Part shown: positions 1-64,000 of the stretch, piece by piece
How positions within the stretch are numbered: position 1 is the first letter of the stretch
How the letters are laid out: the number at the start of each line of letters is the position of its first letter
Origin: Arcobacter sp. F2176
Lineage (GTDB): Bacteria; Campylobacterota; Campylobacteria; Campylobacterales; Arcobacteraceae
DNA length: 64,000 nt
Assembly: GCF_004116465.1 (NCBI RefSeq)
Contig: NZ_PDJV01000004.1
Location: 62,001 to 126,000 of the forward strand
Direction of reading: 5' to 3'
Notes under the pieces: generated by a model
Told to the model about the DNA's origin: nothing
What the model saw: only the letters and a program-made list of their open reading frames with translations
Database searches by the model: none
Translations under genes and position numbers: made by a program

Positions 1-42
1 CCATAAAAGACGATTATAAATTTATAATATAAGAAGTTTAAG

Positions 43-390
43 ATGATTGAAATATGTAAATTAACAAAAAGAAGAGTGGAACCCACATCAAATGAGTTAC
101 CTCAAAAATATGAACAAGTGAAAATTTTTTCTATGTCTGTTGGCCATGGTGTTGGCACAATTGATTTTATGGAATGTATAGAAGAGATAAAAGAAGAAGA
201 TTACAAAAAACTTATAGAACAATGTGAGGATTATGCACAGTTTAAATTAGGAAATTTAACTAAATATTTTGAAGTTGAAATTTTCCCAGAACATGCACAG
301 AAATTAATTCCCCAAATGCCAGATTGTTCTTTAAAAGATATTTTTTCTTCTTTAGAAGAAGGTTTTATTGTTATAAGGAAAAGTATATGA
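43..390 (+). CDS. hycH: HycH-like formate hydrogenlyase maturation protein
   Basis: A 115-residue protein that I recognise as HycH, the accessory protein of hydrogenase-3/4 (formate hydrogenlyase) maturation. Residues 29-44 (F-S-M-S-V-G-H-G-V-G-T-I-D-F-M-E) match, as I remember it, the conserved Y-S-L-A-I-G-H-H-L-G-V-I-D block of E. coli HycH, and the following stretch with K-Y-F-E-V-E-I resembles that protein's K-Y-G-E-I-V-I segment. It is slightly shorter than the E. coli protein (about 136 residues). The protein is soluble and has no signal peptide. The stop codon overlaps the start of hycI by four bases (ATGA), so the two are translationally coupled. The hydrogenase structural genes are presumably just upstream of the window. 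Its exact biochemical role in the family is not well defined. Confidence 0.75.
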   Translation: MIEICKLTKRRVEPTSNELPQKYEQVKIFSMSVGHGVGTIDFMECIEEIKEEDYKKLIEQCEDYAQFKLGNLTKYFEVEIFPEHAQKLIPQMPDCSLKDIFSSLEEGFIVIRKSI

Positions 391-839
391 AAAAAGCAAT
401 TCTTACAATAGGAAATACCTTAAGAGGTGATGATGGAATCACTTCATATTTAGGAAAGCTAATTGAAGGTGAAGAATCTTTAGATTGGAAAATATTTTAT
501 GGTGAAGATGTACCAGAGAGTCAATTTCATAAAATTAGAGAATATAAACCCGATTTAGTTGTTGTTGCCGATGCAATGACAGGAATGAAAATAGGACAAG
601 TGGAAGTTATTGATATTAGCAATGAAAGAGATTATATGTATTCAACACATAATCTTCCAGCACCAATATTAATGAGTTATTTAAAAGGATTTTGTAAAAG
701 CGTTCTTTTTTTAGGTCTTACAGTAGATTTAGAAAATGTATTAGAGATTAATGAGAATATTTCAAAAGAAGCTGAAATTACAGCTAGAAATGCATTGAAA
801 AAAGTTTTTGAAATTGATTCAATTTTTGATAATAATTAA
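387..839 (+). CDS. hycI: HycI-type hydrogenase maturation endopeptidase
   Basis: A 150-residue protease of the HycI/HybD family, which cleaves the C-terminal tail of the [NiFe]-hydrogenase large subunit after nickel insertion. The N-terminal motif G-N-T-L-R-G-D-D-G (residues 9-17), Asp62 in the V-V-V-A-D-A segment and His88 in S-T-H-N-L-P correspond to the three nickel-sensing ligands of the family (Asp16, Asp62 and His90 in E. coli HycI). I chose the ATG at 387 because it makes a four-base ATGA overlap with hycH and gives the normal family N-terminus; the longer frame opening at 324 runs inside hycH and adds unrelated residues. Its substrate should be the large subunit of a group 4 hydrogenase encoded upstream of this window. 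Confidence 0.9.
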   Translation: MKKAILTIGNTLRGDDGITSYLGKLIEGEESLDWKIFYGEDVPESQFHKIREYKPDLVVVADAMTGMKIGQVEVIDISNERDYMYSTHNLPAPILMSYLKGFCKSVLFLGLTVDLENVLEINENISKEAEITARNALKKVFEIDSIFDNN

Positions 840-853
840 AAAAGGAATAAATT

Positions 854-1708
854 ATGTTATCACCAGCAGATACAGCACAGTCGTTATTTAGTGGGATGAG
901 TCATAAAGCAAAAATGCCAATAGTAAGTATTATATTTTTATCTATTATGGCAGGTGGCTCAATAGCAATGGGTGACATTTTTTGGGCCCATTCAACAGTT
1001 GGCGTTGCCAAAGCATCTTCTCCTGGAATTGCAAACTTTATTGGAGGAGTTGCCTTTTCAGTAGGACTTATGATGGTTGTTTTTTTTGGAGGACATTTAT
1101 TTACAAGTTCTTTGATGACAGGAGTTTCAACAATAGACCATAAATTGACATTTTCAAAAATGATTGCTTATTGGGTTATTGTTTGGATTTTCAATTTTAT
1201 TGGAGCTGCAGTAGTTGCTTATATGTATTATAGGTCACAACTGCCACTTAAATATGATGGAGAGATATTACATCACTTCCTTGTATTAGGTGTGGGAAAA
1301 AATAGTTTGTCATTTGAAGCAGCATTTATAAGAGGAATATTTTGTAATGTTTTTGTATGTATGGCAGTTTGGGCTGCAACTGGTGCTTCTGATGCTGCTG
1401 GTAAAGTTTTATCGATACTGTTTATTATAGCAGCATTTGTGGGTTCAGGTTATGAACACGTCGTGGCAAATATGTTTATTTTTACAGAAGCATTATTGGC
1501 AAAAGCACATTATTTACATGAAGTAGGAGGAACAATTCAGGCCTTGTCAGAACATATGAATATTTCTGTAGAGAAATTGGAAGCATTGAGTTTTACAAAA
1601 ATCTTCCCTAATAATTTATTACCAGTTACTTTGGGAAATATTGTTGGTGGATTATTTTTTGTTGGTGTAATAGGATTTATGTCTCATAAGACAGATATGA
1701 AAAAATAA
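854..1708 (+). CDS. focA: Formate/nitrite (FNT family) channel
   Basis: A 284-residue integral membrane protein of the formate-nitrite transporter family. It has about six hydrophobic segments. The segment G-S-G-Y-E-H-V-V-A-N-M-F (residues 197-208) carries the pore histidine (His202) in the same context as in FocA (S-G-F-E-H-S-I-A-N-M-F, from memory). Residues 33-50 hold the family's N-terminal region with G-D-I-F-W. The gene lies 14 bases after hycI and 13 bases before the fdhF start, inside one apparent operon with formate hydrogenlyase maturation genes and formate dehydrogenase. The substrate is therefore most likely formate, moved across the inner membrane to feed the dehydrogenase. A nitrite-transporting paralogue cannot be excluded from sequence alone. 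Confidence 0.88.
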   Translation: MLSPADTAQSLFSGMSHKAKMPIVSIIFLSIMAGGSIAMGDIFWAHSTVGVAKASSPGIANFIGGVAFSVGLMMVVFFGGHLFTSSLMTGVSTIDHKLTFSKMIAYWVIVWIFNFIGAAVVAYMYYRSQLPLKYDGEILHHFLVLGVGKNSLSFEAAFIRGIFCNVFVCMAVWAATGASDAAGKVLSILFIIAAFVGSGYEHVVANMFIFTEALLAKAHYLHEVGGTIQALSEHMNISVEKLEALSFTKIFPNNLLPVTLGNIVGGLFFVGVIGFMSHKTDMKK

Positions 1709-1721
1709 AAAGGTGAATATT

Positions 1722-3974
1722 ATGAAAGAAACAAATGTTATTTGTCCATATTGTGGAACAGGATGCGGAATTAAATTAACTTCGCATGATAATAAAATTG
1801 TAAAAATAGAAGGTGTTAAAGAAAATCCAGTAAATGAAGGACATTTATGTCTTAAAGGATTATATGGATGGGATTATGTTGAGTCAAAAGATAGATTAAC
1901 AAAACCTTTAATTAGAAAAAAAGATGGTGTTTTCTCTAAAGAAGGAACTTTTGAAGAATCTTCATGGGATGAAGCATTATCATTAGTTGTTTCAAAAATG
2001 AAAGAAGCTAAAGAAACATATGGTGCAGATTCAATAGTTGGAAATTTTTCAGCTAGATGTACTTTAGAAGAAAATTATTTAGCACAAAAATTTATGAGAG
2101 CAATCATTGGTACAAATAATGTAGATCATTGTGCCAGAGTTTGTCATGCACCTACAGTAGCCGGTCTGGCTAAAACAATAGGTAATGGTACAGCAACAAA
2201 CAGTTTCACTGAATTTGAAGATCATACAAATTGTATTATGATGATAGGTTCAAATCCTGAAAATGCACATCCCATTGCAGCTATGTATATACAAAGAGCT
2301 ATTAATAGAGGAGCAAAACTTATAGTAATAGATCCTATTAGAACAGAATTTGCACAAAAAGCAGATGTATTTATTCAATTACCACCTGAATATAATATTC
2401 CAATTATAAATGCATTGATTAATCATATTATTGCAAAAGATTTGTATGATAGAGAGTTTGTAGAAAATTATACTCATGGTTTTGAATATTTAAAAGAAGC
2501 AGTAAAAGATTACACTCCTCAAAAAGTTTCTGAAATGACAGGAGTTGATGCTAAATTATTAATCAAAGCAGCAGAATTATATGCAACTGTAAGTCCAGCT
2601 GCAATCACTCATGGTATGGGTGTTACTCACTTTAATCATGGTGTTGGTAATGTTTGTGATATTTCGAATATTATGTTAATAACTGGAAATATTGGAAAAG
2701 TGGGAGCAGGGGATTTACCACTTAGAGGTCAACAAAATGTTCAAGGTGCCTGTGATATGGGTGTATTACCAAATATATATCCAAACTTGAAACTTGTTAC
2801 TAGTTTAAAAGAAAAAGCATTCTTTGAAGAATTTTGGGACTGTAAACAACCTTTAAGTACAAAAATTGGTATTCATAAAACAGAAGTTCCTGATGCAATT
2901 ATGGATGGAAGAGTAAAAGTCTTTTATACAATAGGTGAAAATCCTGTTATGTCAGAACCAAATACAAATCACTTCTTAAAAGGTATATCAAAACTTGATT
3001 TTTATGTTGTTCAAGATATTTTTATGACAGAAACTGCACTTAAAGCAGATGTTGTTTTCCCAGCAGTTAGTGTTGGAGAAAAACAAGGATGTTATTTAAA
3101 TGCTGAAAGAAGAGTTCAACTAAATGATAAAACATTAGATCCAAAAGGTGAGGCTAAACAAGATTGGGAAATCATTTGTGAATTAGCAAAAAGATTTGGT
3201 GCTACTGATTTTGAGTATGAAAAACCTGAAGATATTTGGAATGAGGTAAGAAAAGCAGATCCTGTAAGATTTGGTGGTATTAGTTATGCAAGACTACAAG
3301 GAAAAGAAGGTATTGCATGGCCATGTCCAACTGAAGATCATCCTGGAACACCAAGTTTATATATGGATAAAAAGTTTTTTACTAAAGACACAAAAGCAAA
3401 TCTTGTACCTGTAATATTTGTTGATGATAAAGAAAATATGATTGATGCAGAAACTGAATTAAGAAAAAAACTTGATCTTCCAGAAAACTATCCTTGTATG
3501 ATAGGTTCTGTTGATGAAAAAGTAGATGAAATGTATCCTATATCATTATTAACAACAAGAAAAGTATATCAATATACTGTTGGAACAATGACAAGACGAT
3601 CAAAAGTTATTGAATACGGTGGTGATTCACATGGACCATCAGCAGAAATACATCCTGATTTAGCAAAAAGATATAATCTTAAAAATCATGACTTTATAAA
3701 AGTTGAGAGTAGATATGGTTATATTGCACTATTAGTAGAAATAACAGAAGTAGTTCCAGATAATATTATGCAAATGGCATTTCATTATTGGGAAGGATTA
3801 TGTAATGAGCTAACAAGTGGTGGTTGGGACTATACAACAAAAACACCAACTTATAAAGCAGCTGTAAGAATGGAAAAAATTACTCAAGAAGAGTATAGTA
3901 CTATTATGAGTCTTAAAAAAATGAAATTTAAAACTTCAAAAATAATTTATGACGATTATCATCATCATGAATAA
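1722..3974 (+). CDS. fdhF: Cytoplasmic formate dehydrogenase catalytic subunit, cysteine type
   Basis: A 750-residue molybdopterin oxidoreductase of the FdhF/FDH-H type, oxidising formate to CO2 and passing electrons to the hydrogenase of a formate hydrogenlyase complex. Cys8, Cys11, Cys15 and Cys43 (C-P-Y-C-G-T-G-C ... H-L-C) form the N-terminal [4Fe-4S] site. The active-site segment C-A-R-V-C-H-A-P (residues 137-144) has cysteine 141, followed by His142, where E. coli FDH-H has selenocysteine 140 and His141. There is no twin-arginine signal, so the protein is cytoplasmic. The ATG at 1722 follows AAGGTG at a good distance; a GTG three codons upstream (1713) is possible. It is the last gene of the hyc cluster and is followed at once by a strong terminator. 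Confidence 0.9.
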   Translation: MKETNVICPYCGTGCGIKLTSHDNKIVKIEGVKENPVNEGHLCLKGLYGWDYVESKDRLTKPLIRKKDGVFSKEGTFEESSWDEALSLVVSKMKEAKETYGADSIVGNFSARCTLEENYLAQKFMRAIIGTNNVDHCARVCHAPTVAGLAKTIGNGTATNSFTEFEDHTNCIMMIGSNPENAHPIAAMYIQRAINRGAKLIVIDPIRTEFAQKADVFIQLPPEYNIPIINALINHIIAKDLYDREFVENYTHGFEYLKEAVKDYTPQKVSEMTGVDAKLLIKAAELYATVSPAAITHGMGVTHFNHGVGNVCDISNIMLITGNIGKVGAGDLPLRGQQNVQGACDMGVLPNIYPNLKLVTSLKEKAFFEEFWDCKQPLSTKIGIHKTEVPDAIMDGRVKVFYTIGENPVMSEPNTNHFLKGISKLDFYVVQDIFMTETALKADVVFPAVSVGEKQGCYLNAERRVQLNDKTLDPKGEAKQDWEIICELAKRFGATDFEYEKPEDIWNEVRKADPVRFGGISYARLQGKEGIAWPCPTEDHPGTPSLYMDKKFFTKDTKANLVPVIFVDDKENMIDAETELRKKLDLPENYPCMIGSVDEKVDEMYPISLLTTRKVYQYTVGTMTRRSKVIEYGGDSHGPSAEIHPDLAKRYNLKNHDFIKVESRYGYIALLVEITEVVPDNIMQMAFHYWEGLCNELTSGGWDYTTKTPTYKAAVRMEKITQEEYSTIMSLKKMKFKTSKIIYDDYHHHE

Positions 3975-4003
3975 GTAAAAAAGAGGACTTCCTCTTTTTT
4001 ACT
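3974..4003 (+). terminator. Rho-independent terminator after fdhF
   Basis: A perfect 13-bp stem (3974-3986 with 3991-4003) with an ACTT loop. The right arm contains six T in a row. It begins at the fdhF stop codon and closes the hycH-hycI-focA-fdhF transcription unit. Confidence 0.85.
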
Positions 4004-4087
4004 ATTACTTAATTAATGATTCTTTTGTTTAGATTGATGTTTATTACTGATAATTTAGTATGAAAGTTTTTACAAATTAATTAAAAA

Positions 4088-4261
4088 TTAATTAGTTTTA
4101 TCTATACAAAATACTTTATCTACTCTCTCACCTGTTCTATAATTTAGAACATTTTCTATTTTATATTTTTTGTTTAATTTTGTACAATCTTCGATTGTAG
4201 TTTCATTAGATGTACATGAAATAAAAAGTACAGAATAAAATAATAATATTAATAATTTCAT
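4088..4261 (-). CDS. Small predicted lipoprotein, 57 residues
   Basis: A short reading frame of 57 codons in an otherwise gene-poor gap. The N-terminus M-K-L-L-I-L-L-F-Y-S-V-L-F-I-S-C has a charged start, a hydrophobic core and a Cys16 in a lipobox-like L-F-I-S-C context, as in bacterial lipoprotein signal peptides. The mature part (about 41 residues) is polar and has two more cysteines (26 and 52). The segment L-N-Y-R-T-G-E-R-V-D-K-V-F-C-I resembles small entry-exclusion-type or surface lipoproteins only loosely, and I do not recognise a family. An AGGAAA stretch sits about six bases before the ATG. It lies between the terminator of fdhF and the 3' end of lepA. It is likely to be a real small gene because of the signal peptide, but it is untested. 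Confidence 0.55.
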   Translation of the reverse strand: MKLLILLFYSVLFISCTSNETTIEDCTKLNKKYKIENVLNYRTGERVDKVFCIDKTN

Positions 4262-4385
4262 TAGATTTCCTATATAATAGAAATATTATAACATAAAAAT
4301 TATTAAATAACAAAATATAATAATAATGAAACTGATAATGCATATTAATTCTATTTTAAATTTTAAAATTCATGCTTTTCATTGA

Positions 4386-4526
4386 AATAACAAAAATGAG
4401 TTTCCACTTTGTCCAATTTGTTGGAAAAAAAATGCTAAAGAACATCATTTAACACATGTAAAAAAAAATCGTTGGGGACAAGAATTACATTATTGTAAGA
4501 TATGTATTAAGGAATTTTATCATTAA
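4386..4526 (+). pseudogene. Zinc-ribbon protein remnant
   Basis: An open stretch of 46 codons, after a stop at 4383-4385 and with no ATG/GTG/TTG start that fits, encodes a C-terminal fragment with two Cys pairs: C-P-I-C-W about nine residues in and Y-C-K-I-C near the end, separated by a basic, His-rich segment (K-E-H-H-L-T-H-V-K-K-N-R-W-G). This looks like the zinc ribbon found at the N-terminus of some transposases or in small zinc-finger proteins. The lack of a start suggests a decayed gene. Its last four bases overlap the stop codon of lepA on the other strand. The rest of the gap (4004-4087 and 4262-4385) shows nothing I can name. Confidence 0.35.
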
Positions 4527-6310
4527 ATCTTCAACACGGCCATAAAGGCTTCTTGTGGAACATTAACCTTTCCTATAGCTTTCATTCTTTTCTTACCAGC
4601 TTTTTGTTTCTCAAGTAGTTTTCTTTTTCTCGTAATATCCCCACCATAACATTTTGCAGTTACATTTTTACCTGTAGATTTTACAGTCTCTCTTGCAATG
4701 ATATTAGAGCCAATAGACGCTTGTATTGCTACTTCGAATAGTTGTCTTGGGATTAACTCTTTTAAGGCTTTGATAAACTCTCTACCTTTGCTAAGGGCTT
4801 TATTTTCTGGAACTATGATTGATAAGGCATCAACAATTTCCCCTGCTACTTTTATATCAAGTTTTTGTAAAACACCTGGTCTAAAACCTATTGGTTCATA
4901 ATCAAAAGATGCATAACCTTTTGTTGTTGATTTTAATTTATCATAAAAATCCATAACAATCTCATTCATAGGTAAATCATAATCAAGTAAAACTCTAGCA
5001 CCTATATAGTCCATCTTATTTTGGATACCTCTTTTGTCATTTAGAAGTTTTATAACATTTCCTAAAAACTCATCTGGTACTAAGATTGTAGCTTTTACAT
5101 ATGGTTCAAATATCGTTTTTACTTGACTTGGTTCTGGAAGTTCAGAAGGATTTCTAATAACTATCATTTCCCCATTTGTTTTTTCAATTTCATAAATAAC
5201 TGTTGGTGCTGTTGCTATTAAATCAAGATTAAACTCTCTTTCAAGTCTCTCTTTGATAACTTCCATGTGAAGCATTCCTAGAAAACCAGCTCTAAATCCA
5301 CTTCCTAGTGCAGCAGAACTCTCTGGTTCAAAAGAGATAGATGAGTCATTTAATTGAAGTTTTGTAAGAGCCTCTCTTAAATCTTCAAATTTATCAGTTT
5401 CGATTGGATAAATACCAGCAAATACGAAAGGTTTTGCAGGCTCAAATCCATCAATGATTTGGGCAGTTGGATTTTTAGCATCAGTCATAGTATCACCAAC
5501 GGCAATACCATCTAATGTTTTAAGTCCAAGAACTACGATACCAATTTCACCTGTTTTGATTTCAGTTGTATTTTGTCTTTTTAGTGGATGAGGATACATA
5601 AGGTTTAGAACTGGATGTTCAACTTTTGTATTCATCATTTTTAATACTTGATTTTTTTTGATACTCCCATCATAAACTCTTACAAGTGCTAAGGCACCAA
5701 GGTAGTTATCAAACCATGAATCATAAATAAGTGCTTTTGTTGGAGCTTCTTCATCACCTTTTGGACAAGGAACTCTATCAACTATAGAATCAATTAATTC
5801 TCTTACCCCAAGACCTGTTTTTGCACTAATTAAATTATGATATGTACAATCAAGTCCAATAGCCTCTTCAACTTCTTCTAAAACTCTATCTGGATCAGCA
5901 CTTGGAAGGTCGATTTTATTTACAACTGGAAGAAGTTCTAAATCGTTATCCATAGCAATATATACATTGGCAATAGTTTGAGCTTCAACTCCTTGAGTTG
6001 AATCTACAATTAAAAGTGCACCCTCTGATGATGCTAAAGAACGGCTAACTTCATATGAAAAGTCCACATGACCTGGAGTGTCAATTAGATTTAAAACATA
6101 GTGTTGACCATCTTTTACATAATCTAGTCTTACACTTTGAGCTTTGATTGTAATACCACGCTCTTTTTCTATATCCATTGTATCCATCATTTGAGCAGAC
6201 ATATCTCTATCTGCTACTGAACCACACTCTTGTATAATTCTATCAGCTAGAGTTGACTTCCCATGGTCAATATGAGCGATAATTGAAAAGTTTCTTATAT
6301 TTGCTTGCAA
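4523..6310 (-). CDS. lepA: Elongation factor 4 (LepA), ribosome back-translocase GTPase
   Basis: A 595-residue translational GTPase, the usual LepA length. Motifs seen: G1 A-H-I-D-H-G-K-S-T near residue 13, G3 D-T-P-G-H-V-D-F near residue 78, G4 N-K-I-D near residue 131, and the LepA-specific C-terminal domain ([16 protein letters not shown]). LepA binds the ribosome and can promote back-translocation of stalled or mistranslocated ribosomes. The first codon is TTG (6308-6310); no in-frame ATG gives the standard N-terminus [12 protein letters not shown], so TTG is the best start, with AGGAT upstream. The gene stands alone on the minus strand, with the OmpA-like gene and its terminator upstream. 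Confidence 0.96.
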
Positions 6311-6389
6311 AATAAATCCTATGTTTATATTAATGTTCGCGATTATATCTAAAAAATTGTAATGATAATGTTAAGAGAGTAAAAAGTAT

Positions 6390-6416
6390 TGATTTTAGGC
6401 AAAAAGCCTAAAATCA
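6390..6416 (-). terminator. Terminator of the OmpA-like gene
   Basis: An 11-bp perfect stem (6390-6400 with 6406-6416) around a five-base loop, starting eight bases after the OmpA-like stop codon. On the minus strand it is followed by ATACTTTTT, giving a moderate T tract. Confidence 0.65.
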
Positions 6417-6423
6417 TGTGTGA

Positions 6424-7455
6424 TTATTTTGAGACAGTAGCTTCAATTCTTCTATTTTGAGCTCTTCCCTCTTTAGTTTTATTAGTTGCTTTTGGTCTTG
6501 TTTCACCATATCCAATAGTTTTTAATCTAGCAGGATCAACATCATATTTTTTCAATGCTTCAAATGCAGAATTTGCTCTTCTTTTTGATAACCATAAATT
6601 ATATTTTTCAGTACCAGTGTAGTCAGTGTGACCTTCAATAGTAGCTTTTAATTTTGGATGTTTATTTAAGAATTCTGCAAATTCTTTGATTCTATGTTTA
6701 TATTTCTCATCTATGATTGAAGAATCAATTGGGAAATGAACTTCTAAATCAAGCATAACAATACAACCATTTTTATCAACATTTGCACCTCTCATAGTAT
6801 CAGGACATTGGTCTAATGAGTCAATAACACCATCATTGTCTGAATCTAGAACTTTAGGTTCTTCTACTTTTTTAGGTTCTTCAATTACAACAGGCTTAGG
6901 TTCTTCTTTCATGATAGGCGCAGGAGCTGCTTTTTTACCAAAAGGAATTGCTAATCCAACTGTATAAAGTAAATTGTTATTACCATTATCAAATGATACT
7001 AAATGTCTTACATCAGCTTTAATAGCCATGTCATTATCTAGTTTATATTTATATCCAAACCCATAATTTGCAAATGGCCCTGTTTCATTACCAAATTGTT
7101 CATTATCATAAACTTCAACACCAAGACCAGCTAAGGCATAAAGTGATGATTTAGCATTTAAACTATACTCTTTAATAACATTTGTAAAAACTCTTGTTAC
7201 TGCTGTATCTTGATTACTATTTTTGTAATCAACATCATCAAGTGTTCTAAGAATTCCTAATTCAATTTGATCAAACATCGAGTCATCTAAATTAAATCCT
7301 AAAGAAATACCTGCATTTGCATAATTTCTATCTAAGTCTAAGTTACCTTCTGTAATTGCACCTGAAATCATAGGAGTAACTTCATATTTATATTCACTAT
7401 TTGCAGCGAATAAAACTGACGAACATACTAAACTTGTCATTAATAGTTTTTTCAT
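6424..7455 (-). CDS. OmpA/OprF-like outer membrane protein
   Basis: A 343-residue outer membrane protein with the OprF-like plan. Residues 1-18 are a Sec signal peptide (M-K-K-L-L ... F-A-A). About 20-172 is a small beta-barrel with alternating polar/hydrophobic strands. About 175-202 is a Pro/Glu/Lys-rich linker. Residues 204-232 are a TSP3-like calcium-binding repeat (D-S-D-N-D-G-V-I-D ... C-P-D-T ... C). Residues 233-343 form a peptidoglycan-binding OmpA domain with E-G-H-T-D-Y-T-G and the N-L-W-L-S-K-R-R-A segment. It anchors the outer membrane to the cell wall and may act as a slow porin or adhesin. The gene is monocistronic: prs ends 30 bases upstream on the same strand and a terminator lies downstream. 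Close relatives in the phylum are abundant surface proteins. Confidence 0.9.
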   Translation of the reverse strand: MKKLLMTSLVCSSVLFAANSEYKYEVTPMISGAITEGNLDLDRNYANAGISLGFNLDDSMFDQIELGILRTLDDVDYKNSNQDTAVTRVFTNVIKEYSLNAKSSLYALAGLGVEVYDNEQFGNETGPFANYGFGYKYKLDNDMAIKADVRHLVSFDNGNNNLLYTVGLAIPFGKKAAPAPIMKEEPKPVVIEEPKKVEEPKVLDSDNDGVIDSLDQCPDTMRGANVDKNGCIVMLDLEVHFPIDSSIIDEKYKHRIKEFAEFLNKHPKLKATIEGHTDYTGTEKYNLWLSKRRANSAFEALKKYDVDPARLKTIGYGETRPKATNKTKEGRAQNRRIEATVSK

Positions 7456-7485
7456 TTTTTCTCCTTCTTCTTTTTAATATAACAT

Positions 7486-8421
7486 TTATTTCACAAATAT
7501 ACTATTAACTGATTCATTATTGTGAATTCTTCTAATTGTTTCACCAATAATATTAGAAGCAGTCAACACTGTAATCTTATCATGTTTTTGTTTTAAAGGA
7601 ATTGTATCAGAAACAACTAACTCATCTAAAGCATCACCTTTATCAAGTCTTTCATAAGCTGGACCACTCAATACACCGTGTGTACAGCATGCCATTACCG
7701 AATTTGCACCTTTTCCTTTTAATACTTCAGCTGCTTTTACTAAAGTACCTGCTGTATCTACCATATCATCTACTAAAATTATATCTTTACCACTTACATC
7801 ACCTATGATATTCATAACTTCTGATTCATTTGCTTTTTCTCTTCTTTTATCAACTATTACTAAATCATAGTTTAACTTTTCTGCATAAGATCTAGCTCGT
7901 GCTACTCCACCAATATCTGGACTTGCAATAATTGGATTAGCAAATTTCTTTGATTTTATATAATCAAGAAACATGATTGAACCAAAAAGGTTATCAGCTG
8001 GAATATTAAAAAATCCTTGAATTTGTGCTGCATGTAAATCTATTGTAATTACTCTAGAAATACCAGCTGCTTCTAATAAGTCTGCAACTAATTTTGCAGT
8101 AATTGGAACTCTTGGCGCTGCTTTTCTATCTTGTCTTGCATATCCATAATATGGAATAACAGCAGAAATAGATTTTGCACTTGATCTTTTTAATGCATCT
8201 ACCATAATTAATAATTCCATTAAATTGTCATTTGTTGGAGCACATGTTGGTTGGATAATGAATACATCCATTCCTCTTACACTTTCTGTAATTTTTACAG
8301 AAATTTCTCCATCACTAAATTTTGTTAGTTTTGCTGGACTTATTTCGATATTTAAGTATTTTGCAACTTTCTTGGCAAATTCAGGGTTAGCTGATCCCGT
8401 GAATAGTCTGTATCCTCTCAT
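7486..8421 (-). CDS. prs: Ribose-phosphate pyrophosphokinase
   Basis: A 311-residue PRPP synthetase, making phosphoribosyl pyrophosphate from ribose 5-phosphate and ATP for nucleotide, histidine and tryptophan synthesis. The family signature is visible: R-Q-D-R-K near residue 98, the flexible-loop K-R-R near residue 194, and the PRPP-binding V-D-D-M-V-D-T-A-G-T-L near residue 218. The length is normal for the homohexameric class I enzyme. The ATG at 8419-8421 gives the standard start M-R-G-Y-R-L-F-T-G-S-A-N. It sits 73 bases downstream of mnmA on the same strand, with its own gap, and 30 bases upstream of the OmpA-like gene. Confidence 0.96.
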   Translation of the reverse strand: MRGYRLFTGSANPEFAKKVAKYLNIEISPAKLTKFSDGEISVKITESVRGMDVFIIQPTCAPTNDNLMELLIMVDALKRSSAKSISAVIPYYGYARQDRKAAPRVPITAKLVADLLEAAGISRVITIDLHAAQIQGFFNIPADNLFGSIMFLDYIKSKKFANPIIASPDIGGVARARSYAEKLNYDLVIVDKRREKANESEVMNIIGDVSGKDIILVDDMVDTAGTLVKAAEVLKGKGANSVMACCTHGVLSGPAYERLDKGDALDELVVSDTIPLKQKHDKITVLTASNIIGETIRRIHNNESVNSIFVK

Positions 8422-8494
8422 GATTTTCCTTAGATTTATGTTTATAATTTTTTTGGATTATAGCTAAAACTTCATAAAAATTACTTAGTGCGGA

Positions 8495-9565
8495 TTAATT
8501 TGTTTCCTTAATCCATGCACTACCAATAACTTTTTGGTCATCATAAAATACTGCTAATTGACCAGTAGCTACTCCAAAAACAGGCTCTTTTAATGTAATA
8601 TTTACTTTATCATCTTCGATTTTTATTTCACAAGGTGTTGAAGTTGTTCTATATCTTAATTTTACAGTACAAGAAAACTCTTTATCATCAACAAACATGT
8701 TTAAATTATCTGCTATTACATTATTTATTTCTAGGGCTTCTTTTTTACCTACAACAATAGTATTATCTTTTGGATTTAATTTAGTTACAAAGTGAGGTTC
8801 ATGTGCACCATTAACTGAAAAACCTCTTCTCTTACCAATTGTGTAGTGAGCATAACCTTTATGTTCGCCTACAACATTACCTTTTTCATCTAAAACATTT
8901 CCTGGTACATCTATATTTGCATGTCTTTTTACAACATCAGTATAAACAGTTTCAACAAAACAGATTTCTTGGGATTCGTTTTTTTCTGTAATTCTTTTGT
9001 ATGCAGAGTCTAGTTCAGCACCAAATTTTACGATGTCTTCTTTTTTATAAGTACTTAGTGGAAACATCATATATGGAAGTGCTTCTTTGCTTACTTGAGA
9101 TAAAAAATAACTTTGGTCTTTTGTTTTATCATCAGCTTCATAAAAAAACTTACCATCTGTTTTTGCATAGTGCCCAGTTGCAAGATAGCTTGCTCCATGT
9201 TCTTTTGCAAAATCTAACATTGCACCAAATTTGATTTGTTTATTACATTTAACACATGGATTAGGCGTAGTTCCCTCTAAGTAAGACTCAACAAAGTAAT
9301 CATAAACTTCAGCTGTAAATTTATCAGCCAAATCTAAAATGTGATATTTTATACCTAAAAAATCAGCTACATCTTTGATATATCCTAAGTTTTTTTCGTG
9401 ATAACCATCATTTCTGTTGTGAAGTCTTAAATAACATCCTTCAACTTCATAACCCCCTTTTTGTAGCATGTATGCTGTAACTGATGAGTCAATTCCTCCA
9501 CTCATTCCTACCATGACTTTTTTTTTATCTGTAGGTAGGATTTCATTTTTTCCCATTATTTCCAT
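8495..9565 (-). CDS. mnmA: tRNA 2-thiouridylase MnmA, epsilon-type copy
   Basis: A 356-residue MnmA, which thiolates U34 of tRNA-Lys, tRNA-Glu and tRNA-Gln using sulfur from a persulfide relay. The PP-loop G-M-S-G-G-I-D-S-S is at residues 20-28. The catalytic pair is Cys107 (N-P-C-V-K-C-N) and Cys202 (S-Q-E-I-C-F-V-E). The segment G-C-Y-L-R-L-H, the H-Y-T-I-G-K-R-R-G-F block and the C-terminal G-Q-L-A-V-F-Y-D match the form I remember from Campylobacter. It lies 19 bases downstream of a second, quite different mnmA (9585-10682), so the pair is probably cotranscribed. A start at the second ATG (9556) would also fit. I take this as the native copy. Its substrates, Lys(TTT) and Glu(TTC), are encoded in the tRNA array of this window. 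Confidence 0.93.
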   Translation of the reverse strand: MEIMGKNEILPTDKKKVMVGMSGGIDSSVTAYMLQKGGYEVEGCYLRLHNRNDGYHEKNLGYIKDVADFLGIKYHILDLADKFTAEVYDYFVESYLEGTTPNPCVKCNKQIKFGAMLDFAKEHGASYLATGHYAKTDGKFFYEADDKTKDQSYFLSQVSKEALPYMMFPLSTYKKEDIVKFGAELDSAYKRITEKNESQEICFVETVYTDVVKRHANIDVPGNVLDEKGNVVGEHKGYAHYTIGKRRGFSVNGAHEPHFVTKLNPKDNTIVVGKKEALEINNVIADNLNMFVDDKEFSCTVKLRYRTTSTPCEIKIEDDKVNITLKEPVFGVATGQLAVFYDDQKVIGSAWIKETN

Positions 9566-9584
9566 CCTTTTTAGGTCTTTCTAA

Positions 9585-10682
9585 TTAATAGTAATTGTTT
9601 ATAAATCCCCCACCTAGACAATAATCCCCCTCATATAAAACAAGACTTTGTCCTAAAGTCACAGCTCTTTGTGGCTTGTCAAATTGTACGAGAACTCTAT
9701 TCTCATTCGCTTCTGTCACTGTACAAGCTTGCTTTTGTTGACGATAACGAATTTGTGCCATTAATTTATCACCAATTTTAGGTGCTTCATCTAGTACCCA
9801 ATGCATATGACTAGCTTCTACACTTTGGTTCATAAGTAAAGGATGGTTGGTATCTTGTACAACTGTTAATGTATTGTCTTCCATATTTTTTTTGGCTGCA
9901 TACCATGGATTGTGGATATGATTAGCTGATTCAGTCTCTTTTATACCACCAAGACCAATACCTTTTCTTTGACCTAATGTGTAACAAATAAGACCTTTAT
10001 GTCTTCCTAATACTTTTCCATTTTCATCTACAATATCACCTGGAATTGCTTTTAAATGTTGTGTAATAAATTCATCAAATTTTTGATTACCTATAAAACA
10101 TATACCAGTACTATCTTTTTTATCACTAACTGAAAGATTGTGAACTCTAGCTATTTCTCTAACTTCTTTTTTAGTTAAATCTCCAAGAGGAAACATAGCA
10201 TGAGATAGTTGTTCACTTGATAGTGCATGTAAAAAATAAGTTTGATCTTTACTATTATCTTTTGGAGTGTCAAGTACATAGTGGTCTTTATATTTAGCAA
10301 TTTTGGCATAGTGTCCAGTTGCAATCATATCTGCACCCATTTTTTTTGCTTCATTTAAAAATACATTAAATTTAATTTCACGATTACAAAGTATATCTGG
10401 ATTTGGAGTAAGACCTTTTTTTAAACCTTCTAAAAATACATCAAACACTTTAGTTCTGTATTCTTCAACAAAATCTTTACCTTTTACTTCAATACCAATT
10501 AGTTCACCCACTTTTTTAGCATCTTCAAATTCAATACGATTAGGGCATTGACTACCTTCGATTCCATACTCCCAATTACGCATAAATAAGCCTACTACTT
10601 CATAGCCTTGTTGTTTTAGCAGTAAAGCAGTAACTGAAGAGTCAACACCACCAGACATACCTACAACTACTTTTTTTTTCAT
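9585..10682 (-). CDS. mnmA: tRNA 2-thiouridylase MnmA, gammaproteobacterial-type copy
   Basis: A 365-residue second MnmA. PP-loop G-M-S-G-G-V-D-S-S at residues 8-16; Cys99 (N-P-D-I-L-C-N) and Cys195 (S-T-G-I-C-F-I-G) are the catalytic pair. Several blocks read like E. coli MnmA rather than the neighbouring copy: L-F-M-R-N-W-E, K-K-D-S-T-G-I-C-F-I-G, L-G-Q-R-K-G-I-G-L-G-G and E-P-W/N-P-W-Y-A-A-K-K. The two genes are clearly not recent duplicates: the N-W-E/C-P-N-R insert and the C-terminal half differ throughout. Both catalytic cysteines are kept, so both could be active. It is upstream of the native copy, with 19 bases between them. Acquisition by transfer from another phylum is an inference, and a specialised substrate is possible. 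Confidence 0.92.
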   Translation of the reverse strand: MKKKVVVGMSGGVDSSVTALLLKQQGYEVVGLFMRNWEYGIEGSQCPNRIEFEDAKKVGELIGIEVKGKDFVEEYRTKVFDVFLEGLKKGLTPNPDILCNREIKFNVFLNEAKKMGADMIATGHYAKIAKYKDHYVLDTPKDNSKDQTYFLHALSSEQLSHAMFPLGDLTKKEVREIARVHNLSVSDKKDSTGICFIGNQKFDEFITQHLKAIPGDIVDENGKVLGRHKGLICYTLGQRKGIGLGGIKETESANHIHNPWYAAKKNMEDNTLTVVQDTNHPLLMNQSVEASHMHWVLDEAPKIGDKLMAQIRYRQQKQACTVTEANENRVLVQFDKPQRAVTLGQSLVLYEGDYCLGGGFINNYY

Positions 10683-10800
10683 TATCTTCCTTAAAAAAGT
10701 TCCTTTCTTAAGGGAACCATATATTTAATAACTTCTTTTAGCAGTGGAAGTAAATTCCACTTAAAGAAGCAAATTCTAAAGGGAACAACGAGTTGTTCTT
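10683..10800. other. 118-base gap with three inverted repeats
   Basis: Between folK and the first mnmA copy there are three hairpin-capable repeats: GTTCC/GGAAC around 10700-10717; a longer one, 10731-10769, with outer arms CTTCTTT/AAAGAAG and inner arms AGTGGAA/TTCCACT; and GAACAA/TTGTTC just after the folK stop. None has a clear T tract on the minus strand, so they may be a weak terminator or a structured leader for mnmA rather than a classic terminator. Confidence 0.4.
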
Positions 10801-11280
10801 TTATTTAAAATGTTTTAAAGGAATAATCACTGATTCTCTATTTGCCCAGTCTTTATGAGGAATAATAAGTTTTTCTGTATTTATTTTTTTATTATCAAAA
10901 AATATTATATCAATATCTAAGGTTCTAGGCGCATCTTGAAAGGATCGCTTTCTTCCGAATTTTTTTTCATATCTTTGCATAACTTTTAGTAAATCATTAG
11001 CACAAAGATTTGATTTAAGTCGAATTATACCATTTAAAAAATAATTTTGATGCAAATAACCAAAAGGAGGATTTAAAAGTAGGGGAGAAGTCTCTAATAA
11101 ATCAAATCTAGAATCTTTTAATAAACATAAAAATAACTTATCAAATAATTGTTTTGTATTTCCTATATTTCCCCCAATACCTATGGTTATTAAGTATCTT
11201 TTATTGGAATTTTTTTTTATAAATCTAGGATAATTTGCAGTAAAAAAAAGTGTCAAATCTTTATTTATAGTTTTTTTCAT
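10801..11280 (-). CDS. folK: 6-hydroxymethyl-7,8-dihydropterin pyrophosphokinase (HPPK)
   Basis: A 159-residue folate biosynthesis enzyme that pyrophosphorylates 6-hydroxymethyldihydropterin with ATP. Signatures: G-I-G-G-N-I-G-N near residue 33, the N-P-P-F-G-Y...Q-N-Y-F-L-N-G segment near 70, and the hallmark R-T-L-D-I-D-I-I-F-F near 120, in which the two Asp bind Mg2+. The basic N-terminal 25 residues precede the normal start of the fold and may be a lineage extension. As I recall, folK lies next to the Xaa-Pro peptidase and aroQ genes in Helicobacter and Campylobacter as well, followed there by flhF; here mnmA follows instead. It may be read from the peptidase gene upstream, separated by 91 bases with a hairpin. 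Confidence 0.92.
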   Translation of the reverse strand: MKKTINKDLTLFFTANYPRFIKKNSNKRYLITIGIGGNIGNTKQLFDKLFLCLLKDSRFDLLETSPLLLNPPFGYLHQNYFLNGIIRLKSNLCANDLLKVMQRYEKKFGRKRSFQDAPRTLDIDIIFFDNKKINTEKLIIPHKDWANRESVIIPLKHFK

Positions 11281-11319
11281 AATTTCCTTAAATAATCTTT
11301 AGTAAAATACTCAAGAAAT

Positions 11320-11345
11320 AGCCTATTTTATGTGTAAAATAAGCT
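11320..11345 (-). terminator. Weak hairpin between the M24 peptidase gene and folK
   Basis: AGC-x-TATTTTA pairs with TAAAATA-x-GCT around a TGTG loop, ten pairs with one mismatch. There is no strong T tract after it on the minus strand, so attenuation or weak termination is the most that can be said. Confidence 0.3.
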
Positions 11346-11371
11346 AGAACTATCTTGCGTAATTTACTAAG

Positions 11372-12394
11372 TTATAATATTACAGCTTTTCCATTTTTCA
11401 TTACAATTGTATCTTCGATTCTTACTCCAAATTCATTTGGAAGGTAAATACCAGGTTCAATTGTAAAAACCATATTATCTTCAATAATAACATCAGATTT
11501 TGAATTGATATATGGATGTTCATGAATATCAAGTCCTACTCCATGTCCAGTGCTATGAATAAAATATTTTCCAAAACCAGCTTTTTCAATGACACTTCTT
11601 GTTAAGTTGTCTATATCTTTTGCCTTCATTCCAACTTTTGCATTTTCTATTGCATTCAGTTGAGCTTTATAGACTAAGTCATAGATTTTTTGTTGTTTTT
11701 TTGATTTGAATTTTTGTTTTCTTGAAAAATTTAATTCACCACCAAAAGATGCTGTACAAGTTCTATCTGAACAATATCTTTTGTATTTCACACCCGCATC
11801 TACCAAAAGTAAATCATTTTTTTGTAATTTTTTATTTGTAGGAAGTGCATGTGGTTTTGCTGCATTTTCATTTATGGCAATGATTGGATCAAAACTTAAA
11901 TCATATTTTCCCATATTTTTATATGCTTCCACTGCTTTAAAATGAATCAAGGTCTCTTTTTTATTTAGACCATTTTTATTGATATATTTTGCAAGTCTTT
12001 CAAAACCATTTCTTCCAATTTTGGCAGCTTTTTTTAAAATAGCAATTTCATCATCTGTTTTAATGACTCTTTTTAGATGTGAAAAATTTACTTGGTTTGT
12101 AAAGTTTACTTTTAAATTTTCTGTTAATTTGTTAAATTTATTATATGTAAAATCATTGCCATCAAAGATTATCTCTTTTATCTTCTCTTTTGTTAATATC
12201 TCTTGTGCACTTTTTATTAAGTCACTACTTTCTATTACTTCTGTATTTTTAACTTTCTCTTTTGCTTCTATTGTATATCTTGCATCTGTGATAAAAAAAG
12301 ATTCATTTCCTAGTTTTATAAAAATCACATTATCACAAGAGTAGTTGCATTCATAATAAATTGCATTTTCATTTGTTAGTATATAATTGCTCAC
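11372..12394 (-). CDS. M24 family Xaa-Pro aminopeptidase/dipeptidase
   Basis: A 340-residue metallopeptidase of the PepP/PepQ type, removing N-terminal residues next to proline. The pita-bread catalytic domain carries its dinuclear metal ligands: D-A-G (near residue 199), the C-S-D-R-T-C segment with Asp (near 211), [14 protein letters not shown] (near 280-293), E-P-G-I-Y (near 314) and the final E in R-I-E-D-T (near 328). The N-terminal 120 residues form the creatinase-like domain. It faces away from aroQ across a 63-base divergent promoter region and precedes folK, matching the HP1036-HP1038 neighbourhood as I remember it. Whether it is an aminopeptidase or a dipeptidase cannot be decided here. 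Confidence 0.9.
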
Positions 12395-12457
12395 TTATTT
12401 AGCCTTAACTATAATTTGAATATAATCATAGCTAAATTTTACACAAGGAAAAATAAT

Positions 12458-12940
12458 ATGAAAATTGCGGTAATTCAAGGTCCAAACATAAATATGCTAG
12501 GTGTAAGAGAACAACACATATATGGACCTATGACTTTAGACCAAATTCATCAAGGTATGAAAGATCAAGCTTCTCAAAATGGAATAGAATTAGAATTTTT
12601 TCAATCAAACTTAGAAGGTGAAATCGTAGATAAAATTCAAGAGTGTTTAGGTGAGTTTGATGGTATTATTATAAATCCAGCAGCTTATACTCATACTTCA
12701 ATTGCTATTAGAGATGCTCTATCAGCTGTAAATTTACCAACAGTTGAAGTACATATTTCAAATATATATAAAAGAGAAGAGTTTAGACAAAAGTCAATTA
12801 CTGCTGCTAGTAGCACAGGTGTTATAGCTGGGTTTGGACCATTTGGTTATCACTTAGCACTTATTTCATTAGGTCAAATTATTAGTGAAGTAAAAGCTAT
12901 GGAAAAAGCAAGAGCAGAACAAGTGGCTGCTAAAGCGTAA
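12458..12940 (+). CDS. aroQ: 3-dehydroquinate dehydratase, type II
   Basis: A 160-residue type II dehydroquinase, the third step of the shikimate pathway to aromatic amino acids. Signatures: G-P-N-I-N-M-L-G near residue 8, the flexible-loop region with R-E-Q-H-I-Y-G (catalytic Arg and Tyr near residues 18-23), N-P-A-A-Y-T-H-T-S near 76, and E-V-H-I-S-N near 100 with the catalytic His. The ATG at 12458 follows AAGGAA at seven bases; the longer frame from 12416 adds residues with no family support. The gene begins a plus-strand run with the amidohydrolase (two bases later) and sppA, probably one operon, divergent from the peptidase gene. Confidence 0.95.
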
Positions 12941-12942
12941 GT

Positions 12943-14169
12943 ATGAAAATATTAAAAGCTTCTTGGCTTATATGTGTCGATGAAAATAGCACTATCATAA
13001 AAGATGGTGCTATTTTATTCGACAAAAAAATTAAAGATTTTGGAGAAATAGAGTCTTTAAAAGCTAAATATAAAGATTTAGAAGTAGAAGACTTAGGTGA
13101 TAATACAGTTTTAATGCCAGGTCTTATTAACTCACATATTCATTTAGAATTCTCTTCAAATAGCACAAGTTTATCTTACGGAAACTTCATGTCATGGTTA
13201 AACTCTGTTATTATAAATAGAGAAGCTTTGATAGAAAAAAGTAATACAAAACTTATAAACACAAAACTTGAAGAGATGCTAAAAGGTGGAACTACTACAA
13301 TAGGTGCTATTAGTTCATATGGTTTTGAAATAGAAGCTTGTAAAAAATCGCCAATAAATACTGTTTTATTTTCTGAGGTAATTGGAAGTAAAGCAGATAT
13401 GATTGATACACTTTTTTCTGATTTTAAAGCTAGATTAGAAAGTGTTAAAAAAAATAGTTCCGAAAATTTTATACCAGCTATTGCTATACATTCACCTTAT
13501 TCTGTACATCCTTTTTTAGTTAGAGAAGCTTTAAGACTTGCAAGAGAAGAGAATTTATGTGTTAGTGCACATTTTTTAGAATCAGTTGAAGAGTTTGATT
13601 GGTTACATAAAGATGAAGGAAGTTTTTTAGAGTTTTTTAAAAACTTTTTAGGACAAGAAAAAAGTGCAACAAAACCTATGGAATTTTTACGACAATTTTC
13701 TGGCATAAAAAATTTATCTTTTACGCATTGTGTGGAAGCTAGCAATGATGATTTAGCAAAAATTAAAGAACTAGGTGCTGTGATTAATCACTGCCCCACC
13801 TCAAATAGAGTTTTGAATAACAAAAGACTTAAAATAGAAAGTTTAGATGGAATAAATTATTCTATTGGAACTGATGGACTTAGTTCAAATAACTCTTTAC
13901 AAATGTTTGATGAACTTAGAAATGCTCTTATGATACATACAAATTTAAATATAAATGAACTATCAGCTGATTTAATAAAAGCTGCAACTCTAAATGGTGC
14001 AAAAGCTTTAGGACTAAATAAAGGTAGAATAAAACAGGGCAGTGATGCAGATATAATTGTATGCAAACTTCCAGATGAAGTTAAAAATGAAAAAGAACTT
14101 TGTACACAAGTTATTTTACATACAAAAGAAGTACAAGATGTCTATATAAATGGAGAAAAACATGTTTAA
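12943..14169 (+). CDS. Metal-dependent amidohydrolase, aminofutalosine deaminase-like
   Basis: A 408-residue amidohydrolase of the ATZ/TRZ-chlorohydrolase group. Metal ligands are visible: His65 and His67 in N-S-H-I-H-L-E-F, a His in the V-S-A-H-F-L-E segment (near residue 204), a His in L-S-F-T-H-C-V-E (near 260), and the Asp in G-T-D-G-L-S-S-N (near 309). Relatives in Campylobacterota (I recall Cj0067) are often named aminofutalosine deaminase, which would act in the futalosine route to menaquinone. That function is inferred from family naming only, and other deaminases share the same motifs. It starts two bases after aroQ and overlaps the sppA start by eight bases, so translation is coupled. 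Confidence 0.82.
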   Translation: MKILKASWLICVDENSTIIKDGAILFDKKIKDFGEIESLKAKYKDLEVEDLGDNTVLMPGLINSHIHLEFSSNSTSLSYGNFMSWLNSVIINREALIEKSNTKLINTKLEEMLKGGTTTIGAISSYGFEIEACKKSPINTVLFSEVIGSKADMIDTLFSDFKARLESVKKNSSENFIPAIAIHSPYSVHPFLVREALRLAREENLCVSAHFLESVEEFDWLHKDEGSFLEFFKNFLGQEKSATKPMEFLRQFSGIKNLSFTHCVEASNDDLAKIKELGAVINHCPTSNRVLNNKRLKIESLDGINYSIGTDGLSSNNSLQMFDELRNALMIHTNLNINELSADLIKAATLNGAKALGLNKGRIKQGSDADIIVCKLPDEVKNEKELCTQVILHTKEVQDVYINGEKHV

Positions 14170-15049
14170 TTTTTTTAAGACGATTTTTACACCAATAATT
14201 GCTATTTTAGATTTTATAACAAAATATTTTAAAACAATAGTATTTTTAACTATTATTTATTTTATTGTAAGTTCAAATAGTACTTCGGGATTAAGTTCAG
14301 TTGAAGATAATACAAACTTACAAAAAATAGAATTAGCTGGTCCAATTTTAAATGTTGATAAAGTTTTAGATGAAATAAATAAAGCTAAAACAAATCCAAA
14401 CATAAAAGGGGTTTTATTAGTAGTTAATTCTCCTGGTGGCTCAGTAGCTCCTTCTGTTGAGTTAGCTTATGCAATAAAAGAGCTAAGAGCAGTGAAACCA
14501 GTAGTTGCTTATGCAAGTGGTGTGATGGCTAGTGGAAGTTATTATGCATCTATTTGGGCGAATAAAATTATTGCAAATCCTGGAAGTATGGTTGGATCTA
14601 TTGGAGTTATATTCCAAGGTGCAAATGTTGAAGAACTAATGAATAAAATTGGTGTTTCTACTCAAACTATCAAAGCTGGAAAATATAAAGAAGCTGGTAC
14701 TTTCTCAAGAGAATGGAATGAAAATGAAAAAGAGGAATTAGAATCAGTTATATCAGATACTTATGATATGTTTATAACAGATGTTGCAAATGCTAGAAAA
14801 CTAAAAAAACAAGATAATGAAAAATATGCAAATGCACATATTTTTACAGCAAGACAAGCTAAGAAAGTAGGGCTAATTGATGAGGTTGGAACTATTAGTA
14901 TTGCTAAAAATGAACTTTATAAAATATCAAAAGTTAGAAATCCTGTTTGGAATAAACAAGATAAATTTGATAAATTCATTGATAGAATAGTTAGTGAAAC
15001 TGTGACAAACTTTTCATTGAGATTCAATGACGGTTTAAAAGCCTATTAA
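14162..15049 (+). CDS. sppA: Signal peptide peptidase SppA, short form
   Basis: A 295-residue membrane-anchored S49 serine protease that degrades cleaved signal peptides. Residues 25-38 are a single N-terminal transmembrane anchor. The catalytic domain has N-S-P-G-G-S (residues 89-94), the nucleophile Ser124 in V-M-A-S-G-S-Y-Y, and a conserved Lys in K-A-G-K-Y-K-E-A-G (171-179), which acts as general base in the S49 Ser-Lys dyad. Length fits the 36-kDa type with one domain, which works as an oligomer. I chose the ATG at 14162 because GGAG lies eight bases upstream; the in-frame ATG at 14150 is inside that ribosome-binding region. It overlaps the amidohydrolase gene by eight bases. Confidence 0.92.
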   Translation: MFNFFKTIFTPIIAILDFITKYFKTIVFLTIIYFIVSSNSTSGLSSVEDNTNLQKIELAGPILNVDKVLDEINKAKTNPNIKGVLLVVNSPGGSVAPSVELAYAIKELRAVKPVVAYASGVMASGSYYASIWANKIIANPGSMVGSIGVIFQGANVEELMNKIGVSTQTIKAGKYKEAGTFSREWNENEKEELESVISDTYDMFITDVANARKLKKQDNEKYANAHIFTARQAKKVGLIDEVGTISIAKNELYKISKVRNPVWNKQDKFDKFIDRIVSETVTNFSLRFNDGLKAY

Positions 15050-15056
15050 AAAAACA

Positions 15057-15106
15057 AATTTAGCTCTTTAACTTACTTTGAAAATCTTCGTTAAAGAGTT
15101 AAATTT
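15057..15106. repeat. Long imperfect hairpin after sppA
   Basis: AATTTAGCTCTTTAAC (15057-15072) pairs with GTTAAAGAGTTAAATT (15090-15105) with one mismatch, around a 17-base loop. No T tract follows. It could act as an mRNA end or processing structure for the aroQ-sppA unit. The rest of the 15107-15216 gap shows no gene. Confidence 0.4.
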
Positions 15107-15216
15107 ACTCAGTCACATACTCTTTGTATGCTCCTTCCTAAATTCATCTCTTTGCCTTAATTTTCTTTGTAATTTAAATTCTAAATTTGTTTTTAGTATT
15201 AAATTTTAAGACATAA

Positions 15217-15248
15217 AAAAAGGTAAGAATTTATATTCTTACCTTTTT
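15217..15248 (-). terminator. Terminator of the pta-ackA operon
   Basis: A perfect 14-bp stem (15217-15230 with 15235-15248) with a TTAT loop. On the minus strand it comes 17 bases after the ackA stop and ends in a run of six T. It may also work for transcripts coming from sppA on the plus strand. Confidence 0.88.
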
Positions 15249-15265
15249 ATTTTAACTCTAAATTA

Positions 15266-16465
15266 TTATCTAGATTCAGTAACTACTTTAAATGTATCAT
15301 TTGCTATTACATACTCTTCATTTGTAGGAATTACAAAGATTCTTGAGGCTGAACCATTTGTTGCTATATCTCTAGCTGTTTTTGATCTTTTGTTGTTTTT
15401 AACAGGGTCTAAAACTAATCCCATAGCATCAAGACCTGCACAAACTTTTTCTCTGATTAGCGCTGCATTTTCACCAATACCACCAGTGAAACATAATGCA
15501 TCAACTCCATCAAGTGCTGCAACATATGAACCTACATATTTTTTAATATTATATGCAACCATATCAACAGCTAATCTACATCTTTCGTCACCATTTTGCA
15601 TACCTTCAAGTACTTCTCTAAGATCTGATGATTTTCCAGAAATCCCTAAAATACCTGATTTTTTGTTCATAATATCTAGTGCTTCTTCTATTGTCATATT
15701 TTCTTGATGCATCATAAATTGTAAAGCCCCAGCACCAACATCTCCAGATCTTGTACCCATCATAAGACCTTGAACAGGAGTAAGCCCCATAGAAGTATCA
15801 ATACACTTACCATCATGAACAGCAGAAACAGAAGAGCCATTTCCTAAGTGACATACGATGATTCTAGTATTATGCTTTCTATCCAACATTTGTCTAGCTT
15901 CATTTGATACAAAGAAGTGACTAGTTCCATGGAAACCATATTTTCTAATACCATGTTTAGTATATTGATCATATGGAAGTGCATACATATACGCATAATC
16001 TGGCATTGTTTGGTGGAATGCTGTATCAAATACTGCAACATTTGGTTTACCAGGCATAAGTTCTTGACAAATCTCCATACCTAAAATATTTGCAGGATTG
16101 TGTAATGGCGCAAGAGGAATAAGTTTTTTCATTGTCTCAATTACTCTATCATTTACTAAAATTGAAGCTGAGAATTCTTCTCCACCATGTACTGCTCTAT
16201 GTCCTATTGCTTCAATATCATTGATTGAATCAATAACTTTACCTTCCCCCGAAGTTAAAGTTGATAAAACAGCTTCAATAGCCTCTTTATGTGTTGGCAT
16301 TGAAATTTCAAGTTTTAACTCTTTGTCATCCCCATACTCATGTTTTAAAACCCCATCAATTCCTATTCTTTCACAAATACCTGATGCAAAAACCTTTTTT
16401 ATAATTGGATTCATTAATTGATACTTTAATGATGAACTTCCTGCGTTTAAGATGAATACTAACAT
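15266..16465 (-). CDS. ackA: Acetate kinase, copy 1 (with pta)
   Basis: A 399-residue acetate kinase, converting acetyl phosphate and ADP to acetate and ATP, or the reverse during acetate use. Signatures: N-A-G-S-S-S-L-K-Y near residue 7, V-F-D-T-A-F-H-Q-T-M near 145, K-Y-G-F-H-G-T-S-H near 172, C-H-L-G-N-G-S-S near 205, and G-G-I-G-E-N near 325. The length is normal for the family. It lies 28 bases after pta on the same strand, so the two form the usual pta-ackA operon, closed by a strong terminator. A second acetate kinase gene (19137-20333) lies four kilobases away with a different partner set. Confidence 0.97.
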   Translation of the reverse strand: MLVFILNAGSSSLKYQLMNPIIKKVFASGICERIGIDGVLKHEYGDDKELKLEISMPTHKEAIEAVLSTLTSGEGKVIDSINDIEAIGHRAVHGGEEFSASILVNDRVIETMKKLIPLAPLHNPANILGMEICQELMPGKPNVAVFDTAFHQTMPDYAYMYALPYDQYTKHGIRKYGFHGTSHFFVSNEARQMLDRKHNTRIIVCHLGNGSSVSAVHDGKCIDTSMGLTPVQGLMMGTRSGDVGAGALQFMMHQENMTIEEALDIMNKKSGILGISGKSSDLREVLEGMQNGDERCRLAVDMVAYNIKKYVGSYVAALDGVDALCFTGGIGENAALIREKVCAGLDAMGLVLDPVKNNKRSKTARDIATNGSASRIFVIPTNEEYVIANDTFKVVTESR

Positions 16466-16493
16466 AAATAAAACTCCTTTGTTTGATTGTTAA

Positions 16494-17492
16494 TTATTTT
16501 ACTACTTGAGTTGCTGTAATAGCTACTAAATTTGATATATCTTCCACTGAACAACCTCTTGATAGGTCATTTACTGGTTTGTTTAGACCTTGAACAATAG
16601 GTCCATGTGCTGCAGCCCCTGCAAATCTTTGTACTAGTTTATATCCTATATTTCCAGATTGTAAATCAGGGAATACTAAAACATTAGCTTTTCCTGCTAC
16701 TTTTGATCCTGGTGCTTTTGAAGCCCCCACCGCTTCAATTATCGCAGCATCTGCTTGCATTTCACCATCAAAAGAGAAGTCAACATTTCTCTCTTCTAAA
16801 ATATCACATGCAAATTGAACTTTATCAACTAAAGGATGTTTTGCACTTCCTTTTGTAGAAAAAGACAACATTGCAACTCTTGGTTCTAATCCAACAACAC
16901 TTTTTGCAGTTGCTGCTGTTGCACTTGCAATATCTGCTAGTTGTTCAGCATTTGGCTCTGGGTTTACAGCACAATCTGCAAATAAAATTAAACCATCATC
17001 TCCGAACTTTCCATCGGCAGTTTCCATTATAAATGTAGAAGAAACAGTGTTTATTCCAGGTGCTGTTTTAATAACTTGAATTGCAGCTCTTAAAACATCT
17101 GCTGTAGGAGAATTTGAACCTGCAACTAAACCATCAGCATCTCCAAGTCTTACCATCATACAACCAAAAAATCTAGGTTCAGTTGTCATGATTTCTCTTG
17201 CTTCTTCTTTAGTTAAGCCCTTAGATTTTCTTAATAGAACTAATTCATCTACATATTTATCTAAATTGTTAAAAGATTTTGGATTTATTATTGAAGCTCC
17301 GTCAATATTTGCTCCACATGCTTTTGCATCAGCTTTGATTTTATCCTCATTTCCAATTAAAATAACATTAGCAGTTTTATCTTTTAAAACTTGCTGTGTT
17401 GCTTTTAGAACTCTTTCATCTTCAGATTCTGGAAGAACGATAGTTCTTAATTGCTCTTTGGCTTTTGATTTAATACTGTCAATTAGACCCAT
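16494..17492 (-). CDS. pta: Phosphate acetyltransferase
   Basis: A 332-residue phosphotransacetylase of the short form, interconverting acetyl-CoA and acetyl phosphate. Visible family blocks: V-L-P-E-S-E-D-E-R-V near residue 19, M-V-R-L-G-D-A-D-G-L-V-A-G near 113, S-F-S-T-K-G-S-A near 210, and the C-terminal L-V-Q-R-F-A-G-A-A-A-H-G-P-I-V-Q-G-L-N. It lacks the N-terminal regulatory DRTGG domain of the long E. coli enzyme. It heads the pta-ackA operon. The 232-base gap upstream contains an 11-bp tandem direct repeat (17614-17635) that resembles one upstream of the symporter operon. Confidence 0.95.
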   Translation of the reverse strand: MGLIDSIKSKAKEQLRTIVLPESEDERVLKATQQVLKDKTANVILIGNEDKIKADAKACGANIDGASIINPKSFNNLDKYVDELVLLRKSKGLTKEEAREIMTTEPRFFGCMMVRLGDADGLVAGSNSPTADVLRAAIQVIKTAPGINTVSSTFIMETADGKFGDDGLILFADCAVNPEPNAEQLADIASATAATAKSVVGLEPRVAMLSFSTKGSAKHPLVDKVQFACDILEERNVDFSFDGEMQADAAIIEAVGASKAPGSKVAGKANVLVFPDLQSGNIGYKLVQRFAGAAAHGPIVQGLNKPVNDLSRGCSVEDISNLVAITATQVVK

Positions 17493-17613
17493 AGAATTAA
17501 CCCTTTCTGCTTAATTTGTATTTAGATTATATTTTACTAAGATAGCATTAATATAGCAAGTATGTATAATCTAAAAAGTACATAATAATTTTATGAAATG
17601 TATTACCAAAAGA

Positions 17614-17635
17614 TACATAATTTGTACATATTTTG
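17614..17635. promoter_or_regulatory. Tandem 11-bp repeat upstream of pta
   Basis: TACATAATTTG followed directly by TACATATTTTG, ten of eleven bases equal. It lies 122-143 bases before the pta start codon. The one-turn period is what OmpR-family regulators use for head-to-tail binding. Function is inferred; in such AT-rich DNA chance similarity is possible. Confidence 0.35.
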
Positions 17636-17724
17636 ATTTAAAATAAAAATATGGGAAGAAAAGTAATAAAAAAGTAGTTGAAAAAGATTTATTTTGTTAG
17701 TAGTTGTGTTTCAAGAGTGTATTA

Positions 17725-18039
17725 TTAACAACACTCTTGTTCACATTTATTTAATGCATTAATTGCTTGTTCATCTTCTGCTTTTTCAAAAAGTTCATCT
17801 AAATAAAAACTATTAGAACAAACTAAATACAAAAGTTCTTCTTTTGTGTCAGATTTTGGATCCCTATCATAATATGCTTTAGGAATCATTGGCACAATTT
17901 TTTTCCAATAAATATTCATATTTTTTGGATTTTCAAGAACCCTTAACATATTGTCAATAACTACACAAGCATTTTCAAAACAATCAATATTTTTGAAGCT
18001 TTCATAGCTTTCGTTTACTCTTATTTCAAAATTAGACAT
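17725..18039 (-). CDS. cowN: CowN, protects nitrogenase against carbon monoxide
   Basis: A 104-residue soluble protein that I recognise as CowN, which sustains nitrogenase turnover in the presence of the inhibitor CO (described in Rhodospirillum rubrum and Gluconacetobacter diazotrophicus). The diagnostic parts are S-F-K-N-I-D-C at residues 14-20 followed by N-A, the Y-W-K-K-I block, the L-F-E-K-A-E-D-E-Q-A acidic helix, and the C-terminal E-Q-E-C-C. No nif gene is in the window. It is divergent from the AraC-type regulator across 99 bases, which may control it. Its presence suggests a diazotrophic strain. The assignment is from memory of the family pattern; length and both conserved ends agree. 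Confidence 0.8.
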   Translation of the reverse strand: MSNFEIRVNESYESFKNIDCFENACVVIDNMLRVLENPKNMNIYWKKIVPMIPKAYYDRDPKSDTKEELLYLVCSNSFYLDELFEKAEDEQAINALNKCEQECC

Positions 18040-18138
18040 TTTTTCTCCTAGATGTTGTTTAAAAATTATACAGTTTAATATATTATTTGATATGCTATGA
18101 AATGAAAAAATATTGACATTTTACGAAAATGGAGTTGC

Positions 18139-19140
18139 ATGGCACAGGTTTCTTCTATTACATTTCACTATATACTCAAAGCACTAGAAAAAAGTACTTT
18201 GATTTCAATTGATGAAATGTTAAATCAAGTTAATTTATCAAAAAATGTTTTACTAAAAGAAGATATTAAAATAGATAGTTCAAAGTTATCTGATATTTTC
18301 AATTATTGTATGAAAAAAAGTGGTGATTATACTTTGTCTTTAAAAATAGGTAGTTCTATTACTTATCACTCTTTAGGAATTTTAGGCTATTTATTACTAA
18401 ATGCCAAAAACCTAAAAGAAGTGATTGAAAAGTTTGATTATTACCAAAAAATTATTAGTGGATTTATAAAGTTTCATTTAATAAAAGATGAACAATATTA
18501 TAAAATGCTTATATATATAAATGAAAATCCAATGATACCAGTACCAAATTTTCATGCTGAAGTTCACTTAAGTGCAATAATGGCAATTTTAAATCAAATA
18601 ATTGGTTATAAAATTACTCCTGATTTAACAAGCTTTTCTATAGGTAGTTTGGAAAATATTGAAAAATATAAAGATATATTTGGTGAAAATATTATTTTTA
18701 ATAAAAGTGAAAATGCAATTTTATTTAAAATGGATAAATTAAATATTGAAATAAATAATTCAAACCCAGTAATGCTAGAACATTTTGAATCACAAGCAAA
18801 TAATATACTTGAAACTATGCAAATAAGTACTTGTTATTCAAAAGTAAAAAGGGAAATTTTAAAGAATATTGGAGAAAATGAAATAAGCATAGAACTTATA
18901 GCAAATAGACTACACGTTAGTATTAGAACACTACAATATAACTTAAAAGCTGAAAATAAAAAATTTAGAGATGCACTGTTAAGTGTTAAGATGCAATTAG
19001 CAAATCATTATATAAAAAATACAAAAATGGATTTTGGAAGTATCGCTATTTTATTAGGATATAAAGAGTCTAGCTCATTTTTTAGAGCTTATAAAAAGTA
19101 TTATAATCAAACTCCTAAGAGTTTCGAAGTAAAGGGTTAG
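18139..19140 (+). CDS. AraC family transcriptional regulator
   Basis: A 333-residue regulator with an N-terminal effector domain of the OruR/ArgR-like type (about residues 10-200) and a C-terminal AraC double helix-turn-helix (about 235-330): I-S-I-E-L-I-A-N-R-L-H-V-S-I-R-T-L-Q for the first and D-F-G-S-I-A-I-L-L-G-Y-K-E-S-S-S-F-F-R-A-Y for the second, ending in the typical Y-Y-N-Q-T-P-K-S-F. GGAG lies four bases before the ATG. It is divergent from cowN and converges on the second acetate kinase gene with a four-base overlap of stop codons. Likely targets are cowN and/or ackA2, but nothing in the sequence proves it. The effector is unknown. Confidence 0.88.
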   Translation: MAQVSSITFHYILKALEKSTLISIDEMLNQVNLSKNVLLKEDIKIDSSKLSDIFNYCMKKSGDYTLSLKIGSSITYHSLGILGYLLLNAKNLKEVIEKFDYYQKIISGFIKFHLIKDEQYYKMLIYINENPMIPVPNFHAEVHLSAIMAILNQIIGYKITPDLTSFSIGSLENIEKYKDIFGENIIFNKSENAILFKMDKLNIEINNSNPVMLEHFESQANNILETMQISTCYSKVKREILKNIGENEISIELIANRLHVSIRTLQYNLKAENKKFRDALLSVKMQLANHYIKNTKMDFGSIAILLGYKESSSFFRAYKKYYNQTPKSFEVKG

Positions 19141-20333
19141 TTACCCTTTACTAGCTTATATGTATCTTGTGCTATTACTAGTTCTTCATTTGTAGGAATT
19201 ACAAATATTCTTGTATTCGAATCTTCTGCACTTATTTCTCTATTTTCTTTTGATCTAATTTTATTTTTTTCTTTATCTAGTACTATACCCATAAAGTCCA
19301 AATCAGAACAGGCATTTTCTCTTATTAAATCTGAATTTTCACCAATACCAGCTGTAAAACAAATAGCATCAACTCCACCCATTAATCCTGCATAAGAACA
19401 GATAAATCTTTTAATTTTATTACATAACATTGTGATTGTAACTTTTGCTCTTTTATCTCCATCATTGGCAGCTTTTATTACCTCTCTTAAATCAGAACTG
19501 ATACCAGATAGTCCTAAAATACCAGATTTTTTATTTAGATAATCAATTATTTGATGTGGATCCATATTCTTTTTTCCCATTAAATATGGAATAACACCAG
19601 CGTCAATATCTCCACATCTAGTTCCCATAATTAAACCTTCTAGTGGAGTTAATCCCATAGTTGTAGATAATGATTTTCCATCTTTAACTGCACAAAGTGA
19701 AGAGCCATTTCCTAAATGACAAACAATAATTCTAGTATCTTTTTTGTTTCCTAAAAGTTTTATTGCTTCTTTTGAAACATAACTGTGACTTGTCCCATGA
19801 AAGCCATATTTTCTTAATTTAAATTTTGTATAATCTTCATGTGGAACAGCATATAAATAGTTTTCAGGTGGCATTGTTTGATGAAATGCTGTATCAAATA
19901 CAGCAACATTTGGTTTTCCTGGTATTAATTCTTGACAAATTCTCATGCCTAAAATATGAGCAGGATTATGTAAAGGTGCTAAAGGTATTAGCTCTTCAAT
20001 TTGTTTTATTACTTTTTCTGTGATTATTACTGATGATTTAAAGTGCTCCCCACCATGAACAACTCTGTGCCCAATAGCATCAATTTCATCAACAGAATCA
20101 ATAACTTTTGTTTCATAAATAGTTAATGTTTTTAAAACAAGTTCTATTGCTTCTTTATGTGTTGGCATCTCTATTTCAAAAGTTAATTTCTTATTTACAC
20201 CAACTTCATGTTTAAGTATTCCATCAATTCCAATTCTTTCAACCAATCCACTAGCTATTGCTTCCCCTGTTTTCGTATCCACTAGTTGATATTTTAAAGA
20301 AGAACTCCCCGCATTTAATACAAGTACTAACAT
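19137..20333 (-). CDS. ackA: Acetate/propionate kinase, copy 2
   Basis: A 398-residue second acetokinase with all family blocks: N-A-G-S-S-S-L-K-Y, V-F-D-T-A-F-H-Q-T-M, K-Y-G-F-H-G-T-S-H, C-H-L-G-N-G-S-S, and A-G-I-G-E-N (where copy 1 has G-G-I-G-E-N). It is clearly homologous to copy 1 over its whole length but diverged throughout, so it is not a recent duplication. It has no pta beside it. Instead it is downstream of the exonuclease/CBS pair on the same strand and converges on an AraC regulator gene, overlapping it by four bases. It could serve acetate activation, propionate, or an alternative growth condition; sequence alone does not separate acetate from propionate kinase. Confidence 0.9.
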   Translation of the reverse strand: MLVLVLNAGSSSLKYQLVDTKTGEAIASGLVERIGIDGILKHEVGVNKKLTFEIEMPTHKEAIELVLKTLTIYETKVIDSVDEIDAIGHRVVHGGEHFKSSVIITEKVIKQIEELIPLAPLHNPAHILGMRICQELIPGKPNVAVFDTAFHQTMPPENYLYAVPHEDYTKFKLRKYGFHGTSHSYVSKEAIKLLGNKKDTRIIVCHLGNGSSLCAVKDGKSLSTTMGLTPLEGLIMGTRCGDIDAGVIPYLMGKKNMDPHQIIDYLNKKSGILGLSGISSDLREVIKAANDGDKRAKVTITMLCNKIKRFICSYAGLMGGVDAICFTAGIGENSDLIRENACSDLDFMGIVLDKEKNKIRSKENREISAEDSNTRIFVIPTNEELVIAQDTYKLVKGN

Positions 20334-20420
20334 ATATAAATCCCTTCGTTATAATTTAAGGTAAAGATTATAGTAGTATTTTTTGGAAATACTTATTAAG
20401 TTATTATTTAAATTTGTTTG

Positions 20421-21050
20421 TTAAGTATAAAATGTTGATTTGGCAGCTGGTAAGCCTTTTAGTTTTAGAAAAATCATAGAAGTCATTATTGCATCATTTA
20501 GAGCATCATGTTTTCCTAATAGTGGTATATCTAGTTCTTTCATTATTGTGTCAAATTTTAAATCAACAAATTCATAGTCACTTCTTCTTTTTTTAGTTTT
20601 ATAATACATAGAAGATACTTCAATTGATGAGTTTGGAAGTTTTATTCCAATATATTTTTTTGTGTATTTTGAAATAATTGCCATATCAAATTTTATGTAA
20701 TATCCAACAATAACTCTAGAACCTATGAATTTAATAAGTTCATAAATAGCTTCTTCTGGTTCAATTGCATTTTCTAAATCTATTGGTCTTATTCTATGAA
20801 TAAGAATTGATTGCGTAGATATTTTATCAGATGGTTTTACATATATGTTAAATGTTTTGCTCATTAGCACTTTATTTTCTTTAATAATAACTGCACCAAT
20901 AGATAAAATTTCATCTTTTTTGGGATTTAGACCTGTGGTTTCACAATCTAAGCAAACATATTCATTTTTTGGTTCTTCATCAAAAAGATATTCAAACTCT
21001 TTTTTTATGAGTTTTTTCTTTTGCAGATTTCTAAAAAAGTTTCTGAACAT
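20421..21050 (-). CDS. DnaQ-like 3'-5' exonuclease
   Basis: A 209-residue DEDDh exonuclease resembling the epsilon subunit of DNA polymerase III. Exo I is V-C-L-D-C-E-T-T-G (Asp35, Glu37). Exo II lies in the G-Y-Y-I-K-F-D segment. The last motif K-H-D-A-L-N-D-A (His and Asp) is near residue 180. The N-terminal 28 residues are basic and precede the domain. It overlaps the preceding cNMP/CBS/nucleotidyltransferase gene by one base, so they are translated together. As I recall, this pairing is common beside acetate-type sodium symporters in Proteobacteria. Its role there is unknown; turnover of a nucleotide signal or small RNA is one possibility. It need not be a replication protein. Confidence 0.85.
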   Translation of the reverse strand: MFRNFFRNLQKKKLIKKEFEYLFDEEPKNEYVCLDCETTGLNPKKDEILSIGAVIIKENKVLMSKTFNIYVKPSDKISTQSILIHRIRPIDLENAIEPEEAIYELIKFIGSRVIVGYYIKFDMAIISKYTKKYIGIKLPNSSIEVSSMYYKTKKRRSDYEFVDLKFDTIMKELDIPLLGKHDALNDAIMTSMIFLKLKGLPAAKSTFYT

Positions 21051-22867
21051 TATGAAATCTTATCTATTCTAAATGTATATGTAATGAATTTCTTGAAGTC
21101 AATTACAATTTTAAAACTATCTTTTAATAAATCCCTTTCTATTTTTCCCAAAGAATGAGTATCTATTTCATTATTTATTTTTTTATTTTCTTGAAGTTTT
21201 AAAAGTTGTGATTTTAATCTTAAGGTACAAAGTACATCAAATGCTTCCAATAACTCATTTGCCATACTTGATTCTAAAACTTTTTTTCTCTCTAAAATTT
21301 TGATTCTTTTTACTGTTGTTGTTTCTCTAATTCTTTCTCTTAGTGCAAGACTTCTTACTCCTTGTACAATTGGAAAAATACCTGTTTTTTTTATATCAAT
21401 ATAGTGAGTTTTTGTCATAAAATTTGCAATAATATTTGGTGTATCAAAGGCTAGAGTTGCTTTTGCAAAGTATGCCATAAAGACATCTTTGTCATGTAGT
21501 TTATTAAATAAATCATCTTTTAATTTGATTAATAACTCTTTATCTCCTGCAACTGCAAAAGAGTCAAAAAATATTGCTAAATCCATATAATTTTGCATAT
21601 CAGGTGCTTCAATCCATTTTTTTGTTTCATCTGTGTATGCTTGAAAACTTTTACACCAAAATGGATTAGAAACCATTATATTACCTTCACAAGGTGGATA
21701 ACCAAAATCTATTAATGTTCTTGTTATCTCTTCCATATATGGTCTATATTGCTCAACATCAACTCCATCTTTTATAATTAAAGCATTATCTTGGTCAGTT
21801 TTTATGATTTGTTCATTTCTTCCTTCACTACCCATAACAACCAAACAAGCACTGTTTAGTAACTCTTTTGGCATAATTAAACTATATAGTTTTTTATAAA
21901 CTTTTGTATTTAATTGACCAATTAAATTTGATATATGATTTACTTTTACACCTTTTGCATTTAAAATTGTAATTGTATTGATTAACTCAATACTTGCTTG
22001 TTTTAAATCTTTTATATTTGAGGCTTTTTTTATTTTTGAATCTACTACGTAAGTATGATTTGCAAAGTGTGATAAAACATCAATTTGTTCTAAAATGCCT
22101 ATCATATTTCCACTATTATCTACAACACCAACTCTTTTTATATTTTTCTTTATTAGTATTGAAAAGGCATCGAATAAATAGTCATCTTTATTTACAGTTA
22201 AAAGCGGGAAAATCGCAATATCATCTACTGGAATTGTCAATGTTCGTCCCTCTAATAGAACTTTCATTTTTAATAATGAGTCTGTTATAATCCCATACTT
22301 TCCATCTTTTTGAACAATGATAGTTGAAGTATTAAATTTTATAGAATTTTCAATTGCATCAATTAGTTTTGTGCCACTTTGCACGATACAAGGTTCGTGG
22401 GTAACTGTATCAGATACTTTAGCAATCATGAAAGATGATAGTTCTGAAGTATATTTTTTTTCTTTTAAATTTTGTAATTTGCTTACTAAATTATTTAAGA
22501 AAAACTCTTTAAACTTAGCATTATTTTCAATTAGAGTAAGAAAAGTCTTTTTTTCTAATTCATAACAAATTAAATCTTCTTTCACTATAAAATTGTTTTT
22601 ACATTCACCATAAATTAATGAATTTGCATCAAATGAATCTTCTTGATGAAAATCCATGACCAATTGCTCTTCACTTGTAATTTCATGAACAGTACCTTTT
22701 ATTATGATAAAAAAATGAGTCGAAACTTTTTCAGGACTTAATATCGTTGTATCTTTGGGATAATAGGCAATATCCATATTTCTAATACAAAGTTTCATTT
22801 CTTCTTCATTTAAAACTTCAAAGGGATGAATATTTGATAAGAAAGATTCTTGGTCTCTTAAACTCAT
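21050..22867 (-). CDS. cNMP-binding/CBS/DUF294 nucleotidyltransferase-like protein
   Basis: A 605-residue cytoplasmic signalling protein. Residues 13-130 look like a cyclic-nucleotide-binding domain. About 150-270 is a CBS pair (two repeats ending I-I-T-D-S-L and G-I-L-E-Q-I-D). The nucleotidyltransferase-type core is at 342-362, with V-M-G-S-E-G-R and the two acidic residues in K-T-D-Q-D-N-A. The rest is the DUF294 substrate-binding-like C-terminus. This domain set resembles GlnD-like uridylyltransferases, and the core motif appears intact. It starts after the symporter terminator and is coupled to the exonuclease gene by a one-base overlap. The neighbourhood suggests regulation of acetate uptake or activation, but the substrate is unknown. 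Confidence 0.86.
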   Translation of the reverse strand: MSLRDQESFLSNIHPFEVLNEEEMKLCIRNMDIAYYPKDTTILSPEKVSTHFFIIIKGTVHEITSEEQLVMDFHQEDSFDANSLIYGECKNNFIVKEDLICYELEKKTFLTLIENNAKFKEFFLNNLVSKLQNLKEKKYTSELSSFMIAKVSDTVTHEPCIVQSGTKLIDAIENSIKFNTSTIIVQKDGKYGIITDSLLKMKVLLEGRTLTIPVDDIAIFPLLTVNKDDYLFDAFSILIKKNIKRVGVVDNSGNMIGILEQIDVLSHFANHTYVVDSKIKKASNIKDLKQASIELINTITILNAKGVKVNHISNLIGQLNTKVYKKLYSLIMPKELLNSACLVVMGSEGRNEQIIKTDQDNALIIKDGVDVEQYRPYMEEITRTLIDFGYPPCEGNIMVSNPFWCKSFQAYTDETKKWIEAPDMQNYMDLAIFFDSFAVAGDKELLIKLKDDLFNKLHDKDVFMAYFAKATLAFDTPNIIANFMTKTHYIDIKKTGIFPIVQGVRSLALRERIRETTTVKRIKILERKKVLESSMANELLEAFDVLCTLRLKSQLLKLQENKKINNEIDTHSLGKIERDLLKDSFKIVIDFKKFITYTFRIDKIS

Positions 22868-22943
22868 TTAAAACCTTTTTTAAAGTATTGTACTCTCTTA
22901 TTTATACTCTTCTAATAAATAAAGTAGAAATAAAAAAGTAAAA

Positions 22944-22971
22944 AAAAAGTATACCCGAAGGTATACTTTTT
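22944..22971 (-). terminator. Terminator of the symporter operon
   Basis: A perfect 12-bp stem (22944-22955 with 22960-22971) with a CGAA tetraloop, followed on the minus strand by eight T in total. It separates the symporter genes from the cNMP/CBS gene. Confidence 0.92.
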
Positions 22972-22988
22972 AGTAACTAATCTTAAGA

Positions 22989-24842
22989 TTAGTGATCTAC
23001 AGCGTCACCCGCACCTGAAGGAATTCTAATTCTTTCAACAAGATCTTGAATCTCTTGTGGTGGTGGAGGAGTCATTCTTGATACAATCATTGCAACAATT
23101 AAGTGTAAGATTGTTCCTATTGTTCCAATACCAGTTGGATCAATTCCTAAGAAATAATTTGCTTTATCTCCACCTAAAAATACGAAGTAAACAATGTATC
23201 CAAAAGTAAAGATAAGACCAGTTAAAATACCAGCAATAGCACCTTCTTTATTCATTCTCTTATCAAATACCCCAAGAATAATTGTAGGGAAGAATGCAGC
23301 AGCAGCAAGTCCAAATGCAAATGCAACAACTTGTGCAACAAATCCTGGAGGGTGAATCCCTAAGTAACCAGCAATACAAATTGCAACTACCGCAGAGATT
23401 CTAGCCCACATTAACTCAGTTTTTTCATTTAATGTTGATTTACCAGTATCTTTATCTTTGAAAATAACTTGCCCCATTAAGTCATGAGAAATTGCAGAAG
23501 CAATTACAAGTAATAAACCAGCAGCAGTTGATAATGCAGCAGCAAGACCCCCAGCAGCAATGAATGCAATTACCCAATTAGGTAAGTTAGCAATTTCAGG
23601 ATTAGCAAGAACCATGATATCTCTATCAACATATAACTCATTTTCTATTTTCCCACTATTTGCAGCAGGAACAGCATTTGTAGTTATTCTTTCCCCATAT
23701 TCTCCAGTTTTAGTACCATCGAATGCAGGTTTACCTTTAAATGCAGCATCCGGAGCATATTGAATTTTACCATCACCATTTCTATCTGTCCATGCTAATA
23801 ATCCACCATGTTCCCATGTTTTAAACCATTTACCATTATTACCTTCAATCTCACCATTAACGAAAGCTTTATATTCAACATTTTGAACATTTTTAATTAA
23901 GTTAACTCTTGAGAATGCAGCAACTGAAGAAATCGTTGTATACATAATCGCAATAAATACTAATGCCCAACCAGCAGATACTCTAGCATCTTTAACAGTT
24001 GGTACTGTAAAGAATCTAACGATAACGTGTGGTAAACCAGCTGTTCCTAACATAAGAGCAGTAGTTAACATAAATACATTTTTTAAGTTACCTGATTCAG
24101 TATATGCTTTAAAGCCTAAGTCAGTAACTGCAGTGTCTAATGCATGTAGTAAATATGTACCTTCTGGAATAACTCTAACACCATCATCAAATGCAAATGT
24201 TGTAGTATTAAAAATACCTAATTGTGGTAAAAATGTATCAGTTACTTGTAACGATAAGAAAATTGCAGGAATCATATATGCAAAAATCATAACAACATAT
24301 TGAGCAACTTGTGTATATGTGATACCTTTCATACCCCCAAGAACAGAATAGAAGAATACAATACCCATACCAATAAGCACCCCAGTATTAACATCAACTT
24401 GTAAGAATCTTGAGAAAACGATACCAACACCTCTCATTTGTCCAGCAACATATGTGAACGAAACGAAAATAACACCAATAACAGCAACTAATCTTGCTGT
24501 ATCTGAATAATATCTGTCACCAACGAAGTCAGGAACAGTAAATTTACCAAATTTTCTTAAATATGGAGCAAGTAACATAGCAAGTAGAACATATCCCCCT
24601 GTCCAACCCATTAAGTAAGCACTTCCATCAGAACCTTTGAACGATATGATACCTGCAAGCGAAATAAAAGATGCCGCTGACATCCAATCTGCTGCTGTTG
24701 CCATACCATTTGCAACTGGGTGAACCCCCCCACCAGCTACATAGAAATCCTTAGTAGAACCAGCTTTTGCCCAAAGAGCAATACCAATATAAATTGCGAA
24801 TGAGATACCTACGAATAGATAAATTAATGATTGTAATTCCAT
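22989..24842 (-). CDS. Sodium:solute symporter large subunit (acetate-type)
   Basis: A 617-residue SSS-family transporter with about thirteen hydrophobic segments, of the two-component kind (VC_2705 subfamily) that pairs with a small DUF4212 subunit; relatives transport acetate and other short organic acids with Na+. The Na+/substrate core includes A-A-D-W-M-S-A-A-S-F near residue 52. A hydrophilic insertion around 325-400 contains an EF-hand-like loop D-R-N-G-D-G-K-I-Q-Y, which could bind Ca2+ on the periplasmic side. The gene starts 12 bases after the small subunit and is followed by a strong terminator. Acetate as substrate is inferred from the surrounding ackA genes and family; other monocarboxylates are possible. 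Confidence 0.88.
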   Translation of the reverse strand: MELQSLIYLFVGISFAIYIGIALWAKAGSTKDFYVAGGGVHPVANGMATAADWMSAASFISLAGIISFKGSDGSAYLMGWTGGYVLLAMLLAPYLRKFGKFTVPDFVGDRYYSDTARLVAVIGVIFVSFTYVAGQMRGVGIVFSRFLQVDVNTGVLIGMGIVFFYSVLGGMKGITYTQVAQYVVMIFAYMIPAIFLSLQVTDTFLPQLGIFNTTTFAFDDGVRVIPEGTYLLHALDTAVTDLGFKAYTESGNLKNVFMLTTALMLGTAGLPHVIVRFFTVPTVKDARVSAGWALVFIAIMYTTISSVAAFSRVNLIKNVQNVEYKAFVNGEIEGNNGKWFKTWEHGGLLAWTDRNGDGKIQYAPDAAFKGKPAFDGTKTGEYGERITTNAVPAANSGKIENELYVDRDIMVLANPEIANLPNWVIAFIAAGGLAAALSTAAGLLLVIASAISHDLMGQVIFKDKDTGKSTLNEKTELMWARISAVVAICIAGYLGIHPPGFVAQVVAFAFGLAAAAFFPTIILGVFDKRMNKEGAIAGILTGLIFTFGYIVYFVFLGGDKANYFLGIDPTGIGTIGTILHLIVAMIVSRMTPPPPQEIQDLVERIRIPSGAGDAVDH

Positions 24843-24854
24843 ACTCTATTTCTC

Positions 24855-25109
24855 CTATTCGTGAACGCCATATTTTTCGTCAATGCTACTCATTAATTTA
24901 ACATAAACGAAAATAAGAACAACAAACACATATATTGCACCTTGTTGTGCAAACCAAAATCCAAGTTTAACACCACTGATTTCTATAGCATTTAATTCAT
25001 TAATGAATATAATACCACATCCGTAAGAAACAACAAACCAAACTATAAGAAGTTTAAAGATTGTTGAAATATTCTCTTTCCAATAAGCCTGAGCTTTTTC
25101 TGGACTCAT
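24855..25109 (-). CDS. DUF4212 small subunit of sodium:solute symporter
   Basis: An 84-residue membrane protein with two transmembrane segments (about 16-36 and 50-72). The start M-S-P-E-K-A-Q-A-Y-W-K-E-N is the conserved N-terminus of DUF4212, the partner of VC_2705-type symporters. I chose the ATG at 25109 because GGAG lies six bases upstream and it gives the family length; the longer frame to 25193 adds a stretch with no family support. It precedes the large subunit by 12 bases. It has its own upstream region with a tandem direct repeat, and it may also be reached by read-through from the two-component genes. Confidence 0.92.
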   Translation of the reverse strand: MSPEKAQAYWKENISTIFKLLIVWFVVSYGCGIIFINELNAIEISGVKLGFWFAQQGAIYVFVVLIFVYVKLMSSIDEKYGVHE

Positions 25110-25233
25110 AGGTTCTCCTTTTTTGAATTTATCAAAAGAAAAAGTTTCTCTTTTAATAATTAACAATGTAATTGTAATAAGGGTAAATAGCAAAAGGGTA
25201 GCAATCGAATGATTTTCTGAAGAAATTTTGAAA

Positions 25234-25254
25234 TTTATGTAAACTTTATGTAAA
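25234..25254. promoter_or_regulatory. Tandem 11-bp direct repeat upstream of the symporter operon
   Basis: TTTATGTAAA occurs twice (25234-25243 and 25245-25254) with a period of 11, exactly one helical turn. It lies 125-145 bases before the DUF4212 start. OmpR-family regulators such as PhoB bind head-to-tail repeats of this period, and the regulator gene ends 31 bases away. Proposed operator, untested. Confidence 0.5.
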
Positions 25255-25258
25255 TAGG

Positions 25259-25291
25259 ATCATAAAGTACCAAATAAAGGTACTTTATGAT
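25259..25291 (-). terminator. Hairpin at the end of the two-component operon
   Basis: A perfect 13-bp stem (25259-25271 with 25279-25291) with an AAATAAA loop, covering the response regulator stop codon. The T tract after it is poor, so it may only partly stop transcription before the symporter genes. Confidence 0.55.
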
Positions 25292-25947
25292 GAATAGTAT
25301 CTTTCTACTTTATATCCAAGTCCTCTAATATTTTTAATAAAGTCTTCTTTTAGTGCTTTTTTTAATCTTGAAATTTCTGCTCTAATTGTAGGATTATCTA
25401 TATCTTCTGCATCCCAAACATCAACTCTAAATCTTTCAAAATCTACAATCATATTTATATTAAGTGCAAGTATATGGATTATTTCTAATTGTTTTTTAGT
25501 TAAATTTTGAGCTTCATTATTAAAATATAAAATTTTATCAGTTTTTGAATATGAATAGTTTTCAGAAAATTTTATATGAGAAGTAGTTTGTTTGTCTTTT
25601 TTCAAAATTTGATTAATTTTAATACCAAGCTCCTCTAAGTGAAAAGGTTTTTTTATATACTCTCTACACCCAAGTTTGTATGCTTTTGTTATGTCTTCTA
25701 TATCTATAAGTGCAGTAATGAATATTGTAGGTACAAATGTATTTTTTTTATTTAATGTATCTAAAATATCAAAACCATTTATAGTAGGGACATTTACATC
25801 TAATATCAATAAATCATAAGATGTATCTACATTGTCTAAAACATCTTGACCATCAGTAAAACTAGTGACTCTATGTCCAATATTAGATAAGTATTCACTT
25901 ATGGCATTGTTTAACATCATTTCATCTTCAAGAAGTAGTATTTTCAT
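25285..25947 (-). CDS. OmpR-type response regulator
   Basis: A 220-residue two-component regulator. The receiver (1-115) has the acidic cluster Glu7-Asp8-Glu9, phosphoacceptor Asp50 in L-L-I-L-D-V and Lys100 in K-K-P-F. Residues 128-220 form a winged-helix DNA-binding domain ending R-A-E-I-S-R-L-K-K-A-L ... I-R-G-L-G-Y-K-V-E, as in OmpR/PhoB. The ATG at 25947 lies inside the 3' end of the kinase gene (20-base overlap) and gives the normal start M-K-I-L-L-L-E-D-E; the longer frame adds 12 residues. It is cotranscribed with the kinase. Its likely targets are the adjacent symporter genes, given the direct repeat upstream of them. Confidence 0.93.
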   Translation of the reverse strand: MKILLLEDEMMLNNAISEYLSNIGHRVTSFTDGQDVLDNVDTSYDLLILDVNVPTINGFDILDTLNKKNTFVPTIFITALIDIEDITKAYKLGCREYIKKPFHLEELGIKINQILKKDKQTTSHIKFSENYSYSKTDKILYFNNEAQNLTKKQLEIIHILALNINMIVDFERFRVDVWDAEDIDNPTIRAEISRLKKALKEDFIKNIRGLGYKVERYYSS

Positions 25948-27508
25948 TTGTTGTAAACCTATATGTAAATTTTGTATTCTCATTTGTTGAATCTAAGTTA
26001 ATTATAACCTTATTCTTATCACAAATTTCTTTTACGATTCTAAGACCCAATCCAAAGCCACCTCTAGCATCATTTTCCCTATAGAAATCATTAAATATTT
26101 TTTCAGTATTTTCTATTCTTTTTGAAATTGTTTTAACTTCAAAAATTATTCCTAAGTCATCTTTTAGCAATTTAATATAAATAGGGGAGTCTTTAAAAGA
26201 GTATTTTATTGCATTGGAAATATTATTATCTAGTATTCTTTGTAATAGTGTTTTATTAAAATTTATAAAAATAGGATCTTGAATATTTGTGACAAAAAAT
26301 AGTGAATTTGAAGTACAAATATCATCAAAGAAGTCTAATCTATTTTTTAAGTATTCTGAAAAATTAAAAAATTCTTTTTCATAGTTTACCCTATCTTTTT
26401 TTATCATAAAAGACAAATCATCAAAAATATATTGGATAGTTTTTGCTCCACTTTCTATGTTTCTTATGTATTTGTTAGTTGGATTACTCATTTTATATAA
26501 ATCAAGATTTGTTTGAATAATAGATAAAGGTGTATTTATTTCATGAACAGAGTTTTTAATAAACTTTTTCTGTTTTTCAATTAATTGAGTTAGTTGCTTT
26601 GTTTGTTTTGTAACAGTTGTTTCTAAGTGAGTATTTAAATCACTTAACATATTGTTTTTGCCTTTAATACTATGCATTGCATCATAGGCATAGTTAGCAA
26701 TAATTTTAAACTCACCAAAAATGATTTTATTTTGATTTATAGGATTATCATTATTTTGAGAATCTTTAAAGTATTTTCCAATAGCTTTAACATCATTTAC
26801 TATAAGAATAGTTGCATTTTTATATATAAAAATAGAATATAAAACTAACATTATTGTTAAAGACAATATTTGAAGGGTATAGTTTGAAATTTTTTCATCG
26901 TATTCAAATTGCTTCTGAGCAACTATTTTATCCAAGTCAGTTAAATATACACCAGTTCCTACTGTCCAGTTCCATGGTTCATAAGACAAGGCAAACGAAA
27001 TCTTTTTTACTTCCTTTTTGTCTTTATGTTTAATCCATAAATATTCAACATATCCTCCTGAATTATCTTTTGAAACATTGATAAGTTCTTTAACTAATTT
27101 TTTGCCTGTTTTATCAGTATAATTAAGAAGGTTTTTTCCAACTAATTGTTTTGATGCAGGATTGTAAATTGCTGTTCCAGAATAATTATAAATAAATAAG
27201 TAATTGTCTTTTTTATTTTTATCTCTCATATTTTCAATTGCTTCTAAAATATCTTTTTGAAGTTCTTTTTGAGATTTTGCATTTTTATATTTTTTGTCGT
27301 AAAAGTCTATAAAATTAATTACATTTTCTATTTCATTTTTCATTTTATATTTTTGTTTATTTGCATAATCAGTTTTTATTATTTCTATTTTTTCTTGAAA
27401 GTCATCAAATGCATTTTCTATTATTATAAAAGTAAAAAAAGATATTAGAATAATTATAAAAATAATACTGTAAAGAATTAAGTGATAAAGAGATTTTGCT
27501 TTAATCAT
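25928..27508 (-). CDS. Cache-domain sensor histidine kinase
   Basis: A 526-residue membrane sensor kinase. Residues 9-30 and about 210-230 are transmembrane helices, enclosing a periplasmic single-Cache domain (about 35-205) with the segments Y-L-F-I-Y-N-Y-S-G-T-A-I-Y-N-P and W-N-W-T-V-G-T-G-V-Y typical of sCache_2, which binds small carboxylates in several relatives. The cytoplasmic part has the H-box V-H-E-I-N-T-P (His322), N-box D-N-N-I-S-N-A-I-K-Y and G-box G-G-F-G-L-G-L. AGGAC precedes the ATG. It overlaps the response regulator gene by 20 bases, so the pair is a cognate system. A carboxylate signal such as acetate would fit the neighbourhood, but is inferred. Confidence 0.93.
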   Translation of the reverse strand: MIKAKSLYHLILYSIIFIIILISFFTFIIIENAFDDFQEKIEIIKTDYANKQKYKMKNEIENVINFIDFYDKKYKNAKSQKELQKDILEAIENMRDKNKKDNYLFIYNYSGTAIYNPASKQLVGKNLLNYTDKTGKKLVKELINVSKDNSGGYVEYLWIKHKDKKEVKKISFALSYEPWNWTVGTGVYLTDLDKIVAQKQFEYDEKISNYTLQILSLTIMLVLYSIFIYKNATILIVNDVKAIGKYFKDSQNNDNPINQNKIIFGEFKIIANYAYDAMHSIKGKNNMLSDLNTHLETTVTKQTKQLTQLIEKQKKFIKNSVHEINTPLSIIQTNLDLYKMSNPTNKYIRNIESGAKTIQYIFDDLSFMIKKDRVNYEKEFFNFSEYLKNRLDFFDDICTSNSLFFVTNIQDPIFINFNKTLLQRILDNNISNAIKYSFKDSPIYIKLLKDDLGIIFEVKTISKRIENTEKIFNDFYRENDARGGFGLGLRIVKEICDKNKVIINLDSTNENTKFTYRFTTNENTTS

Positions 27509-27580
27509 ATTTTGTCCTATTTGAGATAAAAGAGGATATCAAATTTTAGATGATAAAATGATTATGTGAGATTTTAATAG

Positions 27581-27657
27581 TGGCGCGGCTGAAGGGACTC
27601 GAACCCTCGACCTCCTGCGTGACAGGCAGGCGTTCTAACCAACTAAACTACAGCCGC
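27581..27657 (-). tRNA. tRNA-Asp(GTC), cassette copy 1
   Basis: A 77-base gene including an encoded CCA end. Anticodon GTC sits in the loop C-T-G-T-C-A-C; the acceptor stem GCGGCTG pairs with CAGCCGC. It is the last gene of the array in transcription order. The spacer to tRNA-Val of this copy differs from copies 2 and 3. Confidence 0.97.
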
Positions 27658-27676
27658 ACTATTATTTTAAAAAAAA

Positions 27677-27752
27677 TGGTGGTCGATATAAGACTCGAAC
27701 TTATGACATCTACCTTGTAAGGGTAGCGCTCTACCAACTGAGCTAATCGACC
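27677..27752 (-). tRNA. tRNA-Val(TAC), cassette copy 1
   Basis: A 76-base gene including CCA. Anticodon TAC; acceptor stem GGTCGAT pairs with ATCGACC. The 19-base spacer to Asp is unique to this copy. Confidence 0.97.
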
Positions 27753-27755
27753 GAT

Positions 27756-27830
27756 TGGTGACCCCTAGGAGACTCGAACTCCTGTGATTGGAATGAAAAT
27801 CCAAGATCCTAACCGCTAGATGAAGGGGCC
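27756..27830 (-). tRNA. tRNA-Glu(TTC), cassette copy 1
   Basis: A 75-base gene including CCA. Anticodon TTC; acceptor 5' GGCCCCT with 3' AGGGGTC, including one G-T pair. Three bases separate it from tRNA-Val. The uridine at the wobble position is a substrate of MnmA, encoded twice in this window. Confidence 0.97.
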
Positions 27831-27863
27831 AATCGAAATATTTGAAAAGTTTACTTTTAAAAG

Positions 27864-27939
27864 TGGTGACCCGTAATGGATTCGAACCATTGGCCCCCTC
27901 ATTAAAAGTGAGATGCTCTACCAACTGAGCTAACGGGTC
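27864..27939 (-). tRNA. tRNA-Lys(TTT), cassette copy 1
   Basis: A 76-base gene including CCA. Anticodon TTT; acceptor stem GACCCGT pairs with ACGGGTC. Eight bases separate it from the next Asp gene. Confidence 0.97.
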
Positions 27940-27947
27940 ATAAATAG

Positions 27948-28024
27948 TGGCGCGGCTGAAGGGACTCGAACCCTCGACCTCCTGCGTGACAGGCAGGCGT
28001 TCTAACCAACTAAACTACAGCCGC
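27948..28024 (-). tRNA. tRNA-Asp(GTC), cassette copy 2
   Basis: Same 77-base sequence as copy 1, 367 bases further on. The Asp-Val spacer that follows is shared with copy 3. Confidence 0.97.
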
Positions 28025-28045
28025 ACTAATTTATAACACTTAAAA

Positions 28046-28121
28046 TGGTGGTCGATATAAGACTCGAACTTATGACATCTACCTTGTAAGGGTAGCGCTC
28101 TACCAACTGAGCTAATCGACC
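28046..28121 (-). tRNA. tRNA-Val(TAC), cassette copy 2
   Basis: Same 76-base sequence as in copy 1, with anticodon TAC and encoded CCA. Confidence 0.97.
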
Positions 28122-28124
28122 GAT

Positions 28125-28199
28125 TGGTGACCCCTAGGAGACTCGAACTCCTGTGATTGGAATGAAAATCCAAGATCCTAACCGCTAGATGAAGGGGCC
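28125..28199 (-). tRNA. tRNA-Glu(TTC), cassette copy 2
   Basis: Same 75-base sequence as in copy 1. The Glu-Lys spacer on its 5' side (33 bases) is identical to that of copy 1. Confidence 0.97.
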
Positions 28200-28232
28200 A
28201 ATCGAAATATTTGAAAAGTTTACTTTTAAAAG

Positions 28233-28308
28233 TGGTGACCCGTAATGGATTCGAACCATTGGCCCCCTCATTAAAAGTGAGATGCTCTACCAACTGAGCT
28301 AACGGGTC
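28233..28308 (-). tRNA. tRNA-Lys(TTT), cassette copy 2
   Basis: Same 76-base sequence as in copy 1. The eight-base spacer to the next Asp gene is also repeated. Confidence 0.97.
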
Positions 28309-28316
28309 ATAAATAG

Positions 28317-28393
28317 TGGCGCGGCTGAAGGGACTCGAACCCTCGACCTCCTGCGTGACAGGCAGGCGTTCTAACCAACTAAACTACAGCCGC
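28317..28393 (-). tRNA. tRNA-Asp(GTC), cassette copy 3
   Basis: Same 77-base sequence, 369 bases after copy 2. Confidence 0.97.
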
Positions 28394-28414
28394 ACTAATT
28401 TATAACACTTAAAA

Positions 28415-28490
28415 TGGTGGTCGATATAAGACTCGAACTTATGACATCTACCTTGTAAGGGTAGCGCTCTACCAACTGAGCTAATCGACC
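28415..28490 (-). tRNA. tRNA-Val(TAC), cassette copy 3
   Basis: Same 76-base sequence, with the same Asp-Val spacer as copy 2. Confidence 0.97.
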
Positions 28491-28493
28491 GAT

Positions 28494-28568
28494 TGGTGAC
28501 CCCTAGGAGACTCGAACTCCTGTGATTGGAATGAAAATCCAAGATCCTAACCGCTAGATGAAGGGGCC
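28494..28568 (-). tRNA. tRNA-Glu(TTC), cassette copy 3
   Basis: Same 75-base sequence. The 53-base spacer on its 5' side, toward Lys, is unique and marks the promoter-proximal edge of the amplified unit. Confidence 0.97.
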
Positions 28569-28621
28569 AATCGAAATAATGTGTATTAAAAATAAACATG
28601 AAAATAAATCATTTTAATTAA

Positions 28622-28697
28622 TGGTGACCCGTAATGGATTCGAACCATTGGCCCCCTCATTAAAAGTGAGATGCTCTACCAACTGAGCTAACGGGTC
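28622..28697 (-). tRNA. tRNA-Lys(TTT), cassette copy 3
   Basis: Same 76-base sequence. It is the first gene transcribed, directly behind the consensus promoter at 28720-28748. Confidence 0.97.
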
Positions 28698-28719
28698 GTC
28701 TTAATTAAAATGGAGTGGA

Positions 28720-28748
28720 ATTATAAGAAAAAATTTTTTATTTGTCAA
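28720..28748 (-). promoter_or_regulatory. Consensus sigma-70 promoter of the tRNA array
   Basis: On the minus strand TTGACA (28748-28743), a 17-base spacer and TATAAT (28725-28720), both hexamers perfect. The start point would fall about 15 bases before the first tRNA-Lys. The -35 box lies within the last codons of pncC. Perfect -35 boxes are uncommon in this phylum and fit a very strong stable-RNA promoter. Confidence 0.88.
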
Positions 28749-29244
28749 GGGTTTTTTGCAAAAATTTTGAAATTTTAAATAATGAACTTTTTGCAGCTTG
28801 AAATTGTACTTCTTCTCTGTTACCAAAAAATTGAAATATATCTATTTCCTGATAACCGTCATCTCCCATTATTCCGATGATTACATGACCTACAGGCTTA
28901 GTTTTTGTACCGCCATTAGGTCCTGCAACTCCAGAAATTGCTATTGCATAATTTGCATCAAATTTTTTTATTACTCCACTTAACATTTCCTTAACTGTTT
29001 CTTTGGAAACTGCTCCAAATTTTTCTAAGGTTTTATTTTGTACATTTAGTTCTTGATTTTTTATTTTATTTGAATATGAAACTATACTTCCATTAAAAAT
29101 ATTTGAAGATCCAGATATCTTAGTTATAAGTGAAGCAACTAATCCTCCTGTACAAGATTCAGCACAAGTAATACTCTTATTATGTTTAAGTAATAAGTTT
29201 TGCATATCAATCATATCTTGTTCATTAAATATCTCATTAAACAT
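28738..29244 (-). CDS. pncC: Nicotinamide-nucleotide amidase (CinA C-terminal family)
   Basis: A 168-residue CinA/PncC-family protein, which deamidates nicotinamide mononucleotide to nicotinate mononucleotide in NAD recycling. Signatures: A-E-S-C-T-G-G-L-V-A near residue 28, with the catalytic Ser, and A-I-A-I-S-G-V-A-G-P-N-G-G near 106. Only the C-terminal amidase domain is present, as in the short PncC form; the COG1058 domain of full CinA is missing. The end of the gene contains the -35 box of the tRNA array promoter. The mqo terminator is not between it and the tRNA genes, so transcripts may run on. Confidence 0.9.
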   Translation of the reverse strand: MFNEIFNEQDMIDMQNLLLKHNKSITCAESCTGGLVASLITKISGSSNIFNGSIVSYSNKIKNQELNVQNKTLEKFGAVSKETVKEMLSGVIKKFDANYAIAISGVAGPNGGTKTKPVGHVIIGIMGDDGYQEIDIFQFFGNREEVQFQAAKSSLFKISKFLQKTLDK

Positions 29245-29264
29245 GTTATTCCTTTAATATAAAA

Positions 29265-29295
29265 AAAAGGGTATGAGAAGCTCCCATACCCTTTT
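29265..29295 (-). terminator. Terminator of mqo
   Basis: An 11-bp stem (29265-29275 with 29285-29295) with a nine-base loop, followed on the minus strand by a run of eight T including the stem end. It lies 20 bases after the mqo stop codon. Confidence 0.88.
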
Positions 29296-29315
29296 AAATA
29301 ACTTTATTATTAATA

Positions 29316-30668
29316 TTATTCAGTTAAATCTGCTAAAAATTGTTTTTCGTCAAATTCTAGGCCTAAATAATCAACAATATATCTTATATCTCTTTCTGCA
29401 TTTCCTAAACATGAAGTTGCACCTGGGCTTGGAGTCATATTAAAAATAATTCCATTACCTGGATTTATTGATGCTTCACCTAACATAAGTTTTTTCTCTG
29501 TTTTATTTAAAACTTGAGGTCTAACTCCTCCAAATCCTTTTGCATACTCTAAATCATCTTTAGTTAATGAAGGAACAATTTTTCTTGCATCTTTTACAAA
29601 AAGACCTTTATTGATTCCTGGTACTTCAAATAAGAAGTTTTTAAATACATAGTTTCTAATTTCACTATCTTTAATTAAGTCCCACATGATTTTCATAATA
29701 CTTCCATCGAAGTTCATAGTTTTTAGACATTGGAAGAAAGATTTTAAACCTTTATATCTTTCAAGTACTAATAGTGCAAGTGCTGTTGGTCCAAATCTAG
29801 TTTTACCATCACATAAAATATCAGGATCACCATGTAATGCTGCAAATGGTAATTTTGGATTTTGTACCATATAAACTTTACCATTTAAGAATTTATCATT
29901 TGTAAGGTAAAAGCTTCCTGCCATTGATAAAGAACCCATATCTTGCCCATATCCCATTTTATGAGCTAAAAACAATGAATGGGCTCCTGCATTAACTACA
30001 ACAAAGTCTGCTGTATAGACTGAACCACCTATTGTACTAACTTTAAATTTATCACCAATTTTTTCAATAAATTCAACTTCAGAGTTATAATATATGTCAG
30101 TAATTTTTTCAGGATCAGCTTTTTGCCCAGCTTTTGCTAATTCTTCTGTCATTAATCCATATTCAACAGTTGTATATTGGTCATTTGCACCCATAGCAAT
30201 AATTGGTTCTGGTCTTTCTACTTTTCTATCTTTATCAGCATAAACTAATAAAGGTTCTAATTCTTTTAATTTTTCCTTATCCCACAATTCTAAATATGGA
30301 AAAACTTCTTTAAATTCGTTATATCTATTTTTGATAAATTCGACTTCTTTTTCTCCAACACCTAAAGCCATCTTTTGATGTTTAAACATAACTTTATCTT
30401 GTAAGTTATATTGAAGACAGAACTTCTCAATCATTTTTGCAGTTCTTTTTGTGATTTTTGCTTTGTCTAATGTATAGTTAGTCTCTATATCACCAACATG
30501 AATTGTTTGTGAGTTACTTGTACCTTTTGAGTTTAAAGTTGCCAAACTTTCATATTTTTCAAGCATACATATGCTTTTAATATTTGTATATTTCGCAAAT
30601 TCATAGAATGTCGCAGCACCCGAAATTCCACCACCTACAACTAAAATGTCATAATGTTTATTACTCAT
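29316..30668 (-). CDS. mqo: Malate:quinone oxidoreductase
   Basis: A 450-residue FAD-dependent dehydrogenase that I assign as Mqo, the membrane-associated enzyme oxidising malate to oxaloacetate and reducing quinone in the citric acid cycle of this phylum. The Rossmann motif V-V-G-G-G-I-S-G-A-A is at residues 10-19. The V-V-N-A-G-A-H-S-L segment (near 225) and the C-terminal F-N-M-T-P-S-P-G-A-T-S-C-L-G-N-A block are typical. Length agrees with the Campylobacter protein (about 450). Related oxidases such as L-2-hydroxyglutarate oxidase share the fold, so a different 2-hydroxyacid is possible. It is a single gene with its own terminator, transcribed away from ileS. Confidence 0.85.
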   Translation of the reverse strand: MSNKHYDILVVGGGISGAATFYEFAKYTNIKSICMLEKYESLATLNSKGTSNSQTIHVGDIETNYTLDKAKITKRTAKMIEKFCLQYNLQDKVMFKHQKMALGVGEKEVEFIKNRYNEFKEVFPYLELWDKEKLKELEPLLVYADKDRKVERPEPIIAMGANDQYTTVEYGLMTEELAKAGQKADPEKITDIYYNSEVEFIEKIGDKFKVSTIGGSVYTADFVVVNAGAHSLFLAHKMGYGQDMGSLSMAGSFYLTNDKFLNGKVYMVQNPKLPFAALHGDPDILCDGKTRFGPTALALLVLERYKGLKSFFQCLKTMNFDGSIMKIMWDLIKDSEIRNYVFKNFLFEVPGINKGLFVKDARKIVPSLTKDDLEYAKGFGGVRPQVLNKTEKKLMLGEASINPGNGIIFNMTPSPGATSCLGNAERDIRYIVDYLGLEFDEKQFLADLTE

Positions 30669-30997
30669 TGTTCAAATTCCTAAAATAAAATATAGCAAAA
30701 TAATAGCATAGATAATAAAAATTAATCTGAAATTTAATGTAAATTTATGGGCAAGTACAAAAATATTCTATTTAGTAACATTATATAGATTATAGTTTTG
30801 TTATAATTGTGTACATTAGAAACATTATATAAAGTATTTTGTATAGAAAGTGGACTATGTTGTACAATTATTGTACAAGCTATTTTGTATATAATAATTT
30901 AAAAAAAGATTATTTATCTTGTTTTTATAATGATAACTTTATATTAAATTATCTTTGGATATAATCACCCAATTTTAAGAATAAGGTAATTATAAAA
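30669..30997. other. 329-base divergent intergenic region, mqo and ileS
   Basis: No gene seen. It holds the promoters of mqo (minus) and ileS (plus). Notable are two copies of the palindrome TTGTACAA (30860-30867 and 30871-30878) with an 11-bp period, a related TGTACA at 30810-30815, and a TATAAT at 30890-30895 pointing toward ileS. A short poly-purine RBS region AAGGTA lies about nine bases before the ileS ATG. Confidence 0.6.
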
Positions 30998-33724
30998 ATG
31001 GATTACAAAGATAGTATATTACTTCCAAAAACAGATTTCCCAATGAGAGGGAATCTTCCTCAAAATGAACCATTAAGATATGAAAAATGGGATAAGCAAA
31101 AAGTTTATGACAGAATGAAAGAGAATAGAAAAGGTGCTCAATCTTTTACATTACATGATGGACCTCCTTATGCAAATGGGCATATTCACATAGGTCATGC
31201 ACTAAATAAAATTTTAAAAGATATGATTAATAAGTTTCATTATTTTGATGGAAAATCAATTAGATATGTTCCGGGTTGGGATTGTCATGGTCTACCAATT
31301 GAACAAAAAGTTGAAGAAAAAATTGGAAGCACTAAGAAAAAAGAACTTCCAAAATCAAAATTAAGACAACTTTGTCGTGATCATGCTTCAAAATTTGTAG
31401 ATATTCAAAGGGAAGAATTTAAACAATTAGGTGTTATCGCTGATTGGGATAAGCCTTATTTGACTATGGATTTTAAATTTGAAGCAAATATTTATAGAGA
31501 ACTTTGTGCTATTGCAAAACAAGGTTTATTGGTACAAAGATCTAAACCTGTTTACTGGTCTTGGGCTGCTCAAACTGCCTTAGCTGAAGCTGAAGTTGAA
31601 TATGAAGATAAAACTTCACCTTCTATTTATGTTGCATTTAAACATGAAACTATGGATGCTAGCGTAATTATTTGGACTACAACTCCTTGGACACTTCCTG
31701 CAAATACAGGTATTTCACTTAATGGTGAAGAAGAGTATGTACTTACAAGTGATAAATTTATAGTTGCTAAAAAACTTTATAATTCACTTATAGAAAATGA
31801 AGTAATTTCTGGGAAAGTTGTAGAAACAATTAATCCAAAAGATTTGGAAAATAGCTTTGCAATCAATCCATTAAATGATAGAAAATCTAAAATCATTTTA
31901 GGTGAACATGTAATGATGGATAGTGGTTCAGGAGCTGTTCATACTGCACCTGGGCATGGTGAAGATGACTACAAAGTAGGGCTTCTTTATGACCTTGAAG
32001 TTATTATGCCTGTTGATGCATATGGAAAATATGATGAAACAATTATTAGAGAAAAACTATTTAAGGATACTGAAAAGTATTTAGGACTAAATGTATTTAA
32101 AGCAAATGAGTTAATTCTTGAAGAGTTAGGTGATGCTTTATTAAAAAGAGTAGATATAAGACACTCTTATCCACATTGTTGGAGAACACATACACCAATT
32201 ATCTTTAGAGCAACAAAACAATGGTTTATATCAATAGATGATAAATATGGAAAAGAGAATAAAACTTTAAGAGAAAATGCTTTAAATGTGGTAGAAAATC
32301 TTAAATTTTACCCAGAGTGGGGAAGAAATAGATTAAAATCAATGCTTGATGGAAGACCTGACTGGTGTATTTCAAGACAGCGAGATTGGGGTGTTCCAAT
32401 TGCCTTTTTTAGAAATAAAAAAACAGATGAAATTGTTTTTGATGAAAAAGTAATGAATTACACTGCAATGATTTTTGAACAAAAAGGTTGTGATGCTTGG
32501 TATGATTTAGAAATTAGTGAATTATTATATCCAGGAAGCGGTTTAAATCCTGATGATTTAGAAAAAACAGTTGATATTTTAGATGTTTGGTTTGATTCTG
32601 GTTCTACTCAAAATGCAGTTTTGAGATCAAGAAATTATGATGCAGGAACATTTCCAGCTGATGTATATTTAGAAGGAAGTGATCAACATAGAGGTTGGTT
32701 TCAATCTTCTTTACTTACTACTTTAGCATCAAGTGAAGTTGCTCCTTATAAAGCTTTAGTTACCCATGGATTTACTATGGATGAAAAAGGCGAAAAAATG
32801 TCTAAATCTAAGGGTAATGTAATTGATCCTGCAAAAATCATGAAACAGTATGGTTCTGAAATACTTAGATTATGGGTTGCAATGAGTGATTATCAAAATG
32901 ATCAAAAGATTTCTGATAATATTTTAAAACAAAATGCAGAACTTTATAGAAAAATAAGAAATACAGCTAGATTTTTATTAGCTAATATTAGTGATTTAGA
33001 AAAATTAGTTGATGTAAAAGATTTTGGTGTTTTAGACAAATGGATTATGAGCAAATCAAAAAAAGTTTTTGATGAAATTGATGCTTCGTTTAGTGTTTAT
33101 GAATTCTCAAAAGGCTTAAATAAATTAAATAACTTTTTAGTTGTGGATTTATCTGGTGTTTATTTAGATATTTGTAAAGATAGATTATATTGTGATGATA
33201 AAAATGATGTTCACAGAACGGCAGCTCAAAGTGCAATGGCTTTAATTGCTAAAAAACTTTTACTAGTATTAGCACCAATTCTTACATATACTGTTGATGA
33301 ATTATTAGAGTATGCACCCGCAATTTTAAAAGATGATGTTAATGATGTATTTGATTTAAATAAATTTGACTTCCCTGAAGTTGAAAGTAAACTTAATGAA
33401 GAATATTTAATAAAAGTTAAAGAGAAGTTTTCTGAATCAGTTGATAAACTAAAAAAAGATAAAATAATAAAATCTACATTAGAACTTGATATTTATACAA
33501 ATTCTGATGATGTTCTTTCTTTAGATACTATTGAAGCTGAGGATTGGTTCTTAGTTAGTGATATTTTAACTACTAAACAAGAAGAAGCATTAATTAGTTT
33601 TGAAATAGATGGAAAACTTTTTGAAGCATATAAAGCAAAAAATGCAAAATGTCCTAGATGTTGGAAATTTAAATCACAAAGTGAAGATGAACTTTGTCCA
33701 AGATGTAACGAAGTTATAGGATAA
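30998..33724 (+). CDS. ileS: Isoleucyl-tRNA synthetase
   Basis: A 908-residue class I synthetase charging tRNA-Ile. It has the HIGH motif in G-H-I-H-I-G-H-A (near residue 63), the editing domain with W-T-T-T-P-W-T-L-P-A-N (near 227), the K-M-S-K-S-K-G-N motif (near 598), and a C-terminal zinc-binding cysteine set C-P-R-C-W-K ... C-P-R-C (near 887-906). Length is as expected for bacterial IleRS. It begins a plus-strand run with a 36-codon membrane peptide gene, a nifU-like gene, a hypothetical gene and murE. Upstream lies the region with TTGTACAA repeats; I see no T-box, as expected outside Firmicutes. Confidence 0.97.
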   Translation: MDYKDSILLPKTDFPMRGNLPQNEPLRYEKWDKQKVYDRMKENRKGAQSFTLHDGPPYANGHIHIGHALNKILKDMINKFHYFDGKSIRYVPGWDCHGLPIEQKVEEKIGSTKKKELPKSKLRQLCRDHASKFVDIQREEFKQLGVIADWDKPYLTMDFKFEANIYRELCAIAKQGLLVQRSKPVYWSWAAQTALAEAEVEYEDKTSPSIYVAFKHETMDASVIIWTTTPWTLPANTGISLNGEEEYVLTSDKFIVAKKLYNSLIENEVISGKVVETINPKDLENSFAINPLNDRKSKIILGEHVMMDSGSGAVHTAPGHGEDDYKVGLLYDLEVIMPVDAYGKYDETIIREKLFKDTEKYLGLNVFKANELILEELGDALLKRVDIRHSYPHCWRTHTPIIFRATKQWFISIDDKYGKENKTLRENALNVVENLKFYPEWGRNRLKSMLDGRPDWCISRQRDWGVPIAFFRNKKTDEIVFDEKVMNYTAMIFEQKGCDAWYDLEISELLYPGSGLNPDDLEKTVDILDVWFDSGSTQNAVLRSRNYDAGTFPADVYLEGSDQHRGWFQSSLLTTLASSEVAPYKALVTHGFTMDEKGEKMSKSKGNVIDPAKIMKQYGSEILRLWVAMSDYQNDQKISDNILKQNAELYRKIRNTARFLLANISDLEKLVDVKDFGVLDKWIMSKSKKVFDEIDASFSVYEFSKGLNKLNNFLVVDLSGVYLDICKDRLYCDDKNDVHRTAAQSAMALIAKKLLLVLAPILTYTVDELLEYAPAILKDDVNDVFDLNKFDFPEVESKLNEEYLIKVKEKFSESVDKLKKDKIIKSTLELDIYTNSDDVLSLDTIEAEDWFLVSDILTTKQEEALISFEIDGKLFEAYKAKNAKCPRCWKFKSQSEDELCPRCNEVIG

Positions 33725-33729
33725 TTTTT

Positions 33730-33840
33730 ATGTTTACAGAAGAAGTAACACTTTTTACAATTTTTACAACAATAGCAATAATATTAGTTTTTATGGTTAT
33801 TGGAATATTTTTTGTAAAGAACAAAAAGATAGAAGATTAA
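33730..33840 (+). CDS. Small single-span membrane peptide, 36 residues
   Basis: A 36-codon frame between ileS and the nifU-like gene, starting five bases after the ileS stop, with AGGA at the end of ileS about eight bases upstream. The peptide begins M-F-T-E-E-V, has one strongly hydrophobic helix (about residues 8-29) and ends in a basic/acidic tail K-N-K-K-I-E-D, a normal inside-positive topology. It fills the gap between two cotranscribed genes almost exactly (11 bases remain). I do not recognise a family. Small size and lack of homology knowledge keep confidence moderate. Confidence 0.5.
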   Translation: MFTEEVTLFTIFTTIAIILVFMVIGIFFVKNKKIED

Positions 33841-33851
33841 AGGTTTGAGAG

Positions 33852-34130
33852 ATGATGCCATTTAGTGATGAGGATTTATTCCCTGTTGTAAAAAATATAA
33901 TTGATAATAAAATAGCACCTATGCTTGCACAAGATGGCGGTGCTATGTCTTTATTAGATGTTAAAGATGGAAAGGTATTTGTGCAGTTAAATGGTGCTTG
34001 TGTTGGTTGTAGTGCTAGTGGAAGTACATTAAAATATGTTGTTGAAAAAGAATTAAAAGCTGCAATTCATCCTGAATTGATTATAATTAATGTAGAAATA
34101 GGTATGGAAAATAGATTAGAGGAGTTGTAA
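33852..34130 (+). CDS. NifU C-terminal domain-like Fe-S scaffold protein
   Basis: A 92-residue protein made of the NifU C-terminal (Nfu) domain, which carries or transfers Fe-S clusters. The C-V-G-C-S-A-S-G-S-T-L-K segment (near residues 52-63) has the two cluster cysteines in the family's usual C-x-x-C context, and Q-D-G-G-A is present near residue 26. There is no N-terminal IscU-like domain and no central ferredoxin. The start may be the first or the second ATG (33852 or 33855). The gene overlaps the next by one base. I recall the same nifU-like / hypothetical / murE order in Campylobacter (Cj1639-Cj1641), so it is a housekeeping gene rather than evidence of nitrogen fixation. Confidence 0.88.
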   Translation: MMPFSDEDLFPVVKNIIDNKIAPMLAQDGGAMSLLDVKDGKVFVQLNGACVGCSASGSTLKYVVEKELKAAIHPELIIINVEIGMENRLEEL

Positions 34131-34723
34131 TGGTAAATGAAAAAAAATTATTAAATGATGCAAATAGCTATTTTTTAGATAAAGAATTTGACAAAGCAAT
34201 GTTTATTTACGCTCAATTATCATCGATTTTTAAATACAATAAAGAGTATCCAATTTATGCACTATTTTGTGATATAGCAAATGATGATGAAAATAAAGCA
34301 TTATCATTATTTGACTATTTTACAGTTGCAAAAGATAAAGATATTGATGAAGCCATCGCTTATGTACATAATGTAATTGATGCATATGATGGGGATATTG
34401 ATAAAATGATGGATATGTTAAAAGATTTGACTACTTCTACAGTTGACTCTTTGGATGCTATTAAATATGATGATTTTAAAACTTTAATTGAATCAAGAGG
34501 TTCTTTTAGAGTAGCCTTTGAAGACATAATGTTTTCTACTAAAGTTGCAATTGATTCAAAAGATGATTTTTTTGATTTTGTAACAAAATTAATAGAAAAT
34601 GATTTTAACACAACTGCATATTCATACCTTGAAGGCTTTAATGAATATTTTGCATATGATTCAAAAATAGAAGAACTATATAAAATGCTAGAAGAAAAAA
34701 AAATTGCAACTTCACATAAATAA
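34130..34723 (+). CDS. Conserved hypothetical protein (nifU-murE spacer gene)
   Basis: A 197-residue soluble, acidic, all-helical protein with no signal peptide. The first 70 residues look like one or two TPR-type helix pairs (L-L-N-D-A-N-S-Y-F-L-D-K-E-F-D-K-A). I do not recognise a named family. Its place between the nifU-like gene and murE is the same as I remember for Cj1640. It overlaps nifU by one base and murE by 20 bases, so all three are translationally coupled. A scaffold or assembly role linked to one of those genes is only a guess. Confidence 0.8.
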   Translation: MVNEKKLLNDANSYFLDKEFDKAMFIYAQLSSIFKYNKEYPIYALFCDIANDDENKALSLFDYFTVAKDKDIDEAIAYVHNVIDAYDGDIDKMMDMLKDLTTSTVDSLDAIKYDDFKTLIESRGSFRVAFEDIMFSTKVAIDSKDDFFDFVTKLIENDFNTTAYSYLEGFNEYFAYDSKIEELYKMLEEKKIATSHK

Positions 34724-35981
34724 TAAAACATATACAGATAATTCTAAAGAGGCAGATGAAAATTTTGCCTTTGTTTATTCTAAACAAAATGAAAAATTCA
34801 TTGATGATGCCAAAAAAAATGGTTGTGTTGAGATTATAAAAGCTGAAGATTTAAAAAATCATTGTGACTTTTCTTCTATTAAAATCATAGGAATAACTGG
34901 AACAAATGGTAAAACTACAACAGCCGCTGCTATTTATTCTATTCTTTTAGATTTAGGATATAAAGTTGCTCTTCAAGGCACAAGAGGCTTTTTTATTAAT
35001 GAACAAAGAGTTGAAGAATATTCTTTAACTACACCTGTTCAACTTGGTAATTTTGCACATATTCAAAAAGCTATAGAGAACTCTTGTGATTTTTTTGTGA
35101 TGGAAGTTAGTTCCCACGCAATTGAGCAAAAACGAATAGAGGGCTTAAATTTTGAACTTAAAATTCTTACAAATATTACAAGGGATCATATTGATTATCA
35201 TAAGAGTATTGAAGAATATATAAATGTAAAAAACTCTTTTTTTAGTGATGAGAGTAAAAAACTTATTAATAAAGATGAAAAAAAAGCAAAATTTAATCCT
35301 AAAAACTGCTTAACTTATGGTCTTGATGCTCCTAGTACTTACAAAGTTCAAGCGTATTCATTTAAAGATGGAATGCATGTGGCTTTGCAGAATTTTGAAA
35401 AAGTAGAGAGTTTTACTTCTATGATGATGGGTTTGTTTAATATATACAATTTAACAGCTGCAATAGCTGCTGTTCACATGACTACAAATAAGTCATTAAA
35501 TGAAATTTGTGAAGCTGTAGAGAACTTTGCAGGAGTTTCTGGAAGAATGGAAACACTTAGTTTAAATCCCTATATTATCGTTGATTTTGCTCACACACCT
35601 GATGGAATGAAAGAGGTATTACAGAGTTTTGGACACAAGGATATTATTGTAGTTTTTGGGGCAGGGGGAAATAGAGATAAACAAAAGCGTCCACTTATGG
35701 GAAAAATTGCACAAAACTATGCAAAACACATTATAGTAACTAGTGATAATCCAAGATTTGAAGATCCTGATTTAATTATTAATGATATCTTAGAAGGGAT
35801 TAGTGATAAATCAAAAGTTGAAGTTGAGATAAATAGAAAACTTGCTATAAAAAAAGCTATAGATTTATTTGAAGAAAATAGTGTGATTTTAATTTTGGGA
35901 AAAGGTGATGAAGAGTATCAAATCATTTATGACCAAAAGCTAGCCTTTAGTGATAAAGAGGTTATAAATTCTTATCTATAA
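34704..35981 (+). CDS. murE: UDP-MurNAc-tripeptide synthetase MurE
   Basis: A 425-residue Mur ligase that adds meso-diaminopimelate to UDP-MurNAc-L-Ala-D-Glu. ATP site G-I-T-G-T-N-G-K-T-T at residues 63-72. The D-N-P-R motif (near 350, in T-S-D-N-P-R-F-E-D-P) specifies meso-DAP rather than lysine. The carbamoylated-Lys region and R-P-L-M-G-K are present. The start is TTG at 34704, inside the previous gene, as no ATG gives a complete N-terminal domain; this start is a choice, not proven. The protein is shorter than E. coli MurE (about 495), as in Campylobacterota. Its end overlaps the convergent membrane protein gene by ten bases. Confidence 0.9.
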   Translation: MQLHINNKTYTDNSKEADENFAFVYSKQNEKFIDDAKKNGCVEIIKAEDLKNHCDFSSIKIIGITGTNGKTTTAAAIYSILLDLGYKVALQGTRGFFINEQRVEEYSLTTPVQLGNFAHIQKAIENSCDFFVMEVSSHAIEQKRIEGLNFELKILTNITRDHIDYHKSIEEYINVKNSFFSDESKKLINKDEKKAKFNPKNCLTYGLDAPSTYKVQAYSFKDGMHVALQNFEKVESFTSMMMGLFNIYNLTAAIAAVHMTTNKSLNEICEAVENFAGVSGRMETLSLNPYIIVDFAHTPDGMKEVLQSFGHKDIIVVFGAGGNRDKQKRPLMGKIAQNYAKHIIVTSDNPRFEDPDLIINDILEGISDKSKVEVEINRKLAIKKAIDLFEENSVILILGKGDEEYQIIYDQKLAFSDKEVINSYL

Positions 35982-36781
35982 GCTCTTATAGTAAAACCTC
36001 TTTTATCAGCAGTATCAGCAATATAATTTACATAAGTGATAATTGCTTCTTTCCCTAGTCTTTTTTTAACATGCCATGATGCTTCTAATACTCGTTTTCT
36101 TGATAATCCTTCCATTAAATAGTCTTTTAAAGGTTTTTTATCAATTTTTGTATCTTTTATATTCTCAATTATATTATTTATATAAAGTCTATCTTTTGCA
36201 TCAGTAACAGGGATTATTTGAAAAGAAGTTGCATCTTTGTTTTCATCTAAAAATTTATTAATTCTATCTAAACATGAAGGATAAAAAACAAAAGTACCTT
36301 CTTGTTCATCATAACAACCTGTAGCATCATATTTTTTTGATCTATATTTTTGAGCATCTACTCTTATTTCATTTTTTTCAATATTTGCTAACTCAAATTT
36401 TTCATTTAAAATAGAAAGCTCTTCTTTTAAGTGCTTAACTTTTATATTTAGTTCATCTTCTTTTGCTTGAACACTATTTTGTAAGGTGTCTTTTGATACA
36501 TAAATAGCTTGTACATTAGAAGGTAAATCATCAAAAGTAAGTGGAGTCGTTCCCTTGTTTGTATTTTTATTTTTATTGATAAATAAAAAAGCTCCTACAA
36601 TAATTAAGGCAAGGATTATATAAAAAAAACTAAAACTACTTTTTTTCTTTTCTTCTTTTTCAATTTTTATTTTTTTTGTAGTTGTTTTTTCTTTTGGAAT
36701 TTCTTCTTCAATTGTGCTTGTTTCATTTAAACTCTCTTTTGAACTTTTCTCTAACAAGTCAATTAATTCTTTTTTATTCAT
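35972..36781 (-). CDS. Unrecognised membrane protein ending the MoxR operon
   Basis: A 269-residue protein that I do not recognise. Residues 1-50 are a charged Lys/Glu-rich cytoplasmic segment, 51-69 a single transmembrane helix, about 100-140 a probable coiled coil (heptads with L, V, I), and 150-269 a compact domain with two cysteines (C-Y-D-E-Q-E-G and Y-P-S-C-L). The C-terminus (L-S-R-K-R-V-L-E-A-S-W-H-V ... K-R-G-F-T-I-R-A-Y) faintly recalls OmpA-like peptidoglycan-binding domains, which I cannot confirm. It is the last gene of the MoxR-DUF58-VWA operon, 54 bases after the VWA gene, with a distinct ribosome-binding site. Its end overlaps murE. Confidence 0.7.
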   Translation of the reverse strand: MNKKELIDLLEKSSKESLNETSTIEEEIPKEKTTTKKIKIEKEEKKKSSFSFFYIILALIIVGAFLFINKNKNTNKGTTPLTFDDLPSNVQAIYVSKDTLQNSVQAKEDELNIKVKHLKEELSILNEKFELANIEKNEIRVDAQKYRSKKYDATGCYDEQEGTFVFYPSCLDRINKFLDENKDATSFQIIPVTDAKDRLYINNIIENIKDTKIDKKPLKDYLMEGLSRKRVLEASWHVKKRLGKEAIITYVNYIADTADKRGFTIRAYR

Positions 36782-36835
36782 TTATCTTCTTTAGTAATTT
36801 TTATTATTATAAGCAAAAATCATTTAAATATCAAG

Positions 36836-37741
36836 TCAATCTCTATTTTTTAGGTAAATATAAAAAATTAAAAAAATTATTCCTATAAAAAGTGGGTAAA
36901 AAAATAGATAATCTTTTAAGATCAAAGTATTTTTATCAATATCTGATTTCTCTAATTTGTTTATTGTATTATAAACTTCCACTAAATCATCTTTAGAGTT
37001 AGCAAGAAAAGATTTTGCTGCAGTTTCTTGTGCAATTGCACTTAAAATTTGTCTATTTGATTCACCAATACCAATTGTATATATTTTTATTTTATATTTC
37101 ATTGCAAGCTTTAGTACGATTTGAGGAGGTATTTTACTTGCGTTATCTTCCCCATCTGTTAAGAGAATAATAATATTTGATTTTGCTTTACTGTTTTTTA
37201 ATATATTTATTGAAGTTGCAAGGGAGTCAAACATTGCTGTTTGTTCGCCAACAATTCCAATATCTATATATTTTATAATCTCTTTTTGTGAATTTTTATC
37301 AAAGCTTAAAGGAGAGGCTGTTAATACCGAACTTCCAAAAACTACTAATCCAATATTATCATTTACTCTTTTTTCAATAAAATCTTGAACTACATTATTT
37401 ACAACATTCCATCTATTTTGTTGTATATCATTTGGATTAAAACCACGCTCTCTCATAGAACCACTTGTATCTAAATCCAAAATGATGTTTATACCATCTT
37501 TTTTTATAAGTTGGTTATCTGAAATTTTAACAGGTGAGGCAAGGGCAACTAGAGTTAAGATGATAGTTATATATTTGCACACATAAATAATGACATTTGT
37601 ATTATAACTTAGTTGGTTAAATATTTTGAGATGTACAAAATAATAAGAAGAGTTTTTTGCTTTACAATACATATCACAAAATATAAAAATAAATATAAGG
37701 ACTAAAACCCAAGGATATTCAAAAGAAAAATTACTAAACAT
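36836..37741 (-). CDS. Von Willebrand factor A domain membrane protein (BatA-like)
   Basis: A 301-residue membrane protein of the BatA/BatB type. Helices at about 10-24 and 50-69 at the N-terminus and one at the C-terminus (F-Y-P-L-F-I-G-I-I-F-L-I-F) enclose a VWA domain with a complete MIDAS: D-L-D-T-S-G-S (Asp91, Ser93, Ser95), a Thr near 167 (G-E-Q-T-A) and L-L-T-D-G-E-D (Asp near 192). It should bind a divalent metal and a partner protein. It overlaps the 127-residue gene by eight bases and follows MoxR and DUF58 in one operon, so it is likely part of a MoxR-dependent assembly or stress apparatus at the membrane. Confidence 0.87.
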   Translation of the reverse strand: MFSNFSFEYPWVLVLIFIFIFCDMYCKAKNSSYYFVHLKIFNQLSYNTNVIIYVCKYITIILTLVALASPVKISDNQLIKKDGINIILDLDTSGSMRERGFNPNDIQQNRWNVVNNVVQDFIEKRVNDNIGLVVFGSSVLTASPLSFDKNSQKEIIKYIDIGIVGEQTAMFDSLATSINILKNSKAKSNIIILLTDGEDNASKIPPQIVLKLAMKYKIKIYTIGIGESNRQILSAIAQETAAKSFLANSKDDLVEVYNTINKLEKSDIDKNTLILKDYLFFYPLFIGIIFLIFYIYLKNRD

Positions 37742-38117
37742 CTATTGTTTCCATAAAAAGTTCATACTTTTGGATAATATTATTTTCAAACTTTTTCACA
37801 TCTTTTTTATATTTATACTCTTCCAATAGGGATATTAACTCTTCTGATATTTTTATTTCTCTTTCATTTTTTGCTAGTTTTCTTGCATACAAAGTTATTT
37901 GATATGCTGCATTTTTAGTATCATTTAAATCAAGATTTTTAATTATTTCATAATATCTTTTTCTTGGATTCTTTTTATTTTTAAAAAATCTATAAATTAA
38001 ATATCCTACAAATCCAATAATAATTGTACCTAAAACAATAAGAAGTATTAAAATATAAAAAGAGATATCAGGAATACTTACTAAATCTTTTATATCATTT
38101 ATTTTTAATTCATTCAT
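37734..38117 (-). CDS. Small membrane protein of MoxR operon (DUF4381-like)
   Basis: A 127-residue protein with one N-terminal transmembrane helix (about residues 20-44), then a basic segment K-N-K-K-N-P-R-K-R and a helical cytoplasmic domain. This matches the position and size of the DUF4381-type proteins found between DUF58 and VWA genes in bat operons. The name is inferred mostly from position. I chose the ATG at 38117 because its ATGA overlap with the DUF58 stop and the upstream GGTGAG favour it; the longer frame to 38165 runs into the DUF58 gene with unlikely sequence. It overlaps the VWA gene by eight bases. Confidence 0.75.
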   Translation of the reverse strand: MNELKINDIKDLVSIPDISFYILILLIVLGTIIIGFVGYLIYRFFKNKKNPRKRYYEIIKNLDLNDTKNAAYQITLYARKLAKNEREIKISEELISLLEEYKYKKDVKKFENNIIQKYELFMETIDV

Positions 38118-38950
38118 TTGCTCACCAATGTAATTATTTTTGAAGCTGCTTCTTCGTGGGTACATATTTTTGTAAATCTTACATTACACTTTTGTAAATG
38201 ATAAAATAAATCATGGTCATTTTTTTTGATATATGCTTTATAATCCTTGATTGAGTATTTATCAATAATCCCTTCAAATTTTAATCCATTATTTGTATCA
38301 ACTAAACTTATATTTCCTAATTCTTGTGGATTTTCTTCAAATATATCTCTTATGATTATTACAAATATTTCGTGTTTTTGTGATAATAGTTTTAAATCAA
38401 AGCCTTCTATTCCAATAAAGTCTCCAATTAAAAATAAGATTGATTTCATTTTTATTAATTTAAATGACTCATTACATAAAAGTTTATAATCAATCTCTTT
38501 TCCTATTGGATTATAATTAAATATTTGCTCACTCATACTTGCTACACTTGCAAGTTTTTTACTTCTTTTTGTGATGTTTTGGAACTTTTCATTTACTATA
38601 AAAGAAGAGAAAGGATCCCCTTGCTTTATACTAGAAAATGCTAAGAGTGAACAAACCTCAGTAACTAAGTCTTGTTTTATTTTTTTAGTTCCAAAAATCA
38701 TACTCCCATTTAGAATTGGTAATATATTAATATTTAGCTCTTTTTGTGCATGGAAAACTTTCACATATGGAGTGTTCATTTTAGCACTTATGGTCCAGTC
38801 AATATTTTTAATATCTTCACCAAACTCATATTCTCTTAATTCTAAGAAATCATAACCTTCACCTTTTAGGCTTGAACTATTATTTCCAGAAATTTCTGTA
38901 AAGACTTGTTTTTTTGTTTTGATTAAAATCTTTTTTAAATTTTTATTCAT
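38114..38950 (-). CDS. DUF58 domain protein of MoxR operon
   Basis: A 278-residue cytoplasmic protein with the DUF58 signature G-E-G-Y-D-F-L-E-L-R-E-Y ... D-I-K-N-I-D-W-T-I-S-A-K near residues 31-57. The rest has a VWA-like fold with S-I-L-F-L-I-G-D-F near 185, but the MIDAS residues are not complete. It lies three bases after the MoxR stop and is coupled to the next gene by an ATGA overlap. DUF58 proteins nearly always accompany MoxR ATPases and VWA proteins. The molecular function is unknown, although a role in folding or activation of a membrane or periplasmic target is usually proposed. Confidence 0.88.
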   Translation of the reverse strand: MNKNLKKILIKTKKQVFTEISGNNSSSLKGEGYDFLELREYEFGEDIKNIDWTISAKMNTPYVKVFHAQKELNINILPILNGSMIFGTKKIKQDLVTEVCSLLAFSSIKQGDPFSSFIVNEKFQNITKRSKKLASVASMSEQIFNYNPIGKEIDYKLLCNESFKLIKMKSILFLIGDFIGIEGFDLKLLSQKHEIFVIIIRDIFEENPQELGNISLVDTNNGLKFEGIIDKYSIKDYKAYIKKNDHDLFYHLQKCNVRFTKICTHEEAASKIITLVSK

Positions 38951-38953
38951 ATC

Positions 38954-39907
38954 TTATGGAATTTCAACTTTTTGAATTACTTTTTGTAAAATATAATCAC
39001 TAGTAATATCCATAGCTTGTGCCTCATAAGATAAAACAATTCTATGTCTTACTATATCTTTAAATACTAAAGCAATATCTATTGGAGTAACATGGTCATT
39101 ACCTCTTATAAAAGCTTTTGCTTTAGCAGCTTTAAACATATCTATTGTTGCCCTTGGACTTGCACCAAATTGAATATAATCTTTAATCTCATGTAAACCA
39201 TAATTTTCAGGTTCTCTTGTTGCAAAAATAAGATTTACTATGTATTTTTCAAGTTCTTCATCTATATGTACATTCACTACGGCTTTTTTTAATTCAATTA
39301 AATCTTCCTTGGTAGCTACTTTATTTGGAGTTTCAAAGGAGTTTAAAGTTACACTTTTAGCTATTTCATACTCTTGTTCTTTTGAATTATAATTAAGCAA
39401 AATCTTAAACATAAATCTATCAAGTTGAGCTTCAGGAAGTTCATAAGCTCCTTGTGATTCAATTGGATTTTGAGTAGCAAGAACTAAAAATGGAAGTTCC
39501 AAAGAGTATGTTTCATCTGCAATTGTCACTTGTTTTTCTTGCATAACTTCTAATAGGGCTGATTGCACTTTTGCAGGAGCTCTATTAATCTCATCTGCTA
39601 AAAGTAAGTTTGTAAAGATAGGACCTTTTTTTATACTAAACTCAGCTGTTTTCATATTAAATATTTGAGCCCCAATAATATCTGATGGTATTAAATCAGG
39701 TGTAAATTGAACCCTTTTAAAGTTTAGACTTAAACACTTAGACAAGGCTTTTACAGCAGTGGTTTTCGCAAGTCCTGGAACTCCTTCAAGTAAAACATGT
39801 CCATCACATAAAAGTGCAATAAGTAAGGCATCTATCATATCTTGTTGCCCAATTATTGATTTAGACAACTCACTTCTAATCTCATTTATCTTATTCATAT
39901 AATCCAT
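38954..39907 (-). CDS. moxR: MoxR family AAA+ ATPase
   Basis: A 317-residue AAA+ ATPase of the MoxR type, a chaperone-like enzyme usually working with VWA proteins. Walker A is G-V-P-G-L-A-K-T (near residue 43), Walker B L-L-L-A-D-E-I-N-R-A-P (near 106), sensor 1 L-A-T-Q-N-P-I (near 147), and the sensor 2 segment G-A-S-P-R-A-T (near 250). It is the first gene of a five-gene operon (moxR, DUF58, 127-residue membrane protein, VWA, 269-residue membrane protein). It may instead start at the second ATG, three codons in. It faces away from rpsB across a 192-base gap. Confidence 0.93.
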   Translation of the reverse strand: MDYMNKINEIRSELSKSIIGQQDMIDALLIALLCDGHVLLEGVPGLAKTTAVKALSKCLSLNFKRVQFTPDLIPSDIIGAQIFNMKTAEFSIKKGPIFTNLLLADEINRAPAKVQSALLEVMQEKQVTIADETYSLELPFLVLATQNPIESQGAYELPEAQLDRFMFKILLNYNSKEQEYEIAKSVTLNSFETPNKVATKEDLIELKKAVVNVHIDEELEKYIVNLIFATREPENYGLHEIKDYIQFGASPRATIDMFKAAKAKAFIRGNDHVTPIDIALVFKDIVRHRIVLSYEAQAMDITSDYILQKVIQKVEIP

Positions 39908-39980
39908 TTAAAATTTCCTTTTTAAATCATTTGGAGATTTTATCGAAAATGATTTAATAAAATATTAAAGTTTACTTAGA

Positions 39981-40099
39981 TAAAATCACGGTTCTATTTT
40001 AAATAGAAACCTCACATGTGTCAATCCTGGTCTGGGTTGTGTGAAAACATTAAGGGGCACAGAGGCTAAACCCAAATAAAACATAAACAAGGAAAAAAC
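39981..40099 (+). promoter_or_regulatory. rpsB promoter and structured 5' leader
   Basis: TAAAAT at 39981-39986 is a reasonable -10 box. The transcript would then start near 39992. Two foldable parts follow: GGTTCTATTT (39990-39999) with AAATAG and AAACC (40001-40011, one bulge), and TCACA...AATCC (40012-40027) with GGGTT...TGTGA (40034-40044) around TGGTCT. A GGGG and CCC pair is possible further on. AAGGAA lies five bases before the ATG. Such leaders often mediate autoregulation of rpsB-tsf by S2; I do not recognise this one as a known family. Confidence 0.5.
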
Positions 40100-40900
40100 A
40101 TGGTTACAATGAAAGACCTATTAGAATGTGGTGTACACTTCGGACACCAAACGAGAAGATGGAATCCAAAAATGAAAAAATATATTTTTGGTGTAAGAAA
40201 AAATATCTATATTATAGATTTACAAAAAACTTTAAGATACTTCAGATATACATATACTCTTATTAGAGATGCTGCTGCTGAAGGTCAAACAATGATGTTT
40301 GTTGGTACTAAAAAACAAGCTAGTCAAGCGGTTAAAGATGCTGCTATCTCTTGTGGTATGCCTTACGTTAACCATAGATGGTTAGGTGGGATGTTAACAA
40401 ACTACGGAACAATTAAAAAATCAATTAGAAAATTAGAAATTATTAAAAAAATGAGAGAAGAAGGTCAACTAGATCTTTTAACTAAAAAAGAAGCTTTAAT
40501 GCTTTCAAGAAAAGAAGAAAAATTAGAATTATATCTTGGTGGTATCAAAGATATGACTAAACTACCTGATATGATGTTTGTACTTGATGCAGTTAAAGAA
40601 AAAATTGCTATTGCAGAAGCTAGAAGATTAGGAATTACAGTTGTTGCTCCTTTAGATACAAATTGTGACCCAGATGTAGTTGATTGGCCAATTCCAGGAA
40701 ATGATGATGCGATTAGATCAATTCAATTATTTTGTAGTGAAATGGCTGCTGCTATGAATGAAGGTAAAGCTGCATACGCTGAAGCAAATGGTGAAGTTGT
40801 TGAAGAAACTGTACCTGCATCAAGTGAAGAAGTTGCTGAAGTAGTTGCAGAAGCACTTGCTGAAGGTGAATCAGAAGTAGTAGAAACAGAGGAAGTATAA
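40100..40900 (+). CDS. rpsB: Ribosomal protein S2
   Basis: A 266-residue small-subunit protein S2. The opening M[24 protein letters not shown] is the hallmark, and K-Q-A-S-Q-A-V, G-G-M-L-T-N and [16 protein letters not shown] follow in order. It has a C-terminal acidic extension of about 35 residues rich in Glu, Val and Ala beyond the E. coli length (241), which I remember from other Campylobacterota. It starts the rpsB-tsf operon, with tsf one base after its stop. Confidence 0.98.
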
Positions 40901-40901
40901 G

Positions 40902-41948
40902 ATGGCTGGCGCAACTCCTAAATTAATAAAAGAATTAAGAGAAAAATCTGGTGCAGGTATGCTTGATTGTAAAACTGCTTTAAATGAGTGTGATGGTAAC
41001 TTAGATGAAGCAATGAAATACTTAAGAGAATCTGGTTTAGCAAAAGCTGCTAAAAAAGCTGGAAATGTTGCAGCTGAGGGATTAATTACTATTTTAGTAA
41101 ATGATGATTCTACAAAAGCTACTATGGTTGAAATCAATTCTCAAACTGACTTCGTTGCTAAAAATGATCAATTCATTGCTTTAACAAACGAAGTTACTGC
41201 TCATGTACAAGCTGAGGGTTGTTCTGAGAAAGAAGAACTATTAAAAACTACTATCAATGGTGTAAACTTTGAAGAGTATTTAAATAGTAAAATTGCAACA
41301 ATTGGTGAAAATATCGTAACTAGAAAAATGACAACAATATCTTCTGATAATGGCGTTGTTAATGGTTATGTTCACTTAGGTAAAGTTGGAGTTATTTTAG
41401 CTGCTACTTGTGCTGATAGTGCAAAAGATAAAACTAAAGATATATTAAAAAAAGTTGCTATGCATGCAGCTTCTATGAAACCAACAGTTATCTCTTATAA
41501 AGATTTAGATGCTGATTTTATTGAATCTGAAAACAAAGCAATTATTGCTGATATTGAAAAATTAAATGAAGAATTAGTAAGACTTGGAAAACCATTAAAA
41601 AATATTCCTGAATTTGTTTCTCAAGTTCAATTAACTGATGAAGCTATTGCAGCTGCTGAAGCTAAAATGAAAGAAGAATTAATTGCAGAGGGTAAACCTG
41701 AAAAAATTATTGGAAACATCGTTAAAGGTAAAATTGCTAGATGGATTGAAGATAATACTCAATTAGATAAAACTTATGCTTTATTATCTCAAACTTATGT
41801 TATGGATGATTCAATGACAGTTGAGCAAGCTATCAAAGCTTGTGATGAGTCAATCGAAATCGTTGAATATGTAAGATTTGAACTTGGTGAAGGTATCGAG
41901 AAAAAAGAAGAAGATTTCGCAGCTGAAGTTGCTGCTCAAATGGCTTAA
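40902..41948 (+). CDS. tsf: Elongation factor Ts
   Basis: A 348-residue nucleotide exchange factor for EF-Tu. The N-terminal UBA-like domain has L-R-E-K-S-G-A-G-M-L-D-C-K-T-A-L-N-E (residues 12-29) and the core has the T-D-F-V-A-K-N-D-Q-F motif (near 81) that contacts EF-Tu. It is longer than E. coli EF-Ts (283), having an insertion in the C-terminal half, as I recall for Campylobacter (about 357). It follows rpsB by one base and ends at a good terminator. Confidence 0.97.
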   Translation: MAGATPKLIKELREKSGAGMLDCKTALNECDGNLDEAMKYLRESGLAKAAKKAGNVAAEGLITILVNDDSTKATMVEINSQTDFVAKNDQFIALTNEVTAHVQAEGCSEKEELLKTTINGVNFEEYLNSKIATIGENIVTRKMTTISSDNGVVNGYVHLGKVGVILAATCADSAKDKTKDILKKVAMHAASMKPTVISYKDLDADFIESENKAIIADIEKLNEELVRLGKPLKNIPEFVSQVQLTDEAIAAAEAKMKEELIAEGKPEKIIGNIVKGKIARWIEDNTQLDKTYALLSQTYVMDDSMTVEQAIKACDESIEIVEYVRFELGEGIEKKEEDFAAEVAAQMA

Positions 41949-41970
41949 TAAAAATTATTAAGAAATTACT

Positions 41971-41994
41971 AAAAAGAGGTTTCTACCTCTTTTT
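41971..41994 (+). terminator. Terminator after tsf
   Basis: A perfect 10-bp stem (AAAAAGAGGT with ACCTCTTTTT) around a TTCT loop, 22 bases after the tsf stop. The five-T arm gives the T tract. The LolD-like gene begins 19 bases later. Confidence 0.85.
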
Positions 41995-42012
41995 ATCTAA
42001 GACTGGAGAAAA

Positions 42013-42666
42013 ATGAACGACCAGCCTATACTACAAGCAAAAAATATCTCTCATAAATTTGATTATGAACTTTTTAATAATATAAATCTCTCATTAAATG
42101 AAAAAGAATCAATTGCTATTATTGGAAAAAGTGGAAGTGGAAAATCAACTCTGCTCAATATTATCTCATCACTTTTAAAGCCATTTCAAGGTGAAGTAAT
42201 TTTCCAAAATCAAAACATTTATACAATAAAGAATAAAAAGCTTTTAAACATAAGAAGAGAAGATTTTGGTATAATATTTCAAGCACATTATCTTTTTAGA
42301 GGTTTTACTGCAAATGAAAACTTACAAATTGCTCAATTTTTAAGTAATCAAGTTGTAGATGAAAAACTTTTAGAAAGTTTAGATATAAATCATGTCTTGC
42401 ATCAAGGTATTGGTGAATTAAGTGGTGGTCAACAGCAAAGATTATCTATTGCTAGGGTTTTAACAAAAAAACCAAAAATAATTTTTGCTGATGAACCAAC
42501 AGGAAATTTAGATAAAGATACTGCACATGATGTAATGAATACTTTATTTGAATATATAAAGTCTAATAATGCTGGATTAGTTCTTGTAACACATGAAGAA
42601 GATATTGCTTTTAAGTGCGACAAGGTTTATAAACTAGTTGATTTGGAACTACAGGAGATTAAGTGA
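42013..42666 (+). CDS. LolD-like ABC transporter ATP-binding protein
   Basis: A 217-residue ATPase subunit. Walker A G-K-S-G-S-G-K-S-T is near residue 38, the signature L-S-G-G-Q-Q-Q-R near 137, Walker B I-I-F-A-D-E-P-T near 157, with H-E-E switch region near 196. The pattern is that of LolD/MacB-type exporters for lipoproteins. No permease gene is adjacent, so it must work with a partner encoded elsewhere. The same gene follows rpsB-tsf in Campylobacter as I recall (Cj1180c). Its stop overlaps the next start by three bases. Confidence 0.87.
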   Translation: MNDQPILQAKNISHKFDYELFNNINLSLNEKESIAIIGKSGSGKSTLLNIISSLLKPFQGEVIFQNQNIYTIKNKKLLNIRREDFGIIFQAHYLFRGFTANENLQIAQFLSNQVVDEKLLESLDINHVLHQGIGELSGGQQQRLSIARVLTKKPKIIFADEPTGNLDKDTAHDVMNTLFEYIKSNNAGLVLVTHEEDIAFKCDKVYKLVDLELQEIK

Positions 42667-43451
42667 CTTTATTGTTGATAACAAAAACAAATATGATTGT
42701 CAAAATTTTTGATTTGATATGTACAAAACTTGATATAAGACTTTTTGTTCAAGAGAGTTCAAATGTTAGTAAAAATTATGATTTTGTAATTGTTGATCAA
42801 GATTTAATAGATGATAAATTTAATATCATTAAACAATTTACTTCGAAAATTGGTGCAATTTCAAATGAAGAATTACCCTTTGATAAGTCAAGGGATTTTT
42901 TAATTTCAAGACCTTTTTTACCCCATGATTTATTTTCAATTTTAAATGAACAAATTGCAATAATTAATGAAGAAGCAAAAGTACAAAGAGAAAATAAAAA
43001 TAAGTATTCCCATGATGAAGCTGATGATGTTTCTGAGTACATAGAAACTTTAGCAGATGATATAGCATATGATATTGAAGATGAGAGTGATGAGAGTATT
43101 ATATCAATTGCAGCACTTAAATCAGGTGGTATTTTAGATGTTGGTGAACTTGGAAAAATTAATAGTATTTTAAATGATGATGATTTACAAAAGAGATTTG
43201 AAAAAGAGTTTGCAGATGAGTCAGAAATGAGTGAAACTGATTGGAAAGATCTTTCTCAAATTATTGATGATGCCTTAGGTGAAGTAAAAGAATATGAGTT
43301 TGATTTAGATCATAAAGAACCATATGAATTGATTTTAAGTAAATATAATATAGATGAATTAAGACCATTATTGACTAAATGCAATCAATCAATAATAGAT
43401 AGACTATCTCAAGGTGAGATTGTTGATTTAAAATTATCAATAAGTAAGTAA
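42663..43451 (+). CDS. Acidic protein with a receiver-like N-terminus
   Basis: A 262-residue cytoplasmic protein with no close named family known to me. Residues 1-95 resemble a degenerate receiver domain (L-L-L-I-T-K ... Y-D-F-V-I-V-D-Q-D ... I-S-R-P-F-L-P-H-D-L), without a clear phosphoacceptor pattern. The middle (about 115-215) is very rich in Asp and Glu. The last 50 residues are amphipathic and end in L-K-L-S-I-S-K. The start is GTG at 42663, with AGGAG five bases upstream, overlapping the ABC gene stop. In Campylobacter the highly acidic protein before gmk (Cj1178c, as I remember) occupies the same place. Confidence 0.75.
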   Translation: MTLLLITKTNMIVKIFDLICTKLDIRLFVQESSNVSKNYDFVIVDQDLIDDKFNIIKQFTSKIGAISNEELPFDKSRDFLISRPFLPHDLFSILNEQIAIINEEAKVQRENKNKYSHDEADDVSEYIETLADDIAYDIEDESDESIISIAALKSGGILDVGELGKINSILNDDDLQKRFEKEFADESEMSETDWKDLSQIIDDALGEVKEYEFDLDHKEPYELILSKYNIDELRPLLTKCNQSIIDRLSQGEIVDLKLSISK

Positions 43452-43460
43452 GGGTAAAAG

Positions 43461-44078
43461 TTGGTAAATGAAAAAAAAGGTGCGATATTAATCATATCAG
43501 GGCCAAGTGGTTGTGGAAAATCAACTTTATTAAAAGAAGTATATAAAGATATCGATGATTATTATTTCTCTATTTCTTCAACTACAAGAGCTCCAAGAGT
43601 TGGAGAAAAAGATGGAGTTGATTATTTCTTTATTAGTAAAGAAGAGTTTTTAAAAGATATAGAAGCTGGTTATTTCTTAGAATGGGCAGAGGTTCATGGA
43701 AACTATTATGGAACATCTTTAAAGCCTGTAATGAAAGCTGTAAATGAAGGAAAGTTGGCAATCTTTGATATTGATGTTCAAGGTCATGAAATTGCTAGAG
43801 AAAAATTAGATAACATAATTACTTCTGTTTTTATAACAACACCAAATTTGAGTGAATTAGAAAATAGGTTAAATAATAGAGCAACTGATAGTAAAGAAAT
43901 TATTGAAAATAGAATTATAAATGCAAAAGAGGAGATAAAGTATTTCCAAGAGTATGATTATTTTATAGTTAATGATGATTTACAAAAGGCTAGTAAAGAG
44001 CTTGTAAGTATTGCAAATGTAACTAGAATCAAAAGTAAACTTTTTGATTCAAAATTACCTGAGAGTTGGATAGATTAA
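43461..44078 (+). CDS. gmk: Guanylate kinase
   Basis: A 205-residue GMP kinase (GMP + ATP to GDP + ADP). The P-loop S-G-P-S-G-C-G-K-S-T is at residues 13-22. GMP-binding residues lie in S-T-T-R-A-P-R-V-G-E (near 41) and D-Y-F-F (near 56), with E-W-A-E-V-H-G-N-Y-Y-G-T in the lid region. The start is TTG at 43461, preceded by AAGGGT; no ATG before the P-loop gives enough sequence. It ends the LolD / acidic protein / gmk run and overlaps the convergent EAL gene by four bases. Confidence 0.95.
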   Translation: MVNEKKGAILIISGPSGCGKSTLLKEVYKDIDDYYFSISSTTRAPRVGEKDGVDYFFISKEEFLKDIEAGYFLEWAEVHGNYYGTSLKPVMKAVNEGKLAIFDIDVQGHEIAREKLDNIITSVFITTPNLSELENRLNNRATDSKEIIENRIINAKEEIKYFQEYDYFIVNDDLQKASKELVSIANVTRIKSKLFDSKLPESWID

Positions 44079-45694
44079 ATTTTATCTTTACTTTCAGGTC
44101 TTCCAAAATAATACCCTTGACAATAATCAATATCTAATTCTTTAATCTTTTCATAAATTTCTTCTGATGATACAAATTCTGCAACAGTTTTAAATCCAAA
44201 TTTCTTAGAGAAATCAGCAATTGTTTCAACAATTATTTGTTGATTTTTAGATGTATCAATATTTTTTATTAATGAACCATCAATTTTTACAAAGTCAATA
44301 TTTAAATTTGTAAGCATGTTAAAGTTAGAATAACCAGCCCCAAAATCATCAACTCCTACACTACAACCTAAAGATTTAACTTTATCAATAAATGTAGTAA
44401 CTGTCGCAAAGTTATTTATCTCTTCTGATTCTAGTATCTCAAACTCTAAAAGATGAACATGTTCTTTATTCTCTTCTAGTGTATCATAGATCTTTTTAGT
44501 TGTTTTTGTATTTGTAATATCATCAAATGAGATATTAACTGCAACTCTTTTTTTCTGTTCTTTTATTAAAGAAATTGCTTCAAGAAGCATTATTTCTATA
44601 ATATAAGAATATAGTTTTGCTTTTTTTGCTATATCTAAAAATTTAATAGGTGCAATTACTTCACCTTGTTCATTTATGTACCTAATTAGAGCTTCATATT
44701 TATAAATTTTTTGGGTTTGTGTATTTACAATTGGTTGATAAAAGGCTACAAATAAACCCTCTTTTAAACCTTTCTTAACTTCTTTTACCCATTTGATATT
44801 ATCTTCAAAAGATTCTTGAATATTAAAAGAATTATCATAAACTAAGATTTGTTCAAATCTTTTTCTTGCATAGTTTATAACTCTCTCTGTATATTTGTAA
44901 GCTAATTTATTGTCAGCACAAGCAATTCCTATAGTAACATTTAAATCAATCTCATTTTCATCAATGAAAATTGCATTTTCTTCAATATGATTTGCAAATT
45001 TTTCACAAAGAGATTCAAACTCTTTTATATCCATTGCATAATCTTTTGCAACAACTGCAAATTTATCAGACTCTATTCTATATACTCTATAATCATCAGA
45101 AGAGAAAAATTGTTTTATTATCATTGAGAATTGAATTAATAATTTATTTCCATTATCTTCACCAAAAAGGTCATTGATAGTTGAAAATTTATCGATATTA
45201 ATAAGTGCCATTAAATCTTGTGCTGTTAAGTCTAAGTCTTTTTTTAATTTATTTCTGTTTGGTAGTCTTGTTAGTTTATCAACATACAAATCTTTTAATT
45301 CATGGTAAAGTAGTGATTGGCTCATCACTTGCAAAAGTTTCTTCATATCAATTGGTTTTAATATATATTTATCAACTCCAATATCAATGGCTTCTAATAG
45401 ATATTCAGTATTTGAAAAAGCAGTTGCTACAATAATAGGAATATTTGGATTTATCTTTTTAATCTCTTTAATCATATCTAGGCCATTCATTTGTGGCATA
45501 TTTACATCTGTAATAATTAAATCGATTTCTTCTTCATGTTTTTTAAATAGTTCTAAGCCTTCGAGCCCATTTTCTGCAACAAATTGCTTATTTGTAAACC
45601 CTTTTAGTATATTTAGAGTTATGTCCCTAAGAGATTTTTCATCTTCTGCGTACAAAATTGTAATATTTTTTAAAATTGAAATATTATTAATCAT
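44075..45694 (-). CDS. Response regulator with degenerate GGDEF and intact EAL domains
   Basis: A 539-residue c-di-GMP phosphodiesterase candidate. Residues 10-125 are a receiver with Asp63 (L-I-I-T-D-V) as phosphoacceptor. About 140-300 is a GGDEF domain whose active motif is E-S-D-K-F, so diguanylate cyclase activity is unlikely. About 305-539 is an EAL domain with Y-E-A-L-I-R, the N in V-N-I-S, V-D-D-F-G-A-G-Y-S, V-K-I-D-G and A-E-F-V, a full catalytic set. The ATG at 45694 with GGAG nine bases upstream is preferred over TTG at 45709. It is a single gene, convergent with gmk. Its kinase is unknown. Confidence 0.87.
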   Translation of the reverse strand: MINNISILKNITILYAEDEKSLRDITLNILKGFTNKQFVAENGLEGLELFKKHEEEIDLIITDVNMPQMNGLDMIKEIKKINPNIPIIVATAFSNTEYLLEAIDIGVDKYILKPIDMKKLLQVMSQSLLYHELKDLYVDKLTRLPNRNKLKKDLDLTAQDLMALINIDKFSTINDLFGEDNGNKLLIQFSMIIKQFFSSDDYRVYRIESDKFAVVAKDYAMDIKEFESLCEKFANHIEENAIFIDENEIDLNVTIGIACADNKLAYKYTERVINYARKRFEQILVYDNSFNIQESFEDNIKWVKEVKKGLKEGLFVAFYQPIVNTQTQKIYKYEALIRYINEQGEVIAPIKFLDIAKKAKLYSYIIEIMLLEAISLIKEQKKRVAVNISFDDITNTKTTKKIYDTLEENKEHVHLLEFEILESEEINNFATVTTFIDKVKSLGCSVGVDDFGAGYSNFNMLTNLNIDFVKIDGSLIKNIDTSKNQQIIVETIADFSKKFGFKTVAEFVSSEEIYEKIKELDIDYCQGYYFGRPESKDKI

Positions 45695-45800
45695 TAACCT
45701 AAACTCCAAAACTAATAAGATATAATATGAATTGCATTATATCTAAATAGTAGCATAAATAAATTAAATAAGTAAATAAAATTGAATTTTAGGAATATTA

Positions 45801-48239
45801 GTGTCAAAAGTTAAGTGTAATCATTGTCATTTAGAATTTAATGATAATGTGATGATAAAAGAAGAAGAGTTAAACTTTTGTTGTAAAGGTTGCCAAGGAG
45901 TTTACCACCTCTTACAAGATCAAAATCTTGATTCATTTTATGATAAATTAGGTAACAAAACTATTGAACCACCCCTTGAAGTAAATAGTGATTTAAATAA
46001 ATTTGATACCCAAAGTTTTGAAAAAATCTATGTAACTCTTGATGAAGATGGATATAAAAAAGTTGATTTAATTATTGAAGGAATTCATTGTGCCGCTTGT
46101 ATTTGGCTTAATGAAAAAGTTCTTTATAATACAGATGGAATAATTGATGCAAGCATTAATTTTACAAATAATAAAGCAAAAATAGTTTGGAATAGTAAAA
46201 AAATAGCTTTATCTCAAATAATAGAAAAAATAAGAAGCATAGGATATAACGCCTTTGCTTATAATTCTAAAATAGCTGATGAAAAGGCATCTTTAGCAAA
46301 AAGAGACTATTTTATTAGAATGATGGTAGCAGTTTTTGCAACAATGAATATAATGATGCTTTCCGTTGCAAAATATACCGGATTTTTTACAGGAATTACT
46401 CCTGAAGTTAAACATTTAATTCATTTAGGTGAATTTATATTATCTACACCTGTAATTTTTTATAGTGGATGGATTTTTTACAGAGGTGCATATTATGGCT
46501 TAAAAAACCGTATATTAAATATGGACTTTTTAGTAAGTGCAGGTGCCACATTTAGTTATATTTACTCTGTTTTTATACTTTTTGGACTAAAAGGTGAGAG
46601 CTATTTTGACTCTGTAAGTATGATTATTACTTTTGTATTAGTTGGTAAATATCTTGAAGTACTTGGAAAAAAATCTGCAGTTGATACCCTTGATACGATT
46701 AAAAGTCAAATACCTTTAGAAACGACACTTATAAAAGAGGGTAAAAAAGTAGAAGTATCTGTAGAAGATATACAAATAGGTGATATAGTAGAATTAAAAA
46801 CAGGGGATAAAGCAAGTGTTGATGGAATAATTACTAAAGGTGAGAGCTCTTTTGATGAGTCCTCAATTTCTGGTGAATCATTACCTATTTATAAAAAAGT
46901 TAATGATGTAATTTATTCAGGAACATTAAATCAAGATTCTCTCGTGCAATATAGAATAACAAAAACTTTTAAAGATTCGACTTTAAACTCTATTGTTACC
47001 TTATTAGAGGATTCACTTGCTTCAAAACCGAAAATAGAACATAAAGCAAATGAGATATCAAAAGGCTTTTCTTTAATGATTTTAACTTTGTCAATTCTTA
47101 CTTTTTTTGTTTGGTACTATTTTGGTATTGATTTAGGCTTTAATTATGATGGCGTTAATCATTTTGAAAAATCATTTATTGTAGCAATTTCAGTTATTGT
47201 AATAGCTTGTCCTTGTGCTTTAGCCCTTGCTACTCCAATTGCAAGTTTAATTGGAATATCAGAGTTAGCAAAAAAAGGTTTACTTTTTAAAGAAGCAAAA
47301 TTTATTGAAGAGTTAGCTCGAACTACTAAATTAGTGGTTGATAAAACAGGAACGATTACCAATGGAAAATTATCTATTGTAAAAGCACAAATTTTAGATG
47401 ATAATATTCACAAATTGGATTTATTATATTCTTTATTAGACAGTTCTACTCATCCTATTAGTATTTCAATAAAAGATTATTTAAAAAACCATTATAAAAA
47501 TTTGAGTTTGAAAAACTTAAATAATGTGAAAACATTACAAGCAAAAGGTTTGAAAGCAATTTATAAAAATTTGGAAGACAAAGAGTTTGAAATTCTTGGT
47601 GGAAATCAAAAACTTATGGAAGAGTTTGGAATAAAATATAAGTTTGATTCACAAAACTCTGTATATATTTTTGCTATAAATAAAAAAGTAATTGCTACTT
47701 TTGAATTAAAAGATGAGATAAAAGATTTTGCAAAAGAATTTGTAAGTAACTCTTTAAAAAATAATATTGATGTTATAATGTTAACTGGTGATAATCAAAA
47801 TGTAGCAAATTATGTTGCGAAAGAAGTTGGAATTAAAACTGTTGTTGCAAATATAAATCCAATACAAAAAGCAAAATATATTAATAAGTTAAAAGAAGAA
47901 GGTCATATAGTTGTAATGGCAGGAGATGGAGTTAATGATTCAGTAGCACTAAGTAGTGCAAATGTTTCAATTGCCATGGGAAATGGTGCTGATATTTCTA
48001 TTGCTGTATCAGATATTGTTTTATTGAATAACTCTTTGGAAAGTCTAAATCAAGCTTTTATTATCTCTAGAAAAACATATAAATTTATAAAACAAAATTT
48101 AGCAATATCTTTGATATATAATTTAGTTACGATTCCTTTAGCCATGGCAGGATTTGTAATGCCACTTGTTGCTGCATTATCAATGAGTTTAAGTTCATTA
48201 ATAGTTGTTGCAAACTCACTTAGAATAAAAGGAAAATAG
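45801..48239 (+). CDS. ccoI: Copper P-type ATPase of the CcoI/FixI type
   Basis: An 812-residue P1B ATPase that supplies copper for cbb3 cytochrome oxidase assembly. The extra N-terminal cysteine domain (C-N-H-C-H ... C-C-K-G-C-Q-G-V-Y, residues 6-35) is typical of CcoI. It is followed by a heavy-metal domain with G-I-H-C-A-A-C (near 97-103), the transmembrane C-P-C (in A-C-P-C-A-L-A), the phosphorylation D-K-T-G-T-I-T (near 515) and G-D-G-V-N-D (near 712). The start is GTG at 45801, with AGGA eight bases upstream. ccoS follows with no gap. The ccoNOQP structural genes are not in the window. Confidence 0.94.
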   Translation: MSKVKCNHCHLEFNDNVMIKEEELNFCCKGCQGVYHLLQDQNLDSFYDKLGNKTIEPPLEVNSDLNKFDTQSFEKIYVTLDEDGYKKVDLIIEGIHCAACIWLNEKVLYNTDGIIDASINFTNNKAKIVWNSKKIALSQIIEKIRSIGYNAFAYNSKIADEKASLAKRDYFIRMMVAVFATMNIMMLSVAKYTGFFTGITPEVKHLIHLGEFILSTPVIFYSGWIFYRGAYYGLKNRILNMDFLVSAGATFSYIYSVFILFGLKGESYFDSVSMIITFVLVGKYLEVLGKKSAVDTLDTIKSQIPLETTLIKEGKKVEVSVEDIQIGDIVELKTGDKASVDGIITKGESSFDESSISGESLPIYKKVNDVIYSGTLNQDSLVQYRITKTFKDSTLNSIVTLLEDSLASKPKIEHKANEISKGFSLMILTLSILTFFVWYYFGIDLGFNYDGVNHFEKSFIVAISVIVIACPCALALATPIASLIGISELAKKGLLFKEAKFIEELARTTKLVVDKTGTITNGKLSIVKAQILDDNIHKLDLLYSLLDSSTHPISISIKDYLKNHYKNLSLKNLNNVKTLQAKGLKAIYKNLEDKEFEILGGNQKLMEEFGIKYKFDSQNSVYIFAINKKVIATFELKDEIKDFAKEFVSNSLKNNIDVIMLTGDNQNVANYVAKEVGIKTVVANINPIQKAKYINKLKEEGHIVVMAGDGVNDSVALSSANVSIAMGNGADISIAVSDIVLLNNSLESLNQAFIISRKTYKFIKQNLAISLIYNLVTIPLAMAGFVMPLVAALSMSLSSLIVVANSLRIKGK

Positions 48240-48467
48240 ATGATAGGAAGTACACTTTTGTTGATGTTAGTTGTTGGATTAGTTGTTTCATTCGCAATTT
48301 TAGGCATGTTTATTTGGGGTGCAAAAACAGGACAATTTGATGATAGTAATAAAATGATGGATGGATTGCTTTTTGATTCGCAAGAAGATTTAAATGAGGC
48401 AATTAATAGAAAAAATAAAAAAGAACAAGATAAAGAAGATCAAAAAAAAAGTAAGTCAAAAAATTGA
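48240..48467 (+). CDS. ccoS: cbb3-type oxidase assembly protein CcoS
   Basis: A 75-residue membrane protein with one N-terminal helix (about residues 6-27) and the CcoS pattern W-G-A-K-T-G-Q-F-D-D ... G-L-L-F-D after it, then a Lys/Glu-rich tail. CcoS is needed to mature the heme-copper centre of cbb3 oxidase. It starts immediately after ccoI (no gap), so it is in the same operon. Its last codons contain the arms of a hairpin that acts as the terminator for the convergent cytochrome gene. Confidence 0.9.
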   Translation: MIGSTLLLMLVVGLVVSFAILGMFIWGAKTGQFDDSNKMMDGLLFDSQEDLNEAINRKNKKEQDKEDQKKSKSKN

Positions 48468-48475
48468 CTTACTTT
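48448..48475 (-). terminator. Terminator of the cytochrome c gene, inside the ccoS end
   Basis: A perfect 12-bp stem (48448-48459 with 48464-48475) around AAAA. On the minus strand it is followed by a T run of eight or more, so it ends transcription of the cytochrome gene. Its stem covers the last codons and stop of ccoS, so it also structures the end of the ccoI-ccoS mRNA. Confidence 0.8.
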
Positions 48476-48493
48476 AACAAAGTTTAAAAATGA

Positions 48494-48775
48494 TTATAAT
48501 TTAGAAATTTTTTCAGCGATTTCTTTTATGTCAGCATCAGAAAGTCTTGCAACTTGACCTTTCATAACACCTTTCATAGCACCACCATAAGTCCCAGCTT
48601 TATAACCTTTTAAAGCTTCTTCTACTTTTGCAGCAGGCCAACCTTTAATAATTTGAGATTTTCCCAATGCAGGTTTTTCAAAGTTTGCACCATGGCATCC
48701 AGCACATGCAGCTGTATTTGCAGCTGCAAAAAGTGATGCTGTCGCAATCACTGTTCCTAAAACTATTTTTTTCAT
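48494..48775 (-). CDS. Periplasmic monoheme cytochrome c (c553-like)
   Basis: A 93-residue secreted cytochrome. Residues 1-19 are a signal peptide (M-K-K-I-V-L-G ... F-A-A-A). The heme site C-A-G-C-H is at 24-28. A Met-rich segment G-A-M-K-G-V-M-K-G-Q-V (near 65-75) supplies the axial methionine. It is in the size range of c553 electron carriers between the bc1 complex and cbb3 oxidase, which suits its place beside ccoI-ccoS. GGAG lies five bases before the ATG. It is a single gene; downstream is the ccoS convergent end. Confidence 0.9.
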   Translation of the reverse strand: MKKIVLGTVIATASLFAAANTAACAGCHGANFEKPALGKSQIIKGWPAAKVEEALKGYKAGTYGGAMKGVMKGQVARLSDADIKEIAEKISKL

Positions 48776-48905
48776 TTGTTCTCCTTGAAATTTGAAGCTT
48801 AATTTTACCTATAATTTCTTTTTATTAGCTTATATTATTTGCTAAATAACTTTATGTAAAGTCTATTTATAATATAGTTAATAAATTATTAATATTAGGC
48901 ATAAA

Positions 48906-49505
48906 ATGGATAATAATGAGTTTGTTCTTCAAATAAAAGAGTTAAATTTTGGCTATAAAAAAGACAAATTAATTTATAATAATTTTTCCTTAAATTTAAA
49001 AAAATCAGAAGTTAAATCAATAGTTGGTGCTAGTGGAAGTGGTAAAAGTACCCTTTTTGAACTAATTACAAAATCACTAAAGCCTTTAAAAGGGCATATA
49101 ATCTCATCAAAAATAGCTTCAATTTATCAAGATCCTTACAGTTCATTTCATCCTACATATTCAATACTTGATCAAATAAATGATGTAGTTCCTAATATAA
49201 ATAAAGAAGAATTAAATTCTTTATTAGAAGAATTAAGTTTAGATTATGACTTGATATTAAATAAACCACATAAATTGAGTGGTGGACAACTTCAAAGATG
49301 TTCAATACTTCGTGCTCTTTTGATGAAACCAGAACTTTTGTTAGTTGATGAAGCAACTTCTGCTTTAGATAATATAATTGCCCTTGATGTTATGAAGTTA
49401 GTATTGAAATTTTTGCCTAATTATGGAATACTTCTAATAACTCATGATATGCATTTAGCATCTTGGTGTAGTGATGAAATAATAAAATTGGATATTTATG
49501 AATGA
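48906..49505 (+). CDS. Short ABC transporter ATP-binding protein
   Basis: A 199-residue ATPase with Walker A G-A-S-G-S-G-K-S-T (near residue 42), a Q-D-P-Y-S-S-F-H-P segment (near 80) like that of dipeptide/nickel ATPases, signature L-S-G-G-Q-L-Q-R (near 126), and Walker B L-L-L-V-D-E-A-T-S (near 146). It lacks the C-terminal extension of oligopeptide-type ATPases. No permease or binding protein is next to it, so the substrate is unknown. It overlaps hemH by eight bases, suggesting cotranscription. A nickel or heme-linked role is conceivable but not supported by the sequence. Confidence 0.8.
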   Translation: MDNNEFVLQIKELNFGYKKDKLIYNNFSLNLKKSEVKSIVGASGSGKSTLFELITKSLKPLKGHIISSKIASIYQDPYSSFHPTYSILDQINDVVPNINKEELNSLLEELSLDYDLILNKPHKLSGGQLQRCSILRALLMKPELLLVDEATSALDNIIALDVMKLVLKFLPNYGILLITHDMHLASWCSDEIIKLDIYE

Positions 49506-50427
49506 AAATAAAAAAGCTTTAGTTCTTTTAAATATGGGTGGACCAAGAGATAAAGACGAATTAGAGATGTTTTTACGAAATATGTTTAATGATAAAAATA
49601 TTATTACTGTAAAAAGTGATATTCTAAGATCTTTTATAGCCAGTATGATAGTTTTAAGTAGAAAAAACTCTGCTTGGAAAAATTATGAAGCTATTGGTGG
49701 TTCTTCTCCAATCAATAAATTAACTGAAGAGTTAGTTTCTAAATTAAATAGAACCTTTGAAGATTTTGAAGTATTTCAAGTGATGAGATATACTCCTCCT
49801 TTTGCGGCTAAATGTATACATCAACTAAAGCAAAAAAACATAGAAGAAGTTGTACTTCTACCTTTATATCCTCAATACTCAACTACAACTACAAAATCTT
49901 CTGTGGAAGACTTTATGGATATTGCAAAGAGTGATTTTAAAATAAGAGTAATAGAACCTTTTTATAAAAATGAAAAATTTAATGATAAAGTTACTGAAGA
50001 CATAATAAGTAGTGTTGAAGATACTAAATTATACAATTTAATTTTTTCAGCACATGGATTGCCTCAAAAAATAGTAGATGCTGGGGATCCATATGAAAAA
50101 CAAGTAAATGAGCATGTAAAAATTTTATCTGAAATATTTAAAAACAAAGAAATAGAATTTGAATCAATTTCTTTAGCATATCAATCTAAAGTTGGACCAT
50201 TGAAATGGTTAACTCCATCTTTAGAAGATAGATTAAAAGAACTAAAAGATAAAAATGTACTTATTTATCCAATTGCTTTTATTGTGGATAATTCTGAAAC
50301 TATGTTTGAACTTCATATTGAGTATGAAGAGATAGCAAAAGAGTTAGGAATAAACAAGTACAAAGTAGTTAGTTGTGTAAATGATAGTGATGAATTTATT
50401 AATGTAATAGAAGAGTTGATAAGATAA
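49498..50427 (+). CDS. hemH: Ferrochelatase
   Basis: A 309-residue ferrochelatase, inserting Fe2+ into protoporphyrin IX at the end of heme synthesis. Blocks: L-L-N-M-G-G-P near residue 9, R-Y-T-P-P-F near 98, L-P-L-Y-P-Q-Y-S near 120, S-A-H-G-L-P (catalytic His, near 183), and S-E-T-M-F-E-L with the catalytic Glu near 262. Normal length. It overlaps the ABC gene by eight bases and is nine bases before the AMMECR1 gene. Heme demand from cbb3 oxidase and cytochromes nearby fits the location. Confidence 0.95.
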   Translation: MNENKKALVLLNMGGPRDKDELEMFLRNMFNDKNIITVKSDILRSFIASMIVLSRKNSAWKNYEAIGGSSPINKLTEELVSKLNRTFEDFEVFQVMRYTPPFAAKCIHQLKQKNIEEVVLLPLYPQYSTTTTKSSVEDFMDIAKSDFKIRVIEPFYKNEKFNDKVTEDIISSVEDTKLYNLIFSAHGLPQKIVDAGDPYEKQVNEHVKILSEIFKNKEIEFESISLAYQSKVGPLKWLTPSLEDRLKELKDKNVLIYPIAFIVDNSETMFELHIEYEEIAKELGINKYKVVSCVNDSDEFINVIEELIR

Positions 50428-50436
50428 GGGGTAATA

Positions 50437-50982
50437 ATGTCTAATTCCATAATTTTAGAAATAGCAAAAGATGCGATTGAAGAAGAACTTTTTGATAAGT
50501 CAAAGATTGATAGGGTTGATTTAGAAGCAAGTTTTGATTTTTTGAATGAACAAAGAGCTTGTTTTGTGACACTTTATTATGATGAAAGACTGAGGGGATG
50601 TATTGGTTCTTTATTTCCTACTCGAAAACTAATAGATGATATAATAGTAAATGCCCAAAATGCAGCTTTTAGAGACTTTAGATTTCAACCTTTGTCAAAA
50701 AAAGAGTTTGATAAGGTAGAAATAGAAGTATCTTTATTAACTATTCCTAAAATTGTAATTTATGATTCAATTGAAGAACTAAAAGAAAAAATTAGACCAA
50801 ATATCGATGGTGTAATTTTAAAACAAGAACAAAATCAAGCAACTTTTTTACCTCAAGTATGGGAAGAATTACCTACTTTTGATGAGTTTTTTGAAAATCT
50901 TAGTTTAAAAGCTGGCTTAGATATTGGTTCACTTACTCACTTCCCTGAAATCTTTACATATCAAGTAGAAAAGGTAAAATGA
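50437..50982 (+). CDS. AMMECR1 domain protein (AmmeMemoRadiSam system A)
   Basis: A 181-residue protein consisting of the AMMECR1 domain. The signature L-R-G-C-I-G-S-L is at about residues 50-57, and A-A-F-R-D-F-R-F-Q-P-L near 75. The same domain is linked with MEMO and a radical SAM enzyme in the AmmeMemoRadiSam system of bacteria, whose reaction is not established to my knowledge. Here the MEMO gene follows with a four-base overlap (ATGA), but no radical SAM gene is in the window. It is nine bases downstream of hemH. Confidence 0.88.
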   Translation: MSNSIILEIAKDAIEEELFDKSKIDRVDLEASFDFLNEQRACFVTLYYDERLRGCIGSLFPTRKLIDDIIVNAQNAAFRDFRFQPLSKKEFDKVEIEVSLLTIPKIVIYDSIEELKEKIRPNIDGVILKQEQNQATFLPQVWEELPTFDEFFENLSLKAGLDIGSLTHFPEIFTYQVEKVK

Positions 50983-51776
50983 TAAAAAACAAAATGAATT
51001 TTTCTGGCACATTTTATCCTGATGATAAAAAAGAGCTTTTAAAATATTTTGAAGTTTTTACTGCAAATGAAGAAAAAATCAAATTAGATATTAATCCAAG
51101 AGCTATTATTGTGCCCCATGCAGGATATGTTTATTCTGGAAGTGTTGCAAATGTAGCATATAATTTATCAAAAGATATAAAGTCAAAAAGAGTAATAGTT
51201 ATTGGTCCTTCCCATCGGTATTTTTTGCAAGGTGCCTCTATCTCGCAGTTTGACTCCTATGAAACACCTTTAGGTGATTTGCTTATTGATAAGGAGTTTG
51301 GCTCAAAGTTAATTGATAAATATGATTTTTTGCATTTTGATGAAGATGCTCATATGGAGCACTCAACTGAGACTCAAATACCTTTTATAAAAAACTATTT
51401 TGATGTAAAAGTTTTAGAAATAGTATATGGCAAAATTGATGCTAAAGAATTGTCTTTATTGGTATTAGAACTTTTAAAAGATAAAGATAACTTTTTAGTA
51501 ATAAGTACGGATTTAAGTCATTATTATACTTTGGATGAAGCAAATATTTTAGATGGAATTTGTATAGATGCTATTAAAAATCAAGATATAGAAAAATTGA
51601 CTAAGGATTGTGAAGCTTGTGGGAAAGAGGGTGTTAAAGCACTTTTACAAACAGCTAAAGTATCTGATTACAAAGTGAAGTTTTTAGATTATAAAACAAG
51701 TTATGAAATAACAAAGGACAAATCAAAAGTTGTAGGTTATGCTTCTTTTTTAGTAGGAGAGAGTATTGCTATTTAA
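50979..51776 (+). CDS. MEMO family protein (AmmeMemoRadiSam system B)
   Basis: A 265-residue MEMO-family protein of the dioxygenase-like fold. The metal-type residues appear as I-V-P-H-A-G-Y-V-Y-S-G (His near residue 46), the G-P-S-H-R segment (near 80), and A-H-M-E-H-S-T-E-T-Q-I-P-F near 125. In bacteria it always pairs with AMMECR1 and usually a radical SAM enzyme. It overlaps the AMMECR1 gene by four bases, so the two are translated together. The last 11 bases overlap the TTG start of the next gene. No reaction can be assigned. Confidence 0.88.
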   Translation: MIKNKMNFSGTFYPDDKKELLKYFEVFTANEEKIKLDINPRAIIVPHAGYVYSGSVANVAYNLSKDIKSKRVIVIGPSHRYFLQGASISQFDSYETPLGDLLIDKEFGSKLIDKYDFLHFDEDAHMEHSTETQIPFIKNYFDVKVLEIVYGKIDAKELSLLVLELLKDKDNFLVISTDLSHYYTLDEANILDGICIDAIKNQDIEKLTKDCEACGKEGVKALLQTAKVSDYKVKFLDYKTSYEITKDKSKVVGYASFLVGESIAI

Positions 51777-52470
51777 TTTGAAAAAATTTGTTTCATTTTT
51801 TTTAGAACCTTTTACTTTTGGATTTTTAGTATTATTATTAGCCTTTATATTTTTACTCTTTAATAGTTATAAAAAAGCAAAATCGATTTTGTTTGTAGGT
51901 TTGATTTTTCTATTTTTGATTTCAAATTCTTTGTTTTCTAATTTTTTAATATCACCTTTAGAAAATCAATATAAAGATCAAAAAAATATTGATATTTCAA
52001 AAGTAGAATATATTTTATTATTAGGTGGAGATTTTGAAGCAAGGGCTTATGAAGTACTAAAATTAAGTCTAAGATTAAAAGATGCCAAAATAATAACATC
52101 TGGTTACGCTGGTAAAAAATTGATATCTGATGCTTTATATGCAAAAAATGAGTTAATAAGTTTAGGAGTAAATGAAAATAGAATAATTATGCAAGATAAA
52201 CCTAAAGATACTATTGAAGAGGCTATTTCAATAAAAAAACTTATAAATGATAAACCTTTTATTTTAGTAACCAGTGCTTATCATATGCCAAGGGCTATGA
52301 AGATATTTCAAAAACAAGGCTTAAATCCAATAGCAATGTCCACTGACTTTACTTCAAAAAAACAGAAATCAAATAGTTATTTGAGTATAAAAGAATTAAA
52401 AAAAGTTACTATGGCCATTCATGAATACATTGGGCTTGCTTGGATAAAGATAAAAGAGATTTTTAATTAA
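51766..52470 (+). CDS. YdcF/SanA-type DUF218 membrane protein
   Basis: A 234-residue protein with two N-terminal transmembrane helices (about 8-27 and 32-52) and a periplasmic DUF218 domain: Y-I-L-L-L-G-G-D (near 84), T-S-G-Y-A (near 108), and T-S-A-Y-H-M-P-R (near 177), as in ElyC/SanA/YdcF. These proteins affect envelope biogenesis and vancomycin tolerance in enterobacteria. The start TTG at 51766 is preceded by AGGAG at seven bases; no ATG is available in this part. It overlaps the MEMO gene by 11 bases, so it may be cotranscribed with it. Confidence 0.82.
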   Translation: MLFNLKKFVSFFLEPFTFGFLVLLLAFIFLLFNSYKKAKSILFVGLIFLFLISNSLFSNFLISPLENQYKDQKNIDISKVEYILLLGGDFEARAYEVLKLSLRLKDAKIITSGYAGKKLISDALYAKNELISLGVNENRIIMQDKPKDTIEEAISIKKLINDKPFILVTSAYHMPRAMKIFQKQGLNPIAMSTDFTSKKQKSNSYLSIKELKKVTMAIHEYIGLAWIKIKEIFN

Positions 52471-52511
52471 ATAATTTTGGTATAATAAATATAAATTAAT
52501 AAAGAGACGGA

Positions 52512-53360
52512 ATGACTAAATTAAATGAAAAAATAGAACTTGGAGTAATAAATACTCTAAAAGTAAATAGATTAACAGAACCTGGAATATATTTAGAAGC
52601 TTTAGATGAAGAAGTTGTACTATTACCAAATGCGTATATAAGAAGTTATATGGAAATAGGGTCTTTAGTAGATGTATTTATATATACAGATTCAGAAGAT
52701 AGATTAGTAGCAACTACATTAAAACCATATGCAATGAAGAATGAATATGCTTGCTTAGAAGTTGTAGATACTGCTAGATTTGGAGCTTTTGTTGACATTG
52801 GACTTCCAAAAGATTTACTTGTCCCTATAAATAGACAAACTTCAACTTACAATGTTGGAGCTAGAAAAGTTTTAAAAATAATTGAAGATGAAAAAACACA
52901 AAGATTAATTGCAACAGAAAAATTCACTAAATTTTTATCAAAAGATATAATTGGCTTAGAAAAAAATGATGAGGTAATGATTCTTTTATATTCAAAAACA
53001 CCATTAGGTTATAAAGTAATAGTAAATAATTTATATGAGGGAATGATTTTTCACACAGAGATTTTTGAAAATATCAATGTGGGTGATTTAAAAAAAGCCT
53101 ATATAAAAAATATAAGAGATGATGGTAAACTTGATTTATCCTTACAAAAAATAGGTCAAAAAAAGTCTGGAGATAATTCCCAAAAAGTTTTAGAAGTTTT
53201 AAAAGAAAATAATGGAAAAATGAACTTTACATATAAAAGTGAAGCTGAAGATATTATGAAAGTGTTTGCTATGAGCAAAAAAGCTTTTAAAACAGCACTT
53301 ACTCAGTTGATATCAAAAGAAAAAATTAAATTAGAAGATAGTTATATACAGGTGAAATAA
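52512..53360 (+). CDS. CvfB-like S1 RNA-binding protein
   Basis: A 282-residue protein with an array of S1-type OB domains, a pattern of CvfB/YitL. Recognisable parts: G-I-Y-L-E-A-L near 24, D-T-A-R-F-G-A-F-V-D-I-G-L-P-K-D-L-L-V-P (S1 core, near 86-105), E-G-M-I-F-H-T-E-I-F (near 176), K-L-D-L-S-L-Q (near 206), and a C-terminal winged helix (about 218-282: M-S-K-K-A-F-K-T-A-L-T-Q-L). It probably binds RNA. It stands 41 bases after the YdcF-like gene and 88 bases before tpx; its own promoter is possible. Function in this phylum is not known. Confidence 0.82.
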   Translation: MTKLNEKIELGVINTLKVNRLTEPGIYLEALDEEVVLLPNAYIRSYMEIGSLVDVFIYTDSEDRLVATTLKPYAMKNEYACLEVVDTARFGAFVDIGLPKDLLVPINRQTSTYNVGARKVLKIIEDEKTQRLIATEKFTKFLSKDIIGLEKNDEVMILLYSKTPLGYKVIVNNLYEGMIFHTEIFENINVGDLKKAYIKNIRDDGKLDLSLQKIGQKKSGDNSQKVLEVLKENNGKMNFTYKSEAEDIMKVFAMSKKAFKTALTQLISKEKIKLEDSYIQVK

Positions 53361-53448
53361 AAAATTAAATTGGATTTGGAAAATCTAATTAAGATAATTT
53401 TTATCCTAATTAAATATAATTACATCAAAAATTTAAAGAAGGATTAAT

Positions 53449-53973
53449 ATGGCAACAACAAAATTACAAGGTAATACAATAAATTTGTTAGGTAATGAAG
53501 TAAATGTTGGAGATAAAGCTCCAGTTGTTAATGTTGTTGGACAAGATTTAAAAGACATTGAAGTTGGTAATAAAGCACAAATTATAATCATTGTTCCATC
53601 ACTAGATACTCCTGTGTGTGCAGCAGAAACTAGAAAATTTAATGAAGAAGCTGTAAAAACTGAAGCAGAAGCTATAGTTGTGTCAATGGATTTACCATTT
53701 GCAATGGGAAGATTTTGTACAACTGAAGGAATTGAAAACTTAAAAGTTGCATCTGATTTTAGAAACAAAGATTTGGCAAATGCTTATGGTGTATTAATAG
53801 GTGATGGTCCATTAGCTGGAATTACATGTAGAGCGGTATTTGTGATCGATGCAAATGGAATTGTAAGATATAAAGAAATTTGTGAAGATATAAGTGATGA
53901 ACCAAATTATGATGCAGCACTTAATGCTGTAAAAGAAGTAACAGAAACTTCTTGTTGTGGAACTTGTCATTAA
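53449..53973 (+). CDS. tpx: Thiol peroxidase with a cysteine-rich tail
   Basis: A 174-residue atypical 2-Cys peroxiredoxin of the Tpx family. The peroxidatic Cys57 lies in D-T-P-V-C-A-A-E-T, and the resolving Cys90 in G-R-F-C-T-T-E-G; both are at family positions. It reduces H2O2 and organic peroxides using thioredoxin. Beyond the usual end it has S-C-C-G-T-C-H (residues 168-174), with three extra cysteines and a terminal His, and additional cysteines at 127 and 145. AAGGA lies eight bases before the ATG. It is a single gene. Confidence 0.93.
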   Translation: MATTKLQGNTINLLGNEVNVGDKAPVVNVVGQDLKDIEVGNKAQIIIIVPSLDTPVCAAETRKFNEEAVKTEAEAIVVSMDLPFAMGRFCTTEGIENLKVASDFRNKDLANAYGVLIGDGPLAGITCRAVFVIDANGIVRYKEICEDISDEPNYDAALNAVKEVTETSCCGTCH

Positions 53974-53998
53974 TCAATGATTTAAGTTAAAAAAACTT

Positions 53999-54032
53999 AT
54001 ACAATCTCTTAATTAATCTTAGGAGATTGTAT
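53999..54032 (+). promoter_or_regulatory. Hairpin covering the nnrS ribosome-binding site
   Basis: ATACAATCTC (53999-54008) pairs perfectly with GAGATTGTAT (54023-54032) over a 14-base loop. The right arm includes most of the AGGAG Shine-Dalgarno (54021-54025) eight bases before the nnrS ATG. No T tract follows, so it is not a usual terminator of tpx. It could limit translation until unfolded. Confidence 0.5.
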
Positions 54033-54033
54033 T

Positions 54034-55224
54034 ATGAAAAACTGGTATAACAAATTTATATCTCAACCTCATCAACCTTTTTTTACAAGTGGTATTCTTT
54101 TTTTACTACTTTTTATTTTAACTATTTTTTTAAACTATTCAAATCTTGTTACTATTAAAGTACCTTTATTAGTATTTCATGCATATTCTTTACTTTTTGT
54201 AGTATTTATACAACTATTTTTAGGCTTTTTATTTGTTGTATTTCCAAAATTTTTAGTGCAAGCAGACATTAAAAAAGAAGTTTATTCAAAACAAGCAATT
54301 TTATATTTTATTGGTTCTTTAATATTTTTTATATCAATATTTACAAGTGAAGTTTTAAATATATTTTCAATATTTTTTCTATTTTGTGTTCAATTGAGTA
54401 GTTTCAAAATTTTATACAATATTCATATAAAATCAACTGTAAAAATTAAGAAAGATACTTTATGGGTACTTATATCATTTGCTTGTGGACTTATTGCAAA
54501 TTTACTATTTATTTTTTCTTTTATTCCTTCAAATTATGCAGAATTTTTGAGACAACTATCTATAAATAGTGGATTTTATCTTTTTATATTTATGTTGATT
54601 TTTGCTATTGCACAAAGAATGGTGCCTTTTTTTTCTTCAGCTAAAATTGAAGGATATGTAATAAATAAGTCAAAATATATTTTGGAAACAGTGTTTGTTC
54701 TTTTAGTTTTAAAAGTAATTATTTTAACTTTTTTACCAAGTACTTATAATCTAATCAGTGATATTCCTCTTTTTATAATATTTACAAAAGAATTAATAAA
54801 ATGGAAAATATCACTCAAAAAAGTAAGTTCTATTATGTGGATTTTGTATATTTCTTTATATTGGATTCCAATTGGATTTTTTCTTTCAAGTATTCAATCA
54901 CTAATAAATATTTTTGATAGTTCAATTGTTTTTGAACAAAGTATTATTCATATATTTGCTTTAGGATATTTTTGTACTATTTTATTAGGATTTGGAACAA
55001 GAGTTACTTTAGGACATTCTGGATCTATTCCTACCGCCAATAGATTTACAGTTATTTTATATCTTATTTTTCAAGTAGTTGTATTATTGCGACTATTTGC
55101 AGCATATAGTATAAATTTTGATTTTGATTATTTATTTTTTATAAACCTAAGTGCTTTATTATTTTTAATTGTCTTTATTTTATGGTCATCAAAATATATT
55201 GTAATACTTCTAAAAGGAAAATAG
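54034..55224 (+). CDS. nnrS: NnrS-like heme/copper membrane protein
   Basis: A 396-residue integral membrane protein with about twelve helices, matching NnrS: the N-terminal Q-P-H-Q-P-F-F-T-S-G (residues 10-19), an H-A-Y segment (near 49) and a C-terminal G-F-G-T-R-V-T-L-G-H-S-G (near 318-329). NnrS is linked to nitric oxide tolerance or denitrification in several Proteobacteria. The ribosome-binding site lies in a hairpin (53999-54032). It is followed after 69 bases by msrP. No NO reductase genes are in the window, so the link to NO here is by family only. Confidence 0.85.
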   Translation: MKNWYNKFISQPHQPFFTSGILFLLLFILTIFLNYSNLVTIKVPLLVFHAYSLLFVVFIQLFLGFLFVVFPKFLVQADIKKEVYSKQAILYFIGSLIFFISIFTSEVLNIFSIFFLFCVQLSSFKILYNIHIKSTVKIKKDTLWVLISFACGLIANLLFIFSFIPSNYAEFLRQLSINSGFYLFIFMLIFAIAQRMVPFFSSAKIEGYVINKSKYILETVFVLLVLKVIILTFLPSTYNLISDIPLFIIFTKELIKWKISLKKVSSIMWILYISLYWIPIGFFLSSIQSLINIFDSSIVFEQSIIHIFALGYFCTILLGFGTRVTLGHSGSIPTANRFTVILYLIFQVVVLLRLFAAYSINFDFDYLFFINLSALLFLIVFILWSSKYIVILLKGK

Positions 55225-55293
55225 TAATTTTTTAAACTACACATTTTCTTAACATATTTAAAATAAAATAAAAAATGAAATAAAGGATATGTT

Positions 55294-56235
55294 ATGAAAA
55301 TAAATGAAAATGAAATAACTCCAAAAGAACTATTTGAAGATAGAAGAAAGTTTTTAAAACTAGGTGCTGCCTCAGTAGTAGCTAGTTCAACTTTGATGGA
55401 ACTAATGGCAAAAGAGAATTTGCCAACACCAAATTTAACTTATAAAAAAGATATAAATGCAAATAATCTAAAACTAAATAGTTTTGAACAAATTACTTCT
55501 TATAATAATTTCTATGAATTTACCACTTCCAAAAAAGATGTAAAGTTCATGGCTCATACTTTGAAACCAAATCCTTGGACTATAGAGATTGATGGACTTG
55601 TTGAAAAACCATTTACAATTGATATAAAAGATTTGATTAGTTCAAATCCTTTGGAAGAGAGAATTTATAGATTTAGATGTGTTGAGGGCTGGTCGATGGT
55701 TGTTCCATGGATTGGTTTTGAACTTGCTAAATTCATAAAAAAATGTAAACCTTTAAATGATGCAAAATATGTAAGGTTTGAAACTAAATATGACCAAGAG
55801 ATGTTCCCTGACCAAGAAAGGAGTGTTGTTTTTGCAAATATTAAAAACTATCCTTATGTGGAAGGTCTTAGAATGGATGAAGCAATGAATCCTCTTACTT
55901 TATTAGCTGTTGGTCTTTATGGGAAAACTTTAGAGAATCAAAATGGAGCACCATTAAGATTGGTTGTACCTTGGAAATATGGATTTAAATCAATAAAATC
56001 AATTGCAAAAATATCATTTGTAAAAGAACAGCCCTTAAATACATGGCAAGATATAGCATCAAATGAGTATGGCTTTTATGCAAATGTAAATCCCAAAGTT
56101 GACCATCCAAGATGGAGTCAAGCAAGGGAGAGAGTTTTGGGTAAATTTTTAAAACAAGATACTTTGATGTTTAATGGTTATGAAAAAGAAGTTGCTTATA
56201 TGTATAAAGGAATGGATTTAAGAAAGAACTTTTAA
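55294..56235 (+). CDS. msrP: Protein-methionine-sulfoxide reductase, molybdoenzyme subunit MsrP
   Basis: A 313-residue periplasmic molybdoenzyme repairing oxidised methionine residues in envelope proteins. It has a twin-arginine signal with D-R-R-K-F-L-K-L-G (Arg17-Arg18). The molybdenum-binding Cys is in R-C-V-E-G-W, and W-S-M-V-V-P-W-I-G follows. The C-terminal half has the typical [10 protein letters not shown] and [15 protein letters not shown] blocks. AAGGA lies seven bases before the ATG. It is coupled to msrQ by a one-base overlap. Reducing power should come from the quinone pool via MsrQ. Confidence 0.94.
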
Positions 56236-56777
56236 TGAAAGTAATTATTTTTATACTATTAATTTTACCATCATTTATTTTGGGATATGAAGTCTTTATT
56301 GTACAAGATCTTATAGACCCCATAAAATATATCTATACTGTAACAGGTGCAATTGCAATGGTCTTGCTATTTTTTTCAATAACTATTTCGCTTATAAGAA
56401 AAAAAGTAAATCTAATCTCTTATAGGAAAATGATAGGGCTTTTTGGTTTTTATTATGTATTTTTGCATTTTTTAAATTTTGTAATTTTGGATATGGAAGT
56501 TGATTTTGCAAAAGTGATAAATGAGACTTTAGAAAAACCATTTATTTATCTAGGAATGATATCTTTTGTTCTTTTAATATTTATGGCTCTTACATCATTT
56601 GGAAAGCTTTTTAAACTATATTTTAAATATCATAAAGTCATATATATAGTGTTAATACTTTCTACCATACATTTTGTTATGGCTCAAAAAGCTTTATCTA
56701 TTCCTCAGATGGGATATTTACTGATTATGATTATAATTGGATTTTTAAAATTAAAACAAAGAGTAAAGTTAAATTAA
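56235..56777 (+). CDS. msrQ: MsrQ heme-binding membrane subunit
   Basis: A 180-residue membrane protein with about five or six helices, the YedZ/MsrQ cytochrome that passes electrons from the quinone pool to MsrP. Heme-ligand-type His residues are in V-F-L-H-F-L-N, Y-H-K-V-I-Y and S-T-I-H-F-V. The shared base with msrP and the order are standard. The last nine bases overlap the end of the convergent GMC gene. Confidence 0.9.
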   Translation: MKVIIFILLILPSFILGYEVFIVQDLIDPIKYIYTVTGAIAMVLLFFSITISLIRKKVNLISYRKMIGLFGFYYVFLHFLNFVILDMEVDFAKVINETLEKPFIYLGMISFVLLIFMALTSFGKLFKLYFKYHKVIYIVLILSTIHFVMAQKALSIPQMGYLLIMIIIGFLKLKQRVKLN

Positions 56778-58430
56778 CTTACTCTTTTTAATATAATCAG
56801 CCACTCTAAATGAGTTTGCATATATTGTCCAAGTATAAGGAACACTTCCTCCTGTTGGCATAAAACTTCCATCTGTGACAAAAAGGTTTTCTATGTCATG
56901 GCTTTGGCAATATTTGTTTAAGACAGATTTTTTTGGGTCATTACCAAATCTACATCCACCAGCTTGTAAGTTAGCAGAGGGAAGTGGTGAAATATCACTT
57001 TTAATATCACTAGCTCCCATTTGTTTTAAAACAACTATTGCTTTTTGTGCTAAAAAATTACCAACTTTTACATCTTGTGGATGGGCTCCAATTCTAATTG
57101 TTGCAACGGGAACTCCATATTTATCTTTGTATTTTTCATCAATACTTACAAAACAATTATCATTTGGCATCCAGTCTGTAAAAACTTCAAAATTTAGTAT
57201 TCTTGATTTTGTAAAGTTTTTGTATATCTTATCTTGTAATTCTTCTCCAAATAAAAGATTTCCATTGTCATCAGACTTTAATCTTAGTGCTTTTCGTATA
57301 GGATTTGCATGGTCAAATAAGAAATCTATAGTTCCACCTTTAAACTCTTTTGTAAAATACCAATCTTGAAGACCTCTATTCACAAAAAAACCAGTTTCAA
57401 ATAACTTATCTTTTTTTAATATTTTTGTATCAATGATAGCACTACCTTGTCCACCACCTGTAAAAAGCATATTTTTACCAACTTGTCCAGATGAGTTTGC
57501 TAAACCATTTGGAAAATCACTATTTTTTGAGTTTAAAAGAAGTCTTGAACTCTCAACTGCTTGAGTTGCTACAACAAAAAGTTTTGCTTCAACTGTTTTT
57601 TCTATCTTTTCTTTTGTGTAATATACAGCTTTTTCGATTTTTTTATTTTTATTTGTAAGAAGTTTAAAGACAAAGGCATTTGGTATTATTGTAATATCTG
57701 TATTATTTAAAATAGGTTGTATTAAAGAGGCTCTTGAACTTCCTTTTGCTCCACTTGAACAATTGTACGAACCACAATAGTTCGAATAATAACAGGCATT
57801 TCTTTTATCTTTATTTTGTGAGATAATTGCTCGTGGAACTTTATATGATACATAATCTAGTTTTTCACAGGCTTTATCTATTAAATCAACTATTGGGTGT
57901 TCTTTTAATCTTGGATATGCATAGTTTTTACTACTTCGGGGCTCCGCATGTTCGTATTTTGTATATTCCCCTGATACTCCAATGACTTTTTCGACCATAT
58001 CATAATAGGGTTCCAACTCATCATAAGAGATTGGCCAATCAACAACATTGGCACCTTTATATTTGCCAAAAGTTGATTTTAATTTAAAATCTTTTGGCTT
58101 AAGTCTATGAAAATATCCACTCATAAAATTTGATGAACCACCTAATATATTCCCATTCCAAAAACTCCAACCAGTTTCATATGTAGGAAATTTATACCAT
58201 TTGCCATCGATTTTTTCTTCTATTACATGGTATTCATCTTTTAGGTTTGGAGTAAATATATCTCTTCTTGAATAGGCTATTTCATCTTTTGAAAAGTCCT
58301 TTTCTGTGTATATATCACCTTTTTCTAAGATTAATACTTTTTTGCCTTCTTTTGCAAGGGTATAAGCTATTGGTCCAGCACCAGCTCCACTTCCTATAAT
58401 ACATACATCATATATCAATTTTTGCTCCAT
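56769..58430 (-). CDS. GMC family oxidoreductase, FAD-dependent
   Basis: A 553-residue flavoprotein of the glucose-methanol-choline family. The ADP-binding motif G-S-G-A-G-A-G is at residues 12-18, E-K-G near 36, the family block G-G-S-S-N-F near 100, and the C-terminal T-G-G-S-V-P-Y-T-W-T near 525, with the H-P-Q-D of the active-site end near 470. With the adjacent small subunit it forms a gluconate-2-dehydrogenase/fructose-dehydrogenase-type enzyme that oxidises an alcohol or sugar. A cytochrome c subunit, usually third, is absent here. The gene overlaps the small subunit by 23 bases. The substrate is unknown. Confidence 0.83.
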   Translation of the reverse strand: MEQKLIYDVCIIGSGAGAGPIAYTLAKEGKKVLILEKGDIYTEKDFSKDEIAYSRRDIFTPNLKDEYHVIEEKIDGKWYKFPTYETGWSFWNGNILGGSSNFMSGYFHRLKPKDFKLKSTFGKYKGANVVDWPISYDELEPYYDMVEKVIGVSGEYTKYEHAEPRSSKNYAYPRLKEHPIVDLIDKACEKLDYVSYKVPRAIISQNKDKRNACYYSNYCGSYNCSSGAKGSSRASLIQPILNNTDITIIPNAFVFKLLTNKNKKIEKAVYYTKEKIEKTVEAKLFVVATQAVESSRLLLNSKNSDFPNGLANSSGQVGKNMLFTGGGQGSAIIDTKILKKDKLFETGFFVNRGLQDWYFTKEFKGGTIDFLFDHANPIRKALRLKSDDNGNLLFGEELQDKIYKNFTKSRILNFEVFTDWMPNDNCFVSIDEKYKDKYGVPVATIRIGAHPQDVKVGNFLAQKAIVVLKQMGASDIKSDISPLPSANLQAGGCRFGNDPKKSVLNKYCQSHDIENLFVTDGSFMPTGGSVPYTWTIYANSFRVADYIKKSKLI

Positions 58431-58902
58431 ATTTTCTTTTTGGTCTTGGAATTCCAGGCTTATGACTTAATGCCATCCACCCTGATTGAAATTTATTCCC
58501 ACCATAAATTGGGTCACTTAGCATGGCTTCAATTCCATAATAAACTAAAATATTAATCCATGAGTTTCCATATTCACTTGAATTTGCTTGTTTTATGATT
58601 TCTAGTTTTTCTTCTTTTGTTGCTTTAAAGAATTCTGGAAAAGTCTCTTTGAAAACTTGAGCTGCATTTAAAATAAGTTCTAAATCATCTTTATCAAAAC
58701 TATAGTGGTCGATATTTTGTTTTAGATATGTAACACTACCAAACTCTTTTGCACTAGGCATTTTTGAAGTTTTTGGTAGAAGTATATTTTGTACTTCTAA
58801 AATAGTTGTCCAAATTTTATCATCAACATCTTTTGCCATCATGTAACTATTTACAATAATAGGTGTAAGGGAGCTTAGTTTTATAAATGTTCTTCTTTTC
58901 AT
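58408..58902 (-). CDS. Small Tat-exported subunit of GMC dehydrogenase (gluconate 2-dehydrogenase subunit 3-like)
   Basis: A 164-residue protein with a twin-arginine leader M-K-R-R-T-F-I-K-L-S-S (Arg3-Arg4). The rest is helical, with P-I-Y-G-G-N (near 137) and G-W-M-A-L (near 146) near the end, fitting the subunit 3 family. Such small subunits carry the flavoprotein partner across the inner membrane by hitchhiking, since the large GMC protein has no signal of its own. It comes just before the GMC gene, and the two overlap by 23 bases. No cytochrome subunit is next to them. Confidence 0.82.
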   Translation of the reverse strand: MKRRTFIKLSSLTPIIVNSYMMAKDVDDKIWTTILEVQNILLPKTSKMPSAKEFGSVTYLKQNIDHYSFDKDDLELILNAAQVFKETFPEFFKATKEEKLEIIKQANSSEYGNSWINILVYYGIEAMLSDPIYGGNKFQSGWMALSHKPGIPRPKRKYGAKIDI

Positions 58903-59032
58903 AGTTTTATCTTATATAAATTTTGTAAATCTTTTGTGTAGTAATTATTATATCATAGCTTTAATTTTTACTATTTAATAAAGCACTTTATGATACTATT
59001 CGCAAATGACAAATAAAATGAATATATACTAA

Positions 59033-61075
59033 ATGCCTTTATCTAATCTAAACGAAGAACAATTATCAGCTGCTACATGTAAACCAGGCTTTAACCTTAT
59101 TATTGCAAGTGCAGGGACTGGAAAAACATCTACAATTGTTGGAAGAATTGCTACCTTAATTAATGGTGGAGTTAAACCTTCTGAAATAATACTTTTGACT
59201 TTTACAAATAAAGCTGCCCAAGAGATGGTACAAAGGGTTTCTAAATTTTTTGGTAAAGACACAGCTGGTGCTATCATGGCTGGAACTTTTCACAGTGTAA
59301 GTTATAAATTAATAAAACAATTACAAGTAAATATTACACTTAAACAACCAAATGAGTTGAAAACACTTTTTAAATCTATTTATGAAAAAAGAGTTTTTTT
59401 TGAAAGAGATGATTCAACAAGTCCATATGATGGAGGCTATTTATATGATATTTATTCTTTATATTTAAACTCTAAAAATAATGAAGAGTTTGGGGATTGG
59501 ATAGTTGAAAAAAATGCTGGACATGAGATTTATACTGCTATTTATGAAGATGTAATCAAAGAGTTTCATACATTAAAAAAAGAGTACGGTTATGCCAATT
59601 TTGATGATTTATTAACTATTATGCTTGAACTTCTTGAGACAAATGATTTTGATTTTAAAGAAATTCTTGTAGATGAATATCAAGATACAAATCCTTTACA
59701 GGGAAAATTATTAGAAGCTTTTAAACCAAAATCACTTTTTTGTGTAGGTGATTATGACCAAAGTATTTATGCTTTTAATGGCTCTGACATTGGGATTATT
59801 TCTACCTTTGCTGATAGGTATGAGGGTGCAAAAGTTTTTACTTTAAGAAAAAACTATCGTTCAACTAGACCAATTTTACAACTTGCAACAAAAGTGATTG
59901 AACACAATGAAAGAATTTATGATAAAAATCTTGAAGTAGTAAGACAAGATGCAGAACATTCTCCTAGACTATTAACTTTTAATGAACTTTTTGATCAATA
60001 TGAGCATATCTCAAAACTAATTTCACAAAGTACCACACCACATATAGATATAGCGATAATATTTAGAAATAATTCAAGTGCAGATGGTATAGAAGCAAAC
60101 TTAAGAGAATTTTCAATACCAGCAAAAAGAAAAGGCGGAAAGAGTTTTTTTGAAGCTGCTGAGGTAAAATTTGTATTAGATATTATTACTTTACTGAAAA
60201 GTCATAATGATATGATGGCAGCTATTCATATTTTGGAGTATGGAAAAGGAATAGGAAAAGCTATAGCAAAAGATATATTTGATGCTTTGATGAAGTTAGG
60301 GCATGGAGATTTATTTCAAGGTTTATTTAATCCAGACCCAAATATAAAAAGTCCATATGTATCAACAAAAACAAAGAATATACAGTTAGGGCTTTTTGAT
60401 GATTTTGCAGAATTAGGTTCTGTTTCTAAATTCAAAGATTGTGGTTTTGATGATAAATTTTTAGGAAATCCAATCTTAAAACATCCAAAACTTTGTGTTG
60501 AAGGTGGAGAGTTTTTATTTGAATTTTATTTGATAGTAAAAGATTTAAAAAGAATAAAAAACCCAAGAAGTGCTATTGATCATATTTTCAAATCAAATTT
60601 ATATGACCATTTAATTGAAATGCTTTCTAACAAAAGAGCTACAAGAAAAGATGGACAAATTGACCCTGCTATGAAACAAACTTCAATTGTAAGAATAAAT
60701 AGAAAAATAACTTTATTGAAATCTTTATCTTATAATTATAGCGATATAGAAAAATTTATAAATGCCATGGTTTTAGGTGGTAGTGAGATGAGTGAAGGTG
60801 ATGGTGTAAATTTACTATCTGTTCATGCATCTAAGGGCTTAGAGTTTAAAGAAGTTTATGTAATAGATTTGATGAATGGAAGGTTTCCAAATCAAAAATT
60901 AATTGCAAAAGGTGGAAGTATAGAGGAAGAAAGACGGCTGTTTTATGTGGCAGTTACTAGAGCAAAAGATATTTTGTATCTCTCTTATGCAAAGTATGAT
61001 AAAGTTAAAAAATTAAGTTTTGTGCATTCTCAGTTTTTAAAAGAAGCTGGACTTATAAAAGATGAAAGTGAGTAA
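59033..61075 (+). CDS. UvrD/Rep-type DNA helicase
   Basis: A 680-residue superfamily 1 helicase. Q-motif L-N-E-E-Q (residues 6-10); Walker A S-A-G-T-G-K-T-S (26-33); Ia T-F-T-N-K-A-A-Q-E-M (near 62); Walker B V-D-E-Y-Q-D-T (near 217); III G-D-Y-D-Q-S-I-Y (near 242); IV L-R-K-N-Y-R-S (near 276); and the late motifs V-H-A-S-K-G-L-E-F (near 600) and R-R-L-F-Y-V-A-V-T-R-A (near 634). It unwinds DNA 3'-5' in repair or replication restart. I see no clear Shine-Dalgarno sequence before the ATG. It is a single gene, transcribed away from the GMC pair. Confidence 0.93.
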   Translation: MPLSNLNEEQLSAATCKPGFNLIIASAGTGKTSTIVGRIATLINGGVKPSEIILLTFTNKAAQEMVQRVSKFFGKDTAGAIMAGTFHSVSYKLIKQLQVNITLKQPNELKTLFKSIYEKRVFFERDDSTSPYDGGYLYDIYSLYLNSKNNEEFGDWIVEKNAGHEIYTAIYEDVIKEFHTLKKEYGYANFDDLLTIMLELLETNDFDFKEILVDEYQDTNPLQGKLLEAFKPKSLFCVGDYDQSIYAFNGSDIGIISTFADRYEGAKVFTLRKNYRSTRPILQLATKVIEHNERIYDKNLEVVRQDAEHSPRLLTFNELFDQYEHISKLISQSTTPHIDIAIIFRNNSSADGIEANLREFSIPAKRKGGKSFFEAAEVKFVLDIITLLKSHNDMMAAIHILEYGKGIGKAIAKDIFDALMKLGHGDLFQGLFNPDPNIKSPYVSTKTKNIQLGLFDDFAELGSVSKFKDCGFDDKFLGNPILKHPKLCVEGGEFLFEFYLIVKDLKRIKNPRSAIDHIFKSNLYDHLIEMLSNKRATRKDGQIDPAMKQTSIVRINRKITLLKSLSYNYSDIEKFINAMVLGGSEMSEGDGVNLLSVHASKGLEFKEVYVIDLMNGRFPNQKLIAKGGSIEEERRLFYVAVTRAKDILYLSYAKYDKVKKLSFVHSQFLKEAGLIKDESE

Positions 61076-61206
61076 TTAAAAGCTTCGGTAAATAAATTAT
61101 TTTTAAGACTAAGTTAATAATTAGTTAATTAATAATAACATATTGAAGATAGAATAGACCTATCTAAATAAAGAGAAATGCTTTTAATTCTTTTGAGGTA
61201 TACAAT

Positions 61207-63924
61207 ATGAAACTCACTCTTTCAAAAATAAATTTCTTAAATATTTTTTCAATAATAGTTATTTTTTCAATTATACTGGGCTTTTTTATTTATGAATTTA
61301 ATCAAGACTTATATGAAAAAAAAGTGATCTCACTAGAAAAAAGTTATTATTTAAAAAATAAAGCAATAATCAAAAATGAAATACAAAGAGCTATAAGAAG
61401 AATAGAAGTAATAAATAATTTGATTTATGAAAAGAATGAATCTATTTTAAAGGAAAAGGTAAATTTTGTCAAAAATTTATTTGATTCTAATGATGACAAA
61501 AATTTCGATGTCATTTTGACTAAATATAAAAAAGAACTAAATTTATTAAAATGGGATAATGGAACAGGTTATTTTTATATATTTGATAAAAATGGAAAAA
61601 TTTTATACCATGGTGGCAATAAAAAATATATAAATACTAATATATTTGAATCAGCTAAAACAAATGATAGTTTATATCAATTTTTAAAAGAGACTTTAGT
61701 TTTAGATGAAAACTATGGTTCTTATAAATGGTACAAACCAAATGAAAGTCCAAAGGAAATTTACAAAAAATATGTATATATAAAAAGAGATGAAAAACAT
61801 GATATTTTTATAGCAGCTGGTGTTTACAAAAAAGAAATAGATAAAAAGATACAAGAATTAGTTTTTAATGATTTTAGAAAAGATAAATTTGGTGATAACA
61901 AATATGGCTATTTTTGGATATTAGGATTAGACAAAGTTATGAAAATGCATGCACTTAATCCTGAAATTGAAGGTAGAATAAATGATGATGTACTTTCTAC
62001 AGATGGAAGAATTCTCAATGACATTAGTATAAAAATGGCTTTAAACGGTGGAGGGTATGTAAATTACAAATGGATAAGGCCAGACACAAAAAAAGAAGAT
62101 GAAAAATTTTCTTATGTAAAATTAATACCTAATTGGAATTTTATCATTGGTGCAGGATTTTATGTTACAGAACTACAAAATATATTAAAAGAAGAAAAAA
62201 AATCTCTAAAAGAGTTATCTGATGAATATTTGATAAAAGTTTTTATTGTTCTTACTATTTTGATTTCTATATCTTTGATGATAGCAAGATATCTTTCTTT
62301 AAAAATTCATAATGTTGAAATAGAAAGAGAAGATCAAATGAATATTCTAGAACAATATAAGTTATTGTTAGATAGAAGTGCTGTTGTTTCTAAGACAGAT
62401 AAAGATGGGATTATTACTTATGTAAATGGTAGCTTTGAAAAAATAAGTGGATTTAATAAGAATGAACTTATAGGAGTGACACATAAACTAATTGCTCACC
62501 CAGATACTCCAAGAAGTCAATCTAAAAAATTATGGGATACTATTTTAAAAGGGAAGATTTGGAAAGGTATTCTTAAAAATAAAAGAAAAGATGGTGATAG
62601 TTATTATAATAGTATTACTATTATTCCAATAAAAGATTCCCAAGGTAATATTCAAGAGTTTATATCAGCAGGTACAATAGTTACTGAACTAATAGAAAAT
62701 CGATCAAAACTTAAAAATCTATTTAAAACTGATGCCTTAACAGGTTTAGCAAATAGAGTAAGTTTGATAGACCAAATTTCTAAGCAAAAAAGTGGAACTT
62801 TAGCATTAATTAATATTGATAGATTTAAAGAAATAAATGATAGTTATAGTCACATTATTGGTGATGAGGTAATAAAAACATTTGCTGATAGATTATTTAA
62901 ATATTTTAATGAAAAAGGGTATGAATTATATAGATTGCAATCTGATATTTTTGCACTTACTATAAATAATAAAGATAACATAATTGTTGATATAAAGAAT
63001 TTTATGAATACATTAGGAAAAGAACCTTATTTATTTGAAAAAAATAAATTCATGCTTACATATACTTGTGGAATAGCATCTAATAGTGAGAATTTATTAA
63101 CTTATGCAGATATTGCACTAAGCGAAGCTAAAAATAAAAAAGTAAAAATAAAAGAGTATAACCCTTCTATGAAAAATGTTGAAGAGTTTAAAAATAACTT
63201 ATTGTGGGTAGAAAGACTACACCTTGCAATAAAAGAAAATAGAATCTTTCCCCATTATCAACCTATATATAACTATAAAACTGGGAAAATCGATAAATAT
63301 GAAGCTTTAATGAGATTAGAATTAGATGGAAAAATCATATATCCAAATGAGTACTTAGATATTGCTAAAAAAACAAAGTTATACTCAGAATTAACATATA
63401 AGATGGTGGAAAAGGTAATAAGTAAATTTGCAACTAATAATTATGAATTTTCACTTAATTTATGTATTGAAGATCTGATGAATGAAGAACTGATGATATA
63501 TGTGTTTGATTATGCAGAACAAAAAGGTGTATTTGATAGGATGGTTTTAGAAATCGTTGAATCAGAAGAGATAGATGATAGTGATTATATAAATAAACTT
63601 CTTAGAAAATTTAAAAATGAAGGTGTAAAAATAGCAATAGATGATTTTGGTAGCGGTTATTCAAATTATGACTATTTGATTAAGTTACAAGCTGATTATC
63701 TAAAAATTGATGGTTCAATCATAAAATTAATCGAAAATGATAGTAGGACACAAGATGTTGTAAAATCAATTTTTGAGTTTGCTCAAAAGTCTAATATAAA
63801 AGTTATTGCAGAGTTTGTAAGTAATGAAAATATAGATAAGATATTAAGAGAAATAGGCATAGATTATGCACAAGGTTTTTATTATGGAAAGCCAGAAGCT
63901 AAATTAATTGATGAAATAAATTAA
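61207..63924 (+). CDS. Cache-PAS-GGDEF-EAL phosphodiesterase candidate
   Basis: A 905-residue membrane signalling protein. A transmembrane helix at about 12-30 is followed by two tandem periplasmic Cache domains (about 110-210, G-Y-F-Y-I-F-D-K-N-G, and 235-325, K-Y-G-Y-F-W-I-L-G), then a second helix near 344-364. Next come PAS (about 385-495: I-T-Y-V-N-G-S-F-E-K-I), a GGDEF domain (about 510-670) whose motif is Q-S-D-I-F and so is probably inactive, and an EAL domain (about 675-905) with Y-E-A-L-M-R, D-D-F-G-S-G-Y and K-I-D-G intact. It likely hydrolyses c-di-GMP in response to a periplasmic ligand. Its end overlaps the next gene by four bases. Confidence 0.88.
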   Translation: MKLTLSKINFLNIFSIIVIFSIILGFFIYEFNQDLYEKKVISLEKSYYLKNKAIIKNEIQRAIRRIEVINNLIYEKNESILKEKVNFVKNLFDSNDDKNFDVILTKYKKELNLLKWDNGTGYFYIFDKNGKILYHGGNKKYINTNIFESAKTNDSLYQFLKETLVLDENYGSYKWYKPNESPKEIYKKYVYIKRDEKHDIFIAAGVYKKEIDKKIQELVFNDFRKDKFGDNKYGYFWILGLDKVMKMHALNPEIEGRINDDVLSTDGRILNDISIKMALNGGGYVNYKWIRPDTKKEDEKFSYVKLIPNWNFIIGAGFYVTELQNILKEEKKSLKELSDEYLIKVFIVLTILISISLMIARYLSLKIHNVEIEREDQMNILEQYKLLLDRSAVVSKTDKDGIITYVNGSFEKISGFNKNELIGVTHKLIAHPDTPRSQSKKLWDTILKGKIWKGILKNKRKDGDSYYNSITIIPIKDSQGNIQEFISAGTIVTELIENRSKLKNLFKTDALTGLANRVSLIDQISKQKSGTLALINIDRFKEINDSYSHIIGDEVIKTFADRLFKYFNEKGYELYRLQSDIFALTINNKDNIIVDIKNFMNTLGKEPYLFEKNKFMLTYTCGIASNSENLLTYADIALSEAKNKKVKIKEYNPSMKNVEEFKNNLLWVERLHLAIKENRIFPHYQPIYNYKTGKIDKYEALMRLELDGKIIYPNEYLDIAKKTKLYSELTYKMVEKVISKFATNNYEFSLNLCIEDLMNEELMIYVFDYAEQKGVFDRMVLEIVESEEIDDSDYINKLLRKFKNEGVKIAIDDFGSGYSNYDYLIKLQADYLKIDGSIIKLIENDSRTQDVVKSIFEFAQKSNIKVIAEFVSNENIDKILREIGIDYAQGFYYGKPEAKLIDEIN

Positions 63925-64000
63925 GATATTCTTCCTCTTACTCTATTTTTTCCTTTATTTTTTGCATCATAAAGCATATCATCTGCATTTTTGATTATTT
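63921..64000 (-). CDS. C-terminal end of a GGDEF protein (partial)
   Basis: The final 25 codons of a gene whose start lies beyond the window. They read I-I-K-N-A-D-D-M-L-Y-D-A-K-N-K-G-K-N-R-V-R, the characteristic end of a diguanylate cyclase (GGDEF) domain, then G-R-I-S and the stop codon. The stop overlaps the EAL gene stop by four bases, so the two genes converge. Whether the GGDEF motif itself is intact cannot be seen. Confidence 0.8.
   Translation of the reverse strand, partial: IIKNADDMLYDAKNKGKNRVRGRIS

Follow-up and report, generated by a model that had tools for sequence, protein, structure and literature searches.

The 12 tRNA genes found at positions 27581-28697 of the window, by which is meant the whole 64,000-nucleotide stretch of Arcobacter sp. 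F2176 DNA analysed here, are best read as a chromosomal tRNA operon at a fixed locus, whose third unit arose by unequal crossing over within a tract spanning a Val and a Glu gene; we place the probability of this reading at roughly 0.8. The array is an ordinary but unusually readable change in tRNA gene dosage, of a kind common in the family. Events of this kind, in which tRNA genes are duplicated in tandem and homogenized, are known, and the mechanism is not new. Its value lies in a clean reconstruction together with a family-wide picture: the recombination step, the breakpoint tract and a two-unit counterpart are all legible from the sequence. No description of the array in Arcobacter was found in open-access papers.

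Organization of the tRNA array

All 12 genes were located on the minus strand with ARAGORN. In plus-strand coordinates the array reads Asp-Val-Glu-Lys three times, that is, Lys-Glu-Val-Asp three times along the direction of transcription, with unit periods of 367 and 369. Each of the 12 genes scores between 54 and 75 bits with Rfam RF00005 (gathering score 29), adopts a canonical tRNA fold and has an encoded 3' CCA. The genes, as identified by ARAGORN and Rfam, are the following.

28622..28697, minus strand, tRNA-Lys(UUU), promoter-proximal unit
28494..28568, minus strand, tRNA-Glu(UUC), proximal unit
28415..28490, minus strand, tRNA-Val(UAC), proximal unit
28317..28393, minus strand, tRNA-Asp(GUC), proximal unit
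28233..28308, minus strand, tRNA-Lys(UUU), middle (hybrid) unit
28125..28199, minus strand, tRNA-Glu(UUC), middle unit
28046..28121, minus strand, tRNA-Val(UAC), middle unit
27948..28024, minus strand, tRNA-Asp(GUC), middle unit
27864..27939, minus strand, tRNA-Lys(UUU), promoter-distal unit
27756..27830, minus strand, tRNA-Glu(UUC), distal unit
27677..27752, minus strand, tRNA-Val(UAC), distal unit
27581..27657, minus strand, tRNA-Asp(GUC), distal unit

Each gene type is represented by one distinct sequence (76, 75, 76 and 77 nt for Lys, Glu, Val and Asp) with 100% identity among the three units. Positions 27673-28209 match positions 28042-28578 at an offset of 369 over 537 bp with zero mismatches, so that 27673-28578 forms a perfectly periodic stretch of 906 bp. 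The tripled-unit pattern is far beyond chance.

Spacers and the origin of the third unit

Spacers in the array range from 3 to 53 nt. The Glu-Val spacer is ATC in all units, and the Asp-Lys spacer has the same 8-nt sequence at both junctions. From the promoter-proximal to the promoter-distal unit, the Lys-Glu spacers are of types d, b and b, and the Val-Asp spacers of types c, c and a. The distribution of these types, established by spacer comparison, is given below; for a and d the best match is the spacer of the same type in the sister genome described later.

28569..28621, minus strand, Lys-Glu spacer d (53 nt), proximal unit only
28394..28414, minus strand, Val-Asp spacer c (21 nt), proximal unit
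28200..28232, minus strand, Lys-Glu spacer b (33 nt), middle unit, same as that of the distal unit
28025..28045, minus strand, Val-Asp spacer c (21 nt), middle unit, same as that of the proximal unit
27831..27863, minus strand, Lys-Glu spacer b, distal unit
27658..27676, minus strand, Val-Asp spacer a (19 nt), distal unit only

The middle unit is thus a hybrid, since its spacer b recurs only in the distal unit and its spacer c only in the proximal unit. Self-comparison of the array and in-silico crossover identified the segment at which such a hybrid could be produced.

27673..27840, no strand assigned, 168-bp tract identical to 28411-28578 (offset 738), crossover homology

This tract spans Val, the ATC spacer and Glu. 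When the middle unit was removed in silico, a two-unit array of 748 bp was obtained, and one unequal crossover between two such arrays reproduced the observed 1,117 bp without a single difference. Exact regeneration in silico was achieved at any of 169 crossover positions within the tract. Unequal crossing over is supported as the best explanation of the third unit. It had already been proposed in a first-pass annotation of this DNA, which described twelve tRNA genes in three copies with periods of 367 and 369, gene sequences identical among copies, Lys-Glu spacers alike in units 1 and 2 (counted along the plus strand), Val-Asp spacers alike in units 2 and 3, and outer spacers unique. ARAGORN, Rfam and the spacing agree on the genes and periods; the single sequence found for each of the four genes and the spacer types bear out the remainder of the description; and the proposed mechanism is upheld by the exact in-silico crossover and by a sister genome that has the two-unit state and orthologous spacers.

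In the mechanism we envisage, a chromosomal Lys-Glu-Val-Asp operon with a strong sigma-70 promoter would give a single precursor transcript for the whole array, to be processed into twelve ordinary tRNAs. The exchange would be homologous recombination of the RecA type between sister chromosomes. Repeated exchange and conversion would then hold the gene copies identical as the spacers drift, and the extra units may be retained for the higher tRNA dosage that they provide for amino acids in heavy use. Duplicating an entire outer unit was another route modelled in silico; with neither of the two did this reproduce the observed sequence.

Promoter, neighboring genes and locus

The array lies between the following features.

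28720..28748, minus strand, predicted array promoter TTGACA-17-TATAAT, 12/12 consensus sigma-70, from a promoter scan
28738..29244, minus strand, CinA C-terminal-domain gene, directly upstream, next to the tRNA cluster across much of the order
25928..27508, minus strand, Cache-domain sensor histidine kinase gene, 72 bp downstream and co-directional, a neighbor in most of the family

Similar promoter sequences were found 5' to the first Lys gene in 12 compared arrays. The tRNA genes are co-directional, are separated by short spacers and have a single upstream sigma-70 promoter predicted from the sequence, which are the hallmarks of an operon. The scan detected neither a promoter-like site within the array nor a terminator between 27400 and 28900. 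The last codons of the cinA-like gene, Leu-Asp-Lys, contain the -35 hexamer (28738-28748), and the promoter and the CinA C-terminus therefore constrain each other. On the other side, genes for the Cache sensor kinase and its response regulator (25285-27508) come directly after the array, an adjacency kept in most of the family. Because these genes follow without a detectable terminator, transcription from the tRNA promoter could continue into them.

The presence of cinA upstream is conserved in the family. It is exceedingly improbable that the array is mobile or phage-borne, in the manner of the tRNA array units on mycobacterial plasmids. Mobile elements can carry clustered tRNA arrays (PMC12803027), but here the locus has a fixed place in the family, with cinA on one side and the kinase gene on the other, cinA is the neighbor in other families of the order too, and the adjoining genes are ordinary chromosomal ones. 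No tRNA-Asp gene was found elsewhere in the genome.

Copy number among relatives

A search with the initial 450 bases of the array as query gave matches in 60 of 60 relatives. In the 31 closed genomes of the family, taken as those of one or two contigs, the arrays have two units in 25 cases, three in 4 (G004, G014, G030 and G114), four in 1 (G007) and five in 1 (G035); the minimum in all 31 is two. One extra gene is present in each of G007 (Lys), G030 (Glu) and G003 (Glu). Among arrays of three or more units from other genera in which an odd unit can be distinguished, this unit is the promoter-distal one in G004, G014, G030, G035 and G114. The arrays of G035, G007 and G004 are not simple assembly loops, since their inner units carry private bases.

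Among the draft genomes checked, a contig end cuts the array in 18, and N residues lie inside or beside it in two (G002 and G080). One uninterrupted unit is seen in 16 drafts, although some of these single units may be real. Because contig ends cut the array so often and 16 drafts show one unit, drafts tend to under-count units. The first-pass annotation had suggested that copy number might vary and that the array would be easily mis-assembled; between species the number does vary, from 2 to 5 units in the 31 closed family genomes, and mis-assembly mostly takes the form of under-counting in drafts. Counts of tRNA genes from drafts of this family are thus unreliable at the array locus, which affects studies that relate tRNA number to growth or codon use.

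The sister genome and alternative readings

The sister genome, taken as that of Arcobacter nitrofigilis CI^T (G001; PMC3035288), is closed, consists of one contig of 3,192,235 bp and has two units at the equivalent locus. Compared by position, its spacers are identical to those of F2176 at levels of 0.84 (a), 0.88 (b), 0.95 (c) and 0.77 (d), and each positional pairing scores above any other pairing. Because the sister has two units with positionally matching spacers, the three-unit and two-unit states are one exchange apart. Either a gain here or a loss in the sister would lead to the same pair of states. For the third member of the genus, a draft assembly shows one unit, whose Val-Asp spacer contains an N; two units are the commonest state in closed genomes. 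A recent gain of the third unit appears favored, since the two-unit state is common in closed genomes and the adjacent units of F2176 are without differences. It would be improbable, by comparison, for three units to be ancestral in the genus and for the sister to have lost the hybrid unit through the same kind of crossover. The exchange run in reverse does yield the sister's array, and four closed genomes from other genera have three units, but two units are by far the commonest number (25/31 closed genomes) and zero differences over 537 bp between adjacent units suggest that the third unit is young.

It should be noted that the F2176 genome (G000) is a draft of 98 contigs, with the array deep inside a 250-kb contig. 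If only two units were real, a short-read assembler might have circled the b-Lys-Asp-c-Val-Glu loop twice and printed the exact hybrid; a two-unit assembly graph built from words shorter than the 168-bp tract would hold exactly such a loop. The extra unit has no private base and is an exact repeat over 537 bp, as a loop would give, the sister has two units, and drafts of the family frequently break within the array. However, the usual draft error is the opposite, namely breaks and single units, and the position of the array so far inside its contig also speaks against an artefact, as do the closed genomes in which this locus holds 3, 4 or 5 units and the private bases in the inner units of the closed arrays of G035, G007 and G004. 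We consider an artefact quite improbable, and leave it a small share of the probability because a second passage through the loop would print exactly this hybrid unit. It is distinctly improbable that more than three units are present and that assembly has collapsed the remainder: the 906-bp periodic stretch exceeds a short read and closed relatives have 4 and 5 units, but there are no Ns and no contig end in the array, and the sister has two.

Concerted evolution and gene order

Two-unit arrays of the Lys-Glu-Val-Asp order combine uniform genes with divergent spacers. There are 0 mismatches between units over 304 gene positions in 24 of 29 such arrays, and between-unit spacer identity among them is as low as 26%. 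In several species pairs, among them G012/G066 and G073/G084 (other genus), each spacer has its ortholog at the corresponding position of the partner genome, which places the duplication before the separation of the species. In these two pairs the genes show no differences within a genome, whereas 1 position (G012/G066) or 4 positions (G073/G084) distinguish those of one genome from those of the other. Copies are thus closer within a genome than between species despite the greater age of the duplication, which is the pattern of concerted evolution. The pair formed by F2176 and its sister cannot by itself show this, since both have the same gene sequences. Recurrent exchange or conversion would be the natural reading, probably helped by strong selection on tRNA sequence.

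Other gene orders are found in several genera. These include Lys-Val-Glu-Asp, both orders mixed, Lys-Glu-Val-Glu-Asp followed by Lys-Val-Asp, and Lys-Val-Asp followed by Lys-Glu-Val-Glu-Asp. Shuffled-order arrays with the four tRNAs in equal numbers are located at L178, L180, L184, L185, L062, L054, L065, L066 and L034, and nearly all arrays of other order hold equal numbers of the four genes. Shuffled orders can be obtained through losses from expanded arrays, although the events are few and the species not independent. For example, three canonical units that lose Asp1-Lys2, Val2 and Glu3 can give Lys-Glu-Val-Glu-Asp plus Lys-Val-Asp. A shuffled order with the four genes in balance is the less common feature of these arrays, and balanced, order-shuffled arrays suit the testing of selection on relative tRNA dosage. 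More tentatively, and on balance we think it unlikely, the family locus might act as a standing regulator of translation dosage, in which unit number is labile, order is reshuffled, and selection keeps the genes near 1:1:1:1 with at least two sets (in closed genomes). If so, the shuffled orders would represent expansion followed by loss back to equal gene numbers.

At two loci of one genus (L056 and L061), the Val-Asp spacers are 93-95 nt long and contain a conserved stretch with AATGCAGTGGCATT-like inverted symmetry, possibly a processing site or a small element.

Comparison with known systems

In E. coli, identical tRNA genes that lie in tandem, for example tyrT-tyrV, change in number by unequal recombination. 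The array described here resembles them in its identical tandem tRNA genes and in unequal exchange, but they are single-gene repeats whereas here the unit is a four-gene operon. Other families of the order have a Lys-Glu-Val-Asp cluster with the same four tRNAs, mostly in the same order and with cinA upstream; it mostly consists of one unit, whereas closed genomes of this family have two to five.

In evolved P. fluorescens SBW25 (PMC7661048), tRNA gene number also rises through tandem duplication of existing genes. Those duplications, however, involve blocks of 45-290 kb and arose in the laboratory, whereas here a 369-bp four-tRNA unit formed naturally between existing repeats. The rRNA/tRNA amplification of Streptococcus iniae (PMC9176272) is likewise a local tandem repeat that includes part of a tRNA array, is variable in number and is easily mis-assembled; a mixed population has been reported for it. 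Its unit is of about 7 kb and carries rRNA genes, whereas the present one has tRNAs only. The tRNA array units of Entamoeba (PMC2652664) are also tandem units of several tRNAs, uniform within a genome and with spacers that differ between species. Unlike the present array, they are eukaryotic, comprise almost all tRNA genes, occupy >10% of the genome and have short-repeat spacers. A mobile tRNA array of variable location, on a plasmid, phage or island, was considered as a further class and rejected on the basis of synteny.

tRNA inventory and gene dosage

An inventory based on an Rfam search and selected genome stretches found 55 tRNA genes in the F2176 genome. The array holds every Asp gene (three) and every Val(UAC) gene (three), together with three of the four Lys genes, the fourth being located elsewhere and identical, and three of the four Glu genes, the fourth being diverged. 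No source of tRNA-Asp or tRNA-Val(UAC) was found outside the array, which is also the chief source of tRNA-Lys and tRNA-Glu. Among the residues encoded by 50 ORFs of the window, Lys accounts for 9.6%, Glu for 6.9%, Asp for 6.3% and Val for 6.2%; in the longer ORFs of the window the four together contribute 29% of residues. This amino acid usage would fit a role in dosage without proving it. Demand per gene is not comparable for Ile and Ala, since their rRNA-linked copies have probably been collapsed in the draft.

The diverged second tRNA-Glu(UUC) gene, at G000:C3:258153-258228 (L106), is present in most of the family. Partial copies of its 3' end (45-47 bp, 98%) were found at G000:C3:288941-288985, about 30.8 kb from the gene on the same contig, and at G000:C13:56816-56862, on another contig. 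The sister genome has a partial tRNA-Glu copy about 5 kb away. Judged by these copies, the diverged gene looks like a putative attachment site of integrated islands. Just downstream of it there are several short AATTACCCCCTRGTA repeats, which are iteron-like.
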